Origin: an endosymbiont of Lamellibrachia barhami
Lineage (GTDB): Bacteria > Pseudomonadota > Gammaproteobacteria > Chromatiales > Chromatiaceae
Length of the DNA: 32,699 nucleotides
Reading direction: 5' to 3'
Assembly (NCBI RefSeq): GCF_011947365.2
Contig: NZ_JAAVSH020000001.1
Coordinates: 1,878,084-1,910,782 of the forward strand
Made by a program: the position numbers and the translations under genes. The first letter of the stretch is position 1; each line of letters starts with the position of its first letter. Positions 1 to 32,699 of this stretch are shown one piece after another. The notes below the pieces were generated by a model that searched no databases, was not told the DNA's origin, and saw only the letters and a program-made list of their open reading frames with translations.

Positions 1-834
1 TTGGTATACTTCCCGTTGGTTACGTATTGCTCCTTGCTCGCATTTATTACTGATTGCCTGCCTGCATCAGGCCGCCTCTGATCGGAATCCCCCAACCGGC
101 GTGCAATCCTTGCATCATCGATACGCGAGGACTTGGAAGGTAAAAATTGCAAAATCGTCCATCTCGCGCCTTGAGCATCTTCATGATCCATCTCCGGGGG
201 AGTGGTCCCGGGCGCGAACGGACCTTGACCCTGACACCCGACACATCGACCTCCTTCGGCGCTTTACGGCTTTTGAAGTGGCGTTTCCCAAAGGCACCAC
301 TCCAGATCTCACGGAATTCGACGGCATACTCCCTGGCGACTTTCTCATCCTGGAGAATGACAAGATGATTCAGGTTTTTCTGGGTACCGGTAGGGGTGAA
401 GTTGGTGGAGCCTGTGAGTACCGCACTGCGATCCCGAACCATGAACTTCTGATGGAATATTCTGGGGTTATAGTCGAGTTTTGCATTGATGCCTGCACGA
501 TGCAGGGCGTTTAACATCGAACGGTTCTGCTCTTTTTTACCACACTGGACAAACACGTCATCAAGATCTTCGCGCTCGATGAGATAGTCCCCTCGAGCAC
601 AAGCCTGACGCTAACCCCATTATGCGCTGCGTTAACCAAAGCCCGGGCTATCGGTTCAGACTCAAGTTCCTGAATGGCCACATCGAGCTTTTTTTGTACC
701 TGCCCGATAAACTCCACTATGGGAGATTCGAGATCATCCGGGCCGCCCAGTTCTTGCGGCCCCATATAGAGGCGGAGATCACCCCACTCAAGTGGCATTT
801 GCCTGACTCCTTTCAGTAATCGTGAACCAAGCAT
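1..834 (-). pseudogene. Phospholipase D-family protein, multiply frameshifted remnant
   Basis: Reading on the minus strand, the N-terminal part (from 834, beginning MLGSRLLKGV) runs to VRLVLEG near 590. It then shifts frame and continues as DYLIERED...VQCGKKEQ in another frame, as if one G were lost from a GGGG run. The second frame carries a PLD-type HKD motif, HQKFMVRD, followed by TGSTNFT. Farther on, pieces resembling a second PLD repeat (FAP..., EMD/IMKMLKAR, SKSSRIDDA, GIPIRGG) are spread over different frames between about 245 and 60, so at least three indels are needed to restore one protein. The family includes phospholipases and nucleases that act on phosphodiesters through paired HKD motifs. 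The gene reaches the window edge, so its 3' end is unseen. An intact product is very unlikely unless these are sequencing errors. Confidence 0.75.
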
Positions 835-947
835 CCAGGATGCCGGAATAAGGAACTATTCTAGTTTTAGCACTTAATCCTATAGCCTGCCAGCACGCAT
901 TCAAAGAGATATCGACAGGCTCAAAGCGATCCACATCTTCAGGCAAT

Positions 948-979
948 AAAAAAGGCAGAACCCTCAGGTCCTGCCTTTT
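948..979 (-). terminator. Rho-independent terminator of the cold shock gene
   Basis: An 8-bp stem (AAAGGCAG at 951-958, CTGCCTTT at 971-978) encloses a 12-nt loop. On the minus strand it is followed directly by a U tract (the A run at 948-953 on the plus strand). It lies about 75 bp downstream of the cold shock stop codon. Confidence 0.8.
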
Positions 980-1052
980 CAAGTCCTCAACCCCCAAAAG
1001 GGAATGAGGCCTGCATTGCGTTCAATGCAATGCCAAATCGCAGCTCAATAAC

Positions 1053-1259
1053 TTAGAGCGGTACGATGTTCTCTGCCTGGGGACCTTTCTGACCCTGGGT
1101 AACAGTGAACTCGACCTTCTGGCCTTCAACCAGGGTTTTGAAACCCGAGCCGGTGATGGCGCTGAAGTGTGCGAACACATCGGGGCCGGATTCCTGCTCG
1201 ATAAAACCAAAACCTTTAGATTCGTTGAACCATTTAACGGTACCGGTGGTAGTAGACAT
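1053..1259 (-). CDS. Cold shock protein, CspA family
   Basis: A 68-residue single cold-shock domain, the usual family length. It shows the RNA-binding motifs KGFGFI and DVFAHFSAI after TGTVKWFN. Such proteins bind single-stranded RNA and DNA and act as RNA chaperones and transcription antiterminators in the cytoplasm. Two in-frame ATGs lie six bases apart. The second (MSTTTG) is chosen because AGGAT then sits about six bases upstream, whereas the first ATG is too close to it. The gene stands alone, with its own terminator and an AT-rich upstream region of more than 100 bp. A long 5' leader is common in cspA-type genes, but no cold-box motif was identified here. The paralog (cspA, C, D or E) cannot be assigned. 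Confidence 0.93.
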
Positions 1260-1751
1260 AATCATATCCTATTAAATCAAGAGTAACTGAAGCCTTTTGA
1301 CAGGCCGTTTAACTGGAAGCTTTGCTATTACTTATGAAAAACAGGACGAGGCATTAAAGACTGTCATCGAAAAAGTGTGCATAAACATAAATATAAGACG
1401 TACTTTCAGGTTCCACCGATTATATATAGCTTTTACCCATAGTCAACGAGTATTCCCATGAAAAAGAAACTTACAGCGATTGCTCACCGTAAGCCTTTGA
1501 TTTCATTAGTTGAAATGAAGAATTTGAACTTCCGACCATTGGATTTATGAGTCGGAGAAGAAAACAAAATACCCTTATTTTTCTAACAGTTACCTTAGCA
1601 TCGGAGGCCCACCTGTCATCTGGAACCCCAGGAACTTGCCAGTGCCAGTGTCCAGGCAGGGAATTTCATAACCAATTGCCTGGGAGGCACAAGCTCTCTT
1701 CTGATGTGATGGCACTCCAGCCAGCATAGGGATAGTCTATCCTGTCAACAT
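1260..1751. other. Intergenic region between csp and the amylase gene
   Basis: About 490 bp without a convincing gene. The part next to csp is AT-rich and contains a TATATATAAT-like stretch near 1416-1426 on the minus strand that could be a -10 element. A 30-codon reading frame starting MKKKLTAIAH (1458-1550, plus) has no clear ribosome binding site and no recognised relatives, so it is not called. Confidence 0.5.
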
Positions 1752-1765
1752 GGAGGTATCCGACT

Positions 1766-3697
1766 ATGCCTATTCAGTCCCAGGTGGAGCAGAGTCTGGC
1801 GGAGATCGATTTTGCCGGCCTTACCAACAAACGCAATTACTACCCCTCTCCCGCCGCCTGGGAGGATGAGCTACTCTATTTTCTCTTTATTGACCGCTTC
1901 TCCGACGGAAAGGAGTTCGGGAACTTCTCCGATATCGAGGGAGATCCGGTAAGCCCGGACGACAATCGCTCCACACCGCTTTTCAATCTCCAACATGATG
2001 CTTTCAGGGCCGATTGGGATCAATGGTTTCAGGATGGTCGCGGCTGGTGCGGTGGTTCCATCTCCGGCCTGCAAGACAAACTGGGATATCTCAAGCGCCT
2101 CGGCGTCAGCGCAGTCTGGTTGAGTCCGATTTTCAAGCAGGTAACGGGCAGTGACGACTACCACGGCTACGGCATTCAAAACTTTCTCGACGTGGATCCC
2201 CACTATGGAACCCGCGAGCAACTAAAAACGTTCGTGGCGGCAGCCCATGAGACCGGTATCCGGGTGATTCTCGACATCATCCTCAATCATGCCGGGGATG
2301 TCTTTACCTACAAGAATAACCATACCTATTTCTATCACCAGGGGAGACGCTGGCCGGTTCAGGGTTACCGGAAGAGACAAGGCGATCCCGGCAATGTCCC
2401 ATTCGGGCATCTGGAAACCCATCCCGACGCCTGGCCGGACAGTGCCGTCTGGCCCAGCGAATTCCACTCCCCTGAAAGCTGGGCTGCGCAGGGACAAATC
2501 CGCAATTGGGATGCTTATCCTGAGTACCTGGACGGCGACTTCTTCAGCCTGAAGGAGCTGTATCATGGCCGGGCCAACAAAGACCCGGGAATCGCCTGGG
2601 ACGTTCAGTGTCGCATCCGGGAATTTCACCACTCTCCAACCCTGGAACAACTCTGCAAGGTCTACCAGTTCTGGATTGCTTATGCCGATATCGACGGCTT
2701 CCGGCTGGATACCGTGAAACATATGGAGCCTGGCGCTGTGCGTTACTTCGCCAATGTTATCCACGAGTTCGCCCAGTCCCTCGGCAAGGAGAACTTCTAT
2801 ATCATCGGAGAGATCACCGGCGGGCGTGGCCACGCAGTGAATCTGGTCAACACCACCGGCATTGATGCCGCCCTGGGCATAAACGACATCCCGGACAAAC
2901 TGGAATACCTGGCCAAAGGCTACCGCAGCCCGGGCAACCCTGATACCGATGAACACGAAGGCTACTTCGACCTGTTCCGCAACAGCCTTCTGGACGACAA
3001 GCACACCCACCAATGGTACGCAAAACACATCGTCACCATGTTCGATGACCACGATCAGGTGGGCACCAAGCATAAGTATCGCTTCTGTGGTGACCACCCC
3101 GAGAGTTACCGTTACCTGCCCCTGGCGCTGGGTTTAAATCTCACCACGGCGGGGATCCCCTGTATCTACTACGGCACCGAGCAAAACTTCAATGGCTCCG
3201 ATCCGCGCAAGGACCGGGACGACTACAGTGATGCCTTTCTGAGGGAGTGCATGTTTGGTGGTCCCTTCGGATCATTTCAGAGCACCGGCAAGCACTTCTT
3301 CAAAGAAAACCATGAAACCTATCAGTTCATCCAACGGTTGAGTGAAGCCCGGAGAAAACACATCGCTCTACGCCGTGGCCGTCAATACCTGCGGCAGGTT
3401 TCGCAGGATGGAGAGCACTTCTATTACCCTGAACTTGTGGGTGAACAACTGAAATGGGTCGTGGCCTGGTCACGCATGTTCGCAAGCAGCGAATGCCTCT
3501 GCGCCATAAACACCGCGGACAAGGATTTGGAAGTTTGGGTTACCCTCGACCACCCCACCCATCGAGCAGCCGGAGAACTCAGCTGTCTGATCTCCACCGA
3601 TTCCGGGCAGCAGGGACAGAGGGTTCCGGTACAGGCGCGCAATGGATCAGCCATTCATATTCGCGTACCGGCTTTTGGTTTTATTGTCTATGGGTGA
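1766..3697 (+). CDS. Alpha-amylase family (GH13) glycoside hydrolase
   Basis: A 643-residue cytoplasmic protein with no signal peptide. All four GH13 signature regions are visible: DIILNH (about 170-175), GFRLD with presumed nucleophile D315 and R313, the acid/base E349 in IIGEI, and FDDHD with H429 and transition-state stabiliser D430. The IPCIYYGTEQNF segment after region IV is also typical, and a C-terminal beta domain follows. The family hydrolyses or transfers alpha-glucosidic bonds in glycogen, maltodextrins or trehalose-related sugars. Substrate and reaction type cannot be fixed from sequence alone. A GGAGG at 1752-1756, nine bases before ATG, supports the start. It appears monocistronic, and no glycogen genes are adjacent. 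Confidence 0.9.
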   Translation: MPIQSQVEQSLAEIDFAGLTNKRNYYPSPAAWEDELLYFLFIDRFSDGKEFGNFSDIEGDPVSPDDNRSTPLFNLQHDAFRADWDQWFQDGRGWCGGSISGLQDKLGYLKRLGVSAVWLSPIFKQVTGSDDYHGYGIQNFLDVDPHYGTREQLKTFVAAAHETGIRVILDIILNHAGDVFTYKNNHTYFYHQGRRWPVQGYRKRQGDPGNVPFGHLETHPDAWPDSAVWPSEFHSPESWAAQGQIRNWDAYPEYLDGDFFSLKELYHGRANKDPGIAWDVQCRIREFHHSPTLEQLCKVYQFWIAYADIDGFRLDTVKHMEPGAVRYFANVIHEFAQSLGKENFYIIGEITGGRGHAVNLVNTTGIDAALGINDIPDKLEYLAKGYRSPGNPDTDEHEGYFDLFRNSLLDDKHTHQWYAKHIVTMFDDHDQVGTKHKYRFCGDHPESYRYLPLALGLNLTTAGIPCIYYGTEQNFNGSDPRKDRDDYSDAFLRECMFGGPFGSFQSTGKHFFKENHETYQFIQRLSEARRKHIALRRGRQYLRQVSQDGEHFYYPELVGEQLKWVVAWSRMFASSECLCAINTADKDLEVWVTLDHPTHRAAGELSCLISTDSGQQGQRVPVQARNGSAIHIRVPAFGFIVYG

Positions 3698-4017
3698 AAG
3701 ATGAAACATTAAATTGAGGATTAATAGGACTGCGCAGACCATCATGACCAGACTCATCCTCATTTATTCACGTTCCAGCGCCGGTGAATCCAGCGCTTCT
3801 TGCATTGTTTCATAGCCTAACTAAGACACCTTTTAAATATTTCCTTTTTCCACACTCAGCCACCTGACTGAACCCCATATCTAACTTCAATCCAGTGGAT
3901 CATTGGGTATTACTCCCCATATAAGTTGTAGGTTTGCAGTGCAAAAATGAGCGCTATTCGATAGCCCACGCCATAATAATATCTGCGTGGAAATAGTCTT
4001 TTTTACACGGACTGACC
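3698..4017. other. Intergenic region, nothing recognised
   Basis: A 320-bp spacer between the amylase and receiver genes. It contains no supportable reading frame, RNA gene or clear terminator. The last 100 bp before 4018 is AT-rich and probably holds the receiver gene's promoter, but no confident -35/-10 pair was picked. Confidence 0.4.
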
Positions 4018-4647
4018 ATGACCCGAAAATGCGTTCTCATTGTGGACGATTCCCGCACTGCCAGGGAAGTTCTGAAAAAAAAGCTGATCACTTACGATAT
4101 TGATATCGATAGCGTTGAATCTGCCGGAACCGCCGTTGATTATTTGGTGAAAAAACTTCCCGATGCCATTTTCATGGATTTCGAAATGCCGGGGATGGAT
4201 GGCTACCAGACCTTGAGAGTGCTCAAGTCGAATGCCCGAACAGCAAAAATCCCTGTAATGATGTACACCTCCCGAGAGGAGGGGCTGACAGTCAGCCAGG
4301 CACGCGCCCTTGGCGCGGTTGGTGTATTGCCGAAACTGATGGGGAAAGAAGAGGTGCAAAGCGCAATGGAGCAACTCAATTTGCTCACGGCGCACGAGTC
4401 CACAGAGGTAGTCCTGGACCGAGTGGAAGACTTCGATGTAGAGAGTAGCGCCACGCATAAGGTCTCAGAGGGTGGCACAAAGATGGATGAGTCGATCAAA
4501 AGTGTTGAGTCAGCCCGAAACCATGATCAGACAAGGAAGCGAATGAAGCGAGTCTTCGACCTCGTGAAAGATTTTGGGACATCCCAGTCCCCAAAATCGA
4601 CTCCTTCAAACAACCTATTGGTGTGCCCCAGTCGTCCCGGTCACTGA
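4018..4647 (+). CDS. CheY-like response regulator receiver protein, probably 3'-disrupted
   Basis: Residues 1 to about 120 form a receiver domain with the full phosphorylation set: acidic pair D10/D11, phospho-acceptor D54 in FMDFEMPG, T84 in MMYTS and K106 in LPK. It should be phosphorylated by a histidine kinase or be part of a phosphorelay. The remaining ~90 residues are low-complexity and charged, ending in SRPGH with no DNA-binding or enzymatic domain. A coiled-coil/transmembrane segment in another frame begins about 200 bp downstream. I infer that the original protein was receiver plus coiled coil plus membrane anchor, and that the present stop lies in foreign or rearranged sequence. 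The receiver itself looks intact. Confidence 0.8.
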   Translation: MTRKCVLIVDDSRTAREVLKKKLITYDIDIDSVESAGTAVDYLVKKLPDAIFMDFEMPGMDGYQTLRVLKSNARTAKIPVMMYTSREEGLTVSQARALGAVGVLPKLMGKEEVQSAMEQLNLLTAHESTEVVLDRVEDFDVESSATHKVSEGGTKMDESIKSVESARNHDQTRKRMKRVFDLVKDFGTSQSPKSTPSNNLLVCPSRPGH

Positions 4648-4850
4648 CACTACGCGACAACCTCGCAAGCTCGTTGCCGCTCCGTAGTCGCTCCGAGATG
4701 ACTTGACGCCGTGTTCGAATTACTACTTTGCTTCCTCTGGCGCGCTACGCGCACGACGGAGTAAGCAGTGCGGCCTCACGGCTACCGGGGAATACCAGCC
4801 TTCGCTTCGCTCTCCATGGCTGGCAGCGAGCGCGGATACTTGCACATCAG
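4648..4850. other. Unexplained segment splitting the receiver gene from its probable 3' part
   Basis: About 200 bp rich in CGCTCCG and short palindromes such as GCGCGCTACGCGC (4740-4752). Its composition differs from both flanks. Frames cross it, but their translation resembles no protein I know. It may be a small inserted element or the scar of a rearrangement. No terminal repeats or target duplication could be defined by eye. Confidence 0.3.
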
Positions 4851-4856
4851 CATCGG

Positions 4857-5183
4857 TTGATCAATCAGGAATTCCAGGTCACTTCGCAAGAGACCCAGCA
4901 AAATCTGTTACAGCGTTTTGATGATGTCGAGGGGAAATTATCGGAAGCTAGACTCATGCTGGATAAAAAAGCTGGCCGACTTTCGAATGGAGGCTTGTTG
5001 GTACTGCTGCTGTTTTTCGCTGCGCTGCTCTATTGGACCATCGGCAAAGAGAGGGATCTGGAGCAGAAAAAATATGCCCGCCAACTGGCTGCGCTTGAAC
5101 AGGACCGAGGGAGACTTGCCGATCAGATGAACATGCTTGAGCAGTTGACTGCCAGGCAAAGTGCTACGTCACAGATGTGGTAG
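4857..5183 (+). pseudogene. Coiled-coil / transmembrane remnant
   Basis: From TTG 4857 the frame encodes about 108 residues. A helical segment rich in Q, E, K and R (QETQQNLLQRFDDVEGKL) comes first, then one hydrophobic membrane helix (GGLLVLLLFFAALLYW), then a second charged coiled coil ([20 protein letters not shown]). It stops at 5183, immediately beyond the point where phoB homology begins in a different frame. It lacks a credible start of its own. It is most simply the displaced C-terminal half of the receiver protein encoded at 4018, which is an inference. It could instead be a fragment of an unrelated membrane sensor. Confidence 0.45.
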
Positions 5184-5783
5184 TTGCGGAGGACGCAGCG
5201 GTCGCGATCAAGCGGATGCAGCAATTCCCACCGGATCTGATCCTGCTGGACTGGATGTTGCCGGGCATGAGCGGCATTGAGCTGGCCTCCCGCTTGAAGT
5301 CTGATCAGGTGACTGAATCGATTCCGATCATTATGATTACTGCCAAAGGCGAGGAGGATGACAAGGTCAGGGGGCATGAGACCGGTGCCGAAGATTATGT
5401 CACCAAGCCGTTCTCCGCCCGTGAACTACTGGCACGCATCCAAGTCCGTATTGCGGCGTGTATCCCCGCTATTTGACGAAAGCAGGATAGAGTGCAGCGG
5501 ACTCTGTCTCGACCCGGCAAGCCATCGCGTGATGGTACAGGACAAAGCCGTTGAACTGGGCCCCACTGAGTTTCGCCTGCTGCATTTTTTCATGACGCAC
5601 CGCGAGCGGGTCTACTCCCGCTCACAACTACTCGACCGGGTCTGGGGCATCAATATCTATATCGAAGAGCGTACGGTCGATGTGCATATCCGTCGTCTGC
5701 GCAAGGCGCTGGAACCCTATACACTTGAAACGATGGTGCAGACGGTGCGAGGTGCGGGTTACCGTTTCTCTTCACAACCCTGA
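5168..5783 (+). pseudogene. phoB: PhoB-type phosphate response regulator, N-truncated and frameshifted
   Basis: The sequence matches PhoB closely: [10 protein letters not shown] (with the phospho-acceptor Asp), [25 protein letters not shown], then the winged-helix domain with [28 protein letters not shown] and TVRGAGYRF. Two defects are visible. The first ~30 residues, including the acidic pocket residues, are missing and replaced by unrelated coiled-coil sequence. Near 5444 one extra base shifts the frame between ARIQ and SVLRRVSP, so the receiver and DNA-binding halves are in different frames. No phoR follows; the next gene is convergent priA. PhoB normally activates the phosphate-starvation regulon from the cytoplasm, but this copy should be non-functional unless the indel is a sequence error. 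Confidence 0.85.
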
Positions 5784-5916
5784 CCTAACGCTGTTCCATT
5801 CAATCGAACTGTAACGGTTTTGCCATATTGGAGCGGGTGGGATTGTGGAATGAGGTGAAAGATCGTCTGGAAGAACCTGGCACCGGCAACTCCATGCGGT
5901 ACCTTAATCACGCAAT

Positions 5917-5946
5917 GCCCGATCCGCGACGCTTGATCGGGCCTAC
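5917..5946 (-). repeat. REP-like palindrome, copy 1
   Basis: A 30-bp element whose minus strand begins GTAG and has the hairpin arms GCCCGATC and GATCGGGC around loop AAGCGTCGCG. It lies between the converging phoB remnant and priA, 33 bp past the priA stop. It differs from copy 2 (26318) by one loop base. A position beyond gene ends suggests a transcription-end or mRNA-stabilising role, as for other REP elements. Confidence 0.8.
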
Positions 5947-5979
5947 GTCTGAAATGTGCATGTTATTTGTTACTTCAGA

Positions 5980-8193
5980 CTAAAACATCTCCTGCGGGTC
6001 GACATCCACCGACCAGCGTACCTTGCGCGCGTTGGGCAGTCTCTCCAGTTGGGCGATCCACTGCCTGAGCCACTGCTGCAGATTGCCGCGGTCGTTGGCC
6101 TGGATCAGCAGATGAGCGCGTACTTTGCCCGCCCGTCGTTCCATGGGTGCAGGAACGGGTCCCCAGAAACTCAGCTTGTCAGCCCCCGGAATCTGTTGCC
6201 CGGCAGTTGCCGCCACTTCCAGAAAATCGTTCGGATCGGTCTTTCCAGTTGCTTCCGCACGTAGCAGCACCTGGTGGCTGAAGGGAGGCAGTTCCGCCAG
6301 GCGCCGTTCCGCCAGCGCTTCTTGCGCAAAGGCGCAGTAGCCCCGATTGATCAGGGTGTGCAGGAGCGGATGGTCCGGATGGCGGGTCTGGATCAGCACC
6401 CGTCCTGGTTTGTTGGCCCGGCCGGCGCGGCCCGCCACCTGCATGAGCAGTTGCGCCATGCGTTCCGAGGCGCGGTAGTCGGTGCCGAAGAGTCCCTGAT
6501 CGATATCGATAATGCCCACTAAAGTGACATCAGGGAAGTGGTGACCCTTGGCCAGCATCTGGGTGCCGATGAGCAGTGGGAAATGCCCGGCACGAATCCC
6601 TTTCAGCAGTTGTTCCAGGCTGCCCTTTCGCCGGGTGGAGTCCCGGTCGATGCGGGCGATGGGCGTATCGGGAAAGTGCTGCTGTAGCGCGGTTTCGAGT
6701 CGCTCGGTGCCTTGTCCCAGTGGGCGCAGTTCAGGGCTGCCGCACTCCGGGCAGTGGGTTGGCTGGCGTCGTTGAAAGCCACAGTGGTGGCACCAGAGCA
6801 GTTTACTGTTGAGGTGCAGCGTCATGCGTGCATCGCAGCGGGGGCAGTCGGAGAGCCAGCCGCAGGCGTGGCAGGTGATGACCGGGGCAAACCCACGTCG
6901 GTTGAGAAAGAGCATTGCCTGCTCTCCGCGTTGCAGGGTTTTGCCGATGTTTTTCAACAGCGCAGGGGAGAGGCCGCCATCGAGTCTGGCATTGCGGATA
7001 TCCAGCAGGTCCATCTTCGGCAGGCTGGCGCCACCCACCCGCTCCGGCAGTGCGATGTGCCGGTAACGCTGCAGTTCCACATTGCGCAGACTTTCAAGGG
7101 AAGGTGTCGCAGAGCCAAGCAGCACTGGACACCCTGCGCGACTGGCGCGCACCACCGCGAGATCCCGGGCGGAGTAACGAAACCCCTCCTGCTGCTTGAA
7201 GGAGATATCGTGCTCTTCGTCGACGATAATCAGTCCCAATTCCGGCATGGGGGTAAATACGGCGGAGCGGGTGCCCACCAACACTCTGGCCGTCCCATCG
7301 CGAACTGAGAGCCAGTTGCGTTCGCGTTCTCCATCTGCGAGGCCCGAATGGAGTAGTGAAACGCTGCCGCCGAGTCGCCGTTCGAAGCGACGGATCAGCT
7401 GTGGGGTGAGGCCGATCTCCGGCACCAGCACGAGCGCCTGCCCGCCCCGCTGCAGGGCCAGCTCGATGAGCGAGAGATAGACTTCGGTTTTGCCGCTACC
7501 GGTAACGCCTTCCAGCAGAAAGGGGGCAAAATTGCCGAAGTGGGATGCGACCTCTCCGGTCACCGCTTTCTGTGTTTCTGTCAGGGTGAGGCTGGTGGGT
7601 GTGACTGTGTGCGGTTGATCAGCAGGTCGTGTCTCAAGCAAAACGGGTTCGATCCAGCCTTTTTGCCGCAAGGTTCGCAGTATGGCGCTGCAGTCACCGC
7701 ACTGTTGTGCCAGGTGGTTTGTGGTGAGTCCTTCTCTTGTGGTCGACAGGGCCTGCATGAGGCTCCGCTGTCTCGGGGCGCGCTTCAGGCTGGCGGATTC
7801 GATGGCCCGTCCCGCCTGAGTCTGCCGCCACCCCTTGCGGCCGTTGCCGGTGGATAGCGCGCATTTGCGCAGTTTCACCGGCAGGGCGTGGAAAAGTACA
7901 TCACCAAGGGGGTGCTGATAATAGTCTGCGCTCCAGTGCAGCAGGGCGATGTCCTCTGCGCGGAGCAGGGCTTCCTGGTCGATGACCGCCTCAATCTCTT
8001 TCAGCCGGTCGCTGGCAATTTCACTGTGGGAGGGGGTATCCCAGAGTATGCCGCAACGGCTGCCTCGGCCAAAGGGCACCTTGAGGCGTATGCCGGGAGT
8101 GAGATCTGTCCCCGTCTCCACTGTTGGAAGGTAATCGAACAAGGTGCGCAGTGGCCCCGGCAGGGCGACGCGGAGAAAGCGGTGACTCGTCAT
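5980..8193 (-). CDS. priA: Primosomal replication restart helicase PriA
   Basis: 737 residues, the normal PriA length. PriA is a 3'-5' DNA helicase that recognises stalled forks and loads the primosome for DnaB. Domains in order: N-terminal 3'-DNA-binding domain (LPGPLRTLFDYL), winged helix, then the helicase core with Walker A GVTGSGKT (229-236), Walker B DEEH (325-328) and GSATPS. A zinc-binding insert carries eight cysteines as four CxxC-type pairs (C441/444, C450/453, C468/471, C481/484). The later helicase motifs GTQMLAKGHHFP and QVAGRAGR follow. All key residues are present. It is transcribed alone on the minus strand, with DnaA-box-like sites in its upstream spacer and a REP element after its stop. 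Confidence 0.97.
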   Translation of the reverse strand: MTSHRFLRVALPGPLRTLFDYLPTVETGTDLTPGIRLKVPFGRGSRCGILWDTPSHSEIASDRLKEIEAVIDQEALLRAEDIALLHWSADYYQHPLGDVLFHALPVKLRKCALSTGNGRKGWRQTQAGRAIESASLKRAPRQRSLMQALSTTREGLTTNHLAQQCGDCSAILRTLRQKGWIEPVLLETRPADQPHTVTPTSLTLTETQKAVTGEVASHFGNFAPFLLEGVTGSGKTEVYLSLIELALQRGGQALVLVPEIGLTPQLIRRFERRLGGSVSLLHSGLADGERERNWLSVRDGTARVLVGTRSAVFTPMPELGLIIVDEEHDISFKQQEGFRYSARDLAVVRASRAGCPVLLGSATPSLESLRNVELQRYRHIALPERVGGASLPKMDLLDIRNARLDGGLSPALLKNIGKTLQRGEQAMLFLNRRGFAPVITCHACGWLSDCPRCDARMTLHLNSKLLWCHHCGFQRRQPTHCPECGSPELRPLGQGTERLETALQQHFPDTPIARIDRDSTRRKGSLEQLLKGIRAGHFPLLIGTQMLAKGHHFPDVTLVGIIDIDQGLFGTDYRASERMAQLLMQVAGRAGRANKPGRVLIQTRHPDHPLLHTLINRGYCAFAQEALAERRLAELPPFSHQVLLRAEATGKTDPNDFLEVAATAGQQIPGADKLSFWGPVPAPMERRAGKVRAHLLIQANDRGNLQQWLRQWIAQLERLPNARKVRWSVDVDPQEMF

Positions 8194-8320
8194 GCCGGGA
8201 CTCTATCACTAGACATGATGTTTCACGAGGCGAAACAAATCAGTTTTTCGAACGAGGCGAAAAATGGTGTCCCTGCCAGAAAAATCACTGACTTAGCGGT
8301 GAAGTTTGGGGTTGCGGGGT

Positions 8321-8534
8321 TTTTCCACAGAATCTGTGGATAACTCTGTGGGGAAATTTCAGGTGTTTGCCTCCAGGCCTTGAAAATAGTGGAGATCTGT
8401 TAATCTGCGCAATATTTGCACTGTTTTGTAAATTACAGGTAAAACAATGAGTTACATAATATCATCTGTTACTTATTTGCAAAGTGTGTCGAGTGGGAGG
8501 AAATTCCTGTAGAGAAACAGTCAGTTGTGAATAA
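8321..8534. promoter_or_regulatory. Cluster of DnaA-box-like sites in the priA upstream spacer
   Basis: A perfect DnaA box (TGTGGATAA, reverse of TTATCCACA) lies at 8335-8343. A one-mismatch site (TTTTCCACA) is at 8321-8329, and a second TTATNCACA match is at 8526-8534 (TGTGAATAA). A weaker TGTGGGGAA lies at 8347-8355. The DNA between 8380 and 8480 is AT-rich. The arrangement could make priA and/or the divergent sigma operon DnaA-responsive, or be part of a replication origin. No dnaA, dnaN, rpmH or mnmG gene is nearby, so an origin call is not supported. The rest of the 8194-8708 spacer holds no recognisable gene. Confidence 0.4.
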
Positions 8535-8708
8535 GCAAGTCTATTTGACGGCGCGGGATGGTTGTTTGGGTGGGTTGTCAACCCTTTTCTGGCTGAAACG
8601 TTAGAGAATATAGGGATAGGGCATCTGCGGCTTCTGGTGGCGGTTTCCACGTCCGTGCATAATCACAGGGTGAAGTGGGCGTGGGGAGGCCGGAGTGGGG
8701 ACTCTGCT

Positions 8709-9269
8709 TTGAGGCAGGACCGAACGGAACAGAATCAGCAGGCGTTGGACGCATTTCTTGCCGGGGTCGAGCGACGGGCTTTTCTCATGGCGCGGAGCGC
8801 AACCGGGCAGCCTGAGGAGGCGTTGGACCTGGTGCAGGATGCCATGTTTGCCTTTGTCCGTGGTTATGGAAAGCGGCCAGAAGATGAGTGGGGGGCGCTG
8901 TTTCACCGAGTGATGCAGAATCGTATTCGCGACTGGTATCGCCGTCATAAAGTCCGCAGCCGCTGGCGGGTCTGGTTCGGTGGCGAAACTGCGGATGATC
9001 GGCGGGAAGATCCGATCCAGACTGCACCGGATCCGGCGATGCCGGATCCTGCCCGTGCACTGGCGCGCAGCGATGTGGGGGATGCCTTGGTGGAGGCGGT
9101 TGAAGCCCTGCCGCTACGGCAGCAGCAGGCATTCATTCTGCGCACCCTTGAGGGTCTTGATGTGGCGCAGACTGCAGCAGCGATGGGTTGTTCCGCAGGC
9201 AGTGTCAAGACCCATCTTTCGCGCGCCATGCTGGCGTTGCGAAAAAAACTGAAAGATCATTGGCCATGA
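8709..9269 (+). CDS. ECF-type (sigma-70 family) RNA polymerase sigma factor
   Basis: From TTG 8709 the product is 186 residues, typical for an ECF sigma factor. Region 2 is visible (AFLMARSATGQPEEALDLVQ, then RIRDWYRRHKV). Region 4 contains the helix-turn-helix (LEGLDVAQTAAAMGCSAGSV, then KTHLSRAMLALRKKL), and a short acidic linker without region 3 lies between. It should direct core RNA polymerase to a small regulon. The frame is open back to a TTG at 8562, but the extra ~49 residues look unlike the family and the GGGG before 8709 is usable. The start remains uncertain. The stop overlaps the next start (ATGA at 9266), so it heads a translationally coupled operon. Confidence 0.88.
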   Translation: MRQDRTEQNQQALDAFLAGVERRAFLMARSATGQPEEALDLVQDAMFAFVRGYGKRPEDEWGALFHRVMQNRIRDWYRRHKVRSRWRVWFGGETADDRREDPIQTAPDPAMPDPARALARSDVGDALVEAVEALPLRQQQAFILRTLEGLDVAQTAAAMGCSAGSVKTHLSRAMLALRKKLKDHWP

Positions 9270-9670
9270 ACAGAGAGCAGGACAAGGCATTTTCAGACTG
9301 GGCGAAAGCCAGGCTCGATGAGCAGATGGAGACGCTCGATGGAGAGACGCTCTCCCGTCTGCGGCAGATACGTGCCAATGCGGTGCAGGAGGCCAAGTTG
9401 CAGAGACGCACACTCTGGAGCCGGGGTTTGGCCTTTGCCGGTGTGGATGGCGGGGGCAATGGCATGTCTTGGGTGCCTGCTGGTGGCTTAGCGATGGTGG
9501 CGATGTTTTTGGTCGTTTCTGTGTTGTTCATGCAGCGGTCGGTTGATGGTCTCTCTGCGGATTTTCTGCCCGTGATGGAGATCATTGCTGCGGAGGATGA
9601 GATCGAGCTCTACGAGAACCTGGATTTCTATCGTTGGCTGGAGGCGGGTGCAACGGATGGTTCTGCATGA
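9266..9670 (+). CDS. DUF3619-like membrane protein, candidate anti-sigma factor
   Basis: 134 residues: a charged cytoplasmic N-terminal helix region (FSDWAKARLDEQMETLDGET), one membrane helix (about 70-90, VPAGGLAMVAMFLVVSVLFM), and a short acidic outer segment ending near DFYRWLEAG. This layout and the closing motif resemble DUF3619 proteins, which usually follow an ECF sigma gene. A single-pass protein co-translated with its sigma factor (ATGA overlap) is a natural anti-sigma candidate. No zinc-binding ZAS motif is seen, so that role is inferred from position only. Confidence 0.7.
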   Translation: MNREQDKAFSDWAKARLDEQMETLDGETLSRLRQIRANAVQEAKLQRRTLWSRGLAFAGVDGGGNGMSWVPAGGLAMVAMFLVVSVLFMQRSVDGLSADFLPVMEIIAAEDEIELYENLDFYRWLEAGATDGSA

Positions 9671-9897
9671 ATTCGTCGAAAAGGCGCATGCCGATGGCTC
9701 TCATCTGTTGTGGAATCCTGACCCAGAGTGCTGTGGCGGAAGAGGCGTTGTCGATGGAGATGTTGGAGTACCTGGCGGCATGGGGGGAGCTGGAAGACGG
9801 CGAATTGGTGGATCCGGTGGAGCTGCTGGAATCATCGCCGCAGTTGGAGATGTCAATGCCGGAGGACGCGCGGCCGGTGGAGGGGGAACAAAGATGA
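9667..9897 (+). CDS. Small exported acidic protein of the sigma operon
   Basis: 76 residues, not recognised. The N-terminus (KRRMPMALICCGILTQSAVAEE) reads as a signal peptide with likely cleavage after AVA. The mature ~50 residues are strongly acidic (ELEDGELVDPVELLES). It overlaps the preceding and following genes by ATGA at both ends (9667 and 9894), which is good evidence that it is really translated. It is probably periplasmic and may work with the neighbouring DUF3106 and DUF3619-like proteins in signal sensing, though nothing in the sequence shows this directly. Confidence 0.65.
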   Translation: MNSSKRRMPMALICCGILTQSAVAEEALSMEMLEYLAAWGELEDGELVDPVELLESSPQLEMSMPEDARPVEGEQR

Positions 9898-10358
9898 AGA
9901 GACATTTTGGTCTCGTGGTGTTGTTTTGCTGCCTCTCTCTGCTGACTGGGCCGCTGTTGGCTGAAGTTGTAGCCTGGGAAGATCTGCCGCCTAAAGAGCA
10001 GAGGCTGTTGAAATCGGTGGAGCCGAATTGGGATGCACTGCCGGAAGAGAAACAGAAGCTGTTGCGCAAAGGCGCTAACCGCTGGCACAAGATGACGCCT
10101 GAACAGAAGGCGAAGGCCAGGAAAAACCTGGCGCGCTGGAAATTGTTGTCCGAAGGAGAGAAGCAGCAGCTGACCAGCAAGTATGAGTTGTTCCAAAAAC
10201 TGAGTCCGGAACAGAAAAAAAAGCTGCGCAAACGCCGGGAGTGGTTCAAAAACCTGTCGCCGGAAAAGAAGCGTAAGTTGCGGCAGCGATGGCAAAAGTT
10301 GAAGCATGACCCGCAAGCAGAACAGAAGATCAAACGCTGGCTGGATCGGCAGCCCTGA
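9894..10358 (+). CDS. DUF3106 exported protein
   Basis: 154 residues with a signal peptide (LVVLFCCLSLLTGPLLAEVV, cleavage after LLA). It is followed by five or so imperfect repeats of a helical unit of the type LPPEEQ..L...W..L. Examples are WEDLPPKEQ, WDALPEEKQ, WHKMTPEQK, FQKLSPEQK and FKNLSPEKK. The mature protein is very basic. This is the pattern of DUF3106, a periplasmic family of unknown function commonly encoded next to ECF sigma factors. The start is fixed by ATGA overlap with the upstream gene, and the stop overlaps the next start (TGATG at 10356). Its resemblance to Spy/CpxP-like periplasmic helical proteins is a loose analogy only. Confidence 0.85.
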   Translation: MKRHFGLVVLFCCLSLLTGPLLAEVVAWEDLPPKEQRLLKSVEPNWDALPEEKQKLLRKGANRWHKMTPEQKAKARKNLARWKLLSEGEKQQLTSKYELFQKLSPEQKKKLRKRREWFKNLSPEKKRKLRQRWQKLKHDPQAEQKIKRWLDRQP

Positions 10359-11239
10359 TGCCCAACTGGCAGTCCATCGTCGATCATATCGGTGAGGCCA
10401 TCGGCGAGCCTTTCAGTCCGGCTACACCACGTTCCGTTGGCGGAGGATGTATCAACTCCGCAGTCAAACTCCAGGATGGCGAACGTACGGTTTTCGTGAA
10501 GTTCAACCGTGGGTCGCTAATCGATATGTTCGAGGCCGAGTCGGCAGGGCTGGATGAGATGGCGGCTACTGGCGCCATTCGCATTCCGCAACCCTATTGT
10601 ACCGGTGTGGTCGATGGTCAGGCCTATCTTGCCATGGAGTATCTGGAGTTGGGGCGCAGTGGTTCCGAGGGCGCTGCATTGGCCGGGAGACAGTTGGCGG
10701 AGATGCACCGGACTGTGCAGTCAGCGTTTGGCTGGTGGCGGGACAACACTATCGGCTCAACATTTCAGTCGAACACGCCAGACGAAAGCTGGCCGCTCTT
10801 CTGGCAGCGCCGGCGCCTCGGTTTCCAGCTGGAACTTGCCGGCCGCAATGGATACGGCGGGGCGCTACAGCGCATGGGGGAACGGCTTCTGTCGGCGTCT
10901 CCTGCGCTGCTCGACCATAGTCCCAAGGCATCTCTGCTGCATGGAGACCTCTGGGGGGGGAATTTAGCCTACGATCTACAGGGGAATCCGGTTATCTTCG
11001 ATCCAGCCGTCTACTTTGGAGACCGTGAGGCAGATCTGGCGATGACGGAGCTGTTCGGTGGATTCGGTGGCGACTTCTATGCAGCCTACCATGAGGCCTG
11101 GCCGTTGGATCCAGGTTACTCAACCCGCAAGACGCTCTACAATCTCTATCATATCCTCAACCACCTGAATCTTTTTGGTGGCGGGTACCTGGGGCAGGCA
11201 AGCGGAATGATGGAGCGGCTGCTTGCCGAGTTGGGTTGA
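10358..11239 (+). CDS. Fructosamine kinase family protein
   Basis: 293 residues of the fructosamine-3-kinase / aminoglycoside-phosphotransferase-like fold. Visible motifs are the glycine-rich N-lobe (SVGGGCINSA), the ATP-binding lysine in VFVKFN, the catalytic loop HGDLWGGN (about 195-202), and the metal-binding segment DPAVYFGDREADLAMTELFGGF. The family phosphorylates sugar adducts on protein amines (fructosamines or ribulosamines) so that they decompose, a protein-repair role in the cytoplasm. It is the last gene of the overlapping sigma-factor operon (start overlaps the DUF3106 stop), which is unusual for this family. Substrate is not determinable here. Confidence 0.92.
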   Translation: MPNWQSIVDHIGEAIGEPFSPATPRSVGGGCINSAVKLQDGERTVFVKFNRGSLIDMFEAESAGLDEMAATGAIRIPQPYCTGVVDGQAYLAMEYLELGRSGSEGAALAGRQLAEMHRTVQSAFGWWRDNTIGSTFQSNTPDESWPLFWQRRRLGFQLELAGRNGYGGALQRMGERLLSASPALLDHSPKASLLHGDLWGGNLAYDLQGNPVIFDPAVYFGDREADLAMTELFGGFGGDFYAAYHEAWPLDPGYSTRKTLYNLYHILNHLNLFGGGYLGQASGMMERLLAELG

Positions 11240-11532
11240 GGTTGCCGTCCGGTAGGGGTTGAAATCAAACCGCTGGACGCTATAGTCATTGCCCACCGCT
11301 CTGTCCGGTTTGACTCCAATTCTTAGCCATCAAAAACAGCGCGCTGTCGTATTTACGCGACGGTGTGGCGTCGAATTCCAAGGGGGTTAAGGTAATCCCT
11401 TATTGCATAGAGCGTATTCATTCATGTTTAATGCGGCGTAACGAGTACAAATAGCCCTCGATAAGAAGTGGCTAACTCAATAATACTCAGGCGGTTTTTA
11501 ATTTGAATGCCGTCCAACAGGAGGAAGCATTA

Positions 11533-12471
11533 ATGCAACTGCGCAAGCTTGTCGCCGCAATCGCGGTCGTTCCGGTACTTTTGTCCGCCGAGGCTTTTGC
11601 CGGCGTTTCCAAGGATCTCCCCATGCCTTCAGGCACGCCGGATGCCAACGCCATCGCTGATCAGGTCTACTTCGTCAACCACTTCTATTCGCTGAAGAAC
11701 TACGGCATCACCAAGAAAGGCAGAACTTTAACCGTGCTGATCAACAAGTCGCAAGGCAAGAAGCCGACCACTATTGCGCTGGAACGGTATCTGAACAACG
11801 ATTACAGCGGTGGGGCGATCAACGCAATGGATCTGGCGATCTTCCGCTCCGGTAAGCTTAGGGGCACCGGTATGTTGATCACCGACTACGCCGATGAAAA
11901 CAAGAGCCAGGCCTACGCCATCTGGCTGCCTGCGCTGCGTAAGATCCGCCGTTTTGCAGAGCCGGCCCACGATGATGCCTGGGGCGGCACCGACTTCACC
12001 TTTGGTGATGTCACCCTGCGCAAGCCGAAGCATGAGACCCACGAACTGCTGGGGACAGAAACCTTTAACGACTGCCTGGGGTCCATTCCTGGCGTGAAGG
12101 TCAAGAATCTGAAAAATCCGCCGGATGCCGCTTGCCAACACAAGGGCAAAGAGGTCTACAAGCTGAAGAGCACCACCAAGAAACAGAACTGGTGGTATGA
12201 CCATCGAGTCAGTTACGTCAATACCAAGACCTTTGCCGATTACCGCACCGAATTCTTCAAGGGTGGCGACAAGATCAAGGTGATCGATCGCAACTGGGTC
12301 AGTCTCGATCAGGATGATCCACGTGCTCAATCCTGGGCCTACTGGTATGGCAAGACCTTCGCTTCCGGCCATGAGACCTGGGCGGTGATTCCTGATGCGG
12401 TTGTGAAATTCAACCAGGATTGGAAGCAAAGTAAATGGTCGGAGAAGACGCTGCGTAAGATCAAGCGTTAA
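11533..12471 (+). CDS. Outer-membrane lipoprotein-sorting (LolA-like) protein
   Basis: 312 residues with a signal peptide (LVAAIAVVPVLLSAEAFA, cleavage before GVSK). The mature part resembles the LolA-like family annotated as outer membrane lipoprotein-sorting protein, with short motifs such as LPALRKIRRF, AWGGTDFTFGDV and WWYDHRV. The start is set at ATG 11533, which has AGGAGG about eight bases upstream. An earlier in-frame ATG at 11503 would add ten non-signal residues. It is followed by a DUF1302 outer-membrane protein and an RND/MMPL permease, a recurring trio in proteobacteria. By analogy it may shuttle a hydrophobic cargo from the permease across the periplasm. The cargo is unknown. 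Confidence 0.82.
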   Translation: MQLRKLVAAIAVVPVLLSAEAFAGVSKDLPMPSGTPDANAIADQVYFVNHFYSLKNYGITKKGRTLTVLINKSQGKKPTTIALERYLNNDYSGGAINAMDLAIFRSGKLRGTGMLITDYADENKSQAYAIWLPALRKIRRFAEPAHDDAWGGTDFTFGDVTLRKPKHETHELLGTETFNDCLGSIPGVKVKNLKNPPDAACQHKGKEVYKLKSTTKKQNWWYDHRVSYVNTKTFADYRTEFFKGGDKIKVIDRNWVSLDQDDPRAQSWAYWYGKTFASGHETWAVIPDAVVKFNQDWKQSKWSEKTLRKIKR

Positions 12472-12520
12472 CGTTTAAGGGCAGAGGTGCCGGAGAAGGC
12501 ATTGCTGCCATAACAACAGA

Positions 12521-12545
12521 CGGACCGCCCAATAGAGGCGGTCCG
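12521..12545 (+). other. Intercistronic hairpin
   Basis: A perfect 9-bp GC-rich stem (CGGACCGCC / GGCGGTCCG) with a 7-nt loop lies between the LolA-like and DUF1302 genes. No U tract follows, so it is more likely an mRNA-stabilising or processing element than an efficient terminator. Confidence 0.5.
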
Positions 12546-12614
12546 CACTAAAAAATTAGTCGGCACACCCTGGGGATTCTGCTGCTGGCTACCTGCGAGG
12601 TTTTGGGAGGATTT

Positions 12615-14642
12615 ATGTATAAGCGCTCCGTGCTCTATCGGTCCATGCTGGCGGCAATGCTGCTGCCTGGTGCCGCACTGGCTGATATCGAAGTCAGTGG
12701 TTATCTGAAAAATGAAACTGCAGTCTTTACCAAGTCGGGTCAGCGGACCGGTCAGGCCAAGACCATGCTGGACACCGCCGAACACAATGCCGGCGACCTG
12801 ATGAAGTTCGAGAACTCCGCGCGTATCTTCTTCAATGGCGATATTGGTGAAGAGAGTTCATGGCACGGTGAGTTGAACCTGATCTACGATACCGAAGGTG
12901 TCGATGATTACAAAGGCCACGAGAGCGATACGCAGAACGACTGGTTCAGGGAACTCTACCTCGATACCGTCGCTTTTGGCTGGGACTTCCGTCTTGGTAA
13001 GCAACAGGTGGTCTGGGGAACAGCAGATGGTATCAAACTGCTTGATATCATCAACCCTACCGACTACCGCGAGCTCAACCAGAACGCTATGGAAGATGCG
13101 CGTATACCGATCTGGATGCTCAACGCGGAAAAGAATATTGGTGAGAGTGGAAATATCCAGTTCATTGTTTCACAGGTGGAACAGAACAAGATCCCAGGCC
13201 TGAATGCCTCTGGTGATCCAGAGCAGCCCTTTCTGATGAAGGGTGTCGACTCCATCACCGGTGGCGTCAATGGTTTTCTTAACGTAGCGCCTGCACTGTC
13301 GAAGGTGGCGCAGAGTTTTTCCGATGCGGCGCTTCCTTTCTTTGGTTCACCCATCGGTCTGGTTCCCTTTACTACCTTTACGGTCGACTTTTTCGTGAAC
13401 GGTCCGGCGGCTATGGGAGGCAACGACGGTGATCCGTCCGCATTGAACGGTATCGCACAGTATGGTCTTTTTGCCGGTGACCCGAACGGTAACTACGGTG
13501 TGACCAATCTGATGCCAATCACCGGGCTGTTGCCGACAGATACGGGCTGGAATCCATTGAATCCCACCTCGGCCTTTGAGTACATGGGGAATGCGACATT
13601 CTCCACCTTCAATACCTTTGCCAGTGCGACGAGTCGCTATGTGACCGACTATCCGGATGATATGGACGCCAACTTTGGTACTCGTTATAGGCACAGTATG
13701 GATAGTGGACTGAACTTCTCGGTGAACTATTTCTACCATTACGATGCGAATCCATTCATTGAAATGGACTGGTACGACCCCAACACCAACGAAAAGCTGC
13801 AAGTTCAGCGGGTAACGCCGGGTGCCGGCGGCATGCCGGATACGACGACCAATCTTACCGCTGCTCAAGTCGGTAGTGATTTGACGGTTGATTCGACCAC
13901 AACGATCCTGGTCAAGAACGCGGCAGGTGCGTATTACGGAGACTTTGATCCAGTCACGGGTGCACCGAACGCTAACACCACAGCGCCTGAACTGCGTTTT
14001 ACGGAAAAACTGAATCGCATCCACAGTCTCGGCGGCGCCCTCGATTATGCGTGGGATACAGGTTCCATGGGATCGATTGTGCTTAGAGGCGAGGTTCTCT
14101 ACAACAAGGATGAGATGCAGCCCGTGGTTGACAAACGGCTGCTGGCTGTTGGCGACCTTACCAATGCGCTGGTTATGGAAGAGGCAGACATGCTCAAGTA
14201 TGTGCTGGGCGCGGATGTCACCGTCATGACCAACATGCTGGTAAGTGCCCAGTTCATCCAGTTCTGGAATATGGACTTTATTGATGTGGATCGAACCTGT
14301 AAAACGCAGGTGGGTGGAGAGTTCGACTGCTCCAGATACACCGGCGACATGCCCACCATGAACATGAGCAACGGCATGTACAAGGCGGAGGAGTTCAAGG
14401 AGTTCTACTCACTCTTCTTCTCCAAGCCTTTCGGTGGTTCCCAGGAGCATCGCTGGAACAACATCGTCATGTACGAAGAGAATGGCGGCTGGTGGAACCG
14501 TTTCGACGTGGAGTACAGCTTCACCGACGAGATCATCGGCGCCTTCGAGTGGAACAACTATTGGGGTGAAGAGAATACGACTTTTGGCCAGTTCGCTGAC
14601 TCATCAAATGTACAGCTGGGACTCAAGTGGATCTTCGAATAA
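12615..14642 (+). CDS. DUF1302 outer-membrane protein
   Basis: 675 residues with a signal peptide ending AALA before DIEVSGYL. The mature protein has features of DUF1302. These include the early VSGYLKNETA strand, a WHGELNLIYDTE-type segment, FGWDFRLGKQQVVWG near residue 130, and a C-terminal run of alternating aromatic/polar beta strands (WNRFDVEYSFTDEIIGAFEW...LGLKWIFE). Proteins of this family are predicted outer-membrane beta barrels. They co-occur with RND/MMPL permeases and LolA-like or DUF1329 proteins and are thought to handle hydrophobic substrates. GGGAGG at 12605-12610 supports ATG 12615; a TTG three codons earlier overlaps the binding site and was rejected. A strong hairpin with a T tract follows before the permease gene. 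Confidence 0.85.
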   Translation: MYKRSVLYRSMLAAMLLPGAALADIEVSGYLKNETAVFTKSGQRTGQAKTMLDTAEHNAGDLMKFENSARIFFNGDIGEESSWHGELNLIYDTEGVDDYKGHESDTQNDWFRELYLDTVAFGWDFRLGKQQVVWGTADGIKLLDIINPTDYRELNQNAMEDARIPIWMLNAEKNIGESGNIQFIVSQVEQNKIPGLNASGDPEQPFLMKGVDSITGGVNGFLNVAPALSKVAQSFSDAALPFFGSPIGLVPFTTFTVDFFVNGPAAMGGNDGDPSALNGIAQYGLFAGDPNGNYGVTNLMPITGLLPTDTGWNPLNPTSAFEYMGNATFSTFNTFASATSRYVTDYPDDMDANFGTRYRHSMDSGLNFSVNYFYHYDANPFIEMDWYDPNTNEKLQVQRVTPGAGGMPDTTTNLTAAQVGSDLTVDSTTTILVKNAAGAYYGDFDPVTGAPNANTTAPELRFTEKLNRIHSLGGALDYAWDTGSMGSIVLRGEVLYNKDEMQPVVDKRLLAVGDLTNALVMEEADMLKYVLGADVTVMTNMLVSAQFIQFWNMDFIDVDRTCKTQVGGEFDCSRYTGDMPTMNMSNGMYKAEEFKEFYSLFFSKPFGGSQEHRWNNIVMYEENGGWWNRFDVEYSFTDEIIGAFEWNNYWGEENTTFGQFADSSNVQLGLKWIFE

Positions 14643-14676
14643 GTTTTCTATGATATCTGTATTTTGATCTAAACTT

Positions 14677-14718
14677 AGGCAGACAGCGGCATATTACCGC
14701 TGTCTGCCTTTTCTTTTT
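14677..14718 (+). terminator. Rho-independent terminator after the DUF1302 gene
   Basis: A perfect 13-bp stem (14677-14689 with 14697-14709) and 7-nt loop are followed by a T tract interrupted by one C (to 14718). It lies between DUF1302 and the permease start at 14744, so it should attenuate or stop read-through into the permease. Confidence 0.85.
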
Positions 14719-14743
14719 TACCCTTCCGGTAGAGGTCTTCGCT

Positions 14744-17431
14744 ATGAGCGATGCTGCAACCAATAACAAATCAAATAACTCATTGGCCGAACGTTATGCG
14801 GCCTTTGTAGTCCGTCACCGCAAACCGCTGATGTTTCTGTTGTTGATCATGACGGTCATCACTGCGCTGCAGGTCAAGAATCTGGATATGCGCAACGATC
14901 CTGATACCCTGTTGCCGCCCAGTAACCGCTATGTCGCTACCAATCTCTATGCCGAGCATAACTACGGCATGGGCAATCTGATGGTTGCCACGCTGCGGAT
15001 CAAAGAGGGTGATGTCTACCAGGATTGGTTTATCAACAAGGTACAGGAGATCCATGAAATATTGGTCTCTCTGGATACCTCCCGGCCTTCCAACTTCATC
15101 GACATCGCGGCGAAGAAGATCAAATATATGGGGGCGGATGAAAATGGACTCGTTTTCAAACGGCTGATTCCCACCGAAGGCATCAGCAGTGACCCTGCAA
15201 CGGCCAAAGAGCAGCTCGCCTTTCTAAAAGAGGGTATCGAAGCAAACCCTGTAATGGGGCCGATGTTGGTGGGGTTTGAAGACACGGATGGCAATAAATG
15301 CGAATTTTCTGAGCGCATCGCAAAAAACTGTATCGCCAAATCGCTCTTTATCATTGGTGACTATACCGACGAGGTAAAAGAGATCTACCTGCCCTGGGTA
15401 CGTGAAGTACGTGCCATGATGGATGAGCATGGTGCGGATGACCGCTATGAGCTTTTGGTGGCGGGTGAGCCCTACTTTCTTGCCTGGATGCTGGCGGACC
15501 TGGTCAACAAATGGTGGCTCTTTGTCATCTCATTGGTGATCGTGGTTGCGGCGCTCTGGTTTGAGTTTCGCAACTGGCGCGGGGCGCTGTTCCCGATGAT
15601 TGGCGTCGGCGCGACCATCATTTTGACCCTCGGTCTGATGGGTTTTACTGCATTCAAGTTGACTACCATGATGGTGCTGACTCCGATGTTGCTGTTGGCG
15701 ATCGGTATTGGGCACTCGGTACAGGTGACCCGCCGATTTATGCAGGAGCAGGCGAAGGGGGTTGAGTGCGAGACCGCCGCCAAGATTTCGATCTCCCATA
15801 CTATCGTGCCGGCCACGCTCTCAATCGTGACCGACATGGTGGGTTTTGCCACCCTGGCGACGGTGGATATCTCCTTCTACAAGGCATACGCCTACTTCGG
15901 TATGTTCGGCATGCTGACCCTGCTGTTCTCAACCACGACATTGATTCCATTGCTGATGCTCAGCTTTCCCTGCAATAAAGTGGAGGCGAATCAGGAAGAG
16001 GCCGAACTCGAACGGGGGTGGGAGACCAAGGTGGGGGGCTTCATCTCCGGTCTGCTGGCAGGACCGGGCAAATGGCTGCCGATTGCTTTTGTCGCGTTGA
16101 TCTTCGGTGTGTCGACCTACTATACCGATATCCTCAACGGGACTTCCGACGATCTGATGCCTGGCGTGGAGAAGGGGATCAACTACTCCCGTGCCGCATT
16201 CAAGGAGCAGTCAATCACCATTCAGCAGATCGAACGTCTGAATGAGATCATGCCCGGGGTTATCTCCGTGACCGTGCCGATTCGAGGCAAGGAGCCGGTG
16301 GTGGAAACCTGTGTCGACGAACCCTTTCCTGAAGAACTCTTCGATATCGAGGATATGGGCGAGCGCCTGGTACAGTGCGAGAAGTACAAGACAAAACTTG
16401 GATGTTGGGATCCCGATCCCTGCGGGGCTCAGGGAATCTTCAATCAGGCAGATGTGTTGGCGGATATCGAGGCGATGGAGGAGTGGATGCGCGCCCATAA
16501 GTTTATCGGCTTCACCGGCTCCTATGCGCAGTACATCCGTCTCCTCAACATGCTGTTGACTGCTGAGCCGGGCACCATGCCGGACATCAAGGATCTCTAC
16601 ATCCCGACCTCTGCCAAGCTGCGCAGCATCGATCCGGAAGACGATCGCAGTGGTGACGATATTGTGCAGCTCTACAATGGTCTGCTGGAGACCATGACCG
16701 ATGATGGTGACATGGACTCCTTCGTTGCAGGATTGGGTGATGGCGTGATAATGGAAGCTTTATCCAGCACCATGGGTCCGAAGGGGAACCCATGAAGGTC
16801 ACCCGTGGTGGTCAGCAACGGTAATATCGGGGATCACAAGAATGGTCCGGTTTTAGCAGGTCGAAGGTTGTTCGGTCTGCGCGCGGGTCCGGTGGAAGAC
16901 CTGTCGGGGTGACCTGTGGGGTTATCCGTGGAGGGACCCGGCTATGTCAGGCCTGCGGTTGGCGGTTTCCTTGGGGCGACAGAGGCGACCCGGGAAGTCA
17001 ACGGTTGCTTAGCTGGCTCTCGGTCCACATGCTGGTAGCGATGATCTTCGTCTAAATTTGCGGCACTGATATTCCGCTCGGTGACGGTTTCGACGATCTG
17101 GTTGTTTGTACGTTTGTCGCTCTCTATGCCCAGTACGGTCTTGGCGGCTACTTCACCAGCGTGAAGAACTGGTCCGGCAATCTCGCCTTCCATCTGCAAG
17201 TTGCATTGAGTATCGCCAATGGGACTGGGTGTCGACTACGGCATCTATATGATCTCGCGGCTTCGAGAGGAGATGCAGGCCACCGCCGGTTGGACAAAGT
17301 CGCTGGAGAACACCCTGAACACTACCGGATCTGCGGTCATTGTCTCCGTACTGGTGTTGCTGGGCTGTTCATCCGCTGCTGGTGTTGATCCAGCGGAAGC
17401 ACGGGGATTGGGTATCGTTGAGCGCTTCTGA
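14744..17431 (+). pseudogene. RND/MMPL-family permease, intact N-terminal two-thirds, decayed 3' part
   Basis: The first frame (14744-16795, 683 residues) has a cytoplasmic N-terminus, TM1 (PLMFLLLIMTVITAL), a periplasmic domain, a bundle of five helices typical of MMPL/RND half-transporters (from WWLFVISLVIVVAALW to LTLLFSTTTLIPLLM), another helix, and a second periplasmic domain. It stops at GPKGNP. Beyond that, parts of the expected second helix bundle remain in several frames. Examples are GGFLGATEATREVNG (from about 16960), ALIFRSVTVST (from about 17061), MPSTVLAATS, and MGLGVDYGIYMISRLREE followed by SAVIVSVLVLLGC (17219-17370). Stops and frame changes separate them. Homology ends near 17370-17431, where truncated hppA begins on the other strand. 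The family exports lipids or other hydrophobics using proton motive force. The full transporter cannot be made as read. Confidence 0.85.
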
Positions 17432-18526
17432 TCGATGTGGTGACGGCGCTGTGATGTGCCTTACTGGGGAATACTCAGTCGCGGTGTAGTACTCGGTGAT
17501 CACAACCATCACAGCAGTCAGCGCCAGACCGATCAGGGAGGAGCCAAACAGCGCTATGACCGGGTTGGTGACGCCTTCGATTACCACGTCAGCCATCATG
17601 TGGTCAGTGACAAAGTAGAAGGCCACTGCGGCGATGATACCGGCAACGGCCAGACCCTTGTAGAGGGCGATCATGATCCTGGCATCACCCTCTTTCGTCT
17701 GCACGAAATAGGTGCCGATTATGGAAGCGATGATGGAGACGCCGCCGAGCACCAGTGGGTAGGTGATCGCAGAGCCACCGGTGACCAGCAGGCTACCAAG
17801 CAGCATGGTGGCGACCACGGTGACCGCGTAGGTCTCGAACAGGTCGGCGGCCATGCCAGCGCAGTCGCCCACGTTGTCGCCCACGTTATCGGCGATAACG
17901 GCAGGGTTGCGTGGGTCATCCTCAGGGATGCCCGCCTCTACCTTACCGACGATGTCAGCGCCCACATCCGCACCCTTGGTGAAGATGCCGCCGCCGAGTC
18001 GGGCAAAGATGGAGATCAGCGAGCCACCGAAGGCGAGGCCGACCAGCGCGTGCAGTGCATCACCGTCGGAGACGCCCATGCTGTGGAGGACGGCGTAGTA
18101 GCCGGCGACACCCAGCAGACCCAGGCCAACCACCAGCATGCCGGTGATGGCGCCGCCGCGAAAGGCGATCTGCAGTGCGGCGTTGATGCCGTTGTTGGCG
18201 GCTTCTGCGGTACGCAGGTTGGCGCGAACCGAGATGTTCATGCCGATGTAGCCGGTAGCGCCGGAGAGGATGGCGCCAATGGCGAAGCCGATGGCGGTGG
18301 CGGTGCCGAGGGCCGCCCACAGTACGACGAACATGATCGCGCCGACGATGCCGATGGCAGTGTACTGGCGGTTAAGGTAGGCGGTGGCGCCCTCCTGTAT
18401 GGCAGCGGCGATCTCTTTCATTCGATCGTTGCCTTCCGGCTGTGCCAGTATCCATTTGATGGATACAACTCCATAAGCCAGTGCAGCAACGGCACAGACC
18501 AGACTAAAAATTAGTTCGTTACTCAC
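17369..18526 (-). pseudogene. hppA: Membrane H+-translocating pyrophosphatase, C-terminally truncated
   Basis: Residues 1 to about 358 match membrane pyrophosphatases very well. They include helices at the N-terminus, the catalytic motif of form D-X7-K-X-E (D187...K195-V-E197), the substrate loop [19 protein letters not shown] and [12 protein letters not shown]. After [16 protein letters not shown] (near 17455) the sequence becomes unrelated and stops 27 residues later. Full-length enzymes are about 670-700 residues, and the missing half carries the second set of PPi/Mg ligands. The enzyme couples PPi hydrolysis to proton (or sodium) pumping. The region that distinguishes K+-dependent from independent forms is lost. 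AGGAGGG seven bases before GTG 18526 supports the start. It lies downstream of pfp, its usual metabolic partner. Confidence 0.9.
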
Positions 18527-18676
18527 GTAGGAACCCTCCTCAACGTATTAATAGATTGGATAACGGTTTTTTGGTCGATATTTCTTCGGTCGCTAGCCGC
18601 GCTTCCCCACGCGCAGACTTACTACTTTCTAATATTCCTAAATGCCAAATCTTTGACTCGAATCAAATCAGGCAAA

Positions 18677-18706
18677 AAATATAGAGGGGCGCTGAAACAG
18701 CCCCCC
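18677..18706 (-). terminator. Probable terminator after pfp
   Basis: On the minus strand a G/C-rich imperfect stem (GGGGGCTG ... CAGCGCCCC, one mismatch, loop TTT) is followed by an A/T tract ending in six Ts. It lies just past the pfp stop at 18720 and 150 bp before the hppA start. The two genes may therefore be only partly co-transcribed. Confidence 0.6.
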
Positions 18707-18719
18707 ACGATCTTTGGCC

Positions 18720-19976
18720 TTAGATTTCGAATTTTTCCAGCTTCTGCGGCACTGCCGCGCCTTTCATGGTGACGTACTTGGGCATTCCATTGTCGTCATA
18801 CTCGGGGTAGGACTCGCCCTTGATCAGCGGGTAGAGGTACTCCTTGCATTTGTCGGTGATACCGAAGCCGTCTTCGGTGATGAAATCCATCGGCATCATC
18901 TTCTCGACATTGGCGACCTCGCTCAGCGGGGCTTCACCGATGCTCCACTTGTAGGGATTGGAAGATTCGCGAACCACGGTCGGCATGATGGAATTCTTGC
19001 CTTCCAGCGCCTTTTCCACAGCGGCCTGGCCCAGGGCATAGGCCTGCTCGACGTCAGACTCAGAGGCCAGGTGACGAGCCGCGCGCTGCAGATAGTCGGC
19101 CACTGCCCAGTGGAACTTGAGGTCCAGGGCATCTTTGACCATGTTGGCGACGATCGGAGCTGCGCCGCCCAGCTGGGCGTGACCGAAGGAGTCGCGGGTG
19201 CCCTGTTCGGCCAGGAAAGTACCATCAGGGTAGTGGGCGCCTTCGGAGACGCAGATAGTGCAGTAGCCGTGCTCTTTCACCTTGGCATCGACTGCAGCGA
19301 TGAATTTCTCCTTGTTGAACTCGATCTCAGGGAACAGGGTGACAACCGGGATGCCGTAGTCCTCGACCAGCGCGCCAGCGGCGGCGATCCAGCCGGCGTG
19401 ACGACCCATTACTTCGATTACGAAGATCTTGGTGGAGGTGGCAGCCATCGAGCGCACGTCGTAGGAGGCCTCCAGGGTGGAAACGGCAATATACTTGGCT
19501 ACGGAACCGAAGCCTGGGCAGTTGTCGGTGATCGGCAGGTCGTTGTCCACGGTCTTCGGCACATGGATTGCCTGAACCGGGTAGCCCATTTTTTCGGAGA
19601 GCTGGGAGACCTTGTAGCAGGTGTCGGCAGAGTCGCCGCCGCCATTATAGAAAAAGTAGCCGATGTTGTGGGCCTTGAAGATCTCGATCAAACGCTCATA
19701 TTCACGCTTGCTCTCCTCCAGCCCTTTCAGTTTGAAGCGGCAGGAACCGAAACCGCCGGAAGGGGTGGTCTTCAGTGCGGCGATATCCTCTGCGGACTCC
19801 TGGGAGGTGTCGATCAGATCTTCGGTCAATGCACCGATGATGCCGTTGCGGCCGGCGTAGACGTTGGCAATCTTGTCGCTGTGCTTGCGGCAGGTCTCGA
19901 TGACGCCACAGGCGGACGAGTTGATGACTGCGGTCACGCCGCCGGACTGGGCGTAGAAGGCATTCTTTGCTGTCAT
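18720..19976 (-). CDS. pfp: Pyrophosphate-dependent 6-phosphofructokinase
   Basis: 418 residues. It interconverts fructose 6-phosphate and fructose 1,6-bisphosphate using PPi/Pi in the cytoplasm, serving glycolysis, gluconeogenesis and, in autotrophs, possibly sugar-bisphosphate steps of the Calvin cycle. The donor-specific residues are both of PPi type. NGGGDS (111-116) has Asp where ATP enzymes have Gly, and PKTVDND (140-146) has Lys where ATP enzymes have Gly; this segment also carries the catalytic Asp. MGRHAGW (190-196) binds the sugar phosphate. A GGGAG about ten bases upstream fits the ATG. The neighbouring hppA encodes a PPi-consuming or -producing proton pump, the arrangement known from sulfur- and methane-oxidising gammaproteobacteria. 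Here only pfp is intact. Confidence 0.95.
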   Translation of the reverse strand: MTAKNAFYAQSGGVTAVINSSACGVIETCRKHSDKIANVYAGRNGIIGALTEDLIDTSQESAEDIAALKTTPSGGFGSCRFKLKGLEESKREYERLIEIFKAHNIGYFFYNGGGDSADTCYKVSQLSEKMGYPVQAIHVPKTVDNDLPITDNCPGFGSVAKYIAVSTLEASYDVRSMAATSTKIFVIEVMGRHAGWIAAAGALVEDYGIPVVTLFPEIEFNKEKFIAAVDAKVKEHGYCTICVSEGAHYPDGTFLAEQGTRDSFGHAQLGGAAPIVANMVKDALDLKFHWAVADYLQRAARHLASESDVEQAYALGQAAVEKALEGKNSIMPTVVRESSNPYKWSIGEAPLSEVANVEKMMPMDFITEDGFGITDKCKEYLYPLIKGESYPEYDDNGMPKYVTMKGAAVPQKLEKFEI

Positions 19977-20028
19977 ATCTGGCTAACTCCCTAATTTAAT
20001 AGCGGAAAAATGGATATTGTCTGGAACT

Positions 20029-20445
20029 TTATTTCAGGTCGCCCCGCTCTTTGGCCGCATAATCGGCCTGTGTCTGCAGCAGGGAGACGATACATTCGGT
20101 CAAATCGTCATATTCATGGACGCCGGTACCGTACTGCTGGTATCCCCGGTAGAAAAATTGGCAGCGGTATCTACGGTCGCCCGTCTTGAACAGCACGAAG
20201 TTGCACTCTTCCTCGTTCCAGTAGACGACAGGGCAGCTTGTGAGCTCTCTGTCAGAGAGCATCAGACGTATCTCTGCGTCTGCGAGCTGCAAAGGCACAT
20301 CGCGATCGTAGCGCTCTTTGAGGGTGGTATCGATGATCCAGCGCTCTGTGTCGGTAATATCTGAAATTTCCGGCATGGGGGGGAAGGTCTGCAGTCCGTC
20401 AATTAAATCAAGCCCAGAGTCGCCGGGCCACGGAGGTCGAAGCAT
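20029..20445 (-). CDS. Hypothetical protein upstream of pfp
   Basis: 138 residues, family not recognised. It is soluble, with no signal peptide or membrane helix. Acidic and aromatic residues dominate (WIIDTTLKERYDRD, PVVYWNEEECNFVLFKTGDRRYRCQFFYRGY). The central part reads like a small mixed alpha/beta domain, and an RRYRCQFFYRGYQQYG stretch is rich in Arg/Tyr. A GGGG about nine bases before ATG 20445 is a possible ribosome binding site. It ends 53 bp before pfp on the same strand, so it may be in the pfp transcript. Coding is supported by length, codon pattern and an otherwise empty region on both strands, not by homology. Confidence 0.6.
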   Translation of the reverse strand: MLRPPWPGDSGLDLIDGLQTFPPMPEISDITDTERWIIDTTLKERYDRDVPLQLADAEIRLMLSDRELTSCPVVYWNEEECNFVLFKTGDRRYRCQFFYRGYQQYGTGVHEYDDLTECIVSLLQTQADYAAKERGDLK

Positions 20446-20699
20446 AATCGATTGCCCCGGATGAGTACATAAACTTCGTTGACTTTAGGGGGATTCTTAT
20501 ATTAGCTTACCCAAGCTGATCAACGGCGGCCAATCCAAAACTTGGATGCAGTCATGGAATTTCCTAATTAGCTGATGGTGTAGGGCATGGGACAGCGTTT
20601 TTTTCGCTTCCTCCAGCGTTTGGGACATGGGTGTTTATCCAAATTTGGCTGCGGGTTGGCCACACATTTAAGATACCACTTAACTAAAGGGGAGTGGCG

Positions 20700-22337
20700 A
20701 TGAGAATCGTTCTGCTTGGAGCGCCAGGATCGGGTAAGGGAACCCAGGCCAAAAAGATTGTGGGGAGATACGGGATTCCCCAGATCTCCACCGGGGATCT
20801 GCTGCGGGCTGCTGTGGCGGCGGAGTCTGAACTGGGCAGGCAGGCCAAGGAGGCAATGGAGTCGGGGCACCTGGTTTCCGACGATATTGTCCTGGCCATG
20901 ATCCGGGAGCGTCTGCAGGCCCAGGATGTGAAGGAGGGATACATTCTCGACGGTTTCCCGCGCAATCTTGCTCAGTCCGAGACCCTTGACGGCATGCTTG
21001 ATGCGTTGGGTCAGCCTTTGGATCTCGCGATACTCATCCATGTGGAAACCGATGCGCTGATGGAGCGGCTCGTGGGGCGGCGCAATTGCGAGTCCTGCGG
21101 TCAGATGTACAACATCTACAGCAATCCCACTATCGTCGAAGGTGTGTGCGACAAGTGCGGCGGCAAGCTGCATCAGCGGGTGGATGATAATGAAGAGACC
21201 ATCAGTCATCGGCTGCATGTCTATGACAACCTGACCGTGCCGCTGATCGATCATTATGATGAACAGGGCAAGCTACGTCGGATCGAAGGCGCAGGGGAGA
21301 TCGAAGAGATCTTTGCAGGCGTTTGTCAGATTCTGGATGGAGTCGCTGCATCCCCTGTAGCTGAGGTGGAGACGCCGCTGCCGGAAAAGGATGATGAGGT
21401 GATGGAACCGGAACAGATTGCACCACCCGAGCCGGAGTCTGAGCCTGAGGTTGTTGCGGTGGTCGAGTCAGAGCCGGTCGCAGTGATGGAGGCGGTTGAA
21501 GAGAAAGTGCCTGAGAAAATCACGGTGGCGGAAGAGAAGGTTGTTACGAGGAAGAAGGCGCCAGCCAAGAAAAAGGTGAAGGCGAAGAAGAAGGCCTCCT
21601 CTAAGAAAAAGGTAGCTGCTAAGAAGAAGGTGTCCACCAAGAAAAAGGCATCGACGAAGAAGAGGGCCTCCTCTAAGAAAAAGGTAGCTGCTAAGAAGAA
21701 GGTGTCCACCAAGAAAAAGGCATCGACGAAGAAGAAGGCCTCCGCCAAGAAAAAGGTGGCCGCAAAGAAGAAGGTGTCCAGCAAGAAAAAGGCATCGACG
21801 AAGAAGAAGGCCTCCGCCAAGAAAAAGGTGGCTGCGAAGAAGAAAGTGTCCAGCAGGAAAAAGGTGAAGGCGAAGAAGAAGGCCTCCGCCAAGAAAAAGG
21901 TAGCTGCGAAGAAGAAGGTGTCCACCAGGAAAAAGGTGAAGGCGAAGAAGAAGGCCTCCGCCAGGAAAAAGGTAGCTGCAAAGAAGAAAGCGTCCACCAG
22001 GAAAAAGGTGAAGGCGAAGAAGAAGGCCTCCGCCAGGAAAAAGGTGGCTGCGAAGAAGAAGGTGTCCAGCAGGAAAAAGGTGAAGGCGAAGAAGAAGGCC
22101 TCCGCCAAGAAAAAGGTGGCTGCGAAGAAGAAAGCGTCCACCAGGAAAAAGGCATCGGCGAAGAAGAAGGTCTCCGCCAAGAAAAAGGTAGCTGCGAAGA
22201 AGAAGGTGTCCACCAGGAAAAAGGTGGCGGCGAAGAAGAAAGCCTCCTCTAAGAAAAAGGTGGCTACCAGGAAAAAGGTAGCCGCAAAGAAGAAAGTGTC
22301 TTCCAAAAAGAAAGCGGCTGGAAAGCGGCGGCGGTAG
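20700..22337 (+). CDS. adk: Adenylate kinase with a histone-H1-like lysine-repeat tail
   Basis: 545 residues against about 215 for ordinary adenylate kinase. Residues 1-216 form a complete long-type enzyme (ATP + AMP to 2 ADP). They include the P-loop GAPGSGKGT (7-15), the AMP-binding STGDLLR and DGFPRN (84-89), and a zinc-type LID with C130, C133, C150 and C153. Residues ~217-285 are an acidic, proline-rich spacer (EPEQIAPPEPESEPE). From about 286 to the end is a lysine-rich tail made of six-residue units ending KKK or RKK, arranged as ten 24-residue repeats (299-538), closing with GKRRR. Such tails bind DNA or polyanions in bacterial H1-like proteins. A ribosome binding site (AGGGGAG) precedes ATG 20700, and a GTG two codons earlier was rejected. 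It is monocistronic with a strong terminator. Enzyme activity is near-certain; tail function is inferred. Confidence 0.93.
   Translation: MRIVLLGAPGSGKGTQAKKIVGRYGIPQISTGDLLRAAVAAESELGRQAKEAMESGHLVSDDIVLAMIRERLQAQDVKEGYILDGFPRNLAQSETLDGMLDALGQPLDLAILIHVETDALMERLVGRRNCESCGQMYNIYSNPTIVEGVCDKCGGKLHQRVDDNEETISHRLHVYDNLTVPLIDHYDEQGKLRRIEGAGEIEEIFAGVCQILDGVAASPVAEVETPLPEKDDEVMEPEQIAPPEPESEPEVVAVVESEPVAVMEAVEEKVPEKITVAEEKVVTRKKAPAKKKVKAKKKASSKKKVAAKKKVSTKKKASTKKRASSKKKVAAKKKVSTKKKASTKKKASAKKKVAAKKKVSSKKKASTKKKASAKKKVAAKKKVSSRKKVKAKKKASAKKKVAAKKKVSTRKKVKAKKKASARKKVAAKKKASTRKKVKAKKKASARKKVAAKKKVSSRKKVKAKKKASAKKKVAAKKKASTRKKASAKKKVSAKKKVAAKKKVSTRKKVAAKKKASSKKKVATRKKVAAKKKVSSKKKAAGKRRR
21594..22313 (+). 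repeat. Ten tandem 72-bp repeats encoding the lysine tail of adk
   Basis: Exactly ten consecutive 24-codon units, each opening with ASx, ASA or VSA and carrying four KKK/RKK blocks, fill this span without indels. Each unit is itself four 18-bp (six-residue) subunits. Unit-to-unit differences are mostly block swaps (ASTKKK versus VKAKKK) and K/R changes. This suggests growth by recombination or slippage between units, and copy number is likely to vary between strains. Confidence 0.95.
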
Positions 22338-22363
22338 CCCCACTCAATCCATTGCCTGATGAG

Positions 22364-22394
22364 AAAGGACTCCCTGAATTGGGAGTCCTTTTTT
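22364..22394 (+). terminator. Rho-independent terminator of adk
   Basis: A perfect 11-bp stem (22364-22374 with 22381-22391) and 6-nt loop TGAATT are followed by a T tract, 27 bp after the adk stop codon. Confidence 0.92.
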
Positions 22395-22435
22395 GTGGCG
22401 CCCAGAGAGCTTGTCGGTGGGGCGCCGCTCCCACA
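22395..22435. repeat. REP-like hairpin, different from the 30-bp family
   Basis: The arms GGCGCCC (22397-22403) and GGGCGCC (22420-22426) can pair around a 16-nt loop. On the minus strand the element opens TTGTGGGAGCGGCGCC, a start reminiscent of REP sequences in Pseudomonas and related bacteria. It sits immediately after the adk terminator. Only one copy was noticed, so its repeat nature is inferred. Confidence 0.35.
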
Positions 22436-22473
22436 ATTTAATTAATTACTCCCTCCGATTGCGGAGGAGATAG

Positions 22474-23004
22474 TTAATTCTTTTTTTCACCCGCTCGCCG
22501 GAATTCAGTGCCGTGGCACCCGGAGCAAGGTGGGATGTGCCCGGTTTTTTTGAAATGCATCTCTTTGCCGCAGCTTGAGCAGATCAGTGTGCCGGGCCCG
22601 GTGACCTCACCTGTGTGGTATCGGGATGCCTCTTTTGCCCGTTCTGCGATCTTGTTCAGCTCCAGCTTGGTCTGATCCGCCACTCTGGAGAACATTTCGA
22701 TCATTCGGTCTTCCACCTGATGGACATCAAACTGCCACCACTCGGATAGCTGTTCCCCGGTCTCAATCAAGTAGTGCGCGGCATCTTTCACATCCCGCTC
22801 GACATAGCCGGCGACCTTATCCGCCTCCTCGCGGCTCAGTTCACCCAGTTCGACGGCCTTCTCCTTGGCATCGTCAAAATAGTCCTTGAGACCCGGGATG
22901 GCATTCTCCTTTGTCGATTCAATGGCATCATGCACATGCTCGAGAATCTCCTCATAAGCGTCTGTGAGTCTGTCCAGTGGATTTTTGTTGTCGGGATCTG
23001 TCAT
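22474..23004 (-). CDS. Zinc-ribbon protein, DUF1451 family (YbeL-like)
   Basis: 176 residues. The first ~125 are a long charged helical region (LTDAYEEILEHVHDAIES..., AKEKAVELGELSREEADKV). A C-terminal zinc ribbon follows with CSSCGKE and PCSGCHGTEF, two CxxC knuckles about 17 residues apart. This is the layout of DUF1451 proteins such as E. coli YbeL, whose gene also neighbours leuS. Molecular function is unknown. It is divergent from the globin-leuS genes. A small hairpin (22452-22467) follows its stop on the minus strand but lacks a clear U tract. Confidence 0.88.
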   Translation of the reverse strand: MTDPDNKNPLDRLTDAYEEILEHVHDAIESTKENAIPGLKDYFDDAKEKAVELGELSREEADKVAGYVERDVKDAAHYLIETGEQLSEWWQFDVHQVEDRMIEMFSRVADQTKLELNKIAERAKEASRYHTGEVTGPGTLICSSCGKEMHFKKTGHIPPCSGCHGTEFRRAGEKKN

Positions 23005-23225
23005 GGTCTGCTCCTTACCGCGGTCTCACCGCAATTTTCTGGTTCTTCTATTAGTAATAATGGATGAAATTTACGCGTTGGCAAATGATCCGGGCCAATT
23101 GAGATGGTCTTCGAACCAGGAATGGTGAAATTTACTGACCGTTTCATGAGAAACTCTGTTATTACCCATTGGCTGCAATGGTGCGCAGGCTGCACCCAAA
23201 TTTGAGAATCTTCGTGACCACCACA

Positions 23226-23627
23226 ATGAATGAAATCGACCGGAAACGTTTTCGTGAAAGCCTCAGACGCTCCACAGCGAATGATCAATTTCTTGATCGT
23301 TTTTACGACCGCTTCGTTGGCCAATCCGATGAGGTTGCGGCTTTTTTTCATAACCGGGATATGCCGCAAATCAAGCAGAAGTTGCTTACCACCCTGGAGA
23401 TGCTGGCTGACACAACAGAGGGTCAACCGGGACTGGGGATGTACATGGAGATGCTGGGAAAGATACACCGGCGCCTGAATGTGGAACCTCGTTTTTTTGC
23501 CGGTTGGCGAAAGGCATTGGTCGAGACAGTGGCGGAATGTGATTCGGAGTTCAGTGAAGAGACTCGTCTTGCCTGGGAGCGGGCGATCGACCATGTGATT
23601 GAGCGAATGTCCGACCCAACTTCCTGA
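23226..23627 (+). CDS. Globin-like protein
   Basis: 133 residues from ATG 23226. The frame is open 57 bases farther upstream to a TTG, but those residues look non-coding. Segments match bacterial globins: FLDRFYDRFVGQSDEVAAFF near the N-terminus (helices A-C), then IKQKLLTTLEMLAD, a likely proximal histidine in KIHRRLNVEP, and the helix FFAGWRKALVETVAECDSEF. Such single-domain globins bind haem and O2 or NO and may act in NO detoxification or oxygen sensing. No reductase domain is present. Its stop directly precedes the upstream reading frame of leuS (TGA at 23625-23627), and it is probably co-transcribed with leuS. Confidence 0.75.
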   Translation: MNEIDRKRFRESLRRSTANDQFLDRFYDRFVGQSDEVAAFFHNRDMPQIKQKLLTTLEMLADTTEGQPGLGMYMEMLGKIHRRLNVEPRFFAGWRKALVETVAECDSEFSEETRLAWERAIDHVIERMSDPTS

Positions 23628-23687
23628 ATGTCTGAGGTTAGGTTATCCTTCCGCGATTATCCGAACACATTTTCCCGAAGCCGGACC

Positions 23688-26276
23688 ATGCAAAATACCT
23701 ACGACCCCCGTCAGATAGAACAACAGACCCAGGCTCATTGGGAGAAAGAGAAGACCTTTAAGGTGGTTGAAGATCCATCGAGGGAGAAGTTTTACTGCCT
23801 CTCCATGTTTCCCTATCCCAGCGGCAAGCTGCATATGGGGCATGTGCGTAACTACACTATCGGGGACGTGATCGCCCGCTATCAGCGTATGCAGGGAAAA
23901 AATGTGCTGCAGCCAATGGGTTGGGATGCATTTGGGCTGCCGGCAGAGAACGCGGCGCGCAAGAACAAGGCTGCGCCTGCGGGCTGGACCTACGACAACA
24001 TCGAATATATGAGGCGGCAGCTCAATAGCCTCGGTTTCGGTTATGACTGGGACCGGGAGTTGGCCACCTGCCGGCCCGACTACTACAAATGGGAACAGTG
24101 GCTCTTCACAGAGCTCTATAAAAAAGGTCTGGTCTATCGCAAGAACGCGGTGGTCAACTGGGATCCTGTGGATCAGACTGTGCTTGCCAATGAGCAGGTG
24201 ATCGACGGCCGCGGCTGGCGTTCCGGGGCGCTGGTGGAGCGCCGCGAAATCCCCCAGTGGTTCATCAAGATTACCGACTACGCCGATGAGCTGCTTGATG
24301 AGATCGATAATCTGGAAGGCTGGCCCGACCAGGTACGCACCATGCAGCGCAACTGGATCGGCCGCTCTTTCGGTGTGAAGATGGCGTTTGGTATCGAAGG
24401 CTCGGATGAGAGCCTGACCATCTTTACCACCCGCCCCGATACGCTCATGGGCGTTACCTATGTGGCGGTAGCTGGTGAGCACCCGCTCGCGCTGCAGGCT
24501 GCGAAGAGCAATACTGAAATCGCCAGGTTCGTTGATGAGTGTCGCCAGGTCGGCACCTCCGAGGCGGATCTGGAGACCATCGAAAAGAAGGGTATGCCCC
24601 TGGGTATCAACGCGATCCATCCGGTGAGCGGCGAGCCTGTGCCAATCTATGCTGCCAACTTCGTGCTCATGGGCTACGGTACCGGCGCAGTGATGGCGGT
24701 GCCCGGTCACGACGAGCGCGACCATGTCTTCGCCAGCAAATACGGTATCCCGATCAAACAAGTGATTCACCCGGTGGATGGCACAAATATCGACATCCAG
24801 GCCGCCGCCTACATCGAAAAGGGTGTGCTCAAGGATTCCGGCCCCTTCAACGATCTCACCTCCGAAGCGGCTTTCGATGCCATCGCCGAGTGGCTGCAGG
24901 CGCGTAACAAGGGAGAGAAAACCAAGAACTTCCGCCTGCGCGACTGGGGTGTCTCCCGCCAGCGCTACTGGGGTACGCCGATCCCCATGATCCACTGCGA
25001 CAAGTGCGGCACCGTGCCGGTCCCGATGGCGGATCTGCCGGTGGTGCTGCCGGAGGACTTCGTCTACGACGAGGACACGATCAATCCGATCAAGGCTGAT
25101 GGCGAATTTGCCAAATGCAGCTGTCCCGAGTGTGGCGGTGCGGCCCAACGTGAGACCGATACCTTCGATACCTTTATGGAGTCGAGCTGGTACTACGCCC
25201 GCTACACCTGCCCCGGCGCCGAGACCATGCTCGATGAGCGGGCTGACTACTGGCTGCCGGTGGACCACTACGTCGGCGGTATCGAACATGCGGTGTTGCA
25301 TCTGCTCTACGCCCGTTTTTTCCACAAGCTCATGCGCGATGTGGGGCTGGTGCAGAGCAGCGAGCCATTCACCTGCCTGTTGACCCAGGGCATGGTGGTG
25401 GCGGAAACCTACTACCGGGATCAGAGTGACGGCTCCAAGCATTGGTACAACCCGGCTGAAGTGGAGGTGGAACAGGACGAAAAGGGCCGGCCGCTGAGCG
25501 CCAGCCTGGTGGCCGATGGTCAGCCGGTGAAAATCGGCGGTATAGAGAAGATGTCGAAGTCGAAGAACAACGGCATCGATCCCCAATCGCTGATCGACCG
25601 CTACGGTGCCGATACCGTGCGTCTCTACACCATGTTCACCTCGCCGCCGGAGCAGTCGCTGGAGTGGAATGACGAGGGGGTTGAGGGTGCATTTCGCTTT
25701 CTCAAACGTCTATGGGCGTTAGCTGTGAAGGGGTCGGAGTCGTTTTTCGATAAATCGAAAAACGACTCCGACCCCGAGATGGGGGAAGCACTGAAGGATA
25801 TGCGGCGTGAGATCCACGAAGCGCTGAAAAAAGCGGTTTTCGATTATGAGCGCCAACAGTTCAATACCGTCGTCTCCGCCTGCATGACCATCGTCAACAC
25901 CCTCTATAAGTTGGGTGACGAGAAGGCGGATCTCATCGTGCTGCATGAAGGTCTCGGCATCGTCTTGCGCCTGCTCGGTCCCATCGCCCCCCACGTCAGT
26001 CATCATCTGTGGCGTGAACTGGGTTATGGCGATGACATCCTGACCGCAGACTGGCCCCAACCTGACGAGAATGCGCTGAAGCAGGAGAGCATTCAGTACG
26101 TCATCCAGGTCAACGGCAAGGTGCGGGCCAAGATTCAGGTGCCGGTGGATGCGGATAAGTCGAAGGTGGAAGAGATTGCCCTCTGCAATGATAATGTGCA
26201 GAAGTTCGTTGGTGATGCCACCGTGCGCAAGGTCATCGTTGTACCCAACAAACTGGTGAGCATTGTTGCCAAGTAG
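23688..26276 (+). CDS. leuS: Leucyl-tRNA synthetase
   Basis: 862 residues from ATG 23688 ([13 protein letters not shown]), close to the ~860 of E. coli, whose protein begins MQEQYRPEEIE. The frame is open to an ATG at 23628, but the extra 20 residues are not family-like. It attaches leucine to tRNA-Leu. Visible class I motifs are [11 protein letters not shown] (HIGH), the CP1 editing domain (ending around [14 protein letters not shown]), a zinc-type CDKC...CPEC segment, and KMSKS in [11 protein letters not shown]-terminal anticodon/tRNA-binding domain ends [12 protein letters not shown] perfect 21-bp-stem palindrome lies in frame at 25730-25775, encoding about residues 681-696 ([15 protein letters not shown]) in a loop before the anticodon domain. 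Otherwise the gene looks normal. Confidence 0.97.
25730..25775. repeat. Perfect 46-bp palindrome inserted in frame within leuS
   Basis: Left arm 25730-25750 and right arm 25755-25775 are exact reverse complements over 21 bp, with loop TAAA. The arms start GGGGTCGGAGTCG and end CGACTCCGACCCC. The reading frame passes through without a stop, and the TAA of the loop is out of frame. The outer GGGGTC...GACCCC form recalls REP-type palindromes spread by RAYT transposases in gammaproteobacteria. Assignment to that class is inference. Confidence 0.9.
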
Positions 26277-26317
26277 CTGGGTCGAAGGAAAATGGCGTTC
26301 CGGTAAAATGCAGAGCC

Positions 26318-26347
26318 GTAGGCCCGATCAAGCGTAGCGGATCGGGC
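26318..26347 (+). repeat. REP-like palindrome, copy 2
   Basis: GTAG precedes the arms GCCCGATC and GATCGGGC around loop AAGCGTAGCG. The perfect 8-bp stem lies 41 bp after the leuS stop and before lptE. It is the reverse-orientation counterpart of copies 1 and 4. Confidence 0.85.
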
Positions 26348-26405
26348 AATCCTAATGACGGGAAATCGATCAAAAAGTGACCATTAAACGATACAGGAGA
26401 GTGGC

Positions 26406-26903
26406 ATGAGGGCGAGACGCTGGCGTAGCGTTTTTTACCTGTCGACCTTGCTGATTCTCGCTGGCTGCGGTTTTCATCTGAAGGGCTACCATCAGGCGAC
26501 GCCCAACCTGAATGGCCTGTTTGTGGAGAATGGCGAAAATCGCAAGAGTCTGGCGGGGGTTCTACAGCGGGATCTGCGGGCATCAGGCGTGGCCCTGGCT
26601 GCCGATGCGGCGGAGGCGAAAAATCGCCTCTCACTCACCGAGATATTCAAATATCGGGTCCTCTCCGTCGATGAAAACGGCAAGGCGCTGGAGTATGAGT
26701 TGCGCTTGAAGAGTGACTTTTTCGTGGTGGATCGTGAGGGTAAAGCCGCGCTGCCTGATCAGCATCTGGAACTTGTGCGTGAGTTGACCTATAGCGGTAC
26801 GGACGAACTGGGCCGTCGCAACGAGGCTAAGCTGGTGCGTGGTGATATGCGTACCGATATGGCGGATCAGATTGTCCGGCGCCTGCAGGCGCAGCTGAAC
26901 TAG
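26406..26903 (+). CDS. lptE: LPS-assembly lipoprotein LptE
   Basis: 165 residues. A lipoprotein signal peptide with lipobox LAGC (acylated Cys at residue 21) is followed by GFHLKGYH, the typical LptE start. Near the end come LVRELTYSGTDELGRRNEA and DMADQIVRRLQAQL, as in the family. LptE plugs the LptD barrel in the outer membrane and helps insert lipopolysaccharide. AGGAG about ten bases before ATG supports the start. The order leuS-lptE-holA is the same as in E. coli. The REP hairpin between leuS and lptE may modulate read-through. Confidence 0.95.
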   Translation: MRARRWRSVFYLSTLLILAGCGFHLKGYHQATPNLNGLFVENGENRKSLAGVLQRDLRASGVALAADAAEAKNRLSLTEIFKYRVLSVDENGKALEYELRLKSDFFVVDREGKAALPDQHLELVRELTYSGTDELGRRNEAKLVRGDMRTDMADQIVRRLQAQLN

Positions 26904-26913
26904 GCTCTGACGC

Positions 26914-27948
26914 ATGCGCCTGCACAACGACCAACTTGCCGTCAGTCTGAAAAAAAGCCTGGCGCCGATCTATTTTCTCACTGGTGATGAACCCTTGCAG
27001 ATGGGTGAGGCCGCCGACCTGGTTAGATCCGGTGCCCGGGCACAGGGTTACACCGAGCGAGAGGTGCTGGATCATAGCCCTAATTTCGACTGGAACGCCC
27101 TCAGCGGTGCTGCAGACAGTCTCTCCCTGTTCGGCGAGCAGCGTATCCTTGATCTGCGTTTGAGCAGCGCCAAGGTGGGGACTGAGGGCGCCAAGGCGCT
27201 AACCGCTTATGCTGCCAATCCACCCCAGGATACGCTGTTGCTGATCACCGCGCCTAAACTGGAGCGCAGTCAGCAGAACAGTAAATGGGTGAAATCGCTG
27301 GATCAAATCGGGGTGCTGGTACAGATCTGGCCGGTGGAGGGTGCGCGCCTGCCACCCTGGATCGAGCAGCGCCTGCGTGGTGTCGGCCTGATTCCCGAGT
27401 CCGGCGTGGTGGAGATGCTGGCAGAGCGCATCGAGGGAAATCTGCTTGCCGCTTCCCAGGAGATTGAAAAGCTGCTGCTGCTTCAGGGGCCTGGAGTCAT
27501 CAGTGCTGAGCAGTTGGCGGCGGTGGCCGACAGTGCAAGGTTCGACGTTTTTGGTCTGGTGGACACACTGCTGCAGGGGGATGCCGCGCGCGGGTTACGC
27601 ATGCTGGATGGACTGAAAGGTGAGGGGTTGGCGACGCCTGTGGTGCTCTGGGCGTTGTCCCGGGAGATACGGCAACTGGCGGTCATGTCCCACGAGATTG
27701 AGCAGGGCGGATCGGCGGAGCGGGTGATGGGGGCGTACCGGATTTGGGATAAGCGCAAGCCTTTAGTGCGTCAGGGGTTGAAACAGCGGGCGGCCCACTG
27801 GCGGCGACTGCTCATTCTCTGTGCAAATGTGGATCGCACTATCAAAGGGATGGGCGATGGGGATCCCTGGTTGTTACTGCAGGATATTGCGCTGGGTATC
27901 TCCGGCAGGCGATTGGGAAAAAGTAGAAGCAGGCCGGTTCAAGCGTAG
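26914..27948 (+). CDS. holA: DNA polymerase III subunit delta
   Basis: 344 residues, the expected length. HolA is the clamp-loader subunit that opens the beta sliding clamp. Family features are an early PIYFLTGDEPLQMGEAADLVR, a PKLERSQQNSKWVKSL segment, the conserved RIEGNLLAASQEIEKLLLL, and a C-terminal collar region (ALSREIRQLAV). It begins ten bases after lptE. The last six codons and the TAG stop (27946-27948) fall inside a REP-like palindrome, so the C-terminal SRPVQA is repeat-encoded and probably a recent extension. It converges with the WYL regulator gene. Confidence 0.96.
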   Translation: MRLHNDQLAVSLKKSLAPIYFLTGDEPLQMGEAADLVRSGARAQGYTEREVLDHSPNFDWNALSGAADSLSLFGEQRILDLRLSSAKVGTEGAKALTAYAANPPQDTLLLITAPKLERSQQNSKWVKSLDQIGVLVQIWPVEGARLPPWIEQRLRGVGLIPESGVVEMLAERIEGNLLAASQEIEKLLLLQGPGVISAEQLAAVADSARFDVFGLVDTLLQGDAARGLRMLDGLKGEGLATPVVLWALSREIRQLAVMSHEIEQGGSAERVMGAYRIWDKRKPLVRQGLKQRAAHWRRLLILCANVDRTIKGMGDGDPWLLLQDIALGISGRRLGKSRSRPVQA

Positions 27949-27958
27949 CGGAACCGGC
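27933..27958 (+). repeat. REP-like palindrome, copy 3 (compensated stem)
   Basis: The arms are GCCGGTTC and GAACCGGC around the family loop AAGCGTAGCG. Compared with copy 2, three stem positions differ on both sides so that pairing is kept. The holA stop codon is the TAG of the loop. Confidence 0.85.
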
Positions 27959-27991
27959 AATTCCGCACGTTCTGCCGACCATGGAACGCCA

Positions 27992-28017
27992 GATCCGCTA
28001 CGCTTGATCGGGCCTAC
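27992..28017 (-). repeat. REP-like palindrome, copy 4
   Basis: The minus strand reads GTAGGCCCGATC, then loop AAGCGTAGCG, then GATCTGG: the family sequence with one stem mismatch. It is inverted relative to copy 3, 33 bp away, giving a REP pair between two convergent genes. The TAG in its loop is the stop codon of the WYL gene. Confidence 0.8.
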
Positions 28018-28981
28018 AGCGGTAAATATCTGTCATTGCCGCTATCCTGCCAGCTACCGATTTACGCAATCCTGTGGGAGAGACCACCTCCACATCCGGT
28101 CCATACTTCAGTATATCCATGATCAGTTCCACCGGATTGTGATAGGGAATGCACAGCTCATAACGTCCATCCTCCAGCCAGCGGCTCTCCTGGGATGGGT
28201 GCCACTGCTCTTTTGCCACCCAACGAGCACGTTCGGCGGTGAAGTGGAGCACGGCTGTCTTGTCGGATTGGCCGCTGAAGATGCCGTAAGCCGATTGATA
28301 GTGGTGATCAAGCTCGTCTTCGTTGATATCCCGCGCTTTTTTCTCCAGCACAGCGCTCTCGGAAATGGCGTCGAGGGCAAAGGTCCTCAGTCCCTTGCGC
28401 AGATGGCACCAGGCATCCAGATACCAGTTGTCCCGATAGTGGGTGAGGCGCTGCGGGGAGACTTCCCGTGCCGTGGACTGATCCAGTGAGCGGCTGTAGT
28501 AGTCGAGTCGCAGTCGCTTTCTCAGGGCAATGGCGGTTGCCAGGTTGGAAAAATGATCTCCCGCAGATCTGGCTGCGGCTTGCAGGATGCGGATGCGCCG
28601 GGTTATCTGCTCCCCTCCTGCATGTTGGCGCCTCAGTAGTTGCTCGATGTGACGCCGAAGAGGTTGCAGGTGGCTCCCAAGCAGACCGGGTTGTACCTGT
28701 TCCAGCAACTGCTGCATGCTCAGCAGGGCATAGAGTTCCGAGGCATTGAACCAGAGTCCAGGCAGCTGATACATCTCCCCCTCGCCCTGCGCATATCTAT
28801 AGCCATTGAAGGTGCGGTCATAGACGATGGGGGCGTTGAGAAAGAGGCGCATCTCATCGATGAGACGCTTGACCGTGGCGCGTGAGCACTCCAACTCCTC
28901 CTCCAGCCGCTTGCGGGAAACCGGGTGGCGGGCCGCCTGCAGGATGCGGTTGAGTTCGAATATCCGGTCAAACCGGTCCAA
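27998..28981 (-). CDS. WYL-domain transcriptional regulator
   Basis: 327 residues. An N-terminal winged helix-turn-helix (about 5-60, with VSRKRLEEELECSRATVKRLI) is followed by a WYL domain containing the literal motif NWYLDAW and LRTFALDAI near 205-235, and a C-terminal extension (GRYELCIPYHNPVELIMDIL). WYL regulators bind nucleic-acid or other ligands and control DNA-damage, defence or metabolic genes. No defence genes are adjacent. TTG 28981 has GAGGG six bases upstream and lies two bases past the rsfS stop, so it ends the proA-nadD-rsfS operon. Its final RPDQA and stop codon come from a REP palindrome. Confidence 0.9.
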   Translation of the reverse strand: MDRFDRIFELNRILQAARHPVSRKRLEEELECSRATVKRLIDEMRLFLNAPIVYDRTFNGYRYAQGEGEMYQLPGLWFNASELYALLSMQQLLEQVQPGLLGSHLQPLRRHIEQLLRRQHAGGEQITRRIRILQAAARSAGDHFSNLATAIALRKRLRLDYYSRSLDQSTAREVSPQRLTHYRDNWYLDAWCHLRKGLRTFALDAISESAVLEKKARDINEDELDHHYQSAYGIFSGQSDKTAVLHFTAERARWVAKEQWHPSQESRWLEDGRYELCIPYHNPVELIMDILKYGPDVEVVSPTGLRKSVAGRIAAMTDIYRCRPDQA

Positions 28982-28983
28982 TA

Positions 28984-29340
28984 TTAGCCCTCGTCAGCTT
29001 TGGCGTCGTTGCGGGGTTGATCCAGCGACCAGAGCCGTTCGAGATGGTAGAAGTCCCGCACCTTGGGCAGCATGACGTGGACCACTACGCTATTGAGGTC
29101 GACCAGCGCCCACTCCCCATCATCAAGCCCCTCTGAACCCAGTGGGGTTTCACCCGCCTGTTTGGCCTTGAAGGCGACGGTCTGTGCGATGGATTTTACG
29201 TGTCTGTCCGAGGTGCCGCTCGCCACTATCATGATGTCGGTAATGCTGGTTTTTCCTCTGACGTCGAGTGTTACCACGTCTTTGGCCTTCATATCGTCGA
29301 GGGTCTCGAGGACCAGGTCTTTAAGCTCTTCTACCCGCAT
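28984..29340 (-). CDS. rsfS: Ribosome silencing factor RsfS
   Basis: 118 residues from ATG 29340, preceded by AGGA six bases upstream. The frame is open farther back into nadD, but that part is not family-like. Conserved features are the [14 protein letters not shown] start, [22 protein letters not shown], and [30 protein letters not shown]. RsfS binds ribosomal protein L14 and blocks subunit joining during starvation. It follows nadD by 49 bp, the same order as in E. coli, but lies on the strand opposite to holA. Confidence 0.96.
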
Positions 29341-29389
29341 GTTGTTCCTGTGATTGATGGATTTTCCCTGATTGTAACCTATGGTGGTC

Positions 29390-30019
29390 TCAGAGATAGA
29401 GCTTTTCCTGCTCGATAATCTCCAATACGGCATCAGGGAGCAGGAAGCGGGGGCTATCTCCGTTGGCGACCATGGCCCGAATGCGAGTGGCGGAGATATC
29501 CAGCTGGGTAACGGTCTGGAACAGAATGCGTCCCCCGGGTTCAGTACTCAATTCGGTGGGGTCGGTAGTCTGCCGTGGCGTTAAAAACTGTTGCAGGGGC
29601 GGGTCGATTTTAGTCGGCTGTCCCGGGCGGGTCATGATGATGAGGTGGGCAAGCGTGGCAATGTCCAGCGGGCGATGCCAGGAGAGAAAGTCATTAAATG
29701 CGTCGCTGCCCATGAGCAGGCAGAGGGGCTCCTCTTCACCCAACTCCTCACGCAGTGAGAGCAGCGTGTCGATGGTGAAGGATGCAGTTTCACGCCGCAG
29801 TTCACGCGCATCGACCACGAAACCGGGCTTGTTGGAGATCGCGGCCTCGACCATGCGTAAACGAAGTTCGGCCGGGGTGCCCGGCTGTTCGCGATGTACC
29901 GCCTGTCGCAGCGGGATCAGGCGTATCTCATCCAGCTTTAGGGCCAGTTTGACGTCCAGCGCAGTGCGCAGGTGGCCGAAGTGAATGGGATCGAAGGTGC
30001 CGCCGAGAATGCCGATCAT
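29390..30019 (-). CDS. nadD: Nicotinate-nucleotide adenylyltransferase
   Basis: 209 residues. It adenylates nicotinate mononucleotide to deamido-NAD in NAD synthesis. The nucleotidyltransferase motif [11 protein letters not shown] (6-16) and the C-terminal DISATRIR signature (ISxTxxR) are both present, with [14 protein letters not shown] between them. It starts 12 bp after the proA stop on the same strand and precedes rsfS. Confidence 0.96.
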
Positions 30020-30031
30020 GTGAAATAGAGG

Positions 30032-31300
30032 TTACTGGCGGATATGGCCATCGCCCAGCACGATATATTTGACCGAGGTAAGCCCTTCAAGGCCGACCGG
30101 CCCACGGGCATGAAATTTGTCGGTGGAGATGCCGATCTCGGCCCCGAGGCCGTATTCAAATCCGTCCGCAAAACGGGTGGAGGCGTTAACCATCACTGAG
30201 CTGGAGTCCACTTCGGCAAGAAAACGGCGCGCCCGCGTGTAGTTTTCAGTGATGATGGAGTCGGTGTGTTGGGAGCTGTGGGTGTTGATGTGGTCGATGG
30301 CCGCGTCCAGACCCTGCACCACACGGATAGAGAGGATTGGTCCCAGATATTCGGTATCCCAGTCCTCGTCGGTGGCGGCAACCGCATTGTCGATGATCTC
30401 CAGGGTACGCGGACAGCCGCGCAAATCCACGCCCTTCTCCTGCAGCGGTGCGGCCAGCATCAGCAGTGCCTCCTCGGCGATCTCTTCCGCAACCAGCAGG
30501 GTTTCAAGGGTGTTGCAGGTGCCGTAGCGCTGGGTCTTGGAATTCATGGTCACATCGAACGCCTTACCGATGTCGGCCTGATCGTCGATATAGACATGGC
30601 AGATGCCGTCGAGATGCTTGATTACCGGCACCCGGGCATCGCGGCTGATCCGCTCGATGAGCCCTTTGCCGCCACGGGGGATGATGACGTCGATCGACTC
30701 CGGCATGGTGATCATACTGCCAACGGCTGCCCGGTCGGTGGTGGCCAATACCTGTACCGCATCAGCGGGCAGACCCGCTTTCTCCAGGCCGCGCTGGATG
30801 CCAGCGGCAATGGCCTGGTTGGAGTGGAAGGCTTCGGAGCCGCCGCGCAGCACCGTGGCATTGCCTGACTTGAGGCAGAGTGCTGCGGCATCTGCGGTCA
30901 CATTGGGGCGGGATTCGTAGATGATGCCGACCACCCCGAGAGGCACCCGCATACGTCCGACCTGAATACCGCTTGGGCGATAGTTCATATCGAAGATCTC
31001 GCCGATGGGATCTGCCAGACCTGCAATCTGCCGCAGTCCCTCGATCATGGAGTCGATGCGTGCCGGAGTGAGTTCCAGACGATCCAGCAGGGCGGCATCG
31101 AGTCCCTTGGCGGCACCGGTTTGCAGGTCTTTTTTGTTCTCGGCCATCAACACGTCGCGATTGCTGTCGAGATCGTCGGCGATGGCATTCAATGCGGCGT
31201 TCTTTTCGCCGGTGGTGGCCGCAGCCAGGCGGCGGGAGGCGGTACGGGCCTTTGCGCCCAACCCGGTCATATATGCGGCGATATCGGTGATTTCAGTCAT
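30032..31300 (-). CDS. proA: Gamma-glutamyl phosphate reductase
   Basis: 422 residues. It reduces glutamyl 5-phosphate to glutamate semialdehyde in proline synthesis. The NAD(P)-binding region [12 protein letters not shown], the [10 protein letters not shown] segment, the catalytic cysteine in [12 protein letters not shown] and the C-terminal [19 protein letters not shown] are all intact. ATG 31300 is chosen over a preceding TTG. It is the first gene of the minus-strand operon with nadD, rsfS and the WYL regulator. proB is not in the window. Confidence 0.97.
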
Positions 31301-31436
31301 CAACTCATCTCTTTTCGGGGTAATTCAATTCTATCGGTATTAGCACCGGACCAGGCAGCCCGTTGGTCTGGACAGGAGGAGATCCGGAAATTCTACCAGA
31401 AGTGGCTCAAGTTTCCTCCAAGTGGGCTGATCGTGG

Positions 31437-31463
31437 CACCGCCCTCTGGAAGGGAGGGCGGTG
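31437..31463. other. Hairpin between proA and the LamG gene
   Basis: A perfect 10-bp stem (CACCGCCCTC at 31437-31446, its complement at 31454-31463) has a 7-nt loop. It lies past the LamG gene's 3' end. No U tract follows on the minus strand, and only a weak T-rich stretch follows on the plus strand, so its role as a terminator is uncertain. Confidence 0.5.
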
Positions 31464-31490
31464 GTTGTTTGCCCTATGGAAACTTCAATG

Positions 31491-32501
31491 CTACTCAGAC
31501 AACAGTTTCTCGATAACGGCATGGGTTGCAGCGATCAGAAGATCGGCATCCGTATCGGTAATCTTTTTGCCGCGCTGGGCTTCAATGGCGCTGATCAGGG
31601 CATAGAGCCTGTTGACAGCAGAGACATCATTGTCGGTGTTCACGTCATCCAGGGCGCCGATTGCAGAGTCGAGCTTTGCATCCAGGCTGTTGGCGAGGCC
31701 TTCTTGGATATTGAGCGTAACAATCGTTTGAACCACATCGGTGAGCATATCTGCAGGCGGAACCCCCTCCATGTGCAGGCGTTTTACGTCCACTTCGGAG
31801 ATTGCCTGGTCATAGACGCGAATGTCATCGATATCTCCACTCCAGTATCTCCGCTGATAGCCATGCGACGAAAGGCTGTATCCGAACAACAGGCTGGTAT
31901 TATTGTAGACAGTCTTTACATCGTCAGCGGATTCAGACAATTCGCCGTCGACCCAGAGCTCACCATGACTGCCATTCTTATTGATGACAACGTGATGCCA
32001 TGTGCTGTCTCTGAAATCCGCAGTGGAATCGAAGAGGTACGTGCCATCGATGCCTACTCCGCCATAACCTTCATGGGTCTTGAATCTGATTTCTCCTGTC
32101 AGTCTTGGCGGATTTACAGGTCCGAGGCTCAAGTAGAAATCATGATAAGGAGTCGTTTTATCGATGATCTTCTGGCCATAACTGAGACTCCAGTCGCCGC
32201 CTCCGTCATTCAGGAACCAGAGGCTGACCGAGTAGCTGGGCCAGGAGGGAAAATTCAAGCTCGTCCCAATCTCGATATAGCCACTGGAGCCGTCGAAATT
32301 GTATGCGCTGTTTGCAGTGCCGAACCGGTCGAACGTCAATGCGGCGCCTCCATGAATCGTCCCGTCATAACCATGATAGGTTTCATCGATTGCATTGCCG
32401 TTGAAGGGGTAGTCGGCCACCAGACTGCCGGATAGGTCGGCATTCACCATGCCGGAAATCAGCAGTGCTGTGGCAAGTGCTGTAAATTTGGAGATCCTCA
32501 T
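31491..32501 (-). CDS. Exported LamG-domain (concanavalin-like) protein
   Basis: 336 residues from ATG 32501, with AGGAG seven bases upstream; an in-frame start 51 bases earlier would spoil the signal peptide. The signal peptide ends GMVNA before DLSGSL. Residues ~25-240 form a LamG/concanavalin-type jelly roll with the hallmark openings VADYPFNGNAIDE, YNFDGSSGYIEI, YSVSLWF, WHHVVINKNGSHGELWVDG and the closing IDDIRVYDQAIS. Such domains bind carbohydrate or protein at the cell surface. The last ~85 residues are helical (ANSLDAKLDSAIGALDDVN, AIEAQRGKKITD), like the FIMAH-type C-terminal modules of other secreted proteins. It could be an adhesin or host/particle-binding protein. No catalytic domain is seen. 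Confidence 0.82.
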   Translation of the reverse strand: MRISKFTALATALLISGMVNADLSGSLVADYPFNGNAIDETYHGYDGTIHGGAALTFDRFGTANSAYNFDGSSGYIEIGTSLNFPSWPSYSVSLWFLNDGGGDWSLSYGQKIIDKTTPYHDFYLSLGPVNPPRLTGEIRFKTHEGYGGVGIDGTYLFDSTADFRDSTWHHVVINKNGSHGELWVDGELSESADDVKTVYNNTSLLFGYSLSSHGYQRRYWSGDIDDIRVYDQAISEVDVKRLHMEGVPPADMLTDVVQTIVTLNIQEGLANSLDAKLDSAIGALDDVNTDNDVSAVNRLYALISAIEAQRGKKITDTDADLLIAATHAVIEKLLSE

Positions 32502-32699
32502 TGTTAACTCCTTGTCTCTGCATAGCGCGTGGATTGCACGAACTATCTTCAAGACATAGTTGATGAGTCAACGAGGGACAGTAGTTTGTTCACCGGGGGT
32601 GCGTAAGGAGTTTTGGAAAACCGGGAGGCTATCCAGCGCTCCCAGACATCTCCGTTTCGATCTCACCCTACTCTCTCTCCCCTGACGCAACGCTGCTCT
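32502..32699. other. Region upstream of the LamG gene at the window edge
   Basis: About 200 bp with no supportable gene. It presumably contains the LamG promoter on the minus strand, but no confident -10/-35 pair was identified. Confidence 0.3.

Follow-up and report, generated by a model that had tools for sequence, protein, structure and literature searches.

Adenylate kinase is the textbook case of a soluble housekeeping enzyme that balances ATP and AMP. In the window analysed here, a stretch of 32,699 nucleotides from an endosymbiont of Lamellibrachia barhami, the gene for such an enzyme runs on into a long lysine-rich C-terminal tail. This raises the questions of whether the fusion is real and what a polycation does on an adenylate kinase.

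The gene occupies positions 20700 to 22337 on the forward strand and encodes 545 residues and a stop codon, as judged by the open reading frame list, Pfam and NCBIfam profiles and five genomes of the same genus. The frame is listed from 20694 to 22337 (forward strand) with a GTG start and contains no internal stop. Inspection by eye showed that this upstream GTG overlaps a Shine-Dalgarno-like site, AAAGGGGAG, at 20686 to 20694 on the forward strand. Because this site lies 5 nt before the ATG at 20700, the ATG is the likely translation start, giving the 545-residue protein. Behind the gene, a possible intrinsic terminator was seen by eye at 22367 to 22395 (forward strand), where the 8-bp stem GGACTCCC/GGGAGTCC is followed by seven T. 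A terminator scan did not return this stem and gave a different one at 22417 to 22434. Open reading frames antisense to the tail are by-products of its repeats.

The adenylate kinase core, delimited by Pfam, NCBIfam, alignment and AlphaFold2, comprises residues 1 to 215 (20700 to 21344, forward strand). Pfam ADK matched residues 5 to 190 with 180.4 bits (cut-off 26.8) and ADK_lid residues 127 to 162 with 54 bits (cut-off 26.6), and the NCBIfam adenylate kinase model NF001380 scored 288.9 bits (cut-off 251). The P-loop K13 is present together with T31, D33, R36, D84, R88, R123, R127, R160 and R171, and the zinc cysteines C130, C133, C150 and C153 are all in place. All 16 active-site positions checked, which we take to be P-loop, AMP-site and phosphate-binding residues, and the CCCC motif of the LID are thus intact. 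AlphaFold2 gave a pLDDT of about 90 across the core. Like the zinc-type adenylate kinases (NF001380; the solved structures 1zin and 5g3y), the core is whole, carries a zinc LID and aligns without gaps over residues 1 to 214. By profiles, residues and alignment the protein is a zinc-type adenylate kinase, and its residues suggest that it catalyses ATP + AMP = 2 ADP. D84 is not mentioned in the available passages of PMC10399197. Two more adenylate kinases are encoded in the same genome, a zinc-free (L001) and a zinc-type enzyme (L003), both untailed and with intact active sites.

Known zinc-type enzymes stop near residue 217, whereas the window protein runs 330 residues further. By composition, residues 216 to 281 (21345 to 21542, forward strand) form an acidic spacer with 20 aspartates or glutamates and four lysines in 66 residues. 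The H1-like tail, delimited by composition and AlphaFold2, covers residues 282 to 545 (21543 to 22334, forward strand). Its 264 residues include 124 K, 55 A, 31 S, 27 V, 14 R and 11 T, but not a single D or E; with K and R making up 138 of the 264, it is C-terminal, repetitive and lysine-rich like the tails of the TopA type. TRF found a 72-bp tandem array of 10.2 copies, corresponding to 24-residue units, at 21547 to 22279 on the forward strand (90% matches, score 1030), and also a 36-bp period of 12 residues. The tail is mostly predicted to be disordered, with an AlphaFold2 pLDDT below 50 for most of residues 220 to 494; the last 55 or so residues are weakly helical, with a moderately confident helix at the end of the protein. 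The array contains 35 single-base differences, of which 15 are synonymous where 23-28% would be expected (one-sided p 0.007-0.046); this weak excess is suggestive only, as array copies are not independent. When the tail was searched alone (21546 to 22334), no Pfam or NCBIfam family matched at E 0.01, the H1-like families Pfam HC2 and NCBIfam NF038053 included, in a test weakened by low complexity.

The initial annotation had described a full adenylate kinase core with P-loop, zinc LID and AMP site, continuing through an acidic spacer into an H1-like basic tail of ten 24-residue repeats. The profile scores and residues, the single frame from ATG 20700 to the stop at 22337, the tail composition and the TRF array all agree with this. 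The spacer is likewise present, but it ends near residue 281 and not at 299. Its suggested role as an intramolecular counter-ion fared less well. Conservation of the strongly acidic spacer extends over the window's genus but not generally over the tailed proteins compared, so a counter-ion role would be lineage-specific.

Whether related genomes share the fusion was a point that the initial annotation had left for checking. It was found in all five same-genus genomes examined, with cores 96-97% identical; the copy of G003 (L006) is truncated by its contig end, and in G005 the fusion lies on a single contig. The nearest named record, an endosymbiont of Lamellibrachia anaximandri (L034), has a core 97% identical. 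The tail length in the genus ranges from 272 to 440 residues in the rows not cut by a contig end, so the repeat number varies. For a wider view, a species scan took one genome per species and the best 80 of 475 relatives; they were ranked towards the intact window, so eroded relatives are under-sampled. In 60 of these best 80 loci the kinase carries a basic tail that is 60 residues long or longer. The remaining 20 comprise 18 proteins that stop near residue 217, one that is interrupted by the end of its contig and one fragment of 141 residues.

A class survey covered 370 gammaproteobacterial genomes that are at least 90% complete. It listed 90 rows whose open frame reached 300 or more; 87 of them proved to be tailed, two were untailed (G423, G574) and one was obscured by N. 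Since scores were followed down to about 214 bits and at most eight candidates were scored per genome, at least 87 of the 370 genomes carry a tailed adenylate kinase, and the counts of adenylate kinases may be low. In 37 of the 87 genomes the tailed protein was the sole adenylate kinase found, and in 36 of these 37 all 16 positions are intact; L195, also a sole adenylate kinase, has T31S and one zinc cysteine replaced. A separate search of 50 named tailed genomes, for which completeness was not given, found 22 with one adenylate kinase. The tailed adenylate kinase is a large gammaproteobacterial family and no one-genome oddity.

The history of the tail was followed on two trees, a first one of 145 rows with a mixture model and a larger one of 223 distinct cores, tailed and untailed, with LG+G4. 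The larger tree left out L064 and L089, whose cores are identical to L230 and L239. Loci of genomes already in the set were skipped. Both trees come from short, quick searches, and the eroded rows stand on long branches. The tail state changes at least eight times in the larger tree and at least five times in the first. Tails were lost in some lineages, so the tail is dispensable somewhere. Among tailed proteins not cut by a contig end, ten have more than six D or E in their last 60 residues. These are coiled-coil-like endings or apparent frame shifts, and some are perhaps frame-shifted. In L056, L169, L199, L209 and L210, charged coiled-coil-like segments follow the lysine stretch in place of a purely basic end.

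The main clue to the tail came from relatives in which the active site has decayed. Of 181 tailed rows, 46 (L128 left out) have lost at least two of the 16 active-site residues; 32 of them came from an order survey, five from the class survey, five from close relatives and four from the species scan. The residues lost most often are D33 (41), D84 (35), R36 (33), T31 (27), G14 (26) and T15 (26). The zinc CCCC is kept in 180 of the 181 rows, including all degraded ones. Candidatus Thiodiazotropha is among the eroded genera. Its tailed proteins have G14R, D33E, mostly R36K, and more; in the first tree they fall together with the window's genus, which is intact (92 SH-aLRT). Active-site degradation occurred at least twice in the first tree and at least four times in the larger one. 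Judged by the residues lost, the eroded proteins are presumably inactive.

The tail did not decay with the active site. Of the 47 degraded proteins counted, 46 still have it, and the 47th (L133) retains a short remnant of 36 residues. Among rows that do not run into a contig end, the median net charge of the tail is +62 in 113 intact and +74.5 in 46 degraded proteins (L128 included), and the median length is 186 and 229.5 residues, respectively. The composition of the tail is conserved despite sequence drift. The kinase domain, too, appears to be constrained. The dN/dS medians of five degraded groups are 0.10, 0.18, 0.11, 0.11 and 0.20, against 0.05, 0.08 and 0.10 in three intact groups; many pairs are saturated, and the medians exclude those whose dS exceeded 2 or could not be computed. 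These values point to purifying selection and not to decaying pseudogenes. A model of the degraded core L086 keeps the adenylate kinase fold with a pLDDT of 92.5, and all 50 PDB matches listed are adenylate kinases. Since the eroded relatives keep the tail, the zinc cysteines and purifying selection, the tailed protein is apparently selected for a role that is independent of kinase activity. The persistence of the tail also suggests a separate function for the tail itself, probably a hold on DNA or RNA. A local interconversion of ATP and AMP, as initially proposed, cannot be the whole story, since 46 tailed relatives combine the tail with an eroded active site.

In raw counts, erosion goes along with the presence of other adenylate kinases. 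Among the degraded tailed proteins, 45 of 48 share their genome with another one, against 65 of 123 among those that are intact; the tailed protein is the sole one in 3/48 and 58/123, respectively (raw Fisher p 1e-7). When kinship was corrected for, only three independent pairs remained (p = 1), with about four changes on the tree. Because this corrected test has too few events, the association is a pattern and no proof. The three degraded proteins that are apparently the sole adenylate kinase of their genome are L128, which has two odd P-loop changes that are maybe sequence errors, and L139 and L140, whose assemblies are 90 and 91% complete.

The neighbourhood of the gene was also compared. 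Upstream and divergent lies pfp (18720 to 19976, reverse strand), a pyrophosphate-dependent phosphofructokinase by Pfam and by NF010675 (624.5 bits, cut-off 273). Beside tailed adenylate kinases it is the conserved neighbour found most often. Tailed loci with fewer than two losses have a divergent upstream pfp in 83 of 117 cases and those with two or more (L128 included) in 41 of 41, against 4 of the 24 untailed loci for which 1.9 kb or more of upstream sequence was present; the orientation is divergent in all 128 loci that adjoin pfp. Between pfp and the kinase gene, a protein of 138 residues (20029 to 20445, reverse strand) that matches no Pfam or NCBIfam family occupies this position in many tailed loci, across many genera. 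A membrane pyrophosphatase gene is also often present further on in tailed loci. In the window this gene, hppA (17369 to 18526, reverse strand; Pfam and NCBIfam), is shortened to its N-terminal half: the frame corresponds to residues 3-362 of a pyrophosphatase model with 691 positions and continues with unrelated residues, whereas the frames in all 17 other loci checked have 678-727 residues. The hppA gene is thus broken or rearranged in this genome. Downstream of the kinase gene are a DUF1451 zinc-ribbon protein (22474-23004, reverse strand) and a globin-like protein (23169-23627, forward strand), followed by leuS, lptE and holA. Many biosynthetic steps release AMP and PPi together, and pfp, hppA and the kinase look like a neighbourhood for AMP and PPi recycling. 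As the linkage is also seen beside eroded kinases, it may reflect ancestral gene order.

We propose, with moderate confidence, that the disordered polycationic tail holds the adenylate kinase on nucleic acid, be it DNA, RNA or both. Nucleic-acid binding is expected because the tail is a 264-residue polycation without acidic residues. It would bind nucleoid DNA and/or RNA without sequence specificity, as the lysine repeats of TopA and HupB do. Where the protein is the sole kinase, as in 37 of the 370 class genomes, it would carry out the ordinary balancing of ATP and AMP while held on a nucleic-acid-rich region of the cell. Where extra kinases exist, the tethered protein would be retained for a joint role of tail and folded domain while catalysis decays; this reason for the retention of eroded proteins is our suggestion. 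In the window's genus, the intact active site and the two other adenylate kinases argue for what is probably an active, DNA- or RNA-associated second kinase.

Other targets of the tail were considered. Lysine-rich tails of the H1-like kind bind any polyanion, and the tail might sit on ribosomes or mRNA and not on the nucleoid, so that AMP is recycled where aminoacyl-tRNA synthetases release it. The gene of another tailed adenylate kinase, PRK13808, between secY and rpsM-rpsK would fit this idea. However, adk usually lies between secY and ribosomal genes in many bacteria, tailed or not, and the window gene has pfp and hppA and no ribosomal genes as neighbours, so we consider the ribosomal target unlikely. 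Slightly less likely is binding to polyphosphate, to pyrophosphate-handling proteins or to acidic membrane lipids in a phosphate-recycling module with PPi-phosphofructokinase and H+-pyrophosphatase. The enrichment of pfp beside tailed genes and a PPK1 in the window's genome speak for such a module, but pfp is absent beside 34 of the 117 tailed intact loci and its linkage survives next to eroded kinases, so that it may be no more than ancestral order. Polyphosphate, which the initial annotation had named as a possible target, may apply in the window's genome with its PPK1 but is disfavoured as a general target, because a search for PPK1 and PPK2 found neither enzyme in 18 of the 65 tailed genomes. 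A link to sulfur oxidation, with AMP serving APS reductase, was considered as well.

That the tail has no function of its own and is a tolerated product of repeat slippage is improbable. Its unit is a clean DNA tandem repeat, the purity of which can come from slippage, and the number of repeats varies within the genus. Against this, the tail persists in at least 87 class genomes and on nearly all degraded proteins, its charge is conserved without sequence conservation, and a similar tail occurs on PRK13808, another adenylate kinase class. An artefact of assembly or annotation, with kinase and tail as separate products or joined by a frameshift, was rejected and is extremely improbable. Long repeats are error-prone in assemblies, and in a few tails the frame seems to change midway (L020, L054, L198), but the window frame has no stop and the same fusion occurs across the window's genus and class, including the single-contig genomes G005, G583, G258 and G244.

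The family has further implications. Some members are sole kinases and others are eroded, which provides a natural experiment that separates the role of the tail from catalysis. A coupling of the energy charge to the state of the nucleoid or ribosome by a tethered nucleotide enzyme becomes testable. Eroded copies with a tail, such as those in Thiodiazotropha, may carry a wrong annotation as adenylate kinases. A speculative and rather doubtful extension is that the protein is an energy-sensing chromatin protein in the making, in which the kinase fold would be a nucleotide switch (ATP, ADP, AMP or Ap4A) that controls the grip of the H1-like tail on the chromosome. If so, DNA compaction would follow the energy charge, sensing would have outlived catalysis and led to pseudo-adenylate-kinase nucleoid proteins in several genera, and the window's genus would be caught ahead of the catalytic loss.

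Literature searches gave no description of a lysine-tailed adenylate kinase and no relevant title among the matches listed, in line with the initial remark that no such system was described; in the accessible part of PMC3779200, adenylate kinase comes up solely as a reagent in an assay. Within the reach of these searches, the retention of the tail on eroded kinases is also undescribed. Lysine-repeat tails on bacterial proteins as such are already known, and the view that H1-like tails usually stand alone is too narrow, as they occur on TopA, HupB and Ku according to the portions available of PMC7398561 and PMC5676037. Actinobacterial topoisomerase I (TopA) is, like the window protein, an enzyme with a C-terminal H1-like lysine-repeat tail, and its repeats keep it on DNA (PMC7398561, in the portion available); however, a topoisomerase already works on DNA and an adenylate kinase does not. 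In the mycobacterial HupB, a basic tail of the PAKK/KAAK type is required for stable DNA binding, as stated in the available part of PMC5676037, but HupB is a nucleoid protein and the window protein an enzyme. The proteins of the Hc2 and NF038053 type resemble the window tail in composition; they are free-standing, whereas the window tail is fused to a kinase and matches neither family at E 0.01. A free-standing lysine-rich protein of 131 residues with similar repeats is encoded in the window's genome (L243:1404-1796). It gave weak matches below the cut-off to Hc2 PF07382 (18.8/40 bits) and NF038053 (25.6/80 bits) and weakly resembles H1-like proteins of the Burkholderia type. In G017, the contig that bears the tailed adenylate kinase also has, at a distance of about 4 kb, a free-standing lysine-rich frame of 156 residues (L244:851-1318, reverse strand).

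For adenylate kinase itself, an NCBIfam model that carries no comment on the tail was found. PRK13808 (NF010381) is a 335-position model named just 'adenylate kinase' in the library. Its cut-off was passed in 11 of 397 genomes of the phylum, all with one family code, that of another proteobacterial family (L247-L257), and is not reached by the window protein (168.2 bits, cut-off 426). As in the window protein, a lysine/alanine-rich tail follows the kinase: all 11 have K-rich tails, of about 95-119 residues with a K+R fraction of 0.36-0.42. In contrast to the window protein, they belong to the short-LID class, their tails are a third to half as long and the setting is secY-adk-rpsM, checked with Pfam for L255 and by eye for L247, L248, L253 and L257. 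Because the kinase class and the gene location differ, the PRK13808 tail was probably gained independently of the tail of the window family.
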